Assembly (NCBI GenBank): GCA_021741245.1 | Contig: JAIOYF010000010.1 | Span: forward strand, 1 to 64,000 | Direction: 5' to 3' | Source of the DNA: Paracoccaceae bacterium | GTDB lineage: Bacteria; Pseudomonadota; Alphaproteobacteria; Rhodobacterales; Rhodobacteraceae | DNA: 64,000 nucleotides | Shown: positions 1-64,000 of the stretch, piece after piece | Position numbering within the stretch: the stretch's first letter is position 1 | How the letters are laid out: each line of letters opens with the position of its first letter | The notes under the pieces: generated by a model | Database searches by the model: none | What the model was told of the DNA's origin: nothing | Seen by the model: the letters and a program-made list of their open reading frames with translations, nothing else | Translations under genes and position numbers: made by a program

Positions 1-136
1 CAACCGCCGCCTGCTTGAGCCCATTGGAAACATCCCACCCGCCGAAGCAGAGGAGGCCTTCTATGCAAACTTGAACACACTCGATATGGTCGCGTAACAC
101 GGACTAATTGGTCTCCGGCAAACCCGGGGCGGTTCA
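1..136 (+). mobile_element. 3' end of an IS3-type insertion sequence
   Basis: The window opens inside an IS3-like element. Positions 2-97 encode the last 31 residues of an IS3 OrfB-type transposase (NRRLLEPIGNIPPAEAEEAF and onward, ending in TAA). It is followed at about 109-136 by a G/C-rich terminal sequence ending in GGGGCGGTTCA, which looks like the right terminal inverted repeat of this group, whose opposite strand begins TGAACCGCCCC. The left part lies outside the window, so it cannot be judged whether the element is intact. Confidence 0.8.
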
Positions 137-359
137 CTGAACCCACTTGAACCTTTTTCGTTGCATTGCGCCGGAAGAGGAGCGTGCGAAGGCGGCATCA
201 GAAAAAACGTCTGCCGATATGCTTATGCGAAGAAGCATCAGATTTCGCGCCTTTCTCCGCTGGGAGCATCACGATACGGGCGACCTTTACCTCGCACGCT
301 TGTCTCCACCGGATCGGTCAGGCAGGGTTTAGACGAACCGCATCGAGATCAGAAGAACC

Positions 360-1796
360 ATGGCGAAGAAGACCCTGAACGCGGAAAATCTGGTAAAACT
401 CGGGGCTGACCGGCTTGCCACGTTGGTTATGGACCTTGTTCAGGGCAGTGCTGCGCTTCAGCGGCGGGCGCGGATGGAGCTCAGTGCCGCGCAGGGGCCG
501 AAAGAGATTTCCGCCGATCTGCGAAAACGTTTCGCCTCGCTGCGCCGGTCCACGAGCTACGTCGACTGGCGCAAGCAAAAGGCTTTCGTCAAAGACCTGA
601 CCGGTCTGGTTGCCATGATCGAGACCGGCGTCGCCCCGCTTGACGCGGACGAAGCCTTTGATATGCTGTGGTCTTTCCTGCAACTGGCCCCGTCGATCCA
701 TACCCGCACCGATGACAGCAATGGTGCTGTGGGCGATGTGCTGCGCAGCGCGGTGGAGCTTCTCGCCACAATTTCCCCAAGGCTGACCATTAAGCCCAAC
801 CTTCTGGCAGAGCGCATCCTCGAGGCCGTGGCAGAGGCGGGCTATGGCGAATTTGACGGGATCATTCCGGCCATGGCCGAGGCGCTGGGGGCGGAGGGGC
901 TGGATCACCTCAGGAAGATCACCAACGCATGGGCTTCCGCAGCCCCAACGCCGCAGGAAATTGCGCAGTTTCGCCAATTTGGGCTGTCGACGTCCCCTGT
1001 GGATCGCGCCCGCCGCCAAAGACAAGGCACTTCCTCGATTATCCTTGCCGACATCGCCGATCTTCAGGGCGATGTGGATGCCTATATGGCGCGGTACTCC
1101 GCCGAGCAGTTGACCTATGGCACCATCGCCCCGGACGTCGCGCGCCGGCTGATCGATGCAGGGCGGATGGACGAAGCCCTTGTCATCATCCAGCGTGCCC
1201 GCGCCGCCGAAGACGGAAAATCCTTCCGCGCATCGCGGTATGAGCTGGATGAGGTCTATGAGGACTGCCTGCAAAAGATGGGCAAGCTTAACGCGTTGAA
1301 GGCCCATCTGTGGGCCGCCTTCCAGGAAACCCTCTACGCTGGCAGCTTGCGAAAATACTTGAAAATGCTGCCAGATTTCGAGGACATGGAGGCTGAAGAA
1401 ACAGCTCTGTCCCATGCCGAAACCCACCCCCACCTTGGCGCCGCGATCCATTTCCTGCTGACATGGCCCGATCTGCGCCGCCTTGCTAAACTGGTGATTG
1501 CCCGTGCGAACGATCTGGATGGAAATTCCTACGAAACCCTGACAGCCGCCGCCGATGCGCTTGAACCCGACTACCCGCTTGCCGCAACCCTGCTGCGCCG
1601 CGCCATGATCACCGACACGCTCGACGGCAGCAAAACCAAACGCTACCGCCATGCCGCCCGCCACCTTCAGGAATGCCAGACCTGCGCTGCCGTGGTGGGG
1701 GCGTTCGGCAGGTTCCCAGACCACGGTCAGTTCCTTGCGGCTTTGAGGCAGAAGCATGGGCGCAAGTATGGCTTCTGGGAACTGGTGGAAAGGTGA
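360..1796 (+). CDS. DUF6880-like hypothetical protein
   Basis: This is a 478-residue soluble, mostly helical protein with no signal peptide or membrane segment. It begins MAKKTLNAENLVKLGADRLA and ends FGRFPDHGQFLAALRQKHG plus a short tail. That N-terminal pattern and the closing segment resemble the alphaproteobacterial DUF6880 family, which has no assigned biochemical role. A CQTC-like pair sits near the C terminus (QECQTCAAVV). The gene stands alone on the plus strand next to an IS3 end, so its original neighbours may have been lost. A long reading frame on the opposite strand (318-1847) is a codon-bias shadow. The existence of the gene is secure; the family name comes from memory of the pattern. 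Confidence 0.75.
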   Translation: MAKKTLNAENLVKLGADRLATLVMDLVQGSAALQRRARMELSAAQGPKEISADLRKRFASLRRSTSYVDWRKQKAFVKDLTGLVAMIETGVAPLDADEAFDMLWSFLQLAPSIHTRTDDSNGAVGDVLRSAVELLATISPRLTIKPNLLAERILEAVAEAGYGEFDGIIPAMAEALGAEGLDHLRKITNAWASAAPTPQEIAQFRQFGLSTSPVDRARRQRQGTSSIILADIADLQGDVDAYMARYSAEQLTYGTIAPDVARRLIDAGRMDEALVIIQRARAAEDGKSFRASRYELDEVYEDCLQKMGKLNALKAHLWAAFQETLYAGSLRKYLKMLPDFEDMEAEETALSHAETHPHLGAAIHFLLTWPDLRRLAKLVIARANDLDGNSYETLTAAADALEPDYPLAATLLRRAMITDTLDGSKTKRYRHAARHLQECQTCAAVVGAFGRFPDHGQFLAALRQKHGRKYGFWELVER

Positions 1797-2180
1797 AGTC
1801 GGCCCATAGCCGCAGGTCGATCTCGCGCTAACGCTGCAGTGCGGCATCCTCGAAGCGGCCGTTCATGGTTTGGCGCAGCAAAATCCGGCGAGGGATCACC
1901 GTTTGCCATTTGCGATGTACTTGGACCTAGGGTACGCAAAACCAAACGGACGGTCGTCAAGCGAATTTTGTTTACGCCGAAGCTGCCGCCCATTTGCGAT
2001 TGGCTTCTTCACTTCCGCAAACAGTTTGAGACTTTCCGTTATCCTTGCGTTTTTCCGGGCCTGGCACTGGATTGGCATTGACCTGAGGCTGCATCGAGAG
2101 CGGAAGCATCAAGCGCTGTCCCATGTGAAAGGCGGCAGTGCCGCTGATTGCCAATTTCGCGACAGAATAAGCCGCCGTCC
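1797..2180. other. non-coding gap with a mobile-element-like scar
   Basis: I see no convincing gene between the DUF6880-like protein and the LysR regulator. Positions about 1832-1885 match, in inverted orientation, a segment near 14420-14478 next to the defence-gene remnant, including a 19-nt identical core at 1851-1869. It is probably a remnant of a dispersed element. Confidence 0.5.
1832..1885 (+). repeat. copy A of a ~50-bp dispersed repeat
   Basis: The core CGAAGCGGCCGTTCATGGT at 1851-1869 recurs exactly on the minus strand at 14433-14451, and similarity extends about 15-20 bp to each side (GCTGCxGTGCGGC before, GxGCAGxAAAATCC after). The copy lies in a non-coding stretch. It looks like debris of a mobile or horizontally moved gene rather than a functional site. 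Confidence 0.55.
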
Positions 2181-3068
2181 TCACGGCCGTTTCATGCCGT
2201 GCGGTCCGCAGACTTCGGCAAGAACCTCATGCAACCGGGCGATGATGTCGCCGCGCGGCGAAACTAGGCGCTCGACTATACCGATCTGGCGTTCGACCTG
2301 CGGGGTGCCGAAAGGCAGGCGCATCAACATGTCTTCGCCTGCGCCCTGCAGCGCAAGGTGGGGAACGACGGAAATGCCCATGCCCTGACGCACGCAGGTC
2401 ATGATCGAGCTGATGGTATCAATCTCGGCAATGTCATTGGTGGTGATGCCCATGCGCGAGATTTCGGTGTCGATCAGATTGGCAAGCGGCACTGCGCTGC
2501 GAAATCGAATGAAGGGCAAGGTTGCCATCAGATCGCGCGGATCACTCGGAGGCGTGCCCGCAGGCGCGATCAGCAAGAGCGGCTCGCGCAGAAACGGGCT
2601 CCAGCGCAGCGACGGGGGGATGCTGACATGTTCGGCCACCACCGCCGCATCAAGCCGGCCCGAGGCCACATCCGCGATTAGGCTCGAGGAGAGCGATACG
2701 CGCAGATTGGTCTTTAGCTCGGGGTAGAGAGTGCGCATCCGCACTATCGCTGCGGGCAGCAGATCGAGGGCGCTGGAGCGGACAGAGCCCAGCATCAGGG
2801 TACCGGAAATGCGCTCGCCGCGCAGGCTGGCCTTGGTATCTTCGGCAAGTCTCAGCATGTCGCGGGCCATTTCCAGCACCTGCATGCCTTGCGGCGTAAG
2901 CTTTGGCGGGCGGGAGCTGCGTTCGAAGAGCTGGACGTTCAGTTCTTGCTCAAGTGATTGGATTTGCTGGCTGACTGCCGATGGCGTCAGGTGGACCACC
3001 TCGGCGGCCCTAGCGAAAGTGCCATGCGAAGCGATGGCGATCAGCGATTTGAGTTGTCGGGTGTCCAT
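2181..3068 (-). CDS. LysR-family transcriptional regulator
   Basis: A LysR-type regulator of about 295 residues. The N-terminal winged helix-turn-helix is clear (MDTRQLKSLIAIASHGTFAR, then AAEVVHLTPSAVSQQIQSLE), followed by the substrate-binding domain with two alpha/beta lobes. The start at 3068 matches the usual LysR N terminus; an in-frame ATG at 3080 would add four residues, and neither has a strong ribosome-binding site. The gene is divergent from the dehydrogenase-RraA-TTT-amidohydrolase cluster. This is the classic arrangement for a LysR activator of a neighbouring catabolic operon, so it probably senses the imported acid or an intermediate. That role is inferred from position only. 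Confidence 0.9.
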   Translation of the reverse strand: MDTRQLKSLIAIASHGTFARAAEVVHLTPSAVSQQIQSLEQELNVQLFERSSRPPKLTPQGMQVLEMARDMLRLAEDTKASLRGERISGTLMLGSVRSSALDLLPAAIVRMRTLYPELKTNLRVSLSSSLIADVASGRLDAAVVAEHVSIPPSLRWSPFLREPLLLIAPAGTPPSDPRDLMATLPFIRFRSAVPLANLIDTEISRMGITTNDIAEIDTISSIMTCVRQGMGISVVPHLALQGAGEDMLMRLPFGTPQVERQIGIVERLVSPRGDIIARLHEVLAEVCGPHGMKRP

Positions 3069-3080
3069 TGCTAAATCCAT

Positions 3081-3246
3081 ATTTACTTAATCTATGCATC
3101 AATTTTATGCGCTTTTATGAAGCAAAACTTTCATTTAGGCAAGGACTCGAGGAGATGACCGCGCTGGCTGGAGGGCCTTTGCGGTACCCAATCAAAACAG
3201 TGAATGAATGTCCCCTTCCGCTTGCGGAAGGCTTGGAGGTGTAGGC
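3081..3246. promoter_or_regulatory. divergent promoter region, LysR and TTT catabolic operon
   Basis: This A/T-rich intergenic region lies between the divergent LysR gene and the dehydrogenase. It contains ATGAA-N8-TTCAT at 3117-3134, a possible regulator half-site pair. A strong GGAGGT Shine-Dalgarno at 3236-3241 fixes the dehydrogenase start. No clean T-N11-A LysR box is evident. Confidence 0.4.
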
Positions 3247-4260
3247 ATGCGCAAACGAACGATTTTGGTGACCGGGCCGGATCTTGACCCCAGTGCTGTC
3301 AAGCTGGCGCAGGATCATGGTTTTGAGACCGTTCACACCCCGGCCTATGCTGACAGCGCCGTGATTGCCGAGCTGCTGATGAAGAGCGGCGCAGAGGGTA
3401 TCGTCTCGCGCATGGGGCGGATTGATGCCGCGGTGATGGACGCGGCACCGCATTTGAAGGTGATTTCCAAGCACGGCGTGGGCGTTGACAACATCGACCT
3501 TGAGGCCGCGACGGCACGGGGGATTACCGTGCTGATGGCAACCGGTGCCAATGCGGTTTCGGTTGCCGAGCATGCCATCACGCTGCTACTGGCAACGGTC
3601 AAGCGCGTGGTGCCGCTGGATGCCAGCCTGCACGCGGGGCGTTGGGAAAAGCCGGGTTTTCTGGGGCGCGAGCTGGCGGGTTCGCGGTTGGGTCTGCTGG
3701 GCATGGGCTCGATAGCTCAGGCTACGGGCCGCATTGCCAAGGGGCTCGGGCTAAGCCTATGTGGCTATGACCCCTATGCCAAGCCTGCCGCCTTTGCAGA
3801 TTTGGGCGTGACGCGCTGCGAGAGCCTGCCAGAGTTTTTTGCGCAATGTGACGTGCTAAGCCTGCATTGCCCGCTGACCAATGAGACACGCGGGATCGTG
3901 CATGCCGAGACGATTGCGCAGATGCCCAAGGGTGCCTTTATCATCAATACCGCGCGCGGTGGTCTGATCGACGAGGCTGCCTTGGTGGCGGCGATCCGCT
4001 CCGGCCATTTGGGCGGGGCTGGGCTTGATACCTTTGCCGTCGAGCCGCCCGCACCCGATCATCCGTTTTTTGCCGAAGCCAACATTGTGCTGACGCCGCA
4101 TATTGGCGGGGTGACCCGTGAGGCTGGCGCAAGGGTTGGCGTCGAAGCGGTGCGCGGAATTTTGCAGGTTCTTGCAGGCGAGGCGGTTAGCCTTGAACGC
4201 ATTGCAAACCGTGCGCTGCTGGCCAAATCCGCACAACCAGATGTTAAAGCAGGGGAATAA
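3247..4260 (+). CDS. D-isomer-specific 2-hydroxyacid dehydrogenase
   Basis: A 337-residue NAD-dependent 2-hydroxyacid dehydrogenase. Visible family signatures are the dinucleotide-binding GLLGMGSIAQATGR, the NTARGGLIDEAAL segment with the catalytic Arg, DTFAVEPP around the catalytic Glu, and LTPHIGG with the catalytic His. The start follows GGAGGT at 3236-3241; an upstream in-frame start would add residues unlike the family. It is the first gene of a tight plus-strand operon, with only one base separating it from the RraA-like gene. It probably interconverts a 2-hydroxyacid and a 2-oxoacid brought in by the TTT transporter downstream. The exact substrate cannot be read from sequence. Confidence 0.93.
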   Translation: MRKRTILVTGPDLDPSAVKLAQDHGFETVHTPAYADSAVIAELLMKSGAEGIVSRMGRIDAAVMDAAPHLKVISKHGVGVDNIDLEAATARGITVLMATGANAVSVAEHAITLLLATVKRVVPLDASLHAGRWEKPGFLGRELAGSRLGLLGMGSIAQATGRIAKGLGLSLCGYDPYAKPAAFADLGVTRCESLPEFFAQCDVLSLHCPLTNETRGIVHAETIAQMPKGAFIINTARGGLIDEAALVAAIRSGHLGGAGLDTFAVEPPAPDHPFFAEANIVLTPHIGGVTREAGARVGVEAVRGILQVLAGEAVSLERIANRALLAKSAQPDVKAGE

Positions 4261-4261
4261 G

Positions 4262-4942
4262 ATGACGACCGGATTCAGGATCCTTAACCGCGCCCGTGTG
4301 GCACCCAAATCGCAGGTCGAGGCCTTTGCCAAGCTGCCGGTCGCCAATGTCTCGGACGCGATGAACCGGATGTCCGCCGCGGGACCAAGCCTGCGGCCGA
4401 TGCACAGCTCTGGCGCGATGGCGGGCGTGGCGCTGACCGTAAGAGCGCGTCCGGGGGACAATCTGATGCTGCACAAGGCCATCGACATGGCACAGCCCGG
4501 CGATGTTATTGTCTGCGATGCGGGGGGCGATCTGAGCAATGCGCTGATGGGCGAGCTGATGCTGGCCTATGCGGTCAAGCGCGGTGTCGCTGGATTTGTC
4601 CTCAACTGCGCGATCCGCGATCTGGATGCCTTTCGCGCGGTGAACCTGCCGACTTTTGCCGCGGGTGTGACCCATCGCGGCCCCTACAAAGATGGTCCGG
4701 GCGAGATCAACGTGCCGATCAGCTTTGGCGGTATGGTGATCGAGCCGGGTGACATTATGCTTGGCGATTCCGACGGGGTTCTGGCCGTTCCTTTCGCCGA
4801 GGCGCAAGACATCCTGCAACGCACCCAAGCCAAGCAGGACGCAGAGAAACGCCAGATGAAGGCCATCGCTGAAGGCACCAACGACCGCACATGGGTCGAT
4901 GCGGCGCTGCGCAAGCTTGGCTGCGCCTTTCCGAACGACTGA
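4262..4942 (+). CDS. RraA-family protein (possible HMG / carboxy-hydroxy-oxoadipate aldolase)
   Basis: A 226-residue protein of the RraA / 4-hydroxy-4-methyl-2-oxoglutarate aldolase fold. Typical features are VANVSDAMNRM near the N terminus, the glycine-rich PGDVIVCDAGGDLSNALMGE, and NCAIRDLDAF with the Arg-Asp pair that binds the divalent metal in aldolase members. The start at 4262 lies one base after the dehydrogenase stop and implies translational coupling. In this catabolic setting a class II aldolase or decarboxylase acting on an oxo-dicarboxylic acid is more likely than the RNase E-inhibitor role of E. coli RraA. That preference is inferred from context. Confidence 0.85.
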   Translation: MTTGFRILNRARVAPKSQVEAFAKLPVANVSDAMNRMSAAGPSLRPMHSSGAMAGVALTVRARPGDNLMLHKAIDMAQPGDVIVCDAGGDLSNALMGELMLAYAVKRGVAGFVLNCAIRDLDAFRAVNLPTFAAGVTHRGPYKDGPGEINVPISFGGMVIEPGDIMLGDSDGVLAVPFAEAQDILQRTQAKQDAEKRQMKAIAEGTNDRTWVDAALRKLGCAFPND

Positions 4943-4969
4943 GATCTAGAGAAACCAGGGAGGACTAAG

Positions 4970-5923
4970 ATGTTCAAATATATGCAGAAGACGGCACTTG
5001 CTGCCGCAATGGTCATGGCGGCGGGTGCTGCTTGGGCTGAATTCCCCGACAAGCCGATCACCATCATCGTCGGCTTTGACGCAGGCGGCGGCACCGATGT
5101 CATGGCGCGCACGGCGGCGCCTTTCATTGAAAAATACCTTGGCGCGGGCGCGAGCCTTGTGGTCAAGAACGTGCCCGGTGCCAGCGGCCAGATCGGCGTG
5201 ACCGAAGTCGCGAATTCGGTGGCAGACGGCTATACCATCGGCACCTATAACCTGCCGGGTATGATGGCGCGCACGCTTGACCGCGAGGCTGGCTATACTG
5301 CGGACAGCTTCAGCTATCTGGCCAATGTGGTGAACGATCCAAACGTGATCGTAACCTCGAAAGCCAGCGGGCTTGACACGATGGAGAAACTGATAGCGGC
5401 GGCCAAGGCAGAACCCGGAGCGATCACGGTTGGCATGTCCAGCCTTGGCGGCGATGACCATTTCTTGCTGACCAAATTGGGCAAGGTCACCGAAACGGAA
5501 TACACGATTGTGCCGTTCAAAGGCTCTGCACCCGCGCGCACCGCACTTATGGGCGGGCATGTGGCAATGGGCATCCTGAATATTTCGGAAGTGGCCGATT
5601 TCCAGGACCAGATCAACGTCCTCGGCGTCGCAACCGCCAAGCGGTCGGAATTTGCCCCCGATGTGCCGACCTTCGAAGAGCAGGGCATTGCCCTTGAAAG
5701 CGGCTCGATGCGCGGCTTCGTGGCCCCCGCAGGCCTGCCCCCGGAAGTGGAAGCCAAGTTCATCGAAGCCTTCGACAAACTTGCCTCGGACAAGGACTTT
5801 GCAGCTGCCATGGCTGCAACCTCGAACCCGGTTGAACTGAAAGTCGGTGCAGACTTCAAGGCGCTGAACGCCGAAACGCTTGATCTGGCGAAAACAGTTT
5901 GGGAAACCAGCCCCTGGAACTGA
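4970..5923 (+). CDS. tctC: TTT transporter periplasmic substrate-binding protein (TctC/Bug family)
   Basis: A 317-residue extracytoplasmic receptor with a Sec signal peptide (KTALAAAMVMAAGAAWA, cleavage before EFPDKP). The mature start FPDKPITIIVGFDAGGGTDV is the hallmark of TctC/Bug receptors of tripartite tricarboxylate transporters. The family pattern continues with VVKNVPGASGQIG and the C-terminal VAPAGLPPEVEAKF. An unusually strong ribosome-binding site (CCAGGGAGGAC, about 4956-4966) precedes it. It binds a carboxylate ligand and delivers it to the TctB/TctA membrane subunits encoded next. A paralogue at 9004-9942 is interrupted by a stop codon. Confidence 0.95.
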   Translation: MFKYMQKTALAAAMVMAAGAAWAEFPDKPITIIVGFDAGGGTDVMARTAAPFIEKYLGAGASLVVKNVPGASGQIGVTEVANSVADGYTIGTYNLPGMMARTLDREAGYTADSFSYLANVVNDPNVIVTSKASGLDTMEKLIAAAKAEPGAITVGMSSLGGDDHFLLTKLGKVTETEYTIVPFKGSAPARTALMGGHVAMGILNISEVADFQDQINVLGVATAKRSEFAPDVPTFEEQGIALESGSMRGFVAPAGLPPEVEAKFIEAFDKLASDKDFAAAMAATSNPVELKVGADFKALNAETLDLAKTVWETSPWN

Positions 5924-5984
5924 GCTATCTGGCGCGGCAGGAGCGCCCCGCCGCGCCACCCCTTGGATTTAATGGAGGCTCGTG

Positions 5985-6446
5985 ATGTCCCAGAATACTC
6001 CCAACCGGTTTTTGCGCCCCGAGACCCTGACCGCAATCGGCCTGATTGTGGTTGCCGCGGGCTTCCTGATCCCAACCGCCGCGCTGCGCCCGCTGTCGGC
6101 GCTTTTGCCCGCGGCGATGCTGATCGCGCTTATCGTTTTGGGCGCAATGCTCCTGATCAGCGATCAGCGCGAAGCAGCGAAAGGCGAGCCTGCCGCCGCC
6201 ATGACCAAGGCGCCAAAGCGCGTGCTGGCCGCCTTTGCTCTGATTGCGCTTTACGCGCTTGGCGTTGATTTCATTGGGTTCTACCCGGCGACGGCAATCT
6301 CGGTTCCGTTGGTTGCCTTTGCTTTTGGCTATCGCCACCCCTTAGGCCTGGCGCTTTCCACGTTGATCGTGCTGTCCGCGATTTGGCTGATCTTCAGCTT
6401 CGCGATGTACCAGGAATTCCCGACCGGCCGTCTTTGGTCACTGTGA
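5985..6446 (+). CDS. tctB: TTT transporter small membrane subunit TctB
   Basis: A 153-residue membrane protein with about four hydrophobic segments (LTAIGLIVVAAGFLIPTAAL, ALLPAAMLIALIVLGAMLLI, VLAAFALIALYALGVDFIG, LALSTLIVLSAIWLIFSFAM), as in the poorly conserved TctB subunits. GGAGG at 5974-5978 supports ATG 5985 over the GTG one codon upstream. It sits between the receptor and TctA genes in the standard order, and its stop lies 7 bp before tctA. Confidence 0.88.
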   Translation: MSQNTPNRFLRPETLTAIGLIVVAAGFLIPTAALRPLSALLPAAMLIALIVLGAMLLISDQREAAKGEPAAAMTKAPKRVLAAFALIALYALGVDFIGFYPATAISVPLVAFAFGYRHPLGLALSTLIVLSAIWLIFSFAMYQEFPTGRLWSL

Positions 6447-6453
6447 GGACACC

Positions 6454-7959
6454 ATGTATCTAGATCTTCTTCACGCTCTGCCGCATGTGTTGAGCCTGAC
6501 CAATTTCCTTGCAGTGACCATCGGGGTCGTTGCCGGGATTGTGGTTGGTGCGCTGCCCGGTCTAAGTGCAACCATGGCCATCTCTGTGTTGGTGCCCTTT
6601 ACCTTTGGCCTCGAGCCGCTTGTGGCCCTTGGACTGATGGCGGGCATCTACAACGGGGCGATGTATGGCGGGGCAATTCCTGCAGTGCTGCTGCGCATTC
6701 CCGGCACGCCCGCAGCCGTCGCCACCACCTTTGATGGCTATCCGATGGCACAAAAGGGCGAAGGCGGTTTTGCCTTGCAGGTCGCCGTGGTGTCTTCGTC
6801 GATTGGCGGCATTGCCAGTGCCTTTGCGCTGATGCTGCTGGCGCCACCGTTGTCCAAATTGACGCTGCTCTTCGGTCCTGCCGAGGTGTTTTGGATCGCC
6901 GTTTTCGCCATGTGCAGCATCATCTTCATGCTCGGCGGCAATGTGGTCAAAGGGCTGATCAGCGCCTGTTTTGGCGTGTTTGTTTCGGTGGTCGGGTCCG
7001 ATCCGATCTTTGGAAATGACCGCTACACCTTTGGCTATCTGGAACTGCTGGACGGCATCAATATCGTTATTCTGCTGGTCGGGCTTTACGCGCTGCCGCC
7101 GGTGCTCGACTTGCTGGAATCGCCGCTGAAAACCGATACCGCCAACGAAAATCTGGGCACCGAGCCGATCTGGCGCACGCTGCCGCGGATGATGCGGTTC
7201 TGGAAGACTTGGCTGCGCGGCTCATTGATCGGCATCTGGATCGGCATTCTTCCGGGGGCCGGCGGGTCTATGGCCGCCTTTATGTCTTATAACGAGGCAC
7301 GCCGGGCATCGAAAACACCTGAGAGTTGGGGCCATGGCGAGCCGGAAGGCGTCGCTGCGGCAGAGGTCGCCAACAACGCCGACACCGCCTCGGCACTGAT
7401 CCCCGCCCTTACCCTTGGTATTCCCGGCACCTCGGTGGCAGCGGTGATGCTGGGCGGGCTTTTGATCCACGGGCTGCAGCCGGGACCAATGCTGTTTCGC
7501 GAAAACCCCGATATCGTCTTCGGTTTCATGTGGCAGTTCCTGTTTGGCGCGATCTTGCTGCTGTTCCTTGGCGGATCGCTCGCGACCAACAGCTTTGCCA
7601 AGCTCTTGAAATTGCCGCGCCCGTTGTTGGGGTCTGTTATTATCGTGCTCATGGTAATCGGGGTCTATTCGATCCACGGCCGGATGTTCGACGTTTATCT
7701 GATGCTGGGCTTTGGCGCAGTGGGCTATGTGATGGACAAGCTGAAGTTCCCGCTGCCGCCGGTGGTGCTGGGCTTGATCCTTGGGGCCTTTGCCGAGGAA
7801 AACCTGCGGCTCTCGCTGCGCATCGGCCGCGGGGACTGGGGCATTCTGTTTGCCAACCACACCAGCCAAGTGCTTGTGGCGCTGACCATCGCAGTGGTCT
7901 TTGGGCCAAGCCTGAAGCGCCGTTACTGGGACAATCGTAAATCTGGCGCGCAGGGCTGA
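6454..7959 (+). CDS. tctA: TTT transporter large permease TctA
   Basis: A 501-residue permease with about 11-12 membrane spans. Family signatures are GVVAGIVVGALPGLSATMAI and YNGAMYGGAIPAVLLRIPGT near the N terminus, with the matching pair LIGIWIGILPGAGGSMAAFM and LTLGIPGTSVAAVMLGGLLI in the second half, reflecting the internal duplication of TctA. Together with TctB and TctC it forms a cation-driven carboxylate importer. It is followed 3 bp later by the amidohydrolase gene. Confidence 0.96.
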   Translation: MYLDLLHALPHVLSLTNFLAVTIGVVAGIVVGALPGLSATMAISVLVPFTFGLEPLVALGLMAGIYNGAMYGGAIPAVLLRIPGTPAAVATTFDGYPMAQKGEGGFALQVAVVSSSIGGIASAFALMLLAPPLSKLTLLFGPAEVFWIAVFAMCSIIFMLGGNVVKGLISACFGVFVSVVGSDPIFGNDRYTFGYLELLDGINIVILLVGLYALPPVLDLLESPLKTDTANENLGTEPIWRTLPRMMRFWKTWLRGSLIGIWIGILPGAGGSMAAFMSYNEARRASKTPESWGHGEPEGVAAAEVANNADTASALIPALTLGIPGTSVAAVMLGGLLIHGLQPGPMLFRENPDIVFGFMWQFLFGAILLLFLGGSLATNSFAKLLKLPRPLLGSVIIVLMVIGVYSIHGRMFDVYLMLGFGAVGYVMDKLKFPLPPVVLGLILGAFAEENLRLSLRIGRGDWGILFANHTSQVLVALTIAVVFGPSLKRRYWDNRKSGAQG

Positions 7960-7962
7960 GGA

Positions 7963-8985
7963 ATGCTTGCGCCCAGCCCACATTACCCTGTGCGCGAAGA
8001 CTGGCTGGCGCTTGCGCAAGAAGAGGTGCTTGCGCCGGCGCAGGTGATCTTTGATTGCCATCACCATTTGTGGGATCGCCCCGAGGGGCGCTACCAGACA
8101 GAAGCCTTTCTTCAAGACGTGGGATCGGGCCATGCGGTGCGCGCCAGCCTCTATATCCAGTGCCGCACGGGATATCTGACGAAGGGGCCCGAGGCTTTGC
8201 GGCCCCTGGGTGAGATCGAGACAATCCTGCGCTGGGGGCAATCCGCGCCGCTTTTCCCCGTGGGGATGGTCGGCTGTGCTGATTTGCAATTGGGCGAGCG
8301 TATAGCCCCCGTGCTTGAGGCAATGGCCACGGCGGCAAATGGACGGTTGCGTGGCATCCGCAATGCAACGGCGTGGCACCCTGATCCGGCAGTGCGCTCT
8401 AACTCTCGGCCCGCACCTGCCGGTCTGCTGCGCAGCGATGCCTTTGCCAAAGGCGCGCGCGTCTTGGCAGCCCACAGGTTGCCGCTGGATATCTGGGCCT
8501 ATCAGACCCAGCTGGACGAGGTCTACGATCTTGCCCGCGCCGTACCAGAACTGGCGGTGATCATAGATCACTGTGGCGGGCCGTTGGGTGTGGGCCCGCA
8601 CAGGCGCGACGACGCGGAGAATTTTGCGAATTGGCGGGCGGGCCTCGCACGTCTGGCGGCGCTGCCCAACACCAAGATCAAGATCGGTGGCTTTGGCCTT
8701 TCTGTCACGGGCTATGATTATGCCACCCGCGCCTTACCGCCGCACTCCAAAGTTCTGGCCGCTGATTGGAGAGCTTGGGTCAACACCTGCCTCGATCTTT
8801 TCGGCCCCAAGCGCGCGATGTTCGAAAGCAACTTTCCCGTCGACAAAGGGCAGTTCAGCTATCGCACACTCTGGAACGCCTTCAAGCGACTCGCGGCCGA
8901 GCTGACCGAGCAAGAACGCGCTGATCTGTTCTGGCGCTCTGCTGCGCAGAGCTATGACCTTGATCCACATATTTTCACGACATGA
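7963..8985 (+). CDS. amidohydrolase-2 family metal-dependent hydrolase
   Basis: A 340-residue amidohydrolase of the Amidohydro_2 (TIM-barrel) family. The metal-binding strand-1 motif is IFDCHHHLWD near residues 28-37. Later motifs are VIIDHCGGP (His-Cys-Gly region), KIKIGGFG, and RAMFESNFPVDK with the C-terminal catalytic acidic residue. Relatives hydrolyse lactones or pyrone/dicarboxylate ring compounds, or decarboxylate aromatic-derived acids. Sitting 3 bp after tctA and before a second tctC, it probably acts on the imported acid before or after the dehydrogenase and RraA-like aldolase. Confidence 0.9.
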   Translation: MLAPSPHYPVREDWLALAQEEVLAPAQVIFDCHHHLWDRPEGRYQTEAFLQDVGSGHAVRASLYIQCRTGYLTKGPEALRPLGEIETILRWGQSAPLFPVGMVGCADLQLGERIAPVLEAMATAANGRLRGIRNATAWHPDPAVRSNSRPAPAGLLRSDAFAKGARVLAAHRLPLDIWAYQTQLDEVYDLARAVPELAVIIDHCGGPLGVGPHRRDDAENFANWRAGLARLAALPNTKIKIGGFGLSVTGYDYATRALPPHSKVLAADWRAWVNTCLDLFGPKRAMFESNFPVDKGQFSYRTLWNAFKRLAAELTEQERADLFWRSAAQSYDLDPHIFTT

Positions 8986-9003
8986 AACCGGGAGGAACCC
9001 TTC

Positions 9004-9942
9004 ATGACGAAACGCTTTGCAACACTGCTGCTTACAGCCCTGATCGCCACGCCTGCCTTGGCGTAATATCCCGAAAAACCGATTGAGATAATCGTAGGCT
9101 ATTCTGCGGGCGGTGGCACGGATGTGATGGCGCGCACCGTTGGCCAGTTCCTGGGCGATGCCCTTGGTGGAGCCTCGGTCGTTGTGAAAAACGAACCTGG
9201 AGCGGGGGGCCAGATCGGCTTTACTGATGTGGCCACGGCAAAGCCCGACGGCTACACGCTGGGCACCTTTAACCTGCCGGCCGCGTTGGCGCTGACTTAT
9301 GATCGGCCCGCCGCTTACACCGCCGACAGCTTCACCTATTTGGCGAACTTTGTCGAAGACCCCAATACGGTCGTGGTCAGTAAATCCTCGCCCTACGACA
9401 CGCTCGCGGCATTGATGGCCGATGCCAAGGCCAACCCCGAGGCTGTGACGATGGGTCTGGCCTCACTGGGCGGCAACGATCATTTTGCGGCCCTGATGAT
9501 GGGGCAGGCCTCGGGAGCTTTTACGCTGGTGCCTTTCAAGGGGGCTGCGCTTGCGCGCACGGCATTGATCGGCGGCCATGTTGCAGCAGGCACGATGACA
9601 TTGAGCCAGACGGTTGGCTTTGAAGACCAGTTGAAAGTGCTGGCGGTGCTGGCCAAGGATCGCTCATCCTTCGCGCCGAATGTGCCGACGGCCAAAGAAC
9701 TGGGCTATGATATCGAGATGTCCTCACTGCGCGGCATCGTGGCCCCGGCTGGGCTCGACCCAGCGGTTTCAGCCAAGTTGCTCGCTGCTCTGGCCGCGGT
9801 CAATGCCAATGCAGAGTTCCAGAAAAAGATGGCCGAACAGGGCAACCCGATGAACTACATCGCAGGCGACGCTTTTGCCACAGTCGCCAAAGCGCAATCC
9901 GAGGTCGCCAAAGGCATTTGGGAAACAACGCCCTGGAAGTGA
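9004..9942 (+). pseudogene. second tctC with in-frame TAA at the signal-peptide junction
   Basis: The frame encodes a TctC/Bug receptor from an ATG at 9004 behind a GGGAGGAA ribosome-binding site. The signal peptide MTKRFATLLLTALIATPALA is intact, but the next codon, 9064-9066, is TAA where relatives have an acidic residue (here most simply GAA). Reading continues in frame with YPEKPIEIIVGYSAGGGTDV to a normal C terminus ending IWETTPWK, almost identical in layout to the first TctC. Apart from this codon the frame is intact, so the mutation is recent, a sequencing error, or rescued by readthrough. An internal ATG at 9124 would give a 272-residue form without signal peptide or the ligand-binding first strand. 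Confidence 0.9.
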
Positions 9943-10635
9943 CGCCAACAGAAGCCGCAGATCGCAAGTGCTCTGAATTGGTGGATCGAGTTTGCTTGCG
10001 CTGCCGCACAAACATAAACGTATCTTGAGAAAGAGAATTCCTGAGAAATTCGAAGCTTTTGGCGCTTTCGCCCGGCTTTGTTGATGGCGTGGATGCCCCC
10101 TCCTGATGGCGTCGCAAAGTGATGATTGTTGAAGCCATCACAAAAGGAGAGGACATGCACGCCCTCAACAGAGCCGAGGTGGGGTAGAAAATGCATCGCA
10201 GCCGGTCGCTTGGGGAAGGCAATTGACGAAAGCTCCAAAGGCCAATTGGGACTTGCTGGCGATCCCCCTTAGCAGGCAATACTAGACTTTCCCTATGAGA
10301 TTGGCCTCAAAGCCGCAGCTGGCTTTGCGGAGGCACAGGTTCCTGGCATATCGTAGAGTGCTGAGATTTAGCTGGCACTTCCGCTTTCGTGACAGTTAAC
10401 GGGTGTTGATTATGTAGTCACCTTCAAGCCGATCTCGGACCGCGAATGCTGCACCTCCCTGAGTGTCCGCTCCGGCAAGTTGCTGCGCAAGCCGCGCCGC
10501 GCTGCCGTCAGACAGCTTTCCGCCCGGTTCGACCGGGACAATGCTGATGAGACCCTGCGCGGCACTCTATGCTCAGGCTTGCGTGACAGATGAATTTGGC
10601 CGAGGTTGCATCCAAGGTTTGGAGGCCGCTGCATC
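9943..10635. other. non-coding stretch, left part of the accessory region
   Basis: About 690 bp between the broken tctC and the antitoxin gene. Several short overlapping frames exist on both strands, but none has a recognisable motif, ribosome-binding site or sustained codon bias. It looks like decayed sequence. Confidence 0.5.
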
Positions 10636-10998
10636 ATGCAAACACAGACGGGAACGGCAGCATCCCTTCTTGAGCTGCTTTCAACCTTCCCGTCCCTGCG
10701 AACCAGAGGTCTCCTGCGGCAAATCCTTGGGGTCAGCGAGCGGACCTTGAAAGCCCAAGTTGCGAAGGATCCGGGCGCGACCTTGACGCTGGAACAGGGT
10801 AAGCGCGCCGAACAAGTTTCAGAAATCCTGTTTCAGGCAGCCACGGTTCTGGGATCAGCTGCGGCAGCCGACGCTTGGATGACGAGGAGGGCCATCGGTC
10901 TTGGCAGCGAGATGCCGCTTGAGGTGATGATGACCCCGGAGGGATGCCTTGCCTTGCGCGACCATCTGGTCCGAATGGAATATGGCGTCTACTGCTGA
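10636..10998 (+). CDS. Xre/MbcA/ParS-type antitoxin (DUF2384)
   Basis: A 120-residue protein with an N-terminal helical region containing a putative helix-turn-helix (LRQILGVSERTLKAQVAKDP) and a C-terminal toxin-binding domain ending ALRDHLVRMEYGVYC. The pattern MTRRAIGLGSEMPLEVMMTP followed by a C-terminal RMEYGVYx is typical of the DUF2384 domain of antitoxins partnered with RES-domain toxins. GGAGG at 10620-10624 precedes ATG 10636. The usual downstream RES toxin is not recognisable after 10998, so this appears to be an orphan antitoxin in a degraded accessory region. Family placement is confident; whether it is functional is unknown. Confidence 0.75.
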   Translation: MQTQTGTAASLLELLSTFPSLRTRGLLRQILGVSERTLKAQVAKDPGATLTLEQGKRAEQVSEILFQAATVLGSAAAADAWMTRRAIGLGSEMPLEVMMTPEGCLALRDHLVRMEYGVYC

Positions 10999-12083
10999 TC
11001 GGTCTGTCGCGTCCTCAGGCTTTGGTGGACGACAGCTCGCCTGCTTCGACTTGCCGGTTCGCGGATTTTCACGATTTGGGCAGACGTGTGCATGGAGCAA
11101 CGGATTTTTCCGACCTGTCGATGCAGCCCCGGCTGTTTGCAGTGGGCCAGGCCAGTCAGTTATCGGCTGCGAGAATGTCACGCCAAACCGGATTTTCCCG
11201 GAAACCCTGGATCTTTGGGTCCAAACTACGACACGGTGCGTTTTCCAGGGATGGAGGCGTGCAGTCAGTCTTCAGAGGGGTGTTCAAAACCGCCCTCGAT
11301 CGCCCCGATGATTCGGGCGCGACGGCAGCCATCCGCGCCTCAGATCGCGCCAAACTAACCTAAAGGCGCCTTGTGACCGCTCACATCACACAGAAATCGG
11401 CCTGAAGCCCCAGCGGGAATGGTCCCAGTTTTGGTCCGGGAATGGCTTTCGAAAGGCTGGGTCAGGTTGTAGTCGGATCAAGAGCTTGGCCGCCAAAACA
11501 GTTCCAAGAAAATACTAACATATTGTTTCAAATGTTTTTTCTTGGAGTGAGATTTGCGGCCCATGGTCGATTTGACCTTGTCAATTGCCCCGGCGGGACC
11601 GAACTTGAGCCCCAGCAGACGGTACGCAAATGAACATCACCTTGACCAACCACCAACTACATGGCCCGCGCAACAACATGGGCGACGACACGACGCAAGC
11701 TCAACGCGATGTGGGCTTTGCTGCCATATTCGGCCGCCATGCACGATCTCGCTTGGGGCCGATGGTATTGCGCCAGATATCCAACTGGTTCTCCACCGGC
11801 CTTCTTCGAAGCAGGTCGGGCACAGGGTAATCGCGTCTCCCGTGCCGCTGACCGGCTGACGTCGGTCCCGCCACCATCCACCTCAGCCATCTTTCGCAAA
11901 CCCCATACGGTGACCGGATTTCTCCGGCCGATGCCGCTTGCCCGACTTCCAAGGATTTCCGCCATGCTCCGCCACTGGATCTCATGACCGCGCATCAGGC
12001 CTGTCCACGGTCCGAGCAGAGATTGATCCAGACGACAGACTGACAGGCACCGCGTCAGCGCTCCTCATCATCCCCCCTCCGCA
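10999..12083. other. non-coding, degraded accessory DNA
   Basis: Just over 1 kb with only short frames on both strands and no recognisable protein motifs. I looked specifically for a RES toxin after the antitoxin and for transposase motifs and found neither. A pair of overlapping frames at about 11657-11995 on both strands has no family signature. Confidence 0.5.
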
Positions 12084-12332
12084 TCAGCGGGCAGCAATCT
12101 TTTGTCTGCCCGATCCCCCCCTTTTTTCCGCAATCCAGAAAGGAACCCCATGACACTGATCCTTGAACCGAACGACCCCGCGCCCTTCACGGGCGCTCCA
12201 AGCTTTGCCGAGGTGCTGGTTTCCCGGCTGCGGGCAAGTTGCACGCCAAAGGCCGCGCCGTACCCAAACCAAGCGAAGGAGCCGGACAGTTCTGTCGATA
12301 GCGATATGGAAGACGACCTCTTGCCCGAAATG

Positions 12333-12410
12333 GAACCCGTCATGACCTTTCCTGAAGTCGATGGGTTGCGTCGAGACCAGAAACCGCACCCGATTGGACG
12401 GGATCATCAT
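12333..12410 (-). pseudogene. tnpB: IS66 TnpB N-terminal remnant
   Basis: The first 26 codons read MMIPSNRVRFLVSTQPIDFR and continue KGHDGF, matching the start of IS66 TnpB proteins. Beyond that the frame stays open to 12084 but no longer resembles TnpB. The ATG overlaps the tnpA stop (ATGA at 12410-12407), the normal coupling in IS66 elements. Confidence 0.75.
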
Positions 12411-12835
12411 GACGACGGCCCGATCGCCCGCACAATCTCGGCAATTCTTATGGCTGTCGTGGCCCCATCCAGCCGGATTGTCATCTGGCCTATGGCAATC
12501 TCGATTGGTCCTAAGGGCTGCGCTTCCGCCTTGCTCGGCTGATCTGAACGCACCGGCAAAGGGAGCCCATTTCCTTCCGAAAGCACGAGAGGCGCAAAGC
12601 AAAAGACGTCGTCCGCCAGCGTAGGAAGAACCAACTTCCCGTCCCGCGCCCGACCACGCCATTCCGACAAATGGTTCGCCCGAAGCCCATACCGCGCTGC
12701 AACCTCGTTCACCGCCACACCAGGCTTCAGGCTTTCCGCTACGATCTGCGCTTTGACCTCGTCCGGCCACCGCTTCTGGCCATTGGCCCGTATCTCCACC
12801 CCGTAGTCCCTGAGAAACTCCACCGTAGTCGCCAT
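12407..12835 (-). CDS. tnpA: IS66 accessory protein TnpA
   Basis: A 142-residue protein with the IS66 TnpA/OrfA layout. The N-terminal helix-turn-helix reads RWPDEVKAQIVAESLKPGVA then VNEVAARYGLRANHLSEWRG. The C-terminal tail reads PIEIAIGQMTIRLDGATTA then IRIAEIVRAIGPSS, closely following family members that end in ...IRVG...IAxVIRAL. It appears full length. Its partner genes tnpB (stub) and tnpC (absent) are lost, so it has no transposition role here. Confidence 0.88.
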   Translation of the reverse strand: MATTVEFLRDYGVEIRANGQKRWPDEVKAQIVAESLKPGVAVNEVAARYGLRANHLSEWRGRARDGKLVLPTLADDVFCFAPLVLSEGNGLPLPVRSDQPSKAEAQPLGPIEIAIGQMTIRLDGATTAIRIAEIVRAIGPSS

Positions 12836-12982
12836 CGCGAAACTCCCGCGCCAATCTCCGTCAAATGCGGAGTCGCAGGTCAGGCGAAAATTGGGAAGGT
12901 GCGGCCCAGGAAACGCTTACAATGCTGTCACCGATCGCCTTCGAACAGCAGCAGAAACTGAAACTGCAAGGCGTCTAGGAAA

Positions 12983-14149
12983 CTAGGGGCTGTTCACCAA
13001 AGCCACGCGAGCGTTGCCACCCGAGAACTCTGCTATTTTGTCCGAGTTAACCCTGCCAAGCTCAGGAAAACGTCGCTGCACCAGTTTTGACACCGTCTCT
13101 TCACTTGCCGGTTCGAGATGGATGACCTCGGTTTCCTCTGGCTTGTCATCGGAAATGTCATATTCAATCGTCAACAGCCTGAGCTGGGTACCGCTTGAAG
13201 TAACCTTTTGCTGCAAGATGCGATGAACATCTGGCGGGCAGTTGTCGAGCACGAGATAGGCGGCGACGTCATTCGCGATGAGGAAAGCCACGAGCTCAGT
13301 GGCCGTAGGCGTGAGATCATCACCGAGGTCCGCATAGATCGCGCTTGCCTTAGGTAATGGGTTTTCGCCAACCGTCTCTTCGAAAAGGGCTTGGGCAAAT
13401 CGGGATTTCCCCACGCCGGAAAGCCCGGTAATCCGAACCACGCCACCGCCGGAGGCAAGCTTCTGCCTGACCAACTTGATACCGTCGAGCAACTTGATGG
13501 GGTCTTTGTTGGTCGAGTTTGCATCGAAGACGCAAGGGCGATCGTCGGTGAGCAGTTCGTCGTCCATAGCTTTCGGTGTCGCGGCCCAGGGACCGAAAGG
13601 CTGCCAACCGGACAAAGGCTTGCCTAACTTGTGGCGCGCCCAAAGCGAGACGCTAGGGTGCTTGCGGAGCCACGCGGCGAGACGATCTCGCCCATAGAAG
13701 TCAATCTTCAGGTCGCCCTTGTTGCCAAGCGAGGCAATGGCGGATTTCATCCCATCGAGACGGTCTAGCAGCATCTTGTCAGAGCAGTCATCCTTTCCGC
13801 TGACAATGATGTAGGCGCCTTTCTTGTCCGCAAGCTTCGCGATGATCGGTTTGATTGAACCTTTATCAAGCATTTCTCCGGTGCAAGCGGCCTTGCCCAT
13901 TGTGTGCTTCTTGACTTGAAAACCACTACTGGCTCTTGGGACATAGTCCGGTTGTTTCAGCTCGTTTCCGGCAGTCACGCTCACGTCTAGCCCACCATCG
14001 GGGGCTTCCTGTGCTCCGCCCCATAGGACGCCAGATGTCGAAAGCCCATGCTGCAAGAGCTCGGCCTCGCACAGGCGGCCGACCAGCTCTCGCAGGTCAT
14101 CGTCACCAAGATCAGATATATCGGATGCTGAGAGCTCAAAAAACTTCAT
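12983..14149 (-). CDS. 3'-truncated PD-(D/E)XK nuclease + STAND-like NTPase, putative antiphage defence protein
   Basis: A 388-residue product with two recognisable parts. Residues 1-170 resemble an Mrr/Cap4-like restriction nuclease: RLCEAELL around Glu29, GGLDV with Asp55, and FQVKK with Gln78-x-Lys80, followed by YIIVSGKDD. Residues 215-388 are a P-loop NTPase: Walker A GLSGVGKS (242-249), Walker B AYLVLDN (about 297-303), and a sensor region ending IAEFSGGNARVALVNSP. Nuclease-STAND fusions of this type are usually around 1000 residues or more, with a C-terminal sensor repeat domain. Here the protein stops just after the NTPase core, next to the IS66 terminus. The sensor is missing, so the protein is probably inactive or misregulated. 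The defence role is inferred from architecture. Confidence 0.7.
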   Translation of the reverse strand: MKFFELSASDISDLGDDDLRELVGRLCEAELLQHGLSTSGVLWGGAQEAPDGGLDVSVTAGNELKQPDYVPRASSGFQVKKHTMGKAACTGEMLDKGSIKPIIAKLADKKGAYIIVSGKDDCSDKMLLDRLDGMKSAIASLGNKGDLKIDFYGRDRLAAWLRKHPSVSLWARHKLGKPLSGWQPFGPWAATPKAMDDELLTDDRPCVFDANSTNKDPIKLLDGIKLVRQKLASGGGVVRITGLSGVGKSRFAQALFEETVGENPLPKASAIYADLGDDLTPTATELVAFLIANDVAAYLVLDNCPPDVHRILQQKVTSSGTQLRLLTIEYDISDDKPEETEVIHLEPASEETVSKLVQRRFPELGRVNSDKIAEFSGGNARVALVNSP

Positions 14150-14618
14150 TCAATGATTTCCAATCAAGGATGTCGGTCAAATTGGTGGCGCGGTTTGAGG
14201 CGCGACTTTTTGTAGTGCCAGGGTAATCATCAGAACCGTAACTGCTCGTGTGCGCCTCATTATGCCGAGTCTATCAGCCGCTTATACAGCTTCCAGGCGA
14301 AAAGACAGAAACTTAGGCCTGTTTCGGTCACCCTGAAGACTGCAGTTGCAACAACGCCCCTTTGAGGTGCCCCTAGGTTTGTAGACATCGACCTGCCCCC
14401 GCGATAGACGGCTCGGGATTTTTCTGCACCACACCATGAACGGCCGCTTCGGGGAAGCCGCACCGCAGCATGAACACGTGCTCGACCGTCCGCTAGGGGC
14501 CGAACGCGTCGTCTGCGGCCCTTCCGACAAGCGCTCTTGCGATCTGGACAGACTTCCTTGCGCCGTACATTCCTTGTATTGACGGGTGTCCGGCCCAGAG
14601 AACTTGCAAGGAAGTCCG
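14150..14618. other. non-coding gap between nuclease-NTPase remnant and tniQ
   Basis: No supported gene. The segment at about 14420-14478 is the inverted copy of the repeat at 1832-1885. The upstream partners that normally precede tniQ (tniA, tniB) are absent. Confidence 0.5.
14420..14478 (-). repeat. copy B of a ~50-bp dispersed repeat
   Basis: Read on the minus strand, this matches positions 1832-1885 with an identical 19-nt core (14451-14433). It lies in decayed mobile-element DNA between the defence remnant and tniQ. Confidence 0.55.
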
Positions 14619-16460
14619 TTGACCCCAAGGTTCCCGCTCCGACCAGAGCCTGTTCCGCGCGAGACGGTGCCGTCTTTCTTGTCGCGGTTTGCCGTGATGC
14701 GCCTGACTCCTATGGTGGAGTTCGCCCAGAACATGGGGTTTTCGTTTCGACGTATCCTGGATGGTGACGCCGAAGCGCTGGATAGCCTTGCCCATTGGGG
14801 CGGTTTGAGCGCGGCAGGGATTGAGGTGCTGCAATCTTGGTCCGGCGCGCCCATTGGTGACGTCCGGATGCGCTTTCGGGGTGAGGTTTTCATTTCGCGG
14901 GCCCTTCGCAATCCGACATTGCGGGGGTGCCCGGTTTGCCTTCGCGAGGACGCTTTGGCGCATTCCGGCGATCCAGTGGAAGCCATGGCGATGCGGGGCG
15001 ATTGGCAGTTGCGTGAGGTGACACTTTGCCTGAAGCACAGGCACCTTCTTGTGCCACTCTGGACTGCGGACAATCGATACGCACGATACGATTTTGCGCG
15101 TCGTTTCAAGGAAATAGAGGCAGATATTCTGGCGGGAACCATGGATCGTCCTGTTTGCGATCCCACGGAATATGACCTTTGGCTGGATCGGAGGCTGGAA
15201 GACAGAGAAGACTCCACATGGTTGGCCAGTCACGGGCTTTATCCTGCTACAGCCATTTGCCGGTTGCGCGGGATGGAACTCCTGCGCCTTCAGGCTGATC
15301 CGGAGCAGGACGACATTCACAGGTTGCGGGCAGCGCAGCAGGCAGGGTTTGCCGTCGCCCGACAAGGCGAAGTGGCGATTTCAGCGGCATTCATGGCTTT
15401 GGTTGAGGCAGCGGGTGGCAAGCGCGAGGAGCCGAAAGCCGTCTTCGGGCATCTGCACTCAAAGCTTCGGACCGATTTTGCCAACGATCCTGCTTTCGAT
15501 CTGTTCCGTCATCTTTTGCGCGAGTGCATCCTGTCGGTCTGGCCAGTCGGTGCGGGCGAGACCGTTTTGGGCGAAGTGTAGACCGAACGCCGCCTGCATT
15601 CCCTTTACAGCGCTGCACGTGACTTCGGCGTGTCCGAGGAGTTGTTGGAGCCGTTCCTGATCGAGGCCGGCGCTTTGATCGCCGGCGATCCCCGGTATTC
15701 CAACCGTCGGGTCTTCAGCGCCAAGGAACACGCCGCTTTGTTGGCCGAGATCCCCACCTTGGTCAGCTTTCATACCCTGAAGAGCCAGATCGGGATCAGT
15801 CGGACTGAATTGGCAAGGTTGGTGGCCGAGGGACTTTTGACGCCGCGCGTGCAGAACGAGGCGGTCCATCTGCGCTGGAGCTTGTCCCAGGCGAAGGATC
15901 TGTTGGCCGGTCTGATGGCGAAGGCCCGGCAGATTTCGCCCTCTGATCCTGGGTGGGAGCCTTTCTTGACGGCAAGCCGTCGGTGCCGCCAGCCGTTCTC
16001 GGCCATGATCGACGCGGTGCGGAGCGGGAAGCTTACGATCAGTGCGGTTGGTGATGGGTTTTCGGACATGCGGCTGCTTTCGGCCGAAGTGGATCGGCTT
16101 GCTCGTCCCTCAGATGTTCCGGATGCGGAAGCCCTGATCACCGCGAGCATCTTCGGCATGTCTGTCGGGATCAAAGACAAGGGTCGCTTCCGCGCCTTGA
16201 TCGATGCAGGTCATACCCCGGCGACCACCTTGAGAAATCCCAAGACCGGGGTGGCAAATATCTTTGTGACGGCGGCCGACATTGCGGCTTTTCATCGGCG
16301 CTTCGTGACCATGCGCACGCTTTCGGCCGAAACGGGGCGGGCGATTCCGGAGCTTCGGGCGGACTTGAAGCGGGCAGGGGTGGCGGTGTTCTCGCCGAAC
16401 GGGCTGGATTTTGGCCGCCAGTTCCTGCGGGAAGAGGTTGTGGCGGCCTTAGTGCTGTAA
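14619..16460 (+). pseudogene. tniQ: tniQ-family transposition protein with in-frame TAG
   Basis: The frame starts with TTG at 14619 behind AAGGAAG and reads LTPRFPLRPEPVPRETVPSF, a typical TniQ N terminus. A zinc-finger region follows (GCPVCLREDAL, then LREVTLCLKHRHLLVPLW). TAG at 15579-15581 interrupts it after ETVLGEV. The same frame then resumes TERRLHSLYSAARDFGVSEE and continues to a natural end at 16460, so the full product would be about 613 residues. TniQ normally guides target choice in Tn7/Tn5053-like elements, but tniA and tniB are absent here. The gene is therefore an orphan remnant, or readthrough, programmed recoding or sequencing error must be invoked. A GTG at 15630 could start a C-terminal fragment. 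Confidence 0.8.
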
Positions 16461-16680
16461 AACCGCGCAAGATGTGAAACGCGGCGTGCTCGGACGAAAT
16501 GGCTGTGTCGCGCAGATTTTGTCTGATTCAACGTCTCTGAAATCCGTTATGAATCAAACTCATGCGCGGATATCCACAGGATTCTTTCGCCACATCAACG
16601 AACCCTGTTGACTGGGGTGAGCAGTCAAAACGGCCAAAACGAGCACGCTTATGGTATTTCATCAAAAAATGCGGACGAGT

Positions 16681-16756
16681 TGGTAGGGCCGGAGGGACTC
16701 GAACCCCCAACCAAGGCGTTATGAGCGCCCGGCTCTAACCATTGAGCTACAGCCCC
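16681..16756 (-). tRNA. tRNA with CAU anticodon, probably tRNA-Ile2 (lysidine type), possibly Met
   Basis: The minus strand folds as a standard 76-nt tRNA with encoded CCA: acceptor GGGGCTG, D-arm GCTC...GAGC, anticodon stem GGGCG/CGCCT around the loop CTCATAA, and T-arm GGGGG-TTCGAGT-CCCTC. The anticodon CAU fits tRNA-Ile2 or elongator Met. The variable-loop region TTGGTT favours Ile2. Its 3' end faces the degraded accessory region, a common integration-site geometry, but I found no duplicated 3' end marking an att site. Confidence 0.93.
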
Positions 16757-16937
16757 TTACCGACGCCTTGCCTAGCAGATCGTGCAAGATGGTCAAGATT
16801 GCCCGACCATTGCCGTTGTGGGTCCGCAGCGCCCGTCTTGCGGTCGGAAAACTCGATCTGCACCTTCGTTTGTTGCGTGGGCAGGGCGAAAGGCGTATGG
16901 GGGCGCCAACAGCGGATACCTGAACGGAGACGGGGCA

Positions 16938-17984
16938 ATGACCAAGGGCCATAACGGGCTGACCTATGCCGATGCGGGCGTGGATATTGATGCGGGCAAC
17001 GCACTGGTCGAACGGATCAAGCCCGCAGCCAAGCGGACGATGCGCAGCGGCACGATGGGTGGCTTGGGCGGCTTTGGCGCGTTGTTTGACCTCAAAGGGG
17101 CGGGCTACAGCGATCCGATCCTTGTTGCGGCAACCGACGGTGTGGGAACCAAGCTTCGCATCGCGATCGATACGGGAAATGTTGACACCATTGGTGTCGA
17201 CCTCGTGGCGATGTGCGTGAACGATCTGGTGTGCCAAGGGGCGGAGCCGCTGTTTTTTCTGGATTACTTTGCCACCGGAAAGCTGGAATTGGAGCAGGCC
17301 ACGCGGATCATCACGGGCATTGCTGCGGGCTGCGAGGCCTCTGGCTGTGCGTTGATCGGCGGTGAGACGGCCGAGATGCCGGGCATGTATCACAATGGAG
17401 ATTTTGACCTTGCCGGATTTGCCGTAGGCGCGATGGAGCGCGGGGCTGACCTGCCCTCAGGCGTGGCCGAGGGGGATGTGCTGTTGGGTCTTGCCTCAAA
17501 TGGTGTGCATTCCAATGGCTACAGCTTCGTGCGCAAGGTGGTTGAGTTGTCTGGCCTAGGCTGGGACGCGCCTTCGCCGTTTTCTGATGGCACCTTGGGT
17601 GAAGCTTTGCTTGCCCCGACCCGGCTTTATGTCAAGCAGGCCCTGGCGGCCGTCAGGGCAGGGGGCGTGCATGGGCTGGCGCATATCACTGGCGGCGGGT
17701 TGACCGAAAACCCACCACGCGTGATCCCCGAAGGCTTGGCTTGTGCGATTGACCTTTCGGCATGGACCTTGCCGCCCGTGTTCCGCTGGCTTGCCAAAAC
17801 GGCGAATATGGCAGAGGGCGAGCTTTTGAAGACCTTCAACTGCGGTATCGGCATGATGCTGGTGGTGGATGCGGATCAGGCCGAGGCTCTTGCCGACGTG
17901 CTGCGCGCCCATGGCGAACAGGTCGTTGTCATGGGGCGCGTCGTTCAGGGTGAGGGCGTGATCTACTCTGGCCAGTTGCTGTGA
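16938..17984 (+). CDS. purM: phosphoribosylformylglycinamidine cyclo-ligase
   Basis: A 348-residue PurM (AIR synthetase), which uses ATP to close FGAM to aminoimidazole ribotide in purine synthesis. The start [20 protein letters not shown] and motifs [56 protein letters not shown] and [14 protein letters not shown] match the family. ATG 16938 lies behind GGAGACGGGG; longer frames upstream are non-family sequence. Its TGA overlaps the GTG start of purN. Confidence 0.97.
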
Positions 17985-18550
17985 AACGTGTCGCCATCCT
18001 GATTTCCGGGGGCGGTTCGAATATGGTCTGTCTGGTCAATGCCATGCAGGCCGAAGGCTTTGCGATCCCGGTTTTGGTGGCGTCAAACGATCCTTTGGCG
18101 GGGGGATTGGCCAAGGCAAGCGCGATGGGGATTCCCGTGGCCTCGGTCGACCACCGCGCTTTTGGCAAGGATCGCGCGGCGTTTGAGGCGGAACTGCTGA
18201 AACCCATTCTGGCAGCCCAGCCCGATGTTGTGTGCCTTGCAGGCTTCATGCGGGTGTTGACCCCGGATTTCGTGCGGCAGTTTGACGGGCGGATGCTGAA
18301 CATTCACCCGTCGCTCTTGCCAAAGTATCCCGGCTTGCACACCCATCAACGGGCCATTGACGCAGGCGATGACGAAGCGGGCTGCACGGTGCATCAGGTC
18401 ACGGCGGACCTTGACGCAGGCCCGATCCTTGGTCAGGCGCGCGTGCCTGTTTTGGCGCAAGACTCGGCCGAGAGCCTTGCCGCACGTGTGTTGGTCCAAG
18501 AGCACAGACTTTACCCGGCCGTCTTGCGAACATTTTTGCAGGGCGCATGA
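17981..18550 (+). CDS. purN: phosphoribosylglycinamide formyltransferase
   Basis: A 189-residue PurN, transferring a formyl group from 10-formyltetrahydrofolate to GAR. Signatures are [14 protein letters not shown] for phosphoribosyl binding, the folate-site [13 protein letters not shown], the catalytic [20 protein letters not shown] (Asn and His), and [16 protein letters not shown] with the catalytic Asp. It starts with GTG overlapping the purM stop (GTGA), so the two are co-translated as a purMN operon. Confidence 0.97.
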
Positions 18551-18978
18551 TTTAGATCGATAGGTTACATCAAAGGCCAAGATCAGGTTTTCCTTGGCCA
18601 AGCCTGTCGATTGTATCTTACAGTGGATGATCTCAACGCCGGAACCGCCGATTGCAGGCGGATGGTCGCCGTGGCTTAGTCCTATGGGCTGCGACATCCC
18701 TTTGACGCAACAAGTTGCGAGGCCAATGCCATCTTTGGCATTTGAACGAACGAAGGCCCGCATTGAGTTTCCCTTGCGTCGTCCGCCGGTTGGGCAAATG
18801 GCGGCCCCTTGCGCATGATGGGAACGAAAAAGGGATGCCAGACGAAAGAAATCGTATTCCTGCATTGCGGATTCGGAAATTCCCTGTGCTGCGGGGCTTT
18901 TCAAGGGCAAATGTGACGCCTATAGCGGATGCATACCTGTTGCGGGATGACCCCGTGGCCCCATGAAAGACGCGATCC
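18551..18978. other. intergenic region after purN, weak hairpin only
   Basis: No supported gene. GGCCAAG-N11-CTTGGCC at 18575-18599 could form a hairpin downstream of purN but lacks a strong T tract. The rest should contain the promoter of rnd. Short frames on both strands show no motifs. Confidence 0.5.
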
Positions 18979-20136
18979 ATGCGCACGATCACCACGACCG
19001 AAGACCTTGCCGCCTATTGCGAGGCCGCAAAAGCCGCTCCTTACGTGACCATCGATACAGAGTTCTTGCGGGAACGGACCTATTGGTCAAAGCTTTGCCT
19101 GATCCAGATGGCCCTTCCGGGCAAAACGGGTGAGGCGGTTCTGGTGGACCCGATCGAGGGCCACGACATGAGCCTCGAGCCGCTGTATGACCTGTTTCGG
19201 CACAAGGCAACGGTCAAGGTGTTTCATGCAGCCCGGCAGGACCTTGAGATCTTTTTTGTCGAGGGCAATGTCTTTCCTGAACCGCTGTTTGACACCCAGA
19301 TCGCAGCCATGGTTTGCGGCTTTGGCGAACAGGTCGGCTACGAAACGCTTGTGCGCAAGATTGCCAAAGAGAATCTTGACAAGACCAGCCGCTTTACCGA
19401 TTGGTCGCGCCGCCCGCTCAGCACGGCCCAGCAAGAATATGCCTTGGCCGATGTCACCCATCTTCGCGTGATCTACGAATGGCTGGCGGCCCAACTGGCC
19501 AAGAATGGCCGTGCGCGTTGGGTGTCAGAGGAGCTGGGGATCCTGACCGAACCGGAAACCTATACGACCCATCCGGACGAGGCTTGGATGCGCATCAAGA
19601 CGCGCACCACATCGGGCCGTTTTTTGGCTGTGGTCAAGGAATTGGCGCGCTTTCGCGAAGAGTATTCGCAGCGCAACAATGTGCCCCGGTCCCGCGTGAT
19701 GAAGGATGATGCGCTGCTGGAACTGGCCTCGACCCGTCCAACCACCGCCGAAGAACTGGGACGGTCCCGCCTGTTGATGCGCGAGGGTCGCAAGGCCGAG
19801 ATTGCTGACGGAATATTGGCTGCGGTAAAGGCTGGCCTTGAGATGAAGACCGAGAACATGCCAAAACCCGATACCGTGCGTGAGCAACTTCAAGTCAACA
19901 CGGCCCTCGCGGATTTGTTGCGTGTTTTGCTCAAGGCCAAGTCCGAAAGTCTGGGCGTGGCGCCACGGTTGATCGCATCCTCGTCAGACCTTGATGCGAT
20001 AGCGGCCGGGATGCGCGATGTCGATACGCTGCAAGGCTGGCGCAAAGAGGCCTTCGGGGATGACGCCTTGCGCCTGTGTGCCGGGGAAATCGCCCTCTCT
20101 GCCAAGGGCAGCGAAGTCCGGATCATCAACCTTTAA
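18979..20136 (+). CDS. rnd: ribonuclease D
   Basis: A 385-residue RNase D, a 3'-5' exonuclease that trims tRNA precursors and other structured RNAs. DEDD motifs are present: ExoI TIDTEFLRERTYW (Asp26, Glu28), ExoII VFHAARQDLEIF, and ExoIII QQEYALADVTHL. An HRDC domain follows (around residues 205-290: RFREEYSQRNNVPRSRVMKD), then a second HRDC-like C-terminal segment. It converges with the lipoprotein gene on the minus strand, with a 4-bp overlap of the ends. Confidence 0.96.
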   Translation: MRTITTTEDLAAYCEAAKAAPYVTIDTEFLRERTYWSKLCLIQMALPGKTGEAVLVDPIEGHDMSLEPLYDLFRHKATVKVFHAARQDLEIFFVEGNVFPEPLFDTQIAAMVCGFGEQVGYETLVRKIAKENLDKTSRFTDWSRRPLSTAQQEYALADVTHLRVIYEWLAAQLAKNGRARWVSEELGILTEPETYTTHPDEAWMRIKTRTTSGRFLAVVKELARFREEYSQRNNVPRSRVMKDDALLELASTRPTTAEELGRSRLLMREGRKAEIADGILAAVKAGLEMKTENMPKPDTVREQLQVNTALADLLRVLLKAKSESLGVAPRLIASSSDLDAIAAGMRDVDTLQGWRKEAFGDDALRLCAGEIALSAKGSEVRIINL

Positions 20137-20588
20137 CGGCGGGTGGTGCGGGCGTTGCTGGCCCCTTGAACCGTGATGCGGCTGATATTTTCAAGCCGCG
20201 CCGGCGAAAGGGTCATTGCAACCGTCACTTCGCGGGAGCGTGGCGTGTTGACGCCCTGTTCTGCCACGGGCGGAAACAGGCGGAACTCCAAGATCAGATG
20301 GCCCGGCTCATCGTTTTCCAGTTCCACAAGTTCAGCATCCCAATACCCTTGGGTCGGCGAAATGCCTGTGGCGCGCACAATGGCCCCGCCGGAATACGGC
20401 TCTACATTCATCGACACCACATCCGCGACAAGGGGCCGTGGATCAGCGGGCTTTTGCACTGTCTGCAGTGTTTCGGTCTGCTCGGATCGGCCAAACCAAT
20501 TGAATGGGTTAAGGCGCGAGTCGCGCACCTTGCCACAAGAGGTAAGCACTAAAAGGGCGATTAGGGCAGCCGTCAGGGAACGTGTCAT
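20133..20588 (-). CDS. small secreted lipoprotein, conserved hypothetical
   Basis: A 151-residue protein with a lipoprotein signal sequence: positively charged start, hydrophobic ALIALLVLTSC core, and a lipobox (LTSC) with Cys at residue 18. The mature part begins KVRDSRLNPFNWFGRSE and looks like the small outer-membrane-associated lipoproteins conserved in Rhodobacteraceae. No enzymatic motif is visible. It lies between rnd (convergent) and sufE (divergent). Function unknown. Confidence 0.85.
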   Translation of the reverse strand: MTRSLTAALIALLVLTSCGKVRDSRLNPFNWFGRSEQTETLQTVQKPADPRPLVADVVSMNVEPYSGGAIVRATGISPTQGYWDAELVELENDEPGHLILEFRLFPPVAEQGVNTPRSREVTVAMTLSPARLENISRITVQGASNARTTRR

Positions 20589-20734
20589 GGATCAATCCAA
20601 TTTCGCTTTGTCTTTGGGTAGCCGAACTGGGGGCTTTTGAAAAGGGCGGCTGTGCTCAGGGCAGACATTTGTGGGTCAGGGCTGGACCTTGCCGCGTCCC
20701 GGCCTTACCTCAGTCACACCAAAAGGAGAAACTG

Positions 20735-21145
20735 ATGGCAACGCCTGCCTTTGAAGAGATTGTCGAGACCTTCGCATTCCTGGACGATTGGGAAGACCGC
20801 TATCGCCATGTCATCGATATGGGAAAGGCGATGGACCCGTTGGACGATGGCCTGAAGGTGCCCGCGCTAAAGGTCAATGGTTGCGCAAGTCAGGTCTGGC
20901 TGCATCCAATGATGTCAGCAGGGCGTTTTGACTTTGCGGGCGATTCCGACGCCATGATCGTGCGGGGCCTGATCGCCATTCTGCACGCGCTTTACGCGGG
21001 CCTGCCCTTGGCCGAGGTGGAAGGGGTGGACGCGGCAGCCGAACTCGGGCGGTTGGGTCTGAATGACCACCTCTCGGCGCAGCGGTCAAACGGTGTCCGC
21101 GCCATGGTCGAAAGGATCAGGTCCGTCGCTGCGGCATCTGCCTGA
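20735..21145 (+). CDS. sufE: SufE-like cysteine desulfurase sulfur acceptor
   Basis: A 136-residue SufE, which accepts persulfide sulfur from the SufS cysteine desulfurase for Fe-S cluster assembly. The family pattern is clear: EEIVETFAFLDDWEDRYRHV, the active-site VNGCASQVW with Cys50, and GLIAILHALYAGLPLAEV. AAGGAG at 20723-20728 fixes the start. No other suf genes are adjacent. Confidence 0.95.
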   Translation: MATPAFEEIVETFAFLDDWEDRYRHVIDMGKAMDPLDDGLKVPALKVNGCASQVWLHPMMSAGRFDFAGDSDAMIVRGLIAILHALYAGLPLAEVEGVDAAAELGRLGLNDHLSAQRSNGVRAMVERIRSVAAASA

Positions 21146-21230
21146 GAGGGTTTCGCGTATGGTGCCAGACGGGCCATAGGGTGCCGTCAGGCACATGATG
21201 CGATCCCACATACATTTGCCCACTGACCGC

Positions 21231-23024
21231 TCACAGCGGCGCACAGGCAGGCGTCAGCCAGGCCAGCGCCGCAGCCGATACTTTCGGGCCAATCTTCGCC
21301 AGAACCTGCGCGTGGTAGGCATCAAGCCAGCCCCGTTCTGCCGCCGAAAGATCGCCCACCACGATCAGCCTGCGATCCAGCGGAACAAAGGTCAGCGTCT
21401 CAAAATCAAACTGCGCGCGGTTGTCCCCAAGGACGGCCGCCTCTTGCACGACGATCAGATTTTCCAGCCGGATGCCAAAGGCCCCTTCGCGGTAATAGCC
21501 CGGTTCGTTCGACAAGATCATCCCGGCCTCCAGCGGAACCTCTGATTGGCGCGAAATCCGCTGCGGCCCTTCATGGACCGACAAAAACGCCCCCACACCA
21601 TGGCCGGTGCCGTGATCGAAATCCTGCCCCTCGACCCAAAGATTATAGCGGGCCAAGGGGTCCAGATCGCGCCCAGACAGGCCCTTTGGAAACCGAACGC
21701 GGCTGATGGCGATCATGCCTTGCAACACCCGCGTATAGCATTTGCGCGCCTCATCTCCCGGATTGCCGATCGCAATGGTTCGGGTGATGTCCGTGGTTCC
21801 ATCCAGATACTGGCCGCCACTGTCGACCAGCAGCAACTCATCGGTTCCGATCTTGCGGTTGGTGTCATGCGTCACGCGGTAATGCATGATCGCCCCATTG
21901 GGGCCTGCCCCGCAAATCGTATCAAAACTGATGTCATGCAAGGCGTTGGAGGCGCGCCGAAATCCTTCCAATGCAGTGACCACGTCAATCTCACTCAGCG
22001 TACCTGCCGGTTGCGCATCCAGCCAGCACAGGAACTCTACCATCGCCGCTCCATCCCGCAGATGGGCGCTGCGCATGCCCTCCAATTCAGCCGCGTTCTT
22101 GCAGGCTTTTGGCAGACGGCAGGGATCATCCCCCCAGACGACCTCCACACCGGCCTCGGTCAGTTCCTGACTGACGGCAAGGGGGGCCGTCCCCCGGTCC
22201 ACCCGCACGGGCCCCTGCAAAGTGTGCAGCGCAGGCACAAAGGCCGACGTGGGGCGCAAAGAGACATGCGCGCCCAGATGGTCCCGCAGCGCCTGATCAA
22301 ACTTTTCACCGTCCGCAAACAAGGTCACCCGTGCATCATCGTGCAACACCGCAAAGGCGTGGACGATCGGGTTCTTGGGCACATCTGCGCCTCGGATGTT
22401 CAACAACCAACAGATCGAGTCGGGCAAGGTCAGAACCGCAGCCCTTTGGCCGGCCTTGCGCAACCCTTCGGCAAGTCGCGCGCGCTTGTCATGACTTGCT
22501 TCCCCAGACAGCACTTCGGGATGGGCAAAGGCGCGGCCCAAGGGGGGGCCAGGTTGATCGTGCCAAATCGCATCAACCAAGTTCCGGCTGGGTCGCAAAA
22601 GAAGACCCGATCCCTCCAGTGCCGCCTCTATCTTGGCAATCTCATCGGCCGTATGCAGCCATGGGTCAAAGGCAACTTGCCCGGCCGCCAGATGCTCCTT
22701 GATCCACTCCCCCGGCTTGACCTCAGGCCATGGCACGGGCGTGAAATCTGTCAGGGCGACCTGAGCCTTCACCTGGACACGGTAGCGCCCGTCGATAAAT
22801 ACACCGGCAATCTTTGGCAGAACGATGCAAAAGCCGGCCGATCCGGTAAAGCCTGTCAGCCATAGCAAACGCTCATCGCGCGCGGCCACATATTCACCCT
22901 GATGCACATCGGAGCGCGGAACGATAAATCCGGCCAGTCCTTCTTTTTGCAAAACCGCCCGCAGCGACGCCAGCCGGGCAGGGCCAGCGTCAGGCGTGGC
23001 GTGGCTGTCAAAGGTTTGAAACAT
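21231..23024 (-). CDS. pepP: aminopeptidase P family metallopeptidase (Xaa-Pro aminopeptidase)
   Basis: A 597-residue M24B aminopeptidase P of the long, three-domain type. Two creatinase-like N-terminal domains precede the pita-bread catalytic domain. Metal ligands are visible in LLLVDSGGQYLDGTTDITRT (two Asp), FDHGTGHGVGAFLSVHEGP (His), ILSNEPGYY (Glu) and FGIRLENLIVV (Glu). It removes N-terminal residues before proline, probably in the cytoplasm as there is no signal peptide. ATG 23024 is preferred because AAGGAG lies just upstream. It is convergent with sufE and downstream of cobT on the same strand. Confidence 0.93.
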   Translation of the reverse strand: MFQTFDSHATPDAGPARLASLRAVLQKEGLAGFIVPRSDVHQGEYVAARDERLLWLTGFTGSAGFCIVLPKIAGVFIDGRYRVQVKAQVALTDFTPVPWPEVKPGEWIKEHLAAGQVAFDPWLHTADEIAKIEAALEGSGLLLRPSRNLVDAIWHDQPGPPLGRAFAHPEVLSGEASHDKRARLAEGLRKAGQRAAVLTLPDSICWLLNIRGADVPKNPIVHAFAVLHDDARVTLFADGEKFDQALRDHLGAHVSLRPTSAFVPALHTLQGPVRVDRGTAPLAVSQELTEAGVEVVWGDDPCRLPKACKNAAELEGMRSAHLRDGAAMVEFLCWLDAQPAGTLSEIDVVTALEGFRRASNALHDISFDTICGAGPNGAIMHYRVTHDTNRKIGTDELLLVDSGGQYLDGTTDITRTIAIGNPGDEARKCYTRVLQGMIAISRVRFPKGLSGRDLDPLARYNLWVEGQDFDHGTGHGVGAFLSVHEGPQRISRQSEVPLEAGMILSNEPGYYREGAFGIRLENLIVVQEAAVLGDNRAQFDFETLTFVPLDRRLIVVGDLSAAERGWLDAYHAQVLAKIGPKVSAAALAWLTPACAPL

Positions 23025-23097
23025 CACACTCCTTCATCTGTTCAAAAATATCCTCGGGGGGTGAGGCGCACCGCGCCGAGGGGGGCAGACAGCCCCC

Positions 23098-24969
23098 CTA
23101 ACCTGCCTTCCGCATTCCCGCGCCGCGGCCCCGCTTGCGTGGGTCGCTGTCAAACAGACCGGCCAGTTGCTCGGTCATGGCGCCTGCCAATTGCTCGACA
23201 TCCGTGATCGTCACGGCGCGCTCATAATAGCGGGTCACATCATGCCCGATCCCGATGGCGATCAACTCCACCGCCTTGCGGCGCTGCACCATGGAAATCA
23301 CATCCCGCAGGTGCTTTTCCAGGAAATTGGCAGGGTTGACCGAAAGGGTGGAATCGTCCACTGGCGCGCCGTCGGAAATCACCATCAGGATCTTGCGCGC
23401 CTCGGGGCGGGCCATGGCGCGGCGATGTGCCCATTCCAGCGCCTCACCGTCGATGTTTTCCTTCAGCAGGCCCTCTTTCATCATCAGCCCAAGATTGGGC
23501 CGTGCGCGCCGCCATGGGGCATCTGCACTTTTATAGATGATGTGGCGCAGATCGTTCAAACGGCCGGGCTGTTGCGGGCGACCTTGGGCCAGCCAGCGTT
23601 CACGGCTTTGGCCACCCTTCCATGCGCGGGTGGTAAAGCCAAGGATCTCGACCTTGACCGAACAGCGCTCCAGCGTGCGGGCCAGAACATCCGCACAGAT
23701 CGCCGCAATCGAAATCGGCCGCCCGCGCATCGAGCCGGAATTGTCCAACAGCAAGGTCACCACCGTGTCACGAAACTCGGTGTCTTTTTCTTGCTTGAAA
23801 GACAGCGGCGTCGTCGGGTTGGCCACCACACGCGCAAGGCGGCCCGCGTCAAGGGTGCCTTCTTCCAGATCGAACAGCCATGAGCGGTTTTGTTGCGCCT
23901 GCAAGCGGCGCTGCAATTTGTTCGCCAGCCTGCTGACCGCGCCCTTCAAGGGTTCCAACTGCTGGTCTAGATAGGCGCGCAGGCGTTCCAACTCGGCGGC
24001 TTCGGCCAGTTCTTCTGCGCGAATCTCTTCATCGAAATCCGTCGAATAGACCTCATAGTTATGGTCGGCGTCGGAATGCGGGGCAGCGGGCGGTGGCTCC
24101 AGCGGGGCCTCGCCTTCGGGCAACTCTGTTTCGTCGCCCTGTTCCATATCGGCGCTGTCATCCATCGTGACCTGCGCTTGGGATTGGTCTTGCTGTTCTT
24201 CTTGCGCCCGCTCGGGCGAGGCCTCGGCGTCTTCTTCATCTTGCTGATCGTCGCCGGTGGAATCAGGATTTTCCTGATCCTCTTGCGCCTCATCGCCATT
24301 GTCTTGGTCGTCGGGCGCATCGGGGTCATCGCCCAACTGGTCGCCATACCCAAGGTCCGAGATCACCTTGCGGGCAAGGCGGGCAAAGGCGGCCTGATCG
24401 GCCAAGACGTCATCCAGATTTTCCAGCGTGCCGCTGGCCTGTTCCTCGATAAAGCCCCGCCAAAGGTTCATCACATTCTGTGCCGATTGCGGCAGATCCC
24501 GCCCAGTTGCCAGATGGCGGACCAGATATCCCGCCGCGACTGGCAGGGGGGCATCTTGGGAATTGGTGATCTGGCCATAGCCCTTGCGATCGGCCTCATG
24601 CCCGATCTTGGCATCTATGTTGCCTGCGGTGCCGGGCATGGCGCGGGCCCCTACGGCCTCACACCGCGCGGTTTCCATCGCGTCATAGATGTCACGTGCC
24701 AACTGCCCACTGGGCGCATAGCGTGCCGACAGGCCCTCATCGTGAAACTTACGCCTCAAGGCAAAGGCATCGGCCGTCCCACGGGCGAGCAAGACCTCAT
24801 CGCGAGTCATGCGGCGGCTGACTTGCGGCAAACGTACGCCGTCACGATTCATGCCCGGCGGATCGACAGAGAATGACACCGTCATCTCTGGATCATCGGC
24901 CATGGTTTTGGTGGCCTCGGCGAGGGCCTTTTTGAACGGATCGGCGGGGTTGTCTGTGGGCTTGTTCAT
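23098..24969 (-). CDS. cobT: aerobic cobaltochelatase subunit CobT
   Basis: A 623-residue CobT, the VWA-domain subunit of the ATP-dependent cobaltochelatase that inserts Co(II) into hydrogenobyrinic acid diamide. The N terminus [20 protein letters not shown] is followed by a helical domain, a long acidic Asp/Glu/Gln-rich linker (about residues 200-310), and a C-terminal VWA domain with the MIDAS motif [11 protein letters not shown]. Longer upstream reading to 25617 is non-family sequence. Its partner cobS lies upstream on the same strand but is separated by an unrelated small secreted protein and a plus-strand flavin reductase. cobN is not in the window. Confidence 0.95.
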
Positions 24970-25152
24970 GCGCCGAACATGGCATTGCACACGGGCGGCG
25001 GCAAGGGTGCTTTGCACATCTGACAGGGGCAAAAATCCCGACTTCGTGCATGGCTGCACAGTTTGGGCGCGGTGCCACCGAATTGCCCGTGCCTTCGTAT
25101 GTGCGATGATGGTCAGTGTAATGATGGCAACCATTCCAAAGGAAAATTCACA

Positions 25153-25737
25153 ATGTCCAATCCAAAAATTGCAATCATCGTCGGCTCCACCCGCAAGGTG
25201 CGTTTCGCTGACTTGCCCACCAACTGGATCAAGGCGCAGGCCGAGGCCCGCGGGGATATGGAAATCGAGGTTCTCGATCTGCGCGATTATCCAATGCCGC
25301 TTTTTGATGAAATGGCATCGAACGCCTATGTCCCGACACAAGACCCGGTGGCGCAGGCATGGCAGAAGAAACTGGCCGGGTTCGATGGCTATATCTTTGT
25401 GGTGGCCGAATATAACCACTCGGTCACGGGTGCTTTGAAGAACGCCCTTGATCAAGCCTATGTCGAATGGGCGAAAAAACCGATGGGGGCGATTGCCTAT
25501 GGCTCCATGGGGGGGGCGCGCGCCTTGGAGCATTTGCGCATGATCGCGGTTGAACTGCAGATGGTGCCGGTGCGCAATGCGGTTCACATCGGCGGCGGCG
25601 ATTTCTGGAAGGTGCATCCGGGTGTTGGCGGCTCGGGCAATCTGGCCGATATCGAAGGGGCGATTGCGCCAAGTGCCAAGGCCATGCTGGACGATATGGC
25701 GTGGTGGGCAAAGGCAACCATGGCCGCCCGTGGCTAG
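25153..25737 (+). CDS. NADPH-dependent FMN reductase family protein
   Basis: A 194-residue flavodoxin-like NADPH-dependent FMN reductase. The phosphate-binding [16 protein letters not shown], the core [20 protein letters not shown], and [20 protein letters not shown] match the family. It reduces flavins or acts as a quinone reductase; the substrate cannot be told. AAAGGA precedes ATG 25153. It is divergent from cobT, with which it shares an intergenic region, and convergent with the small secreted protein. Confidence 0.92.
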
Positions 25738-25770
25738 CTTTGCGGGGCAGGGGCGGGCAACCGCCCCTTG

Positions 25771-26166
25771 CTAACTCAGCAGCATCGCCCGGCATGGGCC
25801 GATCAACGTATCCGAGCGGTTTCGGGCCAGATCGCCGCGTTTTTTATCGGTGCCAAAGTCGACTTGCATCAAAAGCGCCCGTTGGGCCACCTTTGCTTCA
25901 ATCCGCCATGCAAGGGCGCGGTTGTTTTCCCCCTCGACCATGATGGCCTGTATCAAGGCAGACAGTGCGTGCACCTCTTGCGCCGTCTTCTCCGATGCGG
26001 GGCCATCCACCAGCCATTGATGTTCCATCAACGCTGAAAGTCGCCCGGCACAGGTGGCAAAGTGGCGAAGCTGTTGGTCATTGGGCTGCGGCAGCGCAGC
26101 ACCTTCCCCCGCCTCAACAGGCAGAGCCAGGATCATCACAGCAAGGAAAGTTTTCAGAACGCCCAT
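25771..26166 (-). CDS. small secreted hypothetical protein between cobS and cobT
   Basis: A 131-residue protein with a probable Sec signal peptide (MGVLKTFLAVMILALPVEAG). The mature part contains a single Cys in LRHFATCAGRLSALMEHQWL, and the region EGENNRALAWRIEAKVAQRA looks helical. A start upstream at 26271 would include non-secretory sequence and run through the cobS terminator, so 26166 is preferred. I do not recognise the family. It lies downstream of the cobS terminator. Confidence 0.7.
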   Translation of the reverse strand: MGVLKTFLAVMILALPVEAGEGAALPQPNDQQLRHFATCAGRLSALMEHQWLVDGPASEKTAQEVHALSALIQAIMVEGENNRALAWRIEAKVAQRALLMQVDFGTDKKRGDLARNRSDTLIGPCRAMLLS

Positions 26167-26255
26167 TTTTGCAGCATGGGCGCGAAAATACTGCGGATCA
26201 ATTAATCCGTTTGGAGAAAACTTGCCGCAGACGAATAGTGTGGCGTCCCGGAAAC

Positions 26256-26284
26256 AAAAAAGCCGCCCCAAGGGCGGCTTTTCC
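26256..26284 (-). terminator. rho-independent terminator of cobS
   Basis: On the minus strand the stem AAGCCGCCC / GGGCGGCTT with a short loop is followed by a run of six T, starting 18 bp after the cobS stop. Confidence 0.85.
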
Positions 26285-26301
26285 TTCGATTGGCAATCTG
26301 A

Positions 26302-27276
26302 TTACCGCATCGACATGGAGGCAGCCGATTCAGGCAGTTCCTCGGCAAAGCAGCGCTGGTAGAACTCGGCGACGGTCTGACGCTCCAGCTCATCGCATTT
26401 GTTCAAGAAGCTTAGCCTGAACGCATAGCCAAGGTTGTGGAAAATCTCGGCGTTCTGCGCCCAGTTCAGCACGGTCCTTGGGCTCATCACGGTTGAAAGA
26501 TCGCCGTTCATAAAGGCTGTCCGCGTGAGGTCAGCCACGGTGACCATCTGCGAAATCTGCTTGCGGCCTTTTTCGGTGTTGTAATGGGGGTTCTTGGCCA
26601 GAATGATCGCAGCCTCGGCATCATGGCTAAGGTAATTCAGCGTCGCGACCAGCGACCAACGGTCCATCTGCGCCTGGTTGATCTGCTGGGTGCCATGGTA
26701 AAGGCCCGTGGTATCCCCAAGGCCCACCGTGTTCGCGGTAGCAAACAGGCGGAAGGAGGGGTGGGGCGTGATGATTTCGTTCTGGTCCAGCAAGGTCAGC
26801 TTGCCGTCATGCTCCAGCACGCGCTGGATCACGAACATCACATCAGCCCGGCCTGCATCATATTCGTCGAACACGATGGCGACAGGGTTGCGCAGCGCCC
26901 AAGGCAGGATGCCCTCGTGGAATTCGGTGACCTGCTTGCCATCCCGCAGTTTGATCGCATCCTTGCCGATCAGGTCGATCCGGCTGATGTGGCTGTCAAG
27001 GTTTACCCGGACGGTCGGCCAGTTCAACCGCGCACCAATCTGTTCGATATGGGTCGATTTGCCCGTGCCGTGATAGCCTTGGATCATCACGCGGCGGTTA
27101 TAGGCAAAGCCTGCAAGAATGGCCAAAGACGTATCGGGATCGAACTTGTAGGTCGAGTCGATCTCGGGCACGCGGTCGGTCCGCTCGGCAAAGCCTTTGA
27201 CCTTCATGTCGGTGTCGATGCCGAACACCTCCCGTACAGAGATTTCTTCGGTCGGTTTCATTACATGATCCAGCAT
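26302..27276 (-). CDS. cobS: aerobic cobaltochelatase subunit CobS
   Basis: A 324-residue AAA+ ATPase, the CobS motor subunit of cobaltochelatase, which works with CobT and CobN in aerobic cobalamin synthesis. Walker A is [16 protein letters not shown] (about 64-79), Walker B is [15 protein letters not shown], and sensor 1 is [14 protein letters not shown]. Length and N terminus ([20 protein letters not shown]) are typical. It ends at a strong terminator. It shares an orientation with cobT but is not contiguous with it. Confidence 0.97.
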
Positions 27277-27468
27277 CGCCTATTGCCCATCTTTTGCCCC
27301 ACGGGGCGTATCCATCGCCATGGTTGTGGAACATATCGCGGGGGGGTTCAAGGGGAAGGGCTGTATTCCTTTGCCTTGATGCGCAAGATCGCTTTTCCGT
27401 GAAGATGAAACTTTCAGCAACATGGCCGCGTATTGCCAGCATAAGGTCATTTCAAGATGGAGGATGCT

Positions 27469-27924
27469 ATGAACAGACGGTCCCTGATGCTGACGGGCGT
27501 TGCCGCGATTTTTGCAGGTTCGGCCCGTGCGGAGACGTTCGAATATACGCTGACCGATGCAGAGTGGCGTAAAAAGCTGACAAAACAACAATATGCGGTC
27601 TTGCGGCAAGAGGATACCGAGAGGGCGGGCAGCAGCCCGCTTGACCAAGAAAAGCGGGCCGGCATTTTTCACTGTGCCGGATGCGATTTGGCGGCATTTT
27701 CGTCTGAACATAAATACGACAGTGGCACTGGCTGGCCGTCATTTTGGCAGCCTTTGACCAATGCTGTTGAAACAAAACCGGACCGGGGCCTGTTTGGCAC
27801 CCGCACCGAGGTGCATTGCCGCCGCTGCGGCGGGCATTTCGGCCATGTGTTCAATGACGGCCCAAAGCCCACCGGAAAGCGCTATTGCATGAACGGGGCA
27901 GCACTGGTCTTCAAGGCGGCCTAG
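27469..27924 (+). CDS. msrB: peptide-methionine (R)-S-oxide reductase MsrB, probably exported
   Basis: A 151-residue MsrB that reduces methionine-R-sulfoxide in proteins. The catalytic Cys is in GKRYCMNGAAL (Cys140). Zinc-binding pairs are HCAGCD and HCRRCGGHFGHVF. The N terminus MNRRSLMLTGVAAIFAGSARA looks like an export signal with a twin-arginine start, so the enzyme is probably periplasmic. GGAGG at 27459-27463 supports ATG 27469. It is convergent with the J-domain gene. Confidence 0.94.
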   Translation: MNRRSLMLTGVAAIFAGSARAETFEYTLTDAEWRKKLTKQQYAVLRQEDTERAGSSPLDQEKRAGIFHCAGCDLAAFSSEHKYDSGTGWPSFWQPLTNAVETKPDRGLFGTRTEVHCRRCGGHFGHVFNDGPKPTGKRYCMNGAALVFKAA

Positions 27925-27939
27925 GGCCGCGGATTGGGG

Positions 27940-28572
27940 TCAGTCGCGGAAAAAGCGGCTGTCCTTGATCTGATCCCAAGCCCAGACCACCTCTTGCAAA
28001 CGCTCTTCATCCGAGCGGTCGCCCCCATTCATGTCGGGGTGCAAATCCTTGACCAAGCTTTTGTATTGCTTGCGAATATCGGCCTTTGTCCAAGTGTCGC
28101 GGGCATCCAGAATCTCAATAGCCTTGCGCTCGGTCGGGGGCAGTTTGCGGGTGGAATTGCCGACCGCTTTGCCGGGGTTGCGGGTGGCGTTTTCGCCCAA
28201 CAGCGACATCGGATCATCCACGCCCAGCCGCGCCCAAGCCCGGCCATCATCCTTTTGGCTAAAGGGTTTCGTCTCGCGTCCCCAGACGCGATCCTTTTCC
28301 AGAAACTTCTGGAACTCGTCATCCGTGGTGCCCTGAAAGAAATTCCATTTCAGGTTATATTCGCGCACGTGGTCTTTACAGAACCAAAAGAACTCATCCA
28401 GTAGATCAGGGCTTTTGGGCGCGCGATAAGCGCCGGGTTCCTTGCAATCGGGATAATCGCAAGGTTTGTTAGAGGTGTCGAACGCACCTGACATCCCGCG
28501 ACGGGTGGTTTTCTTGCGTTTCTTATCCGCTGAAACGCGGAGATCGAACTCAAAAGGGGGCTTAGTGACCAT
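27940..28572 (-). CDS. J-domain protein (DnaJ-like co-chaperone)
   Basis: A 210-residue protein with a C-terminal J domain: WTKADIRKQYKSLVKDLHPD with the HPD tripeptide, then MNGGDRSDEERLQEVVWAWD. The N-terminal 140 residues contain CDYPDCKEPGAYRAPKSPD and FCKDHVREYN, a probable Cys/His metal-binding cluster. C-terminally placed J domains with this N-terminal region are common in Rhodobacterales. It probably stimulates an Hsp70 on specific clients. It is divergent from bolA. Confidence 0.88.
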   Translation of the reverse strand: MVTKPPFEFDLRVSADKKRKKTTRRGMSGAFDTSNKPCDYPDCKEPGAYRAPKSPDLLDEFFWFCKDHVREYNLKWNFFQGTTDDEFQKFLEKDRVWGRETKPFSQKDDGRAWARLGVDDPMSLLGENATRNPGKAVGNSTRKLPPTERKAIEILDARDTWTKADIRKQYKSLVKDLHPDMNGGDRSDEERLQEVVWAWDQIKDSRFFRD

Positions 28573-28666
28573 GGCGCGCCTTTCCGTGGCTTCCTGTCAG
28601 AGCTTTCCGACTCGGGCGCTACAGTTTAGGGGATTGGCCAGCAGATTGAAGGGGGATATCGGAAAA

Positions 28667-28918
28667 ATGCCTGTGAAGGACGAAATAGAAACAAGGTTGA
28701 TCGCAGCCTTTGCCCCGCAACAGTTGGAAATCGTGAACGAAAGCCACAAACATGCAGGGCATTCGGGCGATGATGGCACGGGGGAAAGCCATTTTCGCAT
28801 TGTGATCCGCGCAAAGGCCCTTGCTGAGATGGGGCGGGTTGCACGGCACCGCGCGGTCCAAGGGGCCTTGGGCGATATCAACACCCGTGTGCATGCCATC
28901 GCCCTCGACATAGGCTAA
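28667..28918 (+). CDS. bolA: BolA-family protein
   Basis: An 83-residue BolA-type protein, a small KH-like fold acting with monothiol glutaredoxins in iron-sulfur homeostasis. The family pattern is VKDEIETRLIAAFAPQQLEI, NESHKHAGHSGDDGTGESHF with conserved His residues, and RAKALAEMGRVARHRAVQGA. The start at 28667 gives the usual length. Confidence 0.92.
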   Translation: MPVKDEIETRLIAAFAPQQLEIVNESHKHAGHSGDDGTGESHFRIVIRAKALAEMGRVARHRAVQGALGDINTRVHAIALDIG

Positions 28919-28937
28919 GGCACCTTGCGTACACCCC

Positions 28938-28973
28938 CCGTACACCCCCTGTGCTGACATGTGGGGTGTACGG
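28938..28973. terminator. inverted repeat between bolA and peroxiredoxin genes
   Basis: CCGTACACCCC (28938-28948) pairs with GGGGTGTACGG (28963-28973) across a 14-nt loop. A direct copy of CGTACACCCC lies just upstream at 28928. It sits between convergent genes, so a bidirectional terminator is likely, though T tracts are weak. Confidence 0.55.
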
Positions 28974-28993
28974 AGTAGCATGTCGGCGGGCCC

Positions 28994-29533
28994 TTAGGCC
29001 CCGGTCTGGAGCCCATCCAAATGGGCCAGCATGGTGCCCGCATCCGAGACCTGCACCGGCACGCCGGGCGGGTTGTCGCGGATGCCGGGTTCGGAAAACA
29101 GGGCCGTGATCTGCCCATCCTCAACCAACATCGAATAGCGCCAGCTGCGCATGCCCATCCCTTGGGCGGAGCGGTCGACGAGCATGCCCATCTTGCGGGT
29201 GAACTCGCCATTGCCATCGGGCAACATCCGCACCTGCGTGATCGCCTTGGACTGCGCCCATTGGAACATCACGAAGGCATCGTTGACGGCCAGACAGATC
29301 ACCTCATCCACGCCAAGGGCGCGGAACTGATCCATCGCCGCCTCATACCCCGGAAGGTGGCTGTCCGAGCAGGCCGGGGTAAAGGCCCCCGGCAGCGCAA
29401 AAAGGACCACGCGCCGCCCCTTGAACAACTCGGTCGCAGTGACATCCTTCCATTCATAGGGGTTGGGGCCGCCAAGGGCCTCGTTGCGCACACGGGTGTG
29501 AAAGGTGGCTTCGGGAACGCTTTGAGGTGTCAT
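28994..29533 (-). CDS. peroxiredoxin (Prx5 type)
   Basis: A 179-residue atypical peroxiredoxin. The peroxidatic cysteine is in LFALPGAFTPACSDSHLPGY (Cys55, motif PGAFTPxC), and the later VNDAFVMFQWAQS and MGMRSWRYSMLV match the Prx5/glutaredoxin-peroxiredoxin group. It reduces hydrogen peroxide and organic peroxides with thiol reductants. It is the third gene after glcB and the GlcG-like protein on the minus strand. Confidence 0.93.
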   Translation of the reverse strand: MTPQSVPEATFHTRVRNEALGGPNPYEWKDVTATELFKGRRVVLFALPGAFTPACSDSHLPGYEAAMDQFRALGVDEVICLAVNDAFVMFQWAQSKAITQVRMLPDGNGEFTRKMGMLVDRSAQGMGMRSWRYSMLVEDGQITALFSEPGIRDNPPGVPVQVSDAGTMLAHLDGLQTGA

Positions 29534-29541
29534 GCCTGTTC

Positions 29542-29967
29542 CTATGCCTCGGGCACGAGGCCAGCCGCCTCGATCCCGGCGGTGGCGGCGATGGCGTCAT
29601 TGTCCGAGGTGTCGCCGGTGACACCGACCGCCCCAAGGATCACGCCCTTGCGGTCCCGTACCAGAACCCCGCCTTTGACGGGCACAAAGGCCCCGCCATA
29701 CAGGCCGTTCATCGCCTCGACGAAATAGGCTTGGGAATCGGCACGCGCCTGAATGGCGCTGCCTGCAATTCCCAGCATGATGCAGCCATTGGCCTTGCCA
29801 TGGGCAATGCCATAACGGCCCGGACTTGCACCATCTTCGCGTTCAAAGGCGATGGGGTGGCCGCCTGTATCGACCACGATCACCGAGAGCGGTTTCATCC
29901 CGGCCTCGCGCCCCTTTGCGAGGGCCTGCTTGATGATGGTGCGCGCCTTGCGCAGTGTCAGGCTCAT
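29542..29967 (-). CDS. GlcG/HbpS-family heme-binding-like protein
   Basis: A 141-residue member of the GlcG/HbpS (DUF336) family: [40 protein letters not shown], and the glycine-rich [20 protein letters not shown]. In E. coli the homologue lies in the glycolate operon but its role is unclear. The ATG overlaps the glcB stop (ATGA), giving a glcB-glcG-peroxiredoxin transcription unit. Confidence 0.9.
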
Positions 29968-32105
29968 TTGGACACCGCTTTCTTTTCCAAGCGCCGAGCG
30001 TGCAGAACCGGTTCAGTATAGCCCGAGGGTTGCTCGCGGCCCTTGAACACCAGATCACAGGCCGCGCGGAAGGCGATGCCGTTGAACGACGGGGCCATTG
30101 GCACATAGGCCGCATCGCCAAAGTTCTGGCGATCCACCACGGCGGCCATCTTTTTCATCGCCGTCATGACCTGATCGTGGCTGACGACGCCATGATGCAG
30201 CCAGTTGGCGAGCGCCTGCGAGGAAATCCGGCAGGTGGCGCGGTCTTCCATCAGGGCGACATCGTGAATGTCGGGCACTTTGGAGCAACCGATGCCCTGA
30301 TCGACCCAGCGCACGACGTAACCAAGGATGCCTTGGGCGTTGTTCTCGATTTCTTGCGCGATTTCGGTATCGGACCAGTTCACGCCTTTGGCGACCGGAA
30401 TGGTCAGCAGGGCGGCGAGCGAGGCGCGGGGGCCGCCTGCGGCCAGTTCTTGCTGGCGGGCAAGCACGTCAACGCGGTGGTAATGCGTGGCATGCAGCGT
30501 GGCGGCGGTGGGCGAGGGCACCCATGCGCAATTGGCGCCAGACATCGGGTGGCCGATCTTGACCTCCAGCATCTCGGCCATGCGATCTGGCGCGGCCCAC
30601 ATGCCTTTGCCGATCTGGGCGCGGCCCTGCAGGCCACAGGCAAGGCCGATGTCGACGTTGCGATCCTCATAGGCCTTGATCCAGCTTGACGCCTTCATGT
30701 CGCCCTTGCGGACCATGGGGCCGGCTTCCATGCTGGTGTGGATTTCATCGCCCGTGCGGTCAAGGAACCCGGTGTTGATGAAGGCCACACGCGATTTGGC
30801 CGCCCGGATACATTCCTTGAGGTTGGCTGAGGTGCGGCGTTCCTCATCCATGATGCCCAGTTTGACGGTATTGGCGGGCAGGCCCAGCACCTGTTCGACG
30901 CGGTCAAAGATTTCGCAGGCAAAGGCCACTTCTTCGGGGCCATGCATCTTTGGTTTGACCACATAGACCGAATTGTGCAGCGAGTTGCGCTCGCCTTCGG
31001 TCTTTTGCAGATCGTGCATGGCGCAAAGCGTGGTGAGGAAGGCATCCAGCAGGCCTTCGCCCACCTCGCGCCCTTCATCATCCAGAATGGCGGGGTTGGT
31101 CATCAGGTGGCCGACATTGCGCACCAGCATCAGGGCGCGGCCCTTGAGCGTCAGGGCACTGCCATCGGGGGCGGTGAATTCGAAATCGGGGGACAGGCGG
31201 CGTTCGATCACGCGGCCGTCTTTCTCGACGCTTTCCGACAGATCGCCCTTCATCAGGCCCAGCCAGTTGGCATAGGCCAGAACCTTGTCATCGGCATCCA
31301 CGGCGGCGACGCTGTCTTCGCAATCCATGATTGCCGACAGGGCCGATTCCATACGGATATCCGCCACGCCTGCGCCATCCTGGGCCCCGATTCGGTGGCC
31401 GCGGTCGATCCTGATGACAAGGTGCAGACCGTTGTTTTTCAGCAAGACCGCATTCGGGGCCTCGGCCGTGCCGCGATAGCCTGCGAATTGCGCGGGGTTG
31501 CGCAACGCAGGCGAAAGCGCCCCGTCGACCACGGCATAGCTTGTCACATCGGCATGGCTGCCAGTGGCCAAGGGCGCGATATCGTCAAGGAAGGCCTTGG
31601 CCCAAGCGATGACGCGATTGCCACGGGCGGGATCATAGGCCTTGCCCTTTGGCGCATCGCCAAGGGCATCGGTGCCATAAAGCGCATCATACAGGCTGCC
31701 CCAGCGGGCGTTTGCGGCGTTGAGCGCGTAGCGGGCGTTCATCACCGGCACCACAAGCTGCGGGCCGGGCACATGGGCAATCTCGGGGTCGGTATTGGCG
31801 GTTTCAATGGCGAAATCCGGCCCTTCGGGCAGCAGATAGCCAATCTCGGTCAGAAAGGCGGTATAGGCGGCATCATCAAGGGGCTGGCCCTTGTGTGCGA
31901 CATGCCAAGCGTCGATCTGGGCCTGAATCGCGGCGCGCTTGTCCAAAAGGGCGCGGTTGCGCGGCATCAGGTCGTGCACGGCGGCGGCGAAACCTTCCCA
32001 GAAGGCCTCGGGGGAAATGCCAGTGCCGGGCAGGGCCTTGGTCGCCACGAAATCCATCAGGCTTGGGTCCAGCTTCAGCCCGTTCATCGTAATCCGGTCG
32101 GTCAT
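29964..32105 (-). CDS. glcB: malate synthase G
   Basis: A 713-residue malate synthase G, condensing glyoxylate with acetyl-CoA. Family markers are the C-terminal part [20 protein letters not shown] and the signature [17 protein letters not shown], with the characteristic length of the G isoform (about 720). ATG 32105 follows GAGGGAA and gives the typical start [20 protein letters not shown]; a second in-frame ATG at 32117 is possible. The gene is coupled to the GlcG-like gene, suggesting a role in glycolate/glyoxylate use. Confidence 0.96.
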
Positions 32106-32306
32106 CGGTTCCCTCATTTTTTTTGCGCCCTTGCTTTGGGTGCCATTTGGCAGGTGTGGGCGGTATTGTATGCGATGGGACACGAATAGGGAAAAAGTTT
32201 CCGATAGGCAACAAACGTGGTCATAAATTTTGACCAGTTATTTGCAAGATTTTGTGTCGGGGAAAACGTAGCGCGATTGCTAAGTTTTGCTTGCACGGGC
32301 GGGGGC

Positions 32307-32327
32307 TAAGGGTGATAGTTACCCTTA
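32307..32327. promoter_or_regulatory. perfect inverted repeat at the arsR start, putative operator
   Basis: TAAGGGT-GATAGTT-ACCCTTA is a perfect 7-bp inverted repeat with a 7-bp spacer. Its last base is the A of the arsR-type start codon. Its position over the translation start suggests autoregulation by the ArsR-like protein. Confidence 0.5.
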
Positions 32328-32674
32328 TGGCTAAGTATGATCCCACCCTCTCGCTGATCTTTCAGGCGCTGTCTGATCCGACCCGCCGCGACATGCTGGC
32401 GCGGTTGGGTGGGGGGGCGGTTGCGGTCAGCGATCTGGCCCGCCCGACGGGTCTGCGCCTGCCCACCATTCTGCGCCATCTGGCCGTACTGGAAGAGGCG
32501 CGGTTGATCACCACCACAAAGCAGGGCCGCACACGGATGTGCCACCCTGTGCCCGCAACGCTGACCCTTGCCAAAAGCTGGCTGGATGAGCGCCGCCTTG
32601 AGTGGGAGGCGCGCACGGATCGGCTGGAGGCCTTTCTTGAAACGCTGGAGGATGAGAATGATCCTGAACCCTGA
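32327..32674 (+). CDS. ArsR-family winged-helix regulator (SRPBCC-linked type)
   Basis: A 115-residue ArsR/SmtB-fold regulator: LSLIFQALSDPTRRDMLARL, then the recognition helix region GLRLPTILRHLAVLEEARLI. No metal-binding CxC motif is present. This subgroup is typically found upstream of SRPBCC/AHSA1 proteins, exactly as here, where two such genes overlap downstream. The start at 32327 coincides with the edge of a perfect inverted repeat. It is divergent from glcB. Confidence 0.92.
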   Translation: MAKYDPTLSLIFQALSDPTRRDMLARLGGGAVAVSDLARPTGLRLPTILRHLAVLEEARLITTTKQGRTRMCHPVPATLTLAKSWLDERRLEWEARTDRLEAFLETLEDENDPEP

Positions 32675-33125
32675 AACTGATCTGGAACTCGTGCGGCACC
32701 TCAAGGCCCCGCCCGCCAAGATCTGGCGCTGCTGGACGGAGCCTGCGCTGTTGGAGCAATGGTTTGCGCCCCGCCCGGTCGTGACGCGGGATGTCGAGAT
32801 TGATCTGCGCCCCGGTGGCAGTTTCAAAACCACCATGGATGTGCCGGATCATGGCACGATGGTGGGTCATGGCTGCATTCTGGACGTGGTGGCCGAGCGC
32901 CGCTTTGTCTGGAGCGATCTGATGCAAGGCGGCTTTCGTCCAAACGCCGAAGGCTTTGGCTTTACCGCCTTTATCTTGCTGGAGCCGGAGGGCGCGGGCA
33001 CGCTTTATCGTGCGGTGGCGCAACACCGCACGCCCGATCAGAAGAAAAGCCATGAGGAGATGGGCTTTCACGATGGCTGGGGCACGGCGGCGGCGCAGTT
33101 GGATGACCTGGCGGTGACGCTGTGA
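32658..33125 (+). CDS. SRPBCC (AHSA1-like) domain protein
   Basis: A 155-residue SRPBCC/START-like protein: LVRHLKAPPAKIWRCWTEPA, then LLEQWFAPRP and IDLRPGGSFKTTM are typical of the AHSA1 family of hydrophobic-ligand-binding proteins. It overlaps the regulator by 17 bp. GGAGG at 32647-32651 supports ATG 32658. Its function is probably ligand binding under control of the ArsR-like protein; the ligand is unknown. Confidence 0.9.
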   Translation: MILNPETDLELVRHLKAPPAKIWRCWTEPALLEQWFAPRPVVTRDVEIDLRPGGSFKTTMDVPDHGTMVGHGCILDVVAERRFVWSDLMQGGFRPNAEGFGFTAFILLEPEGAGTLYRAVAQHRTPDQKKSHEEMGFHDGWGTAAAQLDDLAVTL

Positions 33126-33565
33126 CCGGGCGTTCGCTGTTGCTGACGCGGGTGATGGCGGCCACGCCGGAAAAGGTCTGGCGCTGCTGGACCGACCCTG
33201 CGCTTTTGCCGCAGTGGTTCGGCCCCGAGGGGCATCATTGCATCACCAAGGACATCGACCTGCGGCAGGGCGGGCGTTGGCTGTTTGACATGATCGGCCC
33301 CGCAGGCGAGGTTTACCCGAACCTGCATGTCTTTACCTTGTATGATCCGCCAAAACGGCTGGACTATACCTTGTCTGATCCGGGCAGCAGCGAAATCCAT
33401 GCCGAGGTGGTTGTGACCCTGACCCCGACGGGATCTGGCACGCGGGTCACCATGGAGATGACCTTTACCAGTCAAGCGATGCGCGATGGCGCGGTCAATT
33501 TCGGGGCGGTGGAACTGGGCCAGACGACGCTGGCGAAACTTGCCGCGATGGCCGAGGCGCCTTAA
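33122..33565 (+). CDS. second SRPBCC (AHSA1-like) domain protein
   Basis: A 147-residue paralogue of the preceding protein: LTRVMAATPEKVWRCWTDPA, LLPQWFGPEG, IDLRQGGRWLFDMIGP. The start is GTG overlapping the upstream stop (GTGA), so the two SRPBCC genes are translationally coupled and form a three-gene operon with the regulator. Tandem AHSA1 genes may form a heteromeric or alternative ligand-binding pair; this is inference. Confidence 0.9.
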   Translation: MTGRSLLLTRVMAATPEKVWRCWTDPALLPQWFGPEGHHCITKDIDLRQGGRWLFDMIGPAGEVYPNLHVFTLYDPPKRLDYTLSDPGSSEIHAEVVVTLTPTGSGTRVTMEMTFTSQAMRDGAVNFGAVELGQTTLAKLAAMAEAP

Positions 33566-33720
33566 CCCTTGGGCGGTTTTGACCGCCCGTCCCGGCAGCG
33601 GTCAGAGCAATACTTCACGTCATCCCAGACCTTTGCCCATGCCTTGCGCCACGCAAAGGGTCGCCCGCAGGTGGCGCAGATTTTGGAGGGCAGGTCGCCC
33701 TTCTTCACCATTTTGGCCAT
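33562..33720 (-). CDS. DUF2256 mini-protein
   Basis: A 52-residue protein: MAKMVKKGDLPSKICATCGR, FAWRKAWAKVWDDVKYC, then SDRCR. Four cysteines in CxxC and CxxxC pairs suggest a zinc-binding knuckle. DUF2256 proteins are known to sit next to cryptochrome/photolyase genes, as here, 3 bp downstream of the photolyase stop on the same strand. Its end overlaps the SRPBCC stop on the opposite strand by 3 bp. Function unknown. Confidence 0.88.
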   Translation of the reverse strand: MAKMVKKGDLPSKICATCGRPFAWRKAWAKVWDDVKYCSDRCRDGRSKPPKG

Positions 33721-33723
33721 GTC

Positions 33724-35235
33724 TCAAAGATCCAACGTCAGTTGTGCAGAGGGGGCAGGGACCCGCTTTTTGGGGCTGCGGTCGTTGACAAAACGCGGGT
33801 CGGCGCGGCTGGCGTGACGGTCGATGATGCGCGAAATCTCGGCCCGATCCGCCGTTTTGCGCAGGCCAAAGACCGCATCGCGGGCGGCCCTTTGGGCCAG
33901 TGTCACATCCACGATGGGTTCGGGATAGCGGCGGCCCAGAAGGTGCCGCGCCCCGTCCCACCGCCACGGGCTTTGCAAGAAGGCATCGGGCACATCGGCC
34001 AGTTCGGGCAGCCAGCGGCGGGTAAAGGCCCCGGTGGGATCTTGATCAAAGCCCTGCTTTACGGGGTTGTAGATGCGGGGGATGTTGATGCCCGTGGTGC
34101 CCGATTGCATTTGCACCTGTGGCCAATGGATGCCGGGTTCATAATCGGTGAAGCGCCGCGCAAGAACCGCCCCCGTGGCCCGCCAGTCAAGCCAGAGGTG
34201 ATACGAGGCCACCGACATCACCATCGCCCGCATGCGAAAGTTCAGCCAGCCCGTGGCCGCCAGATAGCGCATGCAGGCATCCACAAAGGGCAGCCCGGTT
34301 TCCCCGACGGACCATGCGGCAAGGCGGGTGGCATCGGCCTCACGCGGGCGGAGGGATTCGGCGGCGCGGTGCAGGCAGTGCACCTCCATCCCCGGTTGAT
34401 CCTCAAGCTTTTGCATGAAGTGATCGCGCCAAGCGAGGCGGCTTTGAAAGCTGTTCAGCGCCCCTGACCAGCGGCCACCCGGACGCTCGGCCTGTCGCCC
34501 GGTGGTGGCTTGCGTCACCTCGCGGCCCGAAAGGGTGCCAAGGGCCAGATGCGCCGAAAGGCGTGAACAGGCGCGCTCCCCCGTCAGGGGGGAGGACATG
34601 GAACTGCGGTAGCTTTCGCCACGTTTGGACAAGAAGCTGTCCAGCAAGGCCAGCCCCTGCTGACGCCCGCCACTTTGGCGATGCGGGCAGCGGTCCTCTT
34701 TCAGGCGCAAGGCGCGGGAAGTGGGAATGGCGCCCGGTTCCAGCCCCGCAATGGATTGCAAGGCGGTGGGTTCGGGCAATTGGTTGGCTTTGGTAAAGTC
34801 ATCGCGCAGCCCCGCCCAGCCATTGCGCGAGGGCAATTTGCGCACCACGCCCGACTGGGGAAGTTGCTGCCATGCAATCCCTTGGCCACGCGCCCATTGC
34901 GCCACGCGCATGTCGCGCTGATAGGTCCACAGATTGCCAGTTTCTTGATGGCTGAGCACGGTGGTGATGTCATGCTGGCGGCACAGCCGGGCAAGGACCG
35001 AAACCGCCTCACCCACCCGCAGGATCAAGGGCGCGCCAAGCCGCCCCAGATCGGCGCGCAGATCGGCCAGAGCCTCGGCCGTGTGGTCCCATTGCCGGGC
35101 CGATGTATCGGGCAGGGCCCAATAGTCCGGCTCCACGATATACAACGGCAAGACCCGGCCCATCCCCGCCCCTTGTGTCAGGGCGGGGTGGTCATGCAGG
35201 CGCAGGTCGCGTTTGAACCAGATGAGAACATTCAT
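33724..35235 (-). CDS. deoxyribodipyrimidine photolyase / cryptochrome family protein
   Basis: A 503-residue photolyase/cryptochrome. The N-terminal antenna domain is VLIWFKRDLRLHDHPALTQG. FAD-binding C-terminal motifs are FQSRLAWRDHF, DACMRYLAATGWLNFRMRAM, and FTDYEPGIHWPQVQMQSGTT, with PRIYNPVKQG. It repairs cyclobutane pyrimidine dimers using light, or acts as a photoreceptor if it is a cryptochrome variant. ATG 35235 gives the standard N terminus; a longer frame upstream is not family-like. It precedes the DUF2256 gene. Confidence 0.93.
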   Translation of the reverse strand: MNVLIWFKRDLRLHDHPALTQGAGMGRVLPLYIVEPDYWALPDTSARQWDHTAEALADLRADLGRLGAPLILRVGEAVSVLARLCRQHDITTVLSHQETGNLWTYQRDMRVAQWARGQGIAWQQLPQSGVVRKLPSRNGWAGLRDDFTKANQLPEPTALQSIAGLEPGAIPTSRALRLKEDRCPHRQSGGRQQGLALLDSFLSKRGESYRSSMSSPLTGERACSRLSAHLALGTLSGREVTQATTGRQAERPGGRWSGALNSFQSRLAWRDHFMQKLEDQPGMEVHCLHRAAESLRPREADATRLAAWSVGETGLPFVDACMRYLAATGWLNFRMRAMVMSVASYHLWLDWRATGAVLARRFTDYEPGIHWPQVQMQSGTTGINIPRIYNPVKQGFDQDPTGAFTRRWLPELADVPDAFLQSPWRWDGARHLLGRRYPEPIVDVTLAQRAARDAVFGLRKTADRAEISRIIDRHASRADPRFVNDRSPKKRVPAPSAQLTLDL

Positions 35236-35435
35236 GGAACATAGATGCCCCGATTTTGGGGGATTCGTAAAGGGGGCTTGAGGCGAGATGTGGGCAGGCG
35301 TGGCCAGACTCTCGGCTGGTGCAGCCCCGCTCAGTCGCCACCTTTTCGCCCAGATCGAGGCCATTGGACAGTCCCTTGTCGTTGATTGCGGTGCGAAATC
35401 TGCGCAGACTGCGGCCACGCCGTGGAGCAGATGCC

Positions 35436-36917
35436 TTGACCCAGAACCTGAAAAGACGTGCCTTTGGTCTGATTGCCATGATCTTGATTGTCGTTTCAGT
35501 CTTTGCACTGGAACAGGCGCGCGAAGGGATCGAGATTTCGCCGATCAGCGTCGGGACGACGCCCGCCACGCTGTATCAAGAACCGGGGGCAGAGGGGCCG
35601 ATCGTGGTTGTGGCCCATGGCTTTGCCGGATCGCGCCAGATTATGCAGGCCTATTCCTTGCGCTTGGCGCGGGCGGGCTATCGGGTGCTGGCCTTTGATT
35701 TTGAGGGGCATGGCCGCAACCCGGTGCCGATGTCGGGCGATGTGACACGGGTGGAGGGCACGACGGCGCTGTTGGTGGCGCAGACCCGGCAGGTGATTGC
35801 CGCTGCGCGCGCCCTGCCAAAGTCCGAGCGCATGGCGATCCTTGGCCATTCGATGGCGACCGACATTATCGTGCGCGCCAGCATTGCCGAAGCGCAGGCA
35901 GGCCGCCCACTGGATGCGGTGGTTGCCATCTCCATGTTCTCGCAAGGCGTGACGGCGACGGAACCGCCGCGCCTGTTGGTGATCACGGGGGAATGGGAAT
36001 CGTTCTTGCGCGGGACGGCGATGGAGGCTGTGCATCTGGTGGACCCAGCGGTGCAGGAGGGGGAGGTTGCGGTGGTGGGGGGCGTGACCCGAGGGGCCAT
36101 CGTGGCCCCGATGGTGGAGCATGTGGGGGTGCTGTTCAGCCCCACGGCGGTGGATGCGGCCCAAGACTGGCTGGACGAAACCTTTGGACGGCAAAGTCCG
36201 GGGCAGGCGGGGCCAATGGGGCTTTGGATCCTTGCGCTGTTGGTTGGCATCGTGATGGGGTTTTACCCGCTGGTGGCATGGTTGCCCAAGGGGCCCGAGG
36301 CGCCGCCACTGTCAACGCGGCGGTTTTTGCTGGCGACAGGCCTGCCTGCGGTTGCGGTGCCGGTGATCGTGACGCCGTTCTACAGCAATTTCCTGCCGGT
36401 TCTGGTGGCCGATTACCTGATGATCCATCTGGCGCTGTATGGCCTGCTGCAACTGACGCTGGTGGGGGGCTGGCGGCACTTGGGGCGCGGGGTGTCGGGC
36501 GTGGCGGTGCTGGCGCTGACCCTGTGGGGGATCGTGGTCTTTGGGTTGGCGCTGGATCGTTATGCGGCCAGCTTCTGGCCCTCGACAGCGCGGTTGCCGA
36601 TCATTGCGGCGCTGGGCGTGGGCACGATTCCGTTCATGGTGGCCGACAGCCTTGTGACCCAAGGCGGGCGCGGGGCGTTGTGGCGCAGGGGGCTGGCGCG
36701 GGGGATGCTGTTCGTCTCGTTGGGACTCGCGGCGGCGCTTGATCCTGAGCAATTGACCTTTGTGATCATCGTCTTGCCCGTGTTTGTGCTGTTTTTTGTG
36801 GTGCATGGGCTGATGGGGCGCTGGGTCGCGCGGCGAGCAGGTGCGGTGGCTGCGGGCCTGGGCCTTGGCCTGTGTCTGGCATGGGCGCTGGGGGTGAGTT
36901 TCCCCCTGTTCTCATGA
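35436..36917 (+). CDS. alpha/beta hydrolase with C-terminal multi-span membrane domain
   Basis: About 493 residues. An N-terminal anchor (FGLIAMILIVVSVFAL) precedes a serine-hydrolase domain with the oxyanion segment VVVAHGFAGSRQIMQAY and the nucleophile elbow MAILGHSMATDI. From about residue 275 there are seven or eight hydrophobic spans (from GPMGLWILALLVGIVMGFYP through LTFVIIVLPVFVLFFVVHGL to a C-terminal span). The hydrolase probably faces the periplasm. TTG 35436 behind GGAGC is the best start; GTG 35391 is an alternative. I do not recognise a named family. Substrate unknown; a peptidase, esterase or lipase role is possible. Confidence 0.75.
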   Translation: MTQNLKRRAFGLIAMILIVVSVFALEQAREGIEISPISVGTTPATLYQEPGAEGPIVVVAHGFAGSRQIMQAYSLRLARAGYRVLAFDFEGHGRNPVPMSGDVTRVEGTTALLVAQTRQVIAAARALPKSERMAILGHSMATDIIVRASIAEAQAGRPLDAVVAISMFSQGVTATEPPRLLVITGEWESFLRGTAMEAVHLVDPAVQEGEVAVVGGVTRGAIVAPMVEHVGVLFSPTAVDAAQDWLDETFGRQSPGQAGPMGLWILALLVGIVMGFYPLVAWLPKGPEAPPLSTRRFLLATGLPAVAVPVIVTPFYSNFLPVLVADYLMIHLALYGLLQLTLVGGWRHLGRGVSGVAVLALTLWGIVVFGLALDRYAASFWPSTARLPIIAALGVGTIPFMVADSLVTQGGRGALWRRGLARGMLFVSLGLAAALDPEQLTFVIIVLPVFVLFFVVHGLMGRWVARRAGAVAAGLGLGLCLAWALGVSFPLFS

Positions 36918-36950
36918 CGCCATGGGTCAAAGAGCCGAGTGCATAACGAA

Positions 36951-36972
36951 AAAGCCGCCCAAGGGCGGCTTT
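36951..36972. terminator. bidirectional rho-independent terminator
   Basis: AAAGCCGCCC-AA-GGGCGGCTTT lies between the membrane hydrolase gene (plus) and tRNA-Gly (minus). A-rich and T-rich flanks suit termination in both directions. Confidence 0.75.
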
Positions 36973-37000
36973 CGCTTTGTCCATCCAAGGACCACCGAAT

Positions 37001-37075
37001 TGGAGCGGGCGAGGCGATTCGAACGCCCGACCCTAACCTTGGCAAGGTTATGCTCTACCCCTGAGCTACGCCCGC
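37001..37075 (-). tRNA. tRNA-Gly (GCC)
   Basis: The minus strand folds as a standard tRNA: acceptor GCGGGCG pairing CGCCCGC, D-stem GCTC/GAGC, anticodon loop CTTGCCAA with anticodon GCC, T-arm CGGGCG-TTCGAAT-CGCCTC, and an encoded CCA at 37003-37001. Confidence 0.96.
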
Positions 37076-37216
37076 ACCGTTTCGGTAAGCGGTGATTTAG
37101 GGGATGGCCGTGGCGGCTGCAAGAGGAAAATGACGGCCGATGCAGACTTTTTATGCCGCAGCATCGCGCTCCCCTTTTTTCATTGGGCCTGTCAGATGAA
37201 ATTAATTTGTCGGCCA

Positions 37217-37250
37217 AAGAAAAAGGCCCCCGCCGGTCTGGCGGGGGCCT
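37217..37250 (-). terminator. rho-independent terminator of pyc
   Basis: On the minus strand AGGCCCCCGCC pairs with GGCGGGGGCCT and is followed by TTTTTCTTTG, starting about 26 bp after the pyruvate carboxylase stop. Confidence 0.85.
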
Positions 37251-37275
37251 GATCGGGCCGCAAAGGGTGGGACGG

Positions 37276-40200
37276 TTATTCCAGTTCGACCAGCAGATCC
37301 TTGGCGTCGATCTGGCTGCCGGCATGCACGTGCAGGGCCTTGACCGTTGCCTCACGGTCGGCATGCAGGCCGGTTTCCATCTTCATCGCCTCGATGGTCA
37401 GCAAAAGATCCCCGGCGCGGACCTTTTGGCCGACCGAAACCGCCACGCTGGCGATGGAGCCGGGCATCGGCGCGCCGATATGGCCAAGGTTGCCTTCGGC
37501 CGCCTTGGGGCGGGCGGCGGTCTTTGCTTTGACCAAGCGGTTGGGCACCCGGATCACGCGGGGCTGACCGTTGAGTTCAAAGAACACCTTTACATCCCCG
37601 TCCTCGCTGGTGTCCCCCACGGCCTGCAGGCGGATTTCCAGCGTTTTGCCGGGATCAATCTCGGCGGTGATCTCTTCGCCCGATGCCATGCCGTAAAAGA
37701 ACGTCCGGGTGGGCAAGACACGCACCGGGCCATAAAGGCGGTGGCGCGCGCGGTAATCCATGAAGACCTTGGGATACATCAGATAGCCGTTGATATCTTC
37801 GTCATCCAGAACCTCGCCATCGGCCTCTTCTTGACCGATGTTCAGATCGGTTGCCAATTTCTCGCGCACCTGCGCCAGATCGACCGGGGGCAGGGTCTTG
37901 CCGGGACGTTCGGTCAGGGGGGCATCGCCCTTGAGCACCTTGGCAAGAATGCCCTTTGGCCAGCCGCCATGAGGTTGGCCAAGATTGCCCTTGAGCATAT
38001 CGGCAACCGAATCCGGGAAGGCGACGTCGGTTGCCGGATCTTCGACCTGCGCGCGGGTCAGCCCTTGGGCCACCATCATCAGCGCCATGTCGCCGACCAC
38101 CTTGGACGAGGGCGTGACCTTGACGATATCGCCGAACATCTGGTTGGCATCGGCATAGGCTTGCGCCACCTCGGGCCAGCGATCCTCAAGCCCGAGGGAG
38201 CGGGCCTGCGCCTTGAGGTTGGTGAACTGCCCGCCCGGCATCTCGTGCAGATAGACCTCGGACGCGGGCGCGGGGATGCCGGATTCAAAGGCCAGATACT
38301 GGCCCCGCACGTGTTCCCAATAGTTCGAGATCGTGCGGATAGCGCCGATATCAAGCCCGGTGTCCCGTTCGGAATGGCGCAGCGCCTCGACGATGGAGCC
38401 AAGGCAGGGCTGCGAGGTGCCGCCCGAAAACGCATCCATCGCCGCATCGACAGCATCCACCCCGGCATCGCAGGCGGCCAGAATGGTGGCGGCAGCGGCA
38501 CCCGAGGTGTCATGGGTGTGGAAATGGATCGGCAGGCCCACCTCCATCTTCAGGGTCTTGACCAAAAGCCGCGCGGCAGAGGGTTTCATCAGCCCCGCCA
38601 TATCCTTGAGGCCCAGAATATGCGCCCCTGCGGATTTCAGTTCCAGCGCGCGGTCAACGTAGTATTTCAGGTCGTATTTCGCGCGGGCCGGGTCCAGCAC
38701 ATCACCGGTATAGCAAATCGTGCCTTCGCAGACCTTGCCGCTTTCCAGCACCGCATCCATGGCGACGCGCATGTTTTCAACCCAGTTGAGGCTGTCAAAC
38801 ACGCGGAACACATCCACCCCGGTTTCGGCGGCCTGATGGACGAAGGATTGCACGACATTGTCGGGATAGTTGGTATAGCCCACCCCGTTTGAGGCGCGCA
38901 GCAGCATTTGCGTCATCAGGTTGGGCATGGCCGCGCGCAGATCGCGCAGGCGCTGCCATGGGCATTCTTGCAAGAAACGGTAGGCCACATCAAAAGTGGC
39001 CCCGCCCCAGCATTCCACACTGAAAAGCTGCGGCAGATTGGCGGCATAGGCAGGGGCCACCTTGATCATGTCGATGGAGCGCATGCGGGTCGCCAGCAAG
39101 GATTGGTGGCCGTCGCGCATCGTGGTGTCGGTTATCAGGACTTTGGTCTGGGCCTTCATCCAGTCGGCCACGGCCTGCGGACCCTTTTGTTCCAGCAGGT
39201 TACGGGTGCCCATCTGCGGTTCGGCCATGGGGCGGGGGGCCTTTGGGGCCTTGGCCTCGGCGGGCGGTTTGGGGCGGCTGACGGTTTCGGGGTGACCGTT
39301 GACCGTGATGTCGGCGATATAGGTCAGGATCTTGGTCGCCCGGTCGCGCCGTTTGCGGAAGTTGAACAGGTCTGGCGTCGTGTCGATGAATTTCGTGGTG
39401 TAGCTGTTGTCCAGGAAGGTCGGATGCTTGAGCAGGTTGATCACGAATTCGATGTTGGTGGCCACGCCGCGGATGCGGAATTCGCGCAAGGCGCGGTCCA
39501 TGCGGGCAATGGCCTTTTCCGGGGTCTGGGCGTGGGCGGTGACCTTGACCAGAAGCGAGTCGTAATAGCGCGTGATCACGCCCCCGGCATAGGCGGTGCC
39601 ACCATCAAGGCGGATGCCGTTGCCCGTGGCGGAGCGATAGGCGGTCAGTCGGCCATAGTCGGGGATGAAGTTGTTCAGCGGGTCTTCGGTGGTGACCCGG
39701 CATTGCAGGGCGTGACCGTTGAGTTTGATCCCGGATTGTTCGGCCACGCCTGTTGCCTCGGCCAGCGTCTTGCCCTCGGCGATCAGGATCTGGGCCTGCA
39801 CGATGTCGATGCCCGTCACCTCTTCGGTGACGGTGTGTTCGACCTGCACGCGGGGGTTCACTTCAATGAAGTAGAACTTGCCGTCATCCATATCCATCAG
39901 GAATTCGACGGTGCCCGCACATTCGTAATTCACGTGGGCGCAGATCTTGCGGCCCATTTCGCAGACCTCGGCCCGCTGCGCGTCGGTGAGGTAGGGGGCG
40001 GGGGCGCGTTCGACGACCTTTTGGTTGCGGCGCTGCACGGTGCAGTCACGTTCCCACAGGTGGTAGATGCTGCCGGCCTTGTCGCCAAGGATCTGCACCT
40101 CGACATGGCGGGCGCGCTGGATCATCTTTTCCAGATAGCCTTCGCCATTGCCAAAGGCGGCCTCGGCCTCACGACGCCCTTCGCGGACCTTGGTTTCAAC

Positions 40201-40737
40201 CTCGTCTTCCGACAGGATCGGGCGCATGCCCCGGCCACCGCCACCCCATGACGCCTTGAGCATCAGGGGATAGCCGACCTGTGCGGCGGCTTTCTTGATC
40301 GCGGCCATGTCATCGCCCAAGACCTCGGTGGCGGGAATGACGGGCACGCCTGCCTCGATCGCCACGCGCCGGGCGCTGGCCTTGTCGCCAAGGGCGCGCA
40401 TGGTTTCGGCGCGCGGTCCGATAAAGGTGATGCCCGCCTGAACACAGGCTTCGACAAAATCGGGGTTTTCCGACAGCAAACCATAGCCGGGATGGATGGC
40501 ATCCGCGCCGCACATCTTGGCCACGCGGATGATCTCGGGGATCGACAGATAGGCACCCACGGGCGACATGCCCTCGCCGATCCGATAAGCCTCATCTGCC
40601 TTGAAGCGGTGCAGGCTGAGCTTGTCTTCCTCGGCAAAGATGGCAACCGTCTTTTTGCCCATCTCATTCGCGGCGCGCATCACGCGGATCGCGATTTCCC
40701 CCCGGTTGGCGACCAGAATCTTGCGGAACTCGGGCAT
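37276..40737 (-). CDS. pyc: pyruvate carboxylase
   Basis: A 1153-residue single-chain pyruvate carboxylase producing oxaloacetate from pyruvate, bicarbonate and ATP. The biotin carboxylase domain starts FRKILVANRGEIAIRVMRAA; the carboxyltransferase domain contains TTMRDGHQSLLATRMR and HFHTHDTSGAAAATILAACD with metal-binding His residues; the C-terminal biotinyl domain has EAMKMET with the biotinylated Lys at about residue 1119. ATG 40737 follows AAGGAG with a 7-nt spacer. Long open frames on the opposite strand (37153-38892, 38908-40251) are codon-bias shadows. It is a standalone anaplerotic gene. Confidence 0.97.
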   Translation of the reverse strand: MPEFRKILVANRGEIAIRVMRAANEMGKKTVAIFAEEDKLSLHRFKADEAYRIGEGMSPVGAYLSIPEIIRVAKMCGADAIHPGYGLLSENPDFVEACVQAGITFIGPRAETMRALGDKASARRVAIEAGVPVIPATEVLGDDMAAIKKAAAQVGYPLMLKASWGGGGRGMRPILSEDEVETKVREGRREAEAAFGNGEGYLEKMIQRARHVEVQILGDKAGSIYHLWERDCTVQRRNQKVVERAPAPYLTDAQRAEVCEMGRKICAHVNYECAGTVEFLMDMDDGKFYFIEVNPRVQVEHTVTEEVTGIDIVQAQILIAEGKTLAEATGVAEQSGIKLNGHALQCRVTTEDPLNNFIPDYGRLTAYRSATGNGIRLDGGTAYAGGVITRYYDSLLVKVTAHAQTPEKAIARMDRALREFRIRGVATNIEFVINLLKHPTFLDNSYTTKFIDTTPDLFNFRKRRDRATKILTYIADITVNGHPETVSRPKPPAEAKAPKAPRPMAEPQMGTRNLLEQKGPQAVADWMKAQTKVLITDTTMRDGHQSLLATRMRSIDMIKVAPAYAANLPQLFSVECWGGATFDVAYRFLQECPWQRLRDLRAAMPNLMTQMLLRASNGVGYTNYPDNVVQSFVHQAAETGVDVFRVFDSLNWVENMRVAMDAVLESGKVCEGTICYTGDVLDPARAKYDLKYYVDRALELKSAGAHILGLKDMAGLMKPSAARLLVKTLKMEVGLPIHFHTHDTSGAAAATILAACDAGVDAVDAAMDAFSGGTSQPCLGSIVEALRHSERDTGLDIGAIRTISNYWEHVRGQYLAFESGIPAPASEVYLHEMPGGQFTNLKAQARSLGLEDRWPEVAQAYADANQMFGDIVKVTPSSKVVGDMALMMVAQGLTRAQVEDPATDVAFPDSVADMLKGNLGQPHGGWPKGILAKVLKGDAPLTERPGKTLPPVDLAQVREKLATDLNIGQEEADGEVLDDEDINGYLMYPKVFMDYRARHRLYGPVRVLPTRTFFYGMASGEEITAEIDPGKTLEIRLQAVGDTSEDGDVKVFFELNGQPRVIRVPNRLVKAKTAARPKAAEGNLGHIGAPMPGSIASVAVSVGQKVRAGDLLLTIEAMKMETGLHADREATVKALHVHAGSQIDAKDLLVELE

Positions 40738-40889
40738 CACATCACTCCTTTGTGAGGCAGGGGATCACCGCACTCTAGGGATGCTGCGTCGCAGCGCAAG
40801 ATGGGCGTGCACAGGAACCGCAAAGATTTGTGAATTATTCACCTTCACTTTGCGGACGCTTTGCCACGCCCTGTTTGCCCAAAGGGGTT

Positions 40890-42416
40890 TTACTCGCCGC
40901 GTGGCACCACGCGTCCGGTCAGGGGCACTTCCTTGAGAATCAGCGTCAGAAGCACGCCGCAAAAGGCAAGGGCCATGGCGATCCAATAGATCGGGTGCAA
41001 GGCGTTGCTGACCGCAAGGGCGACGGTTTCGCGCGTGGCCTCGGGCAGGGTGGCCAGCATCTGGGGGCCAAGCTCTGCCGTGTTTGCCAGCCCTTCGATC
41101 GGGCTGCCGCCCAAGCCTGCGGCCATCCGCGCGGCAAAAAGCGCACCAAAGAGCGCCACCGCAACCGATCCGCCGACCTGCCGGAACATCAGCCCTGCTG
41201 CAGTGGCTGTGCCGATCTGCTGGCGGGGAACGGTGTTTTGCACAGCCGTCGTGACCACCGGGAACACCGTGCCCAAACCGATGCCGACCAAGACAAGGCC
41301 CAGCCAAAGCATTGCGGTGGGGGTGTCGGGCATCAGGCGGGTCAGAAGGAACATGCCAACGGTCGCAATCGAAAGCCCGATCATTGGCAAGATCCGGTAG
41401 CGGCCCGTGCGCCCCATATAACGCCCAGACAGCGTAGAGGCGGCAAGCAAGCCTGCGGTCATCGGGATCAACTGCCAGCCCGATTGCGTCGGCGTCATGC
41501 CTTTTGCAATTTGCAGATAGATCGGAATGAAGGTCAGCGCGCCAAACATCATCGCGCCCGAGATAAAGCCAATCCCAGAGGTCACGCTGAACACGTTGCT
41601 TTTGAACAGATCCAGCGGCAAGACCGGCTCGCTGGCGCGGAGTTCCACAAAGATAAACGCCACGAAGGCAATCGCAGCGGCGGCAATGATCGCAAGCAGG
41701 GTCGGATCATCCCATGCCAAGGTGCGTCCGCCCAGTGACGTGACCAGCACCAACCCGCCAAGGGCGACAGACAGAAGGGCCGCGCCCAGATAGTCGATCT
41801 TATGCTCGACCCGCTCTGGCTGTGCCTTGAACCCAAAGAAGAACCCGGCCAATGCGGCAAAGCCGAAGGGCAGGTTCACGTAAAAGATCCAGTGCCAGCT
41901 TGCCACTTCGACAAACCAGCCGCCGATCAGCGGCCCGATCACCGAGGAAATGCCAAAGACCCCAGCAAAAACGCCTTGCACCTTGCCACGATCCTTGGGC
42001 GCGATCACATCGGCGATGATTGACAGGGCCAGCACGAACAACCCGCCGCCGCCCAAGCCTTGCACTGCGCGGGCACCGATCAAAAACTCCATCGATGTGG
42101 CAGCACCGCAAAGCATGGAGCCTGCGAGAAAGGTTGTAACGGCCACAAAGACCATCACACGCCGCCCGTAAAGATCGCCCAGCTTGCCATAAAGCGGGGC
42201 CACGATGGTGGAGGCAAGGATATAGGCGGTCACAACCCAGCTTAGGTGATCAAGACCGCCCAGATCGGCCACGATGGTTGGCAAGGCCGTGGAGACGATG
42301 GTCTGGTCCAGCGCCGCCAGCAACAGCAAGACCGCGACCGAGGCGATGACGACCCGGATCGAGGATTGTTCTGGTGCTGAGTGATCAGCGGGGGAGGAAA
42401 CGGCAGGGGACGGCAT
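40890..42416 (-). CDS. MFS multidrug efflux transporter, DHA2 (EmrB/QacA) family
   Basis: About 508 residues with 14 predicted spans. The first span region reads SVAVLLLLAALDQTIVSTAL, then TIVADLGGLDHLSWVVTAYI (DHA2 motif D1), GKLGDLYGRRVMVFV (motif A) and AVQGLGGGGLFVLALSIIAD. GGAG nine bases before ATG 42416 supports this start; an upstream in-frame ATG exists. It exports drugs or hydrophobic compounds by proton antiport. A MarR-type regulator is divergently encoded 125 bp away and is the likely repressor. Confidence 0.92.
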   Translation of the reverse strand: MPSPAVSSPADHSAPEQSSIRVVIASVAVLLLLAALDQTIVSTALPTIVADLGGLDHLSWVVTAYILASTIVAPLYGKLGDLYGRRVMVFVAVTTFLAGSMLCGAATSMEFLIGARAVQGLGGGGLFVLALSIIADVIAPKDRGKVQGVFAGVFGISSVIGPLIGGWFVEVASWHWIFYVNLPFGFAALAGFFFGFKAQPERVEHKIDYLGAALLSVALGGLVLVTSLGGRTLAWDDPTLLAIIAAAAIAFVAFIFVELRASEPVLPLDLFKSNVFSVTSGIGFISGAMMFGALTFIPIYLQIAKGMTPTQSGWQLIPMTAGLLAASTLSGRYMGRTGRYRILPMIGLSIATVGMFLLTRLMPDTPTAMLWLGLVLVGIGLGTVFPVVTTAVQNTVPRQQIGTATAAGLMFRQVGGSVAVALFGALFAARMAAGLGGSPIEGLANTAELGPQMLATLPEATRETVALAVSNALHPIYWIAMALAFCGVLLTLILKEVPLTGRVVPRGE

Positions 42417-42472
42417 ATTCGAAAGCTCCGATCCAAAAGGGTTGCGGAACTGGTAGTGGCGTCCCATATATG

Positions 42473-42523
42473 TGTCAATGTCATATTTGTGCGCTTGGCA
42501 TATAATTGACAGGGGCATATAAA
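42473..42523. promoter_or_regulatory. putative MarR operator in the divergent efflux/regulator promoter
   Basis: TGTCAAT (42473-42479) and ATTGACA (42505-42511) form a widely spaced inverted repeat, and GGCATATAA at 42497 is repeated at 42514. This A/T-rich block lies between the divergent MFS and MarR genes. Confidence 0.45.
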
Positions 42524-42540
42524 TATGGCACCGGACCGTC

Positions 42541-43131
42541 ATGAGACTTTTTTCTGAACCCTTGGACGAAAAAACCGTGTCACGTGGCCCACATGACGGT
42601 CTGATAGACTGGCTTGGGGACCGGGGCTATTCTGTGGCCTCGGCCGAGGCGATGATGGAGTTCGACATCGCCTATTTCCAATGGTTCCGAATCGTGATGC
42701 GGGGCGAGGTGCGTGATTTGTTGCTGCGCGCGTTGGATGAACCGCTTGACCCGGCCTCATTTCACGGCCTGACGTCGGTTGCGCGCATCGCAACAGGGCT
42801 TGGCCGCCCCGCCCCGGAAGAACCGACAATCGGCCTTGTGGCGGATGAGATGTGTGTCGACCCGTCGCGCGCCAGCCGGATCGTGGCGGATCTGGTCGCG
42901 CGGGATCTGCTGGAGCGTGGGGTGGCCAAAGAAGATGCGCGCAAATCCATTCTTCGGCTGACGCCCAAGGGGATCGAGACGATGCACAAGTTTCGCGATA
43001 CGAAATGGACGATGCTGGCGCAGGTGTTCGATGGCTGGACCGAGGCCGAGATCGAGGCGTTCTCCACGCTTTTTCGCCGCTATGCCCTGTCGATTGGCGA
43101 CTTTATCGCGCGTGACCGGGCAAAGGGCTGA
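42541..43131 (+). CDS. MarR-family transcriptional regulator
   Basis: A 196-residue MarR-type winged-helix regulator: LVADEMCVDPSRASRIVADL as helix-turn-helix and DLLERGVAKEDARKSILRLT with the wing. The N terminus is longer than in basic MarR proteins. It is divergent from the DHA2 efflux pump, the typical arrangement for ligand-relieved repression of drug export. The ligand is unknown. Confidence 0.9.
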   Translation: MRLFSEPLDEKTVSRGPHDGLIDWLGDRGYSVASAEAMMEFDIAYFQWFRIVMRGEVRDLLLRALDEPLDPASFHGLTSVARIATGLGRPAPEEPTIGLVADEMCVDPSRASRIVADLVARDLLERGVAKEDARKSILRLTPKGIETMHKFRDTKWTMLAQVFDGWTEAEIEAFSTLFRRYALSIGDFIARDRAKG

Positions 43132-43218
43132 CGGGCCTGTTGCGATGTATTGCAGAAAATATCGAACAGATAGAGAACACTTCTTTAACTTCGCAAAATC
43201 CTGCGCTATCGTAATGGC

Positions 43219-45582
43219 ATGACCGCTTGGGATGAACATGACGCCTTTGAGGCCGCCGTGCCGCTGTCGCAGCGTGCGATGGCCGCGCGGCCTGCGCCCT
43301 ATCTGGATGACCTGAACCCCGCGCAACGCGCCGCGGTTGAGGCGTTGGATGGCCCGGTTCTGATGCTGGCCGGGGCAGGGACGGGCAAGACCAAGGCGCT
43401 GACCGCCCGGATCGTGCATCTTTTGACCACGGGCCGCGCCCGCCCGAATGAGATCCTTGCCGTCACCTTTACCAACAAGGCCGCGCGCGAGATGAAAGAT
43501 CGCGTGGGCCGTATGCTGGGGCAGGTGGCCGAGGGCATGCCGTGGATGGGCACCTTCCATTCGCTTTCGGTCAAGATCCTGCGCCGTCATGCCGAATTGG
43601 TAGGGCTGAAGCCGAATTTCACCATTCTGGATACGGACGATCAGATCCGCCTGCTCAAGCAATTGATCGCCGCCGCCAATATCGACGAAAAGCGCTGGCC
43701 TGCCCGGATGCTGGCCGGGATGATCGATGGCTGGAAGAACCGCGCGATGACGCCCGACCGGGTGCCCTCGTCAGAGGCGTCGGGGTATAACAACCGCGGA
43801 ACCGAGCTTTACGCCGCGTATCAAGAGCGTCTGCGCACCCTGAACGCCACGGATTTCGGCGATTTGCTGCTGCATTGCGTGGTGATCTTTCAGGCGCATC
43901 CCGATGTGCTGGGCCAATATCAACGCTGGTTCAAATATCTGCTGGTGGATGAGTATCAAGACACCAACGTCTGCCAATACCTATGGCTACGGCTGTTGGC
44001 GCAGGCGCATAAGAACATCTGCTGCGTGGGCGATGATGACCAGTCGATCTATGGCTGGCGCGGCGCCGAGGTGGGCAATATCTTGCGGTTTGAAAAGGAT
44101 TTTCCGGGCGCGCAGGTGGTGCGGCTGGAACAGAACTACCGCTCGACCGCGCATATTCTGGCCGCCGCCAGCGGTGTGATCGCCGCCAATCAGGGCCGCC
44201 TTGGCAAGACCTTGTGGACGGCCGGAGAACCGGGCGAAAAGGTCCGTCTGATCGGCCATTGGGATGGCGAGGAAGAGGCGCGCTGGATCGGTGAAGAGGT
44301 GGAGGCGCTGCAACGTGGCACCCGCCGGATGGACCCGGTCAGCCTTGACCATCAGGCGATTTTGGTCCGGGCCAGCCACCAGATGCGGGCCTTTGAGGAC
44401 CGCTTTTTGACCATCGGTCTGCCGTACCGCGTGATCGGTGGCCCGCGATTCTATGAGCGGCAAGAAATCCGTGATGCGATGGCCTATTTCCGGCTTGCCG
44501 TGTCACCCGATGATGATCTGGCGTTTGAGCGGGTGGTCAACACCCCCAAGCGCGGCCTTGGCGACAAGGCCCAAGGCGATATTCAGCGCCTTGCGCGCGG
44601 GGCCGGGGTGCCGTTGCTGGATGGCGCGCGCGAGGCGGTGGCGCGCGGGGCCATTGGCGGCAAGGGCCTTGGCCAGTTGCGCCAGTTTGTCGAAGGCGTG
44701 GATCGTTGGCATGCGATCACGCGGGTCGCGGATCACAACCATATTGAACTGGCCGAGATGATTCTTGACGAATCCGGCTATACCGAGATGTGGCAAAACG
44801 ACAAGACGCCCGAGGCCCCGGGGCGGCTGGACAACCTGAAGGAATTGGTCAAGGCGCTGGAGCAGTTCGACAATCTGCAAGGGTTCCTCGAACACGTCAG
44901 CCTGATCATGGACAATGAAACCGAAGAGGCGTCGGAAAAAATCTCGATCATGACGCTGCATGCGGCCAAGGGCCTTGAATTCCCCGTGGTCTTCTTGCCG
45001 GGGTGGGAGGATGGACTGTTCCCCAGCCAGCGCAGCATGGATGAGACCGGGCTGAAGGGGATCGAGGAAGAGCGGCGTCTGGCCTATGTCGGGATCACGC
45101 GGGCCGAACGGCTGTGCACGATTTCCTTTGCCTCCAATCGTCGGGTTTACGGGCAATGGCAAAGCCAGCTTCCCAGCCGCTTCATTGATGAATTGCCCGC
45201 CAAGGATGTCGAGGTGCTGACCCCGCCGGGCCTCTATGGCGGCGGCTTTGGTGCGGCGGCCCCTGTGGGCTTTGGCTCGGCGCTGGAAGATCGCGTTTCA
45301 AAGGCCGACGTGTATAACTCTCCGGGGTGGCGGCGTCTGCAAGATCGGCAAGGCACGCGGCCCATGGCGCAACCACGCGAAGCCCGCAATGTGGTGATTG
45401 ATGCAGAAGCAATCTCGGCCTTTTCGCTGGAGGACCGGGTGTTTCACCAGAAATTCGGCTATGGCGTGGTGATCGGGATCGAAGGCGACAAGCTGGATAT
45501 CCGCTTTGAGCATGCGGGCGAGAAAAAGGTGGTTGCCCGCTTTATCGTGGCGGCGGCAGAGGCGGATGATCTGCCATTCTGA
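43219..45582 (+). CDS. uvrD: UvrD/PcrA-type superfamily 1 DNA helicase
   Basis: A 787-residue SF1A helicase. It starts with the Q-motif LNPAQRAAVEALDGPVLMLA, then Walker A AGAGTGKTKAL and motif Ia VTFTNKAAREMKDRV. It continues with motif II LLVDEYQDTN, motif III VGDDDQSIYGWRGAE, motif IV VRLEQNYRST, motif V ITLHAAKGLEFPVVFLPGWE-like (here IMTLHAAKGLEFPVVFLPGW) and motif VI RRLAYVGITRAE. It unwinds DNA in nucleotide excision and mismatch repair. The C-terminal FGYGVVIGIEGDKLDIRFEH resembles the RNA-polymerase-interacting tail of PcrA/UvrD. Confidence 0.95.
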   Translation: MTAWDEHDAFEAAVPLSQRAMAARPAPYLDDLNPAQRAAVEALDGPVLMLAGAGTGKTKALTARIVHLLTTGRARPNEILAVTFTNKAAREMKDRVGRMLGQVAEGMPWMGTFHSLSVKILRRHAELVGLKPNFTILDTDDQIRLLKQLIAAANIDEKRWPARMLAGMIDGWKNRAMTPDRVPSSEASGYNNRGTELYAAYQERLRTLNATDFGDLLLHCVVIFQAHPDVLGQYQRWFKYLLVDEYQDTNVCQYLWLRLLAQAHKNICCVGDDDQSIYGWRGAEVGNILRFEKDFPGAQVVRLEQNYRSTAHILAAASGVIAANQGRLGKTLWTAGEPGEKVRLIGHWDGEEEARWIGEEVEALQRGTRRMDPVSLDHQAILVRASHQMRAFEDRFLTIGLPYRVIGGPRFYERQEIRDAMAYFRLAVSPDDDLAFERVVNTPKRGLGDKAQGDIQRLARGAGVPLLDGAREAVARGAIGGKGLGQLRQFVEGVDRWHAITRVADHNHIELAEMILDESGYTEMWQNDKTPEAPGRLDNLKELVKALEQFDNLQGFLEHVSLIMDNETEEASEKISIMTLHAAKGLEFPVVFLPGWEDGLFPSQRSMDETGLKGIEEERRLAYVGITRAERLCTISFASNRRVYGQWQSQLPSRFIDELPAKDVEVLTPPGLYGGGFGAAAPVGFGSALEDRVSKADVYNSPGWRRLQDRQGTRPMAQPREARNVVIDAEAISAFSLEDRVFHQKFGYGVVIGIEGDKLDIRFEHAGEKKVVARFIVAAAEADDLPF

Positions 45583-45633
45583 TCGCGCAAGACCCGGAAG
45601 TTTCGAACGGCAGGCTGGATCGGTGGGCTTCGT

Positions 45634-46782
45634 CTAGCCCCGCCCAGCCAACCGCTCCATGGCGACGATGGCCAGCCCCGCCAAAAGCCCCCAAAAGGCC
45701 GCCCCGATGCCAAAGGCGGCGACACCCGATCCTGTGATCGCCAAGGTGATCGTCGCGCCAAATCGGGTGGGCACGGGCGTATAGGCCCCAGTCAGTGCCC
45801 CCATGAGCGGCCCAAGCAGCGCGAGCGCCACCAATCCGGTCATAACCTGCGGCGGCAAGGCCGACAGAAGCGCAAGGATGGTGGGGCTGAACAGCCCAAG
45901 ACAGACCCATGCGGCAGCGTAGACCAGCCCCACCTTCCACCTTTGGGCGCGGTCGGGATGGACATCGTCGCCAAGGCAAATGGCGGCGGTGATTGCGGCC
46001 ATGTTCACGGTATGCGAACCAAAAAGCGCAGCCATGGCCGAAATGCCCCCGGTGACGCCAAGGGCCCTGTTGACCGGGGCCTGATAGCCTGCCGCGCGCA
46101 AGACGGCAAAACCCGGCAGGTTCTGGCTGGCCATCGTCACCAGATAGAGCGGCAGTCCAAGGCCGATCAGAACGCTGGGCGTAAACTCGGGCCAGATGAA
46201 CACCGGGGCGGGGGCCGTCATGGCAAGGGTCGGCCAGACGGCGGCCCCGGTGCCAAAAGCCAGCGCCAGCCCGGCGGCTAGGGCGGCAAGCACAGCAACC
46301 GCCGGGTTCCACAGCCGCACCAGCGCAAACACAAAGGCCATGGGCAGAATCAGCACAGGTGCGGCTTGCATTGCGGCCATGCCCTTGAGGCAAAAGGGCA
46401 AAAGCACCCCGGCCAGCATTGCGGCGGCAATTCCATCGGGAATGGCAGCAATTAAGCGGCCCAAGGGGCGCAGGGTGCCCGTCAGCAAGATCAGACCCGC
46501 CGCCAGAACAAAGGCCCCGACCGCCTGTGGCATGGTCACGCCGGTTGTGGCGGCGATCAGCGCAGCGCCAGGTGTGGACCACGCCAGAACCACGGGCACC
46601 CGCGCCCATGTCGAGAGGACCGCCGAGCCGATGGCCTTGGCGACGCTGACCGCCAGAACCCAGCTTGCCGTTTGCTCGGGGCTTGCGCCCACGGCGGCGG
46701 CGGCGGCCAAGACCAGCGCGATTGTCGAGCCATAGCCCACCAAAGCCGCCACAAGGGCCGCTGAAATCAATGAAATGCGCAT
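45634..46782 (-). CDS. benE: benzoate/H+ symporter BenE family transporter
   Basis: A 382-residue membrane protein with about 12 spans of the BenE family: VAKAIGSAVLSTWARVPVVL, AWSTPGAALIAATTGVTMPQ, LPLYLVTMASQNLPGFAVLR and ALFGSHTVNMAAITAAICLG are characteristic. It takes up benzoate or related aromatics with protons. No ben/cat genes are adjacent. Its start lies 63 bp downstream of the end of the CUCCUCCC hairpin array, so readthrough from that array could reach it. Confidence 0.92.
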   Translation of the reverse strand: MRISLISAALVAALVGYGSTIALVLAAAAAVGASPEQTASWVLAVSVAKAIGSAVLSTWARVPVVLAWSTPGAALIAATTGVTMPQAVGAFVLAAGLILLTGTLRPLGRLIAAIPDGIAAAMLAGVLLPFCLKGMAAMQAAPVLILPMAFVFALVRLWNPAVAVLAALAAGLALAFGTGAAVWPTLAMTAPAPVFIWPEFTPSVLIGLGLPLYLVTMASQNLPGFAVLRAAGYQAPVNRALGVTGGISAMAALFGSHTVNMAAITAAICLGDDVHPDRAQRWKVGLVYAAAWVCLGLFSPTILALLSALPPQVMTGLVALALLGPLMGALTGAYTPVPTRFGATITLAITGSGVAAFGIGAAFWGLLAGLAIVAMERLAGRG

Positions 46783-46845
46783 GATGCCCCTTTTTTCGCC
46801 GGACTATCCGCAGCCCGTTGGCCAACCACAAGGCCAAAAAGAAAA

Positions 46846-47321
46846 CGGCGGCACCCAGGGAGGAGGAGGGGTGCCGCCGCATCTTGCGCGGTCCGGCCAG
46901 GGAGGAGGAGGGCCGGTGCGTATGTCCGGAGCCAACCCCAGGGAGGAGGAGGGGGCCGGTCCGTCGATCAGTCATGCCCCAGGGAGGAGGAGGGGGCACG
47001 GCCGAAGCGTTTGGGCCAATCGGCCCGAATTTTGGTGCGGCGACCCCAGGGAGGAGGAGAGGGGCCGCCGCTTTTCCGATCGGCTCAGGGAGGAGGAGGA
47101 GCCGCTCGAACTTATGTGGTCCGGGTGGACCGAATTTTATTGCGGCGACCCCGGGGAGGAGGATCGAGGCCGCCGCTTTTCCGAAAGACCCCAGGGAGGA
47201 GGAGGGGGCCTGTCGTATCACTTAGGAGCGTTTGCTCCGGAATAAAGTGCGTCGGCACCAGGGAGGAGGAAAAGTGCCGACGCTTTTGCTACAGACCCCT
47301 AGGGAGGAGGAACGGGGCCTC
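46846..47321 (-). ncRNA. array of ten CcsR/'cuckoo'-type sRNA hairpins with CCUCCUCCC loops
   Basis: On the minus strand ten hairpins follow the DUF1127 gene, each with CCUCCUCCC in the loop. On the plus strand GGGAGGAGG begins at 46858, 46900, 46941, 46982, 47049, 47088, 47154, 47194, 47261 and 47302. Each copy is enclosed by unrelated but complementary stems, for example 10-bp CGGCGGCACC/GGTGCCGCCG at 46846-46879 and 9-bp CGTCGGCAC/GTGCCGACG at 47250-47282. Three hairpins without the motif (47013-47026, 47118-47131, 47225-47238) separate groups of two to four. The arrangement after a DUF1127 gene matches the CcsR/cuckoo RNAs of Rhodobacter sphaeroides (four copies there), which are stress-induced and processed from the DUF1127 transcript. 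The most distal hairpin is followed by TTTTCTTTTT and also serves as terminator. Confidence 0.88.
47027..47180 (-). repeat. tandem ~105-bp duplication within the sRNA array
   Basis: The segment around 47027-47076 (CGAATTTTGGTGCGGCGACC ... CCGCCGCTTTTCCGA) recurs at about 47131-47181 with few changes, including the complete hairpin (47037-47071 and 47142-47176). This shows expansion of the array by duplication. Confidence 0.8.
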
Positions 47322-47331
47322 GCAAGAATTC

Positions 47332-47547
47332 TTACTTGCCGTATGCGGCTTCTATCGCCACGCGGGTGATCATCGTGCGGCTGAGGCCAAGGTCGGCCAA
47401 TTCCCGCGACGACAGGGCGCTCAATTCACGAACTGTCCGGTTGTAGACACGACGACGTTCCATCGCCACACGCAAGTCTTTGACAAGGCGGGCAAAACGG
47501 TCGGAAAAACTTCCGTGCGTCGTGCTGGTGCTGTTTACGTATGCCAT
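47332..47547 (-). CDS. DUF1127 small protein (CcaF1-like)
   Basis: A 71-residue basic protein ending in the DUF1127 domain: RTVRELSALSSRELADLGLS, then RTMITRVAIEAAYGK. Arg/Lys-rich DUF1127 proteins such as CcaF1 of Rhodobacter sphaeroides bind RNA and influence maturation of the downstream CcsR sRNAs and other transcripts. The stop lies 10 bp before the first CUCCUCCC hairpin, so mRNA and sRNAs are almost certainly co-transcribed. ATG 47547 gives the conserved length; a longer upstream frame is not family-like. Confidence 0.9.
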   Translation of the reverse strand: MAYVNSTSTTHGSFSDRFARLVKDLRVAMERRRVYNRTVRELSALSSRELADLGLSRTMITRVAIEAAYGK

Positions 47548-47654
47548 CGTCGTCTTGCCTTTGTGTCTGGTTCGGTCAGTGCATTCTGTTGCGCTGTTGA
47601 AACCAAGATGGGCCAAATGCTGCAGCTGCACAATACCTTTGAGGTGCAATGCTG

Positions 47655-47673
47655 CCATGCAGCAACTGCATGG
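47655..47673. promoter_or_regulatory. perfect palindrome upstream of the DUF1127/sRNA operon
   Basis: CCATGCAG-CAA-CTGCATGG is a perfect 8-bp inverted repeat in the 253-bp region between the divergent DUF1127 and mrp genes. It could be an operator or a hairpin in the leader. No clear RpoH-type promoter could be assigned by eye. Confidence 0.4.
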
Positions 47674-47800
47674 CGAAAGTTCATAAAATTGTTATGAATT
47701 TCAGGCGTTTCGCTGAAATTTCGAGCAAAAGGTAAAGCCGCCCTTGAGTTTCGGGCAAAGATTGTGACTTTGACACCACAGACGAAAAGGAGAGGTCGAC

Positions 47801-48880
47801 ATGACGATAACGCGCGAGGATGTGACGGCGGCATTGGCCGGAATCGGCCTGCCGGGCGGGGGCAATCTGGTCTCGCGCGATCTGATCAGGGCGCTTTCGG
47901 TTGAGGGCGGGGCCGTGCGCTTTGTGATCGAAGCGGCCAGTGCGGACGAGGCGCGCGGCTTGGCCTTTGTGCCCGCGCAGGCCGAGGCCGTGCTCAAGGC
48001 GCTGTCCGGCGTGACATCGGTGCAGGCGGTCTTGACCGCGCATGGACCTGCGGCCAAGGCCCCGGCGGATGCGCCCAGCCTCAAGATCGGGCAACATCCC
48101 GCTCCGCATCAGGGCGGGCCGCAAAAGCTTTCTGGCATTGACCGGATCATCGCGGTGGCCTCGGGCAAGGGCGGGGTTGGCAAATCGACGGTGTCTTCCA
48201 ACCTTGCGGTGGCCCTTGCGCGGCAGGGCCGCCGGGTGGGTCTGTTGGACGCCGACATCTATGGGCCAAGCCAGCCCCGGATGATGGGCGTGTCAAAGCG
48301 GCCTGCAAGCCCGGATGGCAAGCTGATCGAACCCTTGCGTGCGCATGGGGTGACGATGATGTCGATCGGCCTGATGCTCAAGGAAGACGAGGCCGTGATC
48401 TGGCGTGGGCCGATGATCATGGGAGCCTTGCAGCAGTTGTTGACGCATGTGGTCTGGGGGCCGCTGGACATTCTGATCATCGACCTGCCGCCGGGCACGG
48501 GGGATATTCAGCTGACGCTTGCGCAAAGGACGCAGTTGACGGGCGCGCTGGTGGTTTCAACACCGCAAGATGTGGCGCTTTTGGATGCGCGCAAGGCGCT
48601 GGACATGTTCGTCAAGCTGAAGGTCCCGGTTCTGGGGTTGATCGAGAATATGTCGACCTTTTGCTGCCCGAACTGTGGGTTTGAAACCCAGATCTTTGGC
48701 CATGGCGGCGTGCGGGCCGAGGCTGCGCGCCTTGACCTGCCGTTCCTTGGGGAATTGCCGCTGAGCCTTGCCGTGCGGCAGGCGGGCGATGCGGGCACCC
48801 CGATTGCGGCAGGGGACGGGCCAGAGGCGCAGGCCTATGCGCGGCTGGCCGCAGGGTTGATCGCAGGCGGCATGGCCTGA
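47801..48880 (+). CDS. Mrp/NBP35-family iron-sulfur carrier P-loop ATPase (ApbC)
   Basis: A 359-residue Mrp/ApbC protein that carries or transfers iron-sulfur clusters. The N-terminal MIP18-like (FeS assembly) domain (1-80) precedes the ATPase with the deviant Walker [11 protein letters not shown] (121-130), [14 protein letters not shown], and the C-terminal cluster-binding CxxC in [24 protein letters not shown] precedes the ATG. It stands alone, divergent from the DUF1127-sRNA operon and upstream of the long mraZ leader. Confidence 0.95.
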
Positions 48881-48920
48881 TCCTGCACAGGCCCCTTGCG
48901 CGGTTTCACCGCAGGGCGGC

Positions 48921-48945
48921 TGGGATGATCTGGGAACGGCTGGTG
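48921..48945 (+). promoter_or_regulatory. candidate MraZ box cluster A
   Basis: TGGGA at 48921, TGGGA at 48931 and TGGTG at 48941 are spaced exactly 10 bp apart, matching the TGGGN-N5 direct-repeat architecture known for the E. coli MraZ operator. Confidence 0.5.
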
Positions 48946-48973
48946 CACGCCTGATCGCGCCGAATCACTTTAC

Positions 48974-48997
48974 CGGGAAAATCTGGGAAATCTGGGC
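48974..48997 (+). promoter_or_regulatory. candidate MraZ box cluster B
   Basis: CGGGA at 48974, TGGGA at 48984 and TGGGC at 48993 form a near-10-bp-phased direct repeat (10 and 9 bp). Confidence 0.45.
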
Positions 48998-49216
48998 CAA
49001 AAGCCTAGATTTTTCCTATTTTGGCAGCAAGGGCGTCCAAATTCAGGGGGGCGATCGGTTCCAAGGGTCAAAAAAATGCCACATACTGAGACGCTCTGGG
49101 AACGATCGGCCGATACTACATATAGGGTGGCTTTGGTCGAAACTGCCTAGTTGTTGGCTGCTTGGGGGCTTTTTTACACAAGATGATGTTTCGGGGCGAC
49201 CTGAGAAACCAGATAT

Positions 49217-49272
49217 TCCCAATCTGTGGCCAAAAATTCCCGTTGCGTCCCAGATAATCCCGTGTCATCCCT
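49217..49272 (-). promoter_or_regulatory. candidate MraZ box cluster C
   Basis: On the plus strand TCCCG, TCCCA, TCCCG and TCCCT begin at 49238, 49248, 49258 and 49268, an exact 10-bp period, with a further TCCCA at 49217 two turns away. On the minus strand these read as NGGGA repeats. Four phased copies make this the best MraZ-operator candidate in the region, 268 bp before mraZ. Confidence 0.6.
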
Positions 49273-49539
49273 AATGCATCGGAACGGGCAGTACGAACAG
49301 CAGGGACAGCTTAAAGATCCCGAACAGGCGAATAGCAGGCTTCATACAGGCAAACCCGTTTACGAAAATACAGATCCGGCGCGCGAGCGAGCAGACATCT
49401 CCCCCAGGTGGCGCGCGTAGCTGGACGCCCAGCGATGGGACAGGCGGCGGATCGAGCAGTGGCAGCAGCTCGGTCCGCCGTACGCATTTGTGGGGCCCGC
49501 AACGGCCCCGAGTTATCGAAAGGGCGCAAGCCAAGGATT

Positions 49540-50079
49540 ATGTCGGAAACGTTTCGCGGTGAATACTACCAAAAGGTAGATTCCAAAGCCCGGGTACTGA
49601 TCCCGGCCGCGTTCCGACGTGTTCTTGATGCAGGTGACACCCGCACCCCCGACAGCCCCCGCACCCGTATGGTGATCGTCTATGGCGGCAAAGACCGTCA
49701 GCATTGCGATTGCTATTCCATGGCCGGGGCCGATGCGCTGGCCGCTTGGGTGGAATCACTGCCCCTTGGCAGCAAGGCGCGGATTAGAACCGAGCGTGAT
49801 CTGATCACCCGTTCGGCCACGGTCGAGGTGGATGATGATGGCCGGATCGTGCTGCCGACGCAGGTCCGCGAAAAGCTGGGCATCACGCCCGAGATGATCA
49901 AAGAGGGCGTCGATTCTGCCCTTGCCGGTGCCGCTGACCGTTTTGGCCTATGGCGCGCCGATGCCTATCGTGCGGTCGAGGACGACGAAGACGATGACGA
50001 CCGCGAAGATGCGCTGGCCATCCTTGGCCGTTTTCCAAAACCTAACCTGAGGTTGATCCACAATGCCGATGCGGGGTGA
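49540..50079 (+). CDS. mraZ: division/cell wall cluster transcriptional regulator MraZ
   Basis: A 179-residue MraZ, an AbrB-like double SpoVT domain DNA-binding protein that controls the dcw operon. First domain: [20 protein letters not shown]. Second domain: [20 protein letters not shown] then KLGIT. A strongly acidic tail ([13 protein letters not shown]) follows. It heads the cluster, and phased TGGGN-type repeats upstream fit autoregulation. The start ATG 49540 gives the conserved MSETFRGEY. Confidence 0.96.
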
Positions 50080-50083
50080 CCCA

Positions 50084-51073
50084 ATGGGCGAGCGTGATCC
50101 GCATATTCCCGTTCTGCTGCGCCCTATCCTTGAGAATTGCGCCCCGATTGCGGGGCTTTGGCTTGATGGCACCTTTGGGGCCGGGGGCTATACGCGTGGG
50201 CTGCTTGCCGCCGGTGCGGATCATGTGATCGGGGTGGATCGAGACCCGCTTGCGCTAGAGATGGCGCAGGGTTGGATTGCACAATTCAAACAAAAGCTGA
50301 CGCTTGTGCAGGGTGTTTTCTCGGAGCTTGATACATATTCCGATGTGCTACTGGATGGTGTGGTTCTTGATCTGGGCGTAAGCTCCATGCAGCTTGATCT
50401 GGCCGAGCGTGGCTTTTCCTTCATGAAGGACGGCCCGCTTGACATGCGGATGTCGCAAGACGGGCCGTCGGCGGCCGATCTGGTCAATACCGCCGATGAG
50501 ACGCGTCTGGCGGATATCTTGTATCATTATGGCGAAGAGCGCGCCTCGCGCCGGATTGCCCGCGCCATTGTCGATGCCCGCGCCCGCGAGCCGATCACGA
50601 CCACTCTGGCGCTGGCCGAGATCGTTTCGCGCTGTTTGCCGCGGCCAAAGCCGGGGCAAAGCCACCCCGCGACGCGCAGCTTTCAGGCGATCCGCATTGC
50701 GGTGAATACCGAGTTTTCCGAACTGGCCGATGGTCTGGCGGCGGCAGAGCGCGCGCTAAAGCCCGGTGGGCTGCTGGCTGTGGTCAGTTTCCACAGCCTT
50801 GAGGACCGGATTGTGAAGCGGTTCTTTCAACTTGCCTCGGGGCAAGAGGCCAATGCCAATCGCTATGCGCCGGCACGCGCCGACAGCGCCGCGCGCTTTG
50901 ATCTTTTGACCAAGCGCGCCATCGGGCCGGATGATCAGGAAATCTCGGAAAACCCCCGGTCGCGTTCGGCAAAGCTGCGCATCGGGCGCCGCACATCCGC
51001 CCCGGCGCAGGCCGTGGATGCAGCGGCCCTTGGCCTGCCAGAGCCGCCGGCCCCGAAGAAAGGACGCCGCTGA
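50084..51073 (+). CDS. rsmH: 16S rRNA (cytosine(1402)-N4)-methyltransferase
   Basis: A 329-residue RsmH (MraW) that methylates N4 of C1402 in 16S rRNA. SAM-binding motifs: [74 protein letters not shown] 50084 lies four bases after the mraZ stop; ATG 50063 overlapping mraZ is an alternative. The stop overlaps the ftsL start. Confidence 0.96.
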
Positions 51074-51435
51074 TGCGCCCGGTTCTTTATGTCTTGTCGT
51101 TTCTTGCCGTTCTTGGCCTTGGGTTCTGGGCCTATACCGAGCATTACAACACCCGCGAAGCACTGCGCGATGTGCAGGCCTTGCAAACCGAAATTGCGGA
51201 TCTGCGAGAAGCCCTGACACTGCAACGCGCGGAATGGGCGTTTCTGAACCGCCCGACCCGTCTGCGAGAACTGGCGACGCTGAATTTTGAGCGGCTTGGT
51301 CTTTTGCCATTGGAGCCGGGCCAGTTTGGCGAAATCGGGCAGGTTGCGTATCCGGCTGTGGAAGAGTTCTTTGGCCAGATCGACAATCCCGTCACCATCG
51401 CCGGTGAACAATACCCAGACCGGGAGTTCCCATGA
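51073..51435 (+). CDS. ftsL: cell division protein FtsL
   Basis: A 120-residue bitopic membrane protein: one N-terminal span (VLYVLSFLAVLGLGFWAY), then a coiled coil (NTREALRDVQALQTEIADLR) and the LNRPTRLRELATLNFERLGL segment typical of alphaproteobacterial FtsL. It forms the FtsQLB-type periplasmic complex that activates septal peptidoglycan synthesis. ATGs and stops overlap on both sides. Confidence 0.9.
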   Translation: MRPVLYVLSFLAVLGLGFWAYTEHYNTREALRDVQALQTEIADLREALTLQRAEWAFLNRPTRLRELATLNFERLGLLPLEPGQFGEIGQVAYPAVEEFFGQIDNPVTIAGEQYPDREFP

Positions 51436-53225
51436 TCCGCACGCCCCTGCGCCCGCTTGCCCGGATTCTGTCAGCCCGCGAAAACGGCGAAAACCCCGAT
51501 ACGATCGAGCGTGAGAACCTGCGCCTGCGCCATGAACAGATGCGCGACAAGGCACGGACACGAGCCGAAACACGGCTGTTGATCATGGGCATGGCATTTT
51601 TCGTGGCCTTTTCGACCATTGGTGCCCGCATGGGCCTGCTGGCCGCGACCGAACCGGAAGAGCCCCGCGCCTCGGCCCCCGGGGCAGAGATCATCGCGCA
51701 ACGTGCTGATATTACGGACCGCAATGGCCGGATTTTGGCCACCAATATGTTGACCCATGCGCTTTACGCCCACCCCAAAGAGATGGTGGAGCCAAAGCGC
51801 GTGGCCAAGGAACTGGCGGCGATTTTCCCCGAGATGAAGGCCCCCGATCTGGAGCGGCGCTTTACCGATGGCCGCAGCTTCATGTGGTTGCGGCGCACGC
51901 TTTCGCCCGAACAGATGCAGATGGTGCATGATATCGGCGATCCCGGCCTGTTGTTTGGCCCGCGTGAGATGCGGCTTTATCCCAATGGCGAACTCGCCGC
52001 CCATGTGCTGGGCGGGGCCTCGTTCGGGGCCGAGGGGGTAAGTTCGGCCGAGGTGATCGGCACCGCAGGGATCGAAAAGGCGATGGATGCGCGACTGCGT
52101 GATCCGGCGCAGGCGGGCAAGCCGTTGCAGCTGTCGCTGGATCTGACCATTCAGGCGACGGTGGAAGAGTTGCTGGACGCCGGCATGAAGATGATGAATG
52201 CCAAGGGGGCTGCTGCGGTTTTGATGGATGTCAAAACCGGTGAGATCATCAGCCTTGCCTCCTTGCCCGCTTTTGATCCCAATGACCGGCCAAACCCGAT
52301 CCTGCCACCGGGGGCAGAGCCGGGGGACAACCCGCTGTTCAATCGCGCCGTGCAGGGTGTCTATGAGCTTGGCTCGACCTTCAAGATTTTTGCGGTCGCA
52401 CAGGCGATGGAGCTTGGCTTGGTGACGCCCACGTCGATGGTGGATGCCAAGGCGCCGATGTTCTGGGGCAAGTTCAAGATCCGCGAGTTTGAAAACCACA
52501 ATTATGGCCCGCTGCTGGCGGTTACAGATGTCATCGCGAAATCTTCCAACGTGGGCACCGCCCATATTGCGCTGATGATCGGCGGCGAGCGTCAGCAAAC
52601 ATTCCTGCGCGCCTTGGGGCTGTTTGACCCCTCGCCGGTAGAGTTGATCGAGGCGCCCTATGCCAAGCCGATCTTGCCAAAGCGCTGGCCCGACATCACG
52701 ACGATCACGGTCAGCTATGGCCACGGGATCGCGGCAAGCCCACTGTCGCTTGCCACTGCCTATGCGACGATTGCCAATGGGGGCGTCACGATCAAACCCA
52801 CGCTTGTGCACCGCGAGACGCCGGAACCGGGCATTCGGGTGATGAGCGCCGAAGTTGCCGCGGCCTCGGTCGCGATGTTGCGCCGGGTTGTGACCGAAGG
52901 CACCGCCTCGATGGGCGAGGTTGAGGGCTATCAGGTTGCGGGCAAGACGGGCACGGCAGAAAAGCCAAAGCCCAGTGGCGGGTATTATGACGACAAGGTG
53001 GTCAATACCTTTGCCGCCATCTTTCCGGCCAATGATCCAAAATATGTGCTGACCGTTACACTGGATGAACCGGTTGAGACATCGGGGTCAAAACCGCGCC
53101 GGACAGCGGGTTGGACGGCGGTTCCCGTGGCGGCAGAGGTGATCCGTCGCGTGGCCCCCTTGCTTGGCCTGCGGCCACAGGTTGAAGCCACCCCGCTTGA
53201 TGGGTTAACAGCCGTCCGCAACTAG
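51432..53225 (+). CDS. ftsI: septal peptidoglycan transpeptidase FtsI (PBP3)
   Basis: A 597-residue class B penicillin-binding protein. It has a cytoplasmic N terminus and one span (LLIMGMAFFVAFSTIGARMG). The dimerisation domain contains RADITDRNGRILATN. The transpeptidase motifs are SxxK in GSTFKIF (Ser315, Lys318), SSN at 371-373, and KTGT in VAGKTGTAEKP. It crosslinks septal peptidoglycan together with FtsW, which is not in this cluster. Confidence 0.96.
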   Translation: MIRTPLRPLARILSARENGENPDTIERENLRLRHEQMRDKARTRAETRLLIMGMAFFVAFSTIGARMGLLAATEPEEPRASAPGAEIIAQRADITDRNGRILATNMLTHALYAHPKEMVEPKRVAKELAAIFPEMKAPDLERRFTDGRSFMWLRRTLSPEQMQMVHDIGDPGLLFGPREMRLYPNGELAAHVLGGASFGAEGVSSAEVIGTAGIEKAMDARLRDPAQAGKPLQLSLDLTIQATVEELLDAGMKMMNAKGAAAVLMDVKTGEIISLASLPAFDPNDRPNPILPPGAEPGDNPLFNRAVQGVYELGSTFKIFAVAQAMELGLVTPTSMVDAKAPMFWGKFKIREFENHNYGPLLAVTDVIAKSSNVGTAHIALMIGGERQQTFLRALGLFDPSPVELIEAPYAKPILPKRWPDITTITVSYGHGIAASPLSLATAYATIANGGVTIKPTLVHRETPEPGIRVMSAEVAAASVAMLRRVVTEGTASMGEVEGYQVAGKTGTAEKPKPSGGYYDDKVVNTFAAIFPANDPKYVLTVTLDEPVETSGSKPRRTAGWTAVPVAAEVIRRVAPLLGLRPQVEATPLDGLTAVRN

Positions 53226-53243
53226 GCACCTTGGGGGTATGGC

Positions 53244-54725
53244 ATGGCGCAGCGGTCGATTCGATTGGCGGAACTGGGCCTGACGCCAAAGCAGGGGCAG
53301 GCCGCGCTTATCTCCGGCCTGACCGTCGACAGCCGGGCGGTGAAGCCGGGATTTTTGTTCGCGGCCCTGCCCGGCAGCCGTGTGCACGGCGCGCAATTCA
53401 TTGAAACGGCGCTTGGTGCAGGGGCCTCGGCGATCCTGACGGATGCCACGGGGGCGAAACTTGCGGCGGCCAGTCTTTCGGCGTCAACCGCGGCGCTGAT
53501 CGTGGCCGAAGACCCGCGCGAAACCCTTGCCCGTGCGGCGGCGCTTTGGTTTGGCGCGCAGCCTGAGCATATGGTTGCGGTGACGGGCACCAATGGCAAA
53601 ACCTCGGTCGCGACCTTTACCCGCCAGATCTGGGAGGCCCTTGGCCACCCGGCCATCAATATCGGCACCACTGGGGTTGAAGGGGCATGGACTTCCGCCT
53701 CCAGCCACACCACGCCCGATGCGATCACCTTGCAGGCGCTTTTGGCGGATGCAGCGCGGGCCGGGGTGACGCATGCGGCGATGGAGGCCTCCAGCCACGG
53801 GCTGGACCAGCGGCGGATGGATGGGGTGCGCCTTGTGGCGGCGGGGTTCACCAACCTGACGCAAGATCATCTGGACTATCATCATACGATGGAGGCCTAT
53901 TTTGCGGCCAAGTCGGCCCTTTTTACCCGGTTGATGCCCGAAGACGGTGTGGCCGTGGTCAATCTGAATGGGGCCAAGGGGTCGGATATGGCGGAACTTG
54001 CGCTGTCGCGGGGGCTGCGCACGCTGACGGTGGGGCATGGCGAAGGGGCGGATCTGCGGCTTTTGTCGCACCGCTATGATGCGACCGGGCAGGACCTGCG
54101 CTTTGTCTGGCAGGGTCAGCCGCATCTGGTGCGGTTGAACCTGATTGGCGGGTTTCAGGCCGAGAATGTGGCTGTGGCGGCGGGTCTGGCGATTGCGTCG
54201 GGCGATGATCCGCTGGCGGTGTTTGGGGTTTTGCCCCGGTTGCAGGGGGTGCGCGGGCGGATGCAGCTTGCCGCCACACGCCGCAACGGGGCGGCGGTAT
54301 TTGTCGATTACGCCCATACGCCTGATGCGGTGGAAACCGCGCTCAAGGCGCTGCGCCCGCATGTGATGGGGCGCATCATCGTGGTGTTTGGCGCAGGTGG
54401 CGATCGTGACACGACCAAACGCCCGCTGATGGGGGCGGCGGCGGCGGCGCATGCCGATGTGCTCTATGTGACCGACGACAATCCCCGCAGCGAAGACCCC
54501 GCCCAGATCCGGGCCGCCATCATGGCGGCCTGCCCCGAGGCGAATGAGGTGGGCGACCGCGCCGAGGCGATCTTGCGCGGGGTGGATGCCTTGCAACCGG
54601 GGGATGCCCTGTTGATTGCGGGCAAGGGACATGAAACCGGCCAGACCATCGCGGGTCAGGTCTATCCGTTTGACGATGTAGAGCAGGCAAGTGTGGCCGT
54701 GGCCGCCTTGGATGGGGTGATCTGA
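53244..54725 (+). CDS. murE: UDP-MurNAc-tripeptide synthetase MurE
   Basis: A 493-residue Mur ligase. ATP-binding VAVTGTNGKTSVATFTRQIW, then MEASSHGLDQRRMDGVRLVA and the diamino-acid recognition motif TDDNPRSEDP, whose DNPR marks the meso-diaminopimelate-adding enzyme. It adds the third residue of the stem peptide. The stop overlaps murF. Confidence 0.96.
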   Translation: MAQRSIRLAELGLTPKQGQAALISGLTVDSRAVKPGFLFAALPGSRVHGAQFIETALGAGASAILTDATGAKLAAASLSASTAALIVAEDPRETLARAAALWFGAQPEHMVAVTGTNGKTSVATFTRQIWEALGHPAINIGTTGVEGAWTSASSHTTPDAITLQALLADAARAGVTHAAMEASSHGLDQRRMDGVRLVAAGFTNLTQDHLDYHHTMEAYFAAKSALFTRLMPEDGVAVVNLNGAKGSDMAELALSRGLRTLTVGHGEGADLRLLSHRYDATGQDLRFVWQGQPHLVRLNLIGGFQAENVAVAAGLAIASGDDPLAVFGVLPRLQGVRGRMQLAATRRNGAAVFVDYAHTPDAVETALKALRPHVMGRIIVVFGAGGDRDTTKRPLMGAAAAAHADVLYVTDDNPRSEDPAQIRAAIMAACPEANEVGDRAEAILRGVDALQPGDALLIAGKGHETGQTIAGQVYPFDDVEQASVAVAALDGVI

Positions 54726-56164
54726 TGCCGCTTTGGACCTCTGCCGATGCAGCAACCGCCACGGGTGGGCATGTGACCTGCGAATGGCACGCAAATGGCG
54801 TGTCGATTGACACCCGCACGATCCGGCCCGGTGATCTGTTTGTGGCGCTGAAAGATGTGCGTGATGGCCATGATTTTGTGGCTGCCGCCCTGCAAAAGGG
54901 TGCGGCGGCGGCGCTAGTCAGCCATCGCCCGGAAGGCGTGGCCGAAGATGCGCCCTTGTTGATCGTGGGCGATGTGCTGCGCGGGTTGGAGGATCTGGGT
55001 CGCTTTGCCCGTGCCCGCACGCGTGCAAGGGTTGTTGGTGTGACCGGGTCGGTCGGCAAGACCAGCACCAAGGAAATGCTGCGCGCCATTCTGGGCGGGC
55101 AGGGCCGGGTTCACGCCGCCGAGGCCAGCTATAACAACCATTGGGGCGTGCCCCTGACGCTGGCGCGGATGCCTGCGGATGCCGATTTTGCGGTGATCGA
55201 GATCGGCATGAACCACCCCGGTGAGATTGCCCCCCTTGCGCGGATGGCGCAACTGCATGTGGCCATGATCACCATTGTCGCCCCCGCCCATCTGGAGGCC
55301 TTTGAGAGCATCGAGGGCATCGCCCATGAAAAGGCTGCGATCTTTGACGGGCTTTTGCCCGGCGGGACGGCCATCGTGAACGCCGATCTAGAAACGACGC
55401 CGATCTTGATGGCAAAGGCGCGTTCGGTTGGGGCCGTGGCCCTGTCGTTTGGTGTGGCGCCGACGGCTGAGTATCATCTGATCGAGGCGCGGGCGGTGAA
55501 TGACAGCACGGTGGTGAAAGCCACGCGCCAAGGGGCGCCTGTCTTGTTCAAGGTCTTGTCACCGGGCAAACACTTTGCCGCCAATGCCCTTGGCGCGCTG
55601 GCCGTGGCCGAGGCGCTTGGCTGTGATCCCGTGGTGGCCGCCTGTGACATGGGCCTGTGGCAACCGCCTGCAGGGCGTGGCACGCGCGAGACGATCCTTT
55701 TGGACCCGGTGGATGAGACGACCTTTGATCTGTTTGACGACGCGTTCAACGCCAATCCGGCCTCGATGGCGGCCAGCCTTGACGTGCTGATTGCAGCACA
55801 GCCCAAAGATGGGATTGGTCGTGTCGGGCAAGGTCGCAGGATCGCGGTTTTGGGCGATATGCTGGAACTTGGCCCGACGGAAGAGGCCCTGCACGCGGCC
55901 ATTGCCCGCCATCCGGGGCTGAGTGCCGTGCATGTGATCCATTGTGTCGGCCCAAGGATGCGTGCGCTTTACGCGGCATTGCCCCGCGCGCAGCGTGGCC
56001 ACTGGGTGGAGACTGCCCCCGACCTTGCCGAACAGGTCCGCCATCTGATCGACGCGGGCGATATTGTTCTGGTCAAAGGCTCCAAAGGCGCAAAGGTCAG
56101 TCTGGTCGTTGACGCTCTGCGCAAAATGGGCCAAGGCACCGCCGAAAGAGAAGGAACCGCGTAA
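54725..56164 (+). CDS. murF: UDP-MurNAc-tripeptide:D-Ala-D-Ala ligase MurF
   Basis: A 479-residue Mur ligase: RVVGVTGSVGKTSTKEMLRA, then ASYNNHWGVPLTLARMPADA and MNHPGEIAPLARMAQLHVAM. It attaches D-Ala-D-Ala to the UDP-MurNAc-tripeptide. Its ATG overlaps the murE stop and mraY starts directly after its stop. Confidence 0.96.
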   Translation: MPLWTSADAATATGGHVTCEWHANGVSIDTRTIRPGDLFVALKDVRDGHDFVAAALQKGAAAALVSHRPEGVAEDAPLLIVGDVLRGLEDLGRFARARTRARVVGVTGSVGKTSTKEMLRAILGGQGRVHAAEASYNNHWGVPLTLARMPADADFAVIEIGMNHPGEIAPLARMAQLHVAMITIVAPAHLEAFESIEGIAHEKAAIFDGLLPGGTAIVNADLETTPILMAKARSVGAVALSFGVAPTAEYHLIEARAVNDSTVVKATRQGAPVLFKVLSPGKHFAANALGALAVAEALGCDPVVAACDMGLWQPPAGRGTRETILLDPVDETTFDLFDDAFNANPASMAASLDVLIAAQPKDGIGRVGQGRRIAVLGDMLELGPTEEALHAAIARHPGLSAVHVIHCVGPRMRALYAALPRAQRGHWVETAPDLAEQVRHLIDAGDIVLVKGSKGAKVSLVVDALRKMGQGTAEREGTA

Positions 56165-57235
56165 ATGTTGTATCTGCTGACCGAGTACGATTTCTTCAAC
56201 ATCTTTCGGTATATCACCGTTCGGGCGGGCGGAGCCTTTTTGACGGCGCTGATCTTTGGATTCATGTTCGGTCGCCCGCTGATCAACATCTTGCGCCGCC
56301 GTCAGGGCAAGGGGCAACCGATCCGAGACGATGGTCCGGCCAGCCATTTCGCCAAAGCGGGCACGCCCACGATGGGTGGTCTGTTGATCCTGTCGGCGCT
56401 GCTGTTTTCGGCGCTGGTCTGGGCGCGGTTGGACAACCCCTATGTCTGGATCGTGCTTTTGGTCACGATTGCGTTTGGCATGATCGGTTTTGCCGATGAC
56501 TATGCCAAGGTGACCAAGCAAAATACCAAGGGCGTTTCGGGAAAGGTTCGCTTTTCGCTGGGCTTGTTGATCGCTGCGTTGGCGACCTATGCGGCGTCGG
56601 CCTTTCATCCGGCCGATCTGGCCAACCAGTTGGCCTTTCCGGTTTTCAAGGATCTTTTGCTGAACCTTTCGTGGTTCTTCATCGCCTTTGGCATGATCGT
56701 GATCGTGGGGGCGGCGAATGCGGTCAATCTGACAGATGGTCTGGACGGACTGGCGATCATGCCCGTGATCATTGCGGCGGGAACCTTTGGGGTGATCGCC
56801 TATGTCGTCGGCAACTTTAACTACACCGATTATCTGGGGGTTCACTTTGTTCCCGGCACGGGGGAATTGCTGATCATCTGCGCGGCCATTGCGGGCGGGG
56901 GCTTGGGCTTTTTGTGGTATAACGCGCCACCTGCCGCCGTTTTCATGGGGGATACCGGAAGCCTTGCCTTGGGCGGTGCCCTTGGCGCGATTGCCGTGTG
57001 CATCAAGCATGAGCTGGTTCTTGGCATTGTGGGCGGGCTGTTTGTGGTGGAGGCGATGAGTGTCATCATTCAGGTCGCCTATTTCAAACGCACGGGCAAG
57101 CGCGTGTTTCTGATGGCCCCGATCCACCACCATTTCGAGAAAAAGGGCTGGGCCGAGCCGCAGATCGTGATCCGGTTCTGGATCATCTCGCTGATCCTTG
57201 CGATGATCGGCCTTGCAACGCTGAAGGTGCGTTGA
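56165..57235 (+). CDS. mraY: phospho-N-acetylmuramoyl-pentapeptide transferase MraY
   Basis: A 356-residue polytopic membrane enzyme transferring phospho-MurNAc-pentapeptide to undecaprenyl phosphate (lipid I). Motifs: [40 protein letters not shown] with the catalytic Asp pair, [20 protein letters not shown], and [20 protein letters not shown]. In relatives murD follows; here murB comes 57 bp later. Confidence 0.97.
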
Positions 57236-57292
57236 CCCAATGTCTGCCTGTGTAATCTTTGTTTGGCCGGCCCCTTGCGGGGGCATCAACGC

Positions 57293-58222
57293 ATGACGAA
57301 TGCAATTCCCACAGCGCGCGGCACCGTGACGCCCAACCGACCCTTGGCCGATCTGACATGGCTGCGCGTGGGCGGGCCTGCCGATTGGCTTTTTCAGCCT
57401 GCCGATGAGGCTGATCTGGCGGCCTTTCTGGCGGCCTTGCCCGCCGACCATCCGGTGTTTCCCATGGGCGTCGGATCGAACCTGATCGTGCGGGACGGGG
57501 GTATCCGTGCGGTGGTGATCCGACTTGGACGTGGGTTCAACACGATCACGGTCGAGGGGGACCGCGTGATCGCGGGGGCGGCGGCGCTGGATGCGCATGT
57601 GGCGCGAAAGGCAGCCGAGGCTGGGGTGGACCTGACCTTTTTGCGCACCATTCCGGGGTCCATCGGCGGCGCGGTGCGGATGAATGCGGGATGCTATGGT
57701 CAATACGTGGCCGATGTTCTGGAGGAGGTCCGGATCGTGACACGGCAGGGGCAGGTCATGACCTTGGCCGCATCAGCCCTTCACCTGCGCTACCGTCAAT
57801 CTGACCTTGCCGAAGGCGCGGTTGTGGTGGCGGCAGTGTTCCGCGCAGCGCGCGGGGAGCCTGCCGAACTTGCCGCCAAGATGGAGGACCAGATTGCCCG
57901 CCGGGATGCCAGCCAACCGACAAAGGATCGCAGCGCAGGCTCCACCTTTCGCAATCCGGTTGGCTATTCCTCAACCGGGCAGGCCGATGACCGCCATGAC
58001 CTGAAGGCGTGGAAGGTGATTGATGATGCGGGTCTGCGAGGGGCGACCCTTGGTGGCGCGCAGATGTCGCCCATGCACTCCAACTTCTTGATCAACGCGG
58101 GTGGCGCAACTGCCGCTGATCTGGAAAATCTGGGCGAGTTGGTGCGAAAAAGGGTTTTCCAAAACGCCGGGATCACGCTAGAGTGGGAAATCATGCGGGT
58201 AGGGGAACCTTACGCAAAATAA
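57293..58222 (+). CDS. murB: UDP-N-acetylenolpyruvoylglucosamine reductase MurB
   Basis: A 309-residue FAD enzyme reducing UDP-enolpyruvyl-GlcNAc. [38 protein letters not shown] for FAD binding, [31 protein letters not shown] with the catalytic Ser, and [20 protein letters not shown] fit a type I/IIa MurB. It directly follows mraY, without the usual murD-ftsW-murG-murC. Confidence 0.96.
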
Positions 58223-58259
58223 CAATAATAACGGGCGATAATCGTCCGAGAGGCAGTAA

Positions 58260-59177
58260 ATGGCGGGAACATCTGGAAAGGTGTCTCGTGTGGCGGTTCT
58301 TATGGGCGGGCTTTCTGCGGAGCGGGAGGTCTCTCTTGTAACAGGCGAGTCCTGTGCAAAGGCGCTTCGCGAGGCTGGGTATGACGTGGTCGAGGTCGAT
58401 GCTGGCCGCGATCTTGTTGACAAATTGCTGACCATAAACCCCGATGTCGTCTTTAACGCCTTGCATGGCCGCTGGGGCGAAGATGGCTGTGTGCAGGGCA
58501 TTCTGGAATGGCTGCGCATTCCCTATACCCATTCTGGTGTGCTGGCCTCTAGCCTTGCGATGGACAAGCAGCGGACCAAGGACGTCTACCGTGCCGCCGG
58601 ATTGCCGGTGATGAGTTCGGTGATCGTTTCGCGCGATGCGGTCGCACAGGGCCATGTCTTGCCACCGCCCTATGTGGTCAAACCCAATAACGAAGGCTCC
58701 AGCGTGGGCGTCTATATCGTGCATCCGGGCAGCAATGCGCCGCGTCTGGCCGATACGATGCCCGATTTGGTGATGGTCGAAACCTATGCGCCGGGCCGTG
58801 AAATGTCGGTCAGCGTTCTGGGGGACCGGGCGCTTTGCGTGACCGACATCATCACCGATGGCTGGTATGACTATGACGCCAAGTACAAGCCCGGCGGTAG
58901 TTCGCACAAATTGCCTGCGGACCTGCCGCCCGAGGTTACAGCGGCCTGTCTGGACTATGCCTTGCGCGCGCACCATGCCCTTGGCTGCCGGGGGCTGAGC
59001 CGCACCGATTTTCGGTGGGATGAAAGCCGGGGTTTGGACGGGCTGATCTTGTTGGAAACCAACACCCAGCCCGGCATGACGCCCACATCGCTTTCGCCCG
59101 AACAAGCCGCGCATCTGGGCATGCCCTTCCCCGAGCTTTGCGCCTGGATTGTCGAGGATGCCTCATGCAACCGCTGA
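58260..59177 (+). CDS. ddl: D-alanine--D-alanine ligase
   Basis: A 305-residue ATP-grasp Ddl. [58 protein letters not shown] and [20 protein letters not shown] carry the usual substrate and ATP/Mg residues. It makes the D-Ala-D-Ala used by MurF. Its end overlaps the start of ftsQ by 13 bp. Confidence 0.96.
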
Positions 59178-60073
59178 CAAACCGTAGCCTGAGCGCGCAT
59201 CGCCCACCGCATTTGCGGCGGGATCCGGCCCCGACCAAATGGGCTTATCGGATGCAGCGGCTTTGGCTGACGCCGGTCTTTCGGGTGCTGTTCCGCTTTG
59301 GTCTGCCCACGGTTGTTGTGGCGCTGACGGCTGGCGTGGTTTTGATGGATGAAGGGCGGCGCGATGCCATTGCGGGCGGGATTGCCGGGCTGCGCGAAAC
59401 GTTTCAGAACCGGCCAGAGTTTATGGTCGGTCTTGTTTCCGTTGAAGGGGCCTCTACTGAACTCGCAGATGCCGTGCGGGCGCGGTTGAATATCTCGTTG
59501 CCGCAATCCTCATTCGACATTGATCTCGACGCCGCGCGTCTGCGCATCCAAGAGTTGGACGCCGTGGCGCAGGCTGATCTGATGGTGCGGGCAGGGGGGG
59601 TGTTGCAGGTTGCGATCACCGAGCGGGTTCCCGTTGTGCTGTGGCGCACGGAAGACGGGATCGAGATGCTGGATGCCACCGGGCATCGCGTGGCCAGTCT
59701 CATTTCGCGCTCAGACCGCCCTGACCTTCCGCTGATCGCAGGCGAGGGGGCTGATGCGGCCACGGTCGAGGCGATGGCGCTGTTGGCCGCGGCCAAGCCG
59801 ATCGAGGATCGGCTGCGCGGGCTGGTGCGCATTGGCGACCGACGCTGGGATCTGATCCTTGACCGCAATCAACGCATCCTTTTGCCCGAAACCAAGCCGG
59901 TTGCCGCGATTGAGCGGCTGATCGCCTTGCATCAGGCCAATGACCTTTTGGGCCGCGATATCTTTGCCGTGGACCTTCGAACGGAACACCGCCCTGTGCT
60001 GCGACTGGCGCCTTATGCGTTCAACCAGTTGCGGCAGACGCAGGGCATCGACACAAGCGGGAGCGACCTATGA
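59165..60073 (+). CDS. ftsQ: cell division protein FtsQ
   Basis: A 302-residue bitopic division protein: cytoplasmic N terminus, one span ([20 protein letters not shown]), a POTRA domain ([20 protein letters not shown]), and the FtsQ domain with [20 protein letters not shown] and [11 protein letters not shown] 59165 overlaps ddl. It recruits FtsL and other late divisome proteins. Confidence 0.94.
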
Positions 60074-61401
60074 CCGATCTTTATCAGTCCCAACGTGCCA
60101 TGCGGAACATGCGCCGCGCCGCGATGCAGCGGGGGGTGATTGCGATTTTGGATATTGGCACGTCAAAGATCGCCTGCCTTGTGCTGCGCTTTGATGGGCC
60201 AAGCCCTGTTGCCGATGACAGTCTGGGGCCGATGGCGGGGCAATCGTCATTCCGGGTCATCGGGGCGGCGACAACCCGGTCACGGGGGGTGCGCTTTGGC
60301 GAAATCTCTGTGATGGCCGAGACCGAGCGTGCCGTTCGCACGGCGGTGCAAGCCGCGCAGAAGATGGCGAATGTGCGGGTTGATCACGTCATCGCGTGTT
60401 TTTCGGGTGCAGAGCCGCGCAGCTATGGTCTGGCGGGCGAAGTGGAGTTGGAAGACAGCGTCGTGACGGAACAGGATGTGGCCCGTGTGATGGCCGCCTG
60501 CGACGTGCCCGACATCGGCTATGGCCGCGAGGTGCTTCACGCACAGCCGGTGAACTTTGCCCTTGATCACCGCACAGGCCTTGGCGATCCGCGCGGGCAG
60601 ATTGGCAACCGTCTGGCCACCGATATGCACCTGTTGTCGATCGATGCGACGGTTGTGCAGAACATCTTGCACTGCATTCACCGCTGCGATCTGGAACTGG
60701 CTGGCCTTGCCTCGTCTGCCTATGTGTCGGGTATGGCGTCGCTGGTGGAGGATGAACAGGAACTGGGGGCCGCCTGTATCGACATGGGGGGCGGGTCCAC
60801 GGGCCTGTCGATCTTTATCAAAAAGCACATGATCTATAGTGATGCGGTGCGTCTGGGTGGCGATCACGTGACCTCGGATATCTCCAAGGGGTTGATGGTG
60901 CCTATGGCGGTGGCCGAGCGGATCAAGACCAAACATGGCGGCGTGCATGCGACAGGCATGGATGACCGCGAAATGATCGAAGTGGGCGGCGACAGTGGCG
61001 ATTGGGAAAAAGACCGGCGTCAGGTCAGCCGAACGGAACTGATCGGGATCATGCGCCCACGGGTCGAGGAAATTCTGGAAGAGGTGCGCGAGCGTCTGGA
61101 TGTTGCGGGCTTTGACAGCCTGCCCAGCCAGCAGATCGTGCTGACCGGGGGCGCAAGCCAGATCCCGGGGCTAGACGGGCTTGCAAGCCGAATCCTTGGC
61201 CAGCGCGTTCGTCTGGGGCGCCCGTTGCGGGTGCAGGGCCTGCCACAGGCGGCCACCGGTGCGGCGTTTTCTTCTTCGGTCGGGCTGTGCCTCTTTGCGG
61301 CCCATCCGCAAGATGAATGGTGGGACTTTGAGATTCCGGCCGAGCGTTACCCCGCGCGGTCGCTGAAGCGGGTTGTGAAATGGTTCAGGGACAACTGGTA
61401 A
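60070..61401 (+). CDS. ftsA: cell division protein FtsA
   Basis: A 443-residue actin-fold protein tethering FtsZ to the membrane. Phosphate-1 motif VIAILDIGTSKIACLVLRF, then MGGGSTGLSIFIKKHMIYSD (phosphate-2), IVLTGGASQIPGLDGLASRI (adenosine site), and an amphipathic C-terminal tail RSLKRVVKWFRDNW for membrane binding. It overlaps ftsQ by four bases. Confidence 0.97.
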   Translation: MTDLYQSQRAMRNMRRAAMQRGVIAILDIGTSKIACLVLRFDGPSPVADDSLGPMAGQSSFRVIGAATTRSRGVRFGEISVMAETERAVRTAVQAAQKMANVRVDHVIACFSGAEPRSYGLAGEVELEDSVVTEQDVARVMAACDVPDIGYGREVLHAQPVNFALDHRTGLGDPRGQIGNRLATDMHLLSIDATVVQNILHCIHRCDLELAGLASSAYVSGMASLVEDEQELGAACIDMGGGSTGLSIFIKKHMIYSDAVRLGGDHVTSDISKGLMVPMAVAERIKTKHGGVHATGMDDREMIEVGGDSGDWEKDRRQVSRTELIGIMRPRVEEILEEVRERLDVAGFDSLPSQQIVLTGGASQIPGLDGLASRILGQRVRLGRPLRVQGLPQAATGAAFSSSVGLCLFAAHPQDEWWDFEIPAERYPARSLKRVVKWFRDNW

Positions 61402-61625
61402 TCGCAATATCAAGGGGCAACGGCGAAATGCCGCTTAAATCGACGACAACGACCCCATATTTTGTGGCCAAACCGCGTTTTTTTCGTGACGCGCGGATTG
61501 GTTGTGAGTATCTTAAGGGATAATTCGGGGATGCCGCGTCCGGGACAGGCGCGCGTCTTCGGCAGAAATTGGCAAGGGCAGCAAGAAGAACTCTGGCGCC
61601 ACAACAATAGACAGGCGGATTTGCA

Positions 61626-63275
61626 ATGGCACTCAATCTCATCATGAATGCGCAGCGGGAAGAACTGAAGCCCCGGATCACCGTCTTTGGCGTGGGGGGT
61701 GCCGGCGGAAACGCTGTCAACAATATGATTGAGCAAAACCTTGAAGGGGTGGAGTTCGTTGTTGCAAATACGGATGCGCAGGCATTGCAGCAATCCAAGG
61801 CGACCGCCAAGATCCAGATGGGGATCAAGGTCACCGAAGGCTTGGGGGCAGGGGCCCGTCCGACCGTCGGGGCTGCCGCTGCGGAAGAGACCATTGAAGA
61901 GATCGTTGATCACCTTGCCGGGGCGCATATGTGCTTTATCACGGCAGGCATGGGCGGTGGCACCGGCACAGGGGCCGCGCCGATCATTGCGCAGGCCGCA
62001 CGTGAATTGGGTGTGCTGACCGTCGGCGTCGTGACCAAGCCCTTCCAGTTCGAGGGCAACAAGCGCATGAAGCAGGCCGAAGACGGCATTGAGGCGCTGC
62101 AAAAGGTGGTCGATACACTGATCATCATCCCGAACCAGAACCTGTTCCGTCTGGCCAATGAACGCACCACCTTTACCGAAGCCTTCGCCATGGCAGACGA
62201 CGTCTTGTATCAGGGCGTCAAGGGTGTGACCGATCTGATGGTGCGGCCCGGCCTGATCAACCTCGACTTTGCGGACGTGCGCGCCGTGATGGATGAGATG
62301 GGCAAGGCAATGATGGGAACGGGCGAGGCCACAGGCGAAAACCGTGCTGTTCAGGCCGCTGAAAAGGCCATCGCAAACCCGCTTCTGGACGAAATCAGCC
62401 TGAACGGGGCAAAGGGCGTTTTGATCAACATCACGGGTGGCTACGATCTGACCCTGTTCGAATTGGACGAAGCGGCCAATATCATCCGCGAGAAGGTGGA
62501 CCCAGACGCAAATATCATCGTCGGCTCGACCCTCGACACTTCTATGGAAGGCACATTGCGCGTGTCGGTCGTGGCAACGGGGATCGACGTTGCTGTGGCC
62601 AAGGCGGATATGCCCGTTGCCCGCCGTTCGATGGCCTCCCCATTGCCAAGCCAGTTCACGGCGCCTGTGCCAGAGCCAAAAAGAGAAGTTCCGCTGACGG
62701 TTCAGGTTGCGGCAAGTGCACCTGCGCCGGTCAGGGCGCCACAACCCGTGGCACAACAGTCGCATCTGTTTGAGGCGATGGATCAAAGCGAATATCAGCC
62801 TGAAGATGTTGTGGATGAGATGCCGGAACCGGCGTATCGCCCAGAACCTGTCGCCTATCAGCCCAGCCCATCGGCAGGCCGCTCTGTGGCAATGACCGAT
62901 GATGCAGCAGCCTTTGTGGCGCCACGTCCGCGCCAGCCCGGCTCTCCGTCGCCCGAGGCGCTTGCCCGTCTGCAGGCCGCTGTGTCAAAGTCGCCCGCGC
63001 AATATGGCCAGCAGCGCCCCGCCGCTGCCCCTGTGCAGCAACCTGCCGCCGCGGCACCGCGCGCCCCCGCAGAACAAGGTCAGCGTCCCCGCTTTGGCAT
63101 CGGTTCGTTGATCAACCGGATGGCCGGTGGTGGACATGGCGATGTGGCCGAGCGTCAGGCACCCGCCCCGTCGCGTCAGCAGCCGCCCGTCACATCCTAT
63201 GACGACGAGCAAGAATTGAGCGCGGATCAAGAGCGGATTGAGATTCCAGCCTTTCTGCGCCGTCAGGCAAACTGA
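61626..63275 (+). CDS. ftsZ: cell division protein FtsZ
   Basis: A 549-residue tubulin-like GTPase forming the Z ring. The GTP-binding tubulin signature is [12 protein letters not shown] (residues about 108-119), and the T7 loop is visible in [20 protein letters not shown]. After about residue 330 a long Pro/Ala/Gln-rich linker (about 200 residues) leads to the conserved tip [10 protein letters not shown] that binds FtsA and others. The long linker is typical of alphaproteobacteria. A 224-bp gap before ftsZ probably holds its own promoter. Confidence 0.97.
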
Positions 63276-63297
63276 CATCTACCTGTAACACACTGCA

Positions 63298-63325
63298 CAA
63301 AAGGCCCGCATCACAGCGGGCCTTT
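63298..63325 (+). terminator. rho-independent terminator of ftsZ
   Basis: AAAAGGCCCGC, then an 8-nt loop, then GCGGGCCTTTT followed by CTTTT, starting 22 bp after the ftsZ stop. Confidence 0.85.
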
Positions 63326-63398
63326 TCTTTTATATCAGTATGTTACGCCCTTTTTTGAATGACACAGATCGTCACAAAGCGTGAGTTGGCAATTGCCC

Positions 63399-63412
63399 TT
63401 AACAAGCGTTAA
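63399..63412. promoter_or_regulatory. palindrome TTAAC-AAGC-GTTAA upstream of lpxC
   Basis: A perfect 5-bp inverted repeat with TTAA half-sites separated by 6 bp, close to but not equal to the CtrA consensus (TTAA-N7-TTAA). It lies 65 bp before the lpxC start, within the promoter region. Confidence 0.35.
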
Positions 63413-63476
63413 TACCTTTGGACGGGCCGGGTGGCCCCGTCTTTGCTATACCTTTGTGTCACCCTGAGGTTCGTGC

Positions 63477-64000
63477 TTGCAAAATACCTTGAAGTCAGCA
63501 GCGGTTTTTGAAGGGCGGGGTTTGCACTCGGGCAAGCCCGTTCGCTTGGTCGTGCGCCCTGCGTCCGCAAATTTCGGGATTTGGTTCAAGCGTGTTGATG
63601 TTGACGGACGTGACAGCATGATCGCGGCGCAATGGGATCAGGTTGTTCCCTCGCGGTTGTGCACGTTGATCCGCAACGAAGCCGGGGTCGAGGTTTCGAC
63701 GATCGAGCATGTCATGGCCGCCCTTGCCGGCTGCGCCGTGCACAATGCCCTGATCGAAATCGACGGACCGGAAGTGCCCATTCTTGACGGATCTGCCGTG
63801 CCGTTTGTGCAAGGCTTTCTTGCGCGGGGCCTGATCGAGCAGCTGGCTACGGTGCGGGCGATCAAGGTTCTTAAGACCGTCGAGGTCAGCGATGGGGATG
63901 CCATCGCGCGTCTAGAGCCAGCTGATATGCTGGAAATCGACTTCCAGATCGACTTTGCAGACCGCGCAATCGGGCGTCAGGAAAAGAGCCTGAACCTGTC
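63477..64000 (+). CDS. lpxC: UDP-3-O-acyl-N-acetylglucosamine deacetylase LpxC, N-terminal part
   Basis: The first about 174 residues of LpxC, the zinc deacetylase committing to lipid A synthesis; the gene runs off the window. The start reads LQNTLKSAAVFEGRGLHSGK from a TTG at 63477 behind GAGG (63466-63469). Family signatures are VFEGxGLHSG, STIEHVMAALAG with the zinc-binding His, and IEIDGPEVPILDGSAVPFVQ. Its place after ftsZ matches the alphaproteobacterial and gammaproteobacterial dcw order. Confidence 0.94.
   Translation, partial: MQNTLKSAAVFEGRGLHSGKPVRLVVRPASANFGIWFKRVDVDGRDSMIAAQWDQVVPSRLCTLIRNEAGVEVSTIEHVMAALAGCAVHNALIEIDGPEVPILDGSAVPFVQGFLARGLIEQLATVRAIKVLKTVEVSDGDAIARLEPADMLEIDFQIDFADRAIGRQEKSLNL

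Follow-up and report, generated by a model that had tools for sequence, protein, structure and literature searches.

The best described relatives of the locus analysed here are the small RNAs CcsR1-4 of Rhodobacter sphaeroides, which are processed out of the 3' UTR of ccaF1, with RNase E and CcaF1 itself involved (PMC8625941; here and throughout, papers are cited for the portions of their text that were available). The ccaF1-CcsR1-4 operon is described as having an RpoHI/RpoHII promoter and a Rho-independent terminator at its 3' end, and the association of DUF1127 genes with CcsR RNAs has been named the CIN1 locus (PMC10253847). Transcript RS0680a of R. sphaeroides carries the motif in each of its two stem loops, and the rhizobial SmelA075 and SmelA099 have three and four stem loops, respectively (PMC3927594). 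Diverse stems around an invariant loop are the hallmark of this cuckoo family (PMC3927594, PMC10746234).

We analysed a stretch of 64,000 nucleotides from a Paracoccaceae bacterium (positions 1 to 64,000 of contig JAIOYF010000010.1, hereafter the window), whose minus strand carries, from 47321 to 46846, exactly ten copies of CCTCCTCCC, as counted in the whole 64 kb. The array is the ortholog of the R. sphaeroides ccaF1-CcsR1-4 operon and is made up of five units, laid out as follows.

47335..47547, minus strand: ccaF1-like gene for a 71-aa DUF1127 protein, stop codon 47332-47334 (PF06568, E 3.4e-13)
47244..47330, minus strand: CcsR unit 1, two hairpins, motifs 47302-47310 and 47261-47269 (RF02791, 78.6 bits, gathering score 65.3; covariation in 22 orthologs)
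47137..47221, minus strand: CcsR unit 2, motifs 47194-47202 and 47154-47162 (RF02791, 58.5 bits, below the gathering score; fold)
47032..47111, minus strand: CcsR unit 3, motifs 47088-47096 and 47049-47057 (RF02791, 60.6 bits, below the gathering score; fold)
46921..47008, minus strand: CcsR unit 4, motifs 46982-46990 and 46941-46949 (RF02791, 24.7 bits, E 0.00134; fold; block alignment)
46840..46926, minus strand: CcsR unit 5, motifs 46900-46908 and 46858-46866 (RF02791, 50.3 bits, below the gathering score; sequence; fold)

Units 4 and 5 adjoin without a long spacer and form a four-loop terminal block. The original prediction had placed the array downstream of a DUF1127 gene, and this is borne out by the Pfam match at 47547-47332, with 21 nt between the stop codon and the first motif. 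The DUF1127 protein is 49-70% identical to those of the best 80 of at least 513 DUF1127 loci. Pfam further identifies a benE-like gene (PF03594) downstream of the array and a ParA/NUBPL-type gene with a divergent start at 47801. The reverse complement of the motif, GGGAGGAGG, occurs ten times in the window, always within 46858-47310, against a mean of 0.81 and a maximum of 4 in shuffled windows. Over the 4.2-Mb genome the motif is found 29 times, ten of them inside the array, and a backward control pattern 21 times, so that the 19 copies outside the array are at background level. The window shuffles and the genome-wide backward control rule out chance clustering of a GC-rich motif.

The Rfam CcsR1 consensus (RF02791) represents one 83-nt unit with two motif loops, and at relaxed thresholds the ten loops of the array are covered by five matches of this two-loop model (78.6, 60.6, 58.5, 50.3 and 24.7 bits). 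Only unit 1 passes the gathering score, and unit 4 lies far below it. The support that the original prediction had sought from covariance models was thus obtained above the cut-off for unit 1, with the other four units and all three matches of the cuckoo/alpha-r14 model (RF02344) in the array falling below. None of 14 control genomes has an RF02791 match above the cut-off, and eight have some match at E <= 1, so that only low E-values count; the five in the array are at or below 0.00134. Lying directly 3' of a ccaF1-type DUF1127 gene, as CcsR RNAs do, the array is a row of neighbouring hairpins whose CCUCCUCCC loops are invariant and whose stems vary but pair, the organization seen in cuckoo/CIN1 loci. 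Compared with CIN1 loci as described in the available text of PMC10253847, the arrangement of a short DUF1127 gene and CcsR-like sRNAs is alike and no departure was found. The earlier assignment to CcsR/cuckoo-type anti-Shine-Dalgarno RNAs near a ccaF1-like gene therefore holds.

With CcsR1-4 of R. sphaeroides the locus has in common two motif loops per unit, the DUF1127 gene upstream and a terminator at the end, here a predicted one; with Cereibacter, which is near R. sphaeroides, it shares the promoter element described below and, in C. azotoformans, also a benE-like gene downstream (judged by eye). It differs from CcsR1-4 in having five units rather than four and in lacking a long spacer between the last two. 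Such a four-loop end block, defined by at least three closing spacings of at most 46 nt, is present in 11 of the 15 arrays of the window's genus. The cuckoo/alpha-r14 RNAs NfeR1, SmelA075 and SmelA099 of S. meliloti have identical CCUCCUCCC loops and diverging stems, but these are three- or four-hairpin sRNAs, whereas the RNAs of the window sit in a DUF1127 3' UTR; NfeR1, unlike the window locus, is described with an RpoD-type promoter signature (PMC10746234).

The genome has a second DUF1127 locus, on contig C21 (28349-28728 and 28889-29110, corresponding to L005 1201-1580 and 1741-1962), with two DUF1127 genes and the promoter element before each. Downstream of the first of these genes, four stretches that look hairpin-like by eye carry a shortened core, TCCTCCC, and the Rfam CcsR1 scores at this locus are weak (27.9 and 24.1 bits).

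Every one of the ten CCUCCUCCC motifs of the array lies in a hairpin loop of the predicted fold, as had been proposed from the sequence. Folded singly, all ten hairpins form 9-12 bp with the motif unpaired, at energies of -14.4 to -25.7 kcal/mol, and the whole 496-nt array folded as one RNA reaches -236.1 kcal/mol whereas its shuffles average -181.1 kcal/mol (z -9.73). In this longer fold the ten motif loops and three further hairpins are present in both the minimum-energy and the centroid structure, and the base of hairpin 1 is taken up by a long-range helix. The summed hairpin energy is -193.9 kcal/mol for the native arms and averages -126.6 kcal/mol after random re-pairing of the arms, with the native value reached in 0 of 20000 permutations; five of the ten hairpins (1, 3, 4, 5 and 9) each have one to three of 18 arm swaps that fold equally well or better.

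The stems and loops are conserved in related genomes. For the first unit we aligned 22 orthologs, the window plus 21 selected from the best 80 of at least 513 DUF1127 loci, and found 96.1% of stem cells paired (0 of 500 shuffles) and 12 of 21 pairs changed on both sides (0 of 500), with a number of further pair types that is not unusual (122 of 500 shuffles); part of loop 1 is misplaced in several rows of this alignment, and the stem columns seem unaffected. For the terminal block in eight genomes (the window and seven chosen ones) the corresponding values are 89.9% of cells paired (0 of 500 shuffles) and 6 of 45 pairs changed on both sides (1 of 500). Retention in relatives is only partial for hairpins 8 and 9, with helices 2 and 5 of the block paired in 75.0% and 70.2% of cells. 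Stem arms match their native partners and covary across relatives, and there is selection on RNA structure, as the original prediction had argued from stems of different sequence with preserved pairing.

This conservation bears on two other readings of the array. Mechanically called open reading frames span it on both strands (559 aa on the minus strand, 135-228 aa on the plus strand), and if these overlapping frames were real the motif would encode repeated peptides, in a coding or DNA-level tandem repeat. The motif spacings are frame-free, with 233, 213 and 203 in the three modulo-3 classes over 78 arrays including the window, and the stems pair and covary; we rejected this candidate and give it practically no credence. 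The array might instead serve in cis as a landing pad that binds CcaF1 or protects the 3' end of the ccaF1 mRNA, a sink or stabiliser from which released RNAs would be minor products. Strong stems, the last of them continuing into a U-run, would suit such a role, but the loop motif is kept while the stems drift, which indicates selection on base-pairing of the loop, and we consider a role of this kind very unlikely.

The last hairpin (number 10, with a 12-bp stem) continues, by reading and in the fold, into UUUUCUUUUU, and the two are predicted to form a structure that can double as an intrinsic terminator at the 3' end of the array. The terminator scan does not list hairpin 10 because it permits loops of 3-8 nt only. 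A run of at least four T after the last motif hairpin is present in only 33 of 78 arrays (77 loci from the best 80 of at least 513, plus the window), so that a terminator role of this hairpin is not general.

The original prediction had set the ten hairpins against the four CcsR RNAs of R. sphaeroides and called the array markedly expanded. The CcsR family and its place downstream of ccaF1 were rightly named; the comparison of numbers is wrong, because one CcsR RNA has two loops, so that the four R. sphaeroides RNAs amount to eight loops and the ten loops here to five units. The 80 named loci compared, the best of at least 513 DUF1127 loci, take in genomes of the window's genus as well as a pair of contigs from one strain; one or more exact motifs lie downstream in 79 of them, and two or more in 77. 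The number per locus in these 80 ranges from 0 to 16, with a mode of 10 (20 loci) and ten or more in 38, a count of exact motifs only that therefore misses degenerate loops. Among four named Cereibacter species within the best 80 of at least 513 loci, a sample outside which R. sphaeroides itself falls, there are 8 loops in C. azotoformans (titled Luteovulum azotoformans), C. johrii and C. ovatus and 12 in C. changlensis; one further genome (G051), with a DUF1127 protein that resembles that of C. azotoformans by eye, has 14 motifs. Tandem arrays are present in 15 of 16 genomes of the window's genus, the exception (G156) being 85% complete, and these hold 7 to 16 exact motifs, with at least ten in 10 of the 15, window included. 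With ten as the mode of the best 80 of at least 513 loci and arrays of 12-16 loops within the same genus, the claim of a marked expansion has to be withdrawn: the loop number is ordinary and the family is already known.

Across the Rhodobacteraceae (149 genomes from 148 genera), 106 genomes have at least one tandem motif pair. The highest genome totals of tandem pairs are 15, 15, 14 and 13, and the window's genome has six, totals that may span several places. With the backward control pattern, too, a few matches turn up, three of them in the window's own genome, and some single matches are probably due to chance (e.g. L049 and L093, without a DUF1127 gene upstream). Traces of tandem duplication are seen as an exactly repeated short one-hairpin segment in 16 of 78 arrays, and as an exactly repeated two-segment stretch in 2 of the 78 (77 of the best 80 of at least 513 loci, plus the window). 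Within the window's genus, L051 (G152) and L120 (Pseudotabrizicola sediminis), which have identical spacing and are probably the same genome, show a sixteen-loop array in which one-hairpin segments of 42-43 nt are repeated exactly in tandem, pointing to a recent local expansion. Another genome of the window's genus (G135, L064) has an array spacing equal to that of Pseudotabrizicola formosa (L110), from which the GTDB genus of the window would include Pseudotabrizicola.

We are highly confident that the window contains a ccaF1-CcsR operon, whose RNAs would be released from the 3' UTR and whose loops would pair with Shine-Dalgarno regions under stress. Going by the R. sphaeroides homolog, RNase E (together with CcaF1) would cleave the 3' UTR of the transcribed array between the units, and each freed RNA would present CCUCCUCCC in its loops for pairing with purine-rich Shine-Dalgarno regions. 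Under stress, when the operon would be induced, such pairing would make target mRNAs less translated or less stable; a translation block through Shine-Dalgarno pairing is plausible by homology. The multiple units would raise the dosage of the RNAs, and tandem duplication would alter the number of units.

CCUCC is the core of the anti-Shine-Dalgarno sequence. The motif includes it and each transcript would carry ten loops, both of which would be in keeping with the same RNAs acting as a general translation brake, mimics of the 16S rRNA anti-Shine-Dalgarno that bind Shine-Dalgarno sequences without much target choice. We regard so unselective an action as unlikely, given that most predicted targets of S. 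meliloti NfeR1, which has the same motif, are ABC transporter mRNAs (PMC10746234) and that published effects of CcsR in R. sphaeroides concern particular pathways (PMC8625941). A perfect GGGAGGAGG lies 3-10 nt before an ATG three times in the genome, and the backward control never does. Two of these sites open long frames, by eye TRAP-transporter permease-like and LacI-like (L107 and L108, position 1501), and the third opens just 17 codons. Because only two perfect sites precede long frames, target recognition would mostly have to rely on partial pairing.

Each of the three long spacers of the window's array contains a single hairpin of 5 bp with a 4-nt loop and without the motif.

47225..47238, minus strand: spacer hairpin 1, GGAGC-AAAC-GCUCC (fold; covariation in 14 first spacers)
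47118..47131, minus strand: spacer hairpin 2, GGUCC-ACCC-GGACC, just 3' of the AU-rich AAUAAAAUUC (fold, sequence)
47013..47026, minus strand: spacer hairpin 3, GGGCC-GAUU-GGCCC, just 3' of the AU-rich AAAAUUC (fold, sequence)

Taken from 71 loci, 195 distinct spacers of 60-92 nt fold with a median z of -2.2; stems with five or more pairs form in 171 of these, compared with 45% of shuffles. We aligned 14 first spacers out of 17 sources, with L124 and L132 excluded for their longer spacers and L142 without good reason. In this alignment 90.0% of cells are paired (0 of 500 shuffles), four of the five pairs show double-sided changes (1 of 500) and 4 of 500 shuffles attain the covariation score; further pair types are present in an ordinary number (468 of 500). 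A run of at least four A/T beginning within the first ten spacer bases is found in only 66 of the 195 spacers, so that the AU-rich signal is not universal. The motif-free spacer hairpins are conserved in relatives and may be a new feature of these arrays; we infer that they help define the processing sites.

Upstream of ccaF1 two further elements could be delineated on the minus strand.

47608..47634, minus strand: promoter element ATTGTGCANNTGCAGCA (47634-47618), then CCCAT (19-sequence alignment; exact copies in the genome)
47652..47662, minus strand: PhaR-type palindrome CTGCATGGCAG (47662-47652; exact match to the published R. sphaeroides site CTGCNNNGCAG)

In 19 aligned sequences, which include the genome's two other DUF1127 genes, ATTGTGCA and GCAGCA are invariant upstream of ccaF1. 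There are three exact copies of ATTGTGCANNTGCAGCA in the genome, all 5' of DUF1127 genes, and two more with one mismatch. Among the best 80 of at least 513 DUF1127 loci it is exact in 55 and within two mismatches in all 80. Exact copies with no DUF1127 gene found downstream exist in other genomes (e.g. L222, L229, L237, L249 and L254), so that outside its own genome the element is not exclusive to DUF1127 genes. Both RpoHI and RpoHII need TTG in the -35 region (PMC3441632), and the element contains a TTG compatible with this triplet. The promoter scan found no sigma-70-like promoter, which fits the use of another sigma factor.

The palindrome CTGCATGGCAG lies 28 bp upstream of ATTGTGCANNTGCAGCA and is identical to the site CTGCNNNGCAG quoted for R. 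sphaeroides PhaR, the polyhydroxybutyrate (PHB) regulator (PMC12542648). It is exact in 53 of the best 80 of at least 513 loci, 102-145 nt 5' of the start codon, a figure that measures conservation and not independent events because the 80 promoters share descent. With up to one mismatch it is present at this place of the ccaF1 promoter in 77 of the same best 80, or 78 with L176, where it lies elsewhere in the 220 nt, and the other two (L148 and L152) have it in a two-mismatch form only. The background in windows of the same loci is 8 of 1587 for the exact palindrome and a high 206 of 1587 within one mismatch. Before both DUF1127 genes of the second locus (C21) the palindrome is degenerate.

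The genome contains 14 copies of the extended palindrome GCTGCN3GCAGCA, against one of the backward control. One site lies 72 nt 5' of the phasin gene (phaP); another falls where the PHB depolymerase and synthase genes (phaZ/phaC) start divergently, within the longest possible depolymerase frame. Of 13 places inspected among the 14, two belong to the pha locus, one to ccaF1 and ten have no obvious link to PHB. Pfam supports the depolymerase, the synthase (on an overlapping locus) and PhaR, and the phasin is slightly short of its cut-off (22.4 against 24.9 bits). In a second element, ATTGTGCAN2TGCAGCA, the TGC and GCA halves are separated by four bases, against three in the published PhaR site.

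A PhaR match is found in 144 of 149 genomes, which leaves a co-occurrence test almost powerless. Of the five genomes without a PhaR match, G003, G090 and G136 (97-100% complete) and G033 (74%) lack the element, even with one mismatch allowed, upstream of any DUF1127 gene identified by a simple motif test; in the fifth, G098 (84% complete), palindrome and element are both exact, and a DUF1127 gene and four motifs are also present. In S. meliloti, PhaR represses the sRNA gene mmgR (PMC12542648). Our search of the available literature found no paper joining PhaR to CcaF1, and the matches for PhaR with CcsR1 were judged unrelated by title and start of abstract.

The conservation of the palindrome, its sites at pha genes and the mmgR precedent make control of ccaF1-CcsR by PhaR a reasonable hypothesis, a lead and not a result, and the palindrome in the ccaF1 promoter may be a new feature. 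We tentatively propose, as a possible but somewhat doubtful model, that PhaR, a PHB-granule-binding repressor, binds CTGCN3GCAG and perhaps also ATTGTGCAN2TGCAGCA and frees the operon as PHB accumulates, so that the anti-Shine-Dalgarno RNAs would link carbon storage to stress control, and that each repeat unit has in its spacer hairpin a third, conserved element that shapes the RNase E cuts.

The main value of this analysis is a corrected count, ten being the commonest loop number in the best 80 of at least 513 DUF1127 loci. The comparative set makes copy number, spacer hairpins and the promoter palindrome testable features of the family. If PhaR control proves true, the locus would provide a Rhodobacteraceae example beside the PhaR-mmgR pair of S. 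meliloti (PMC12542648).
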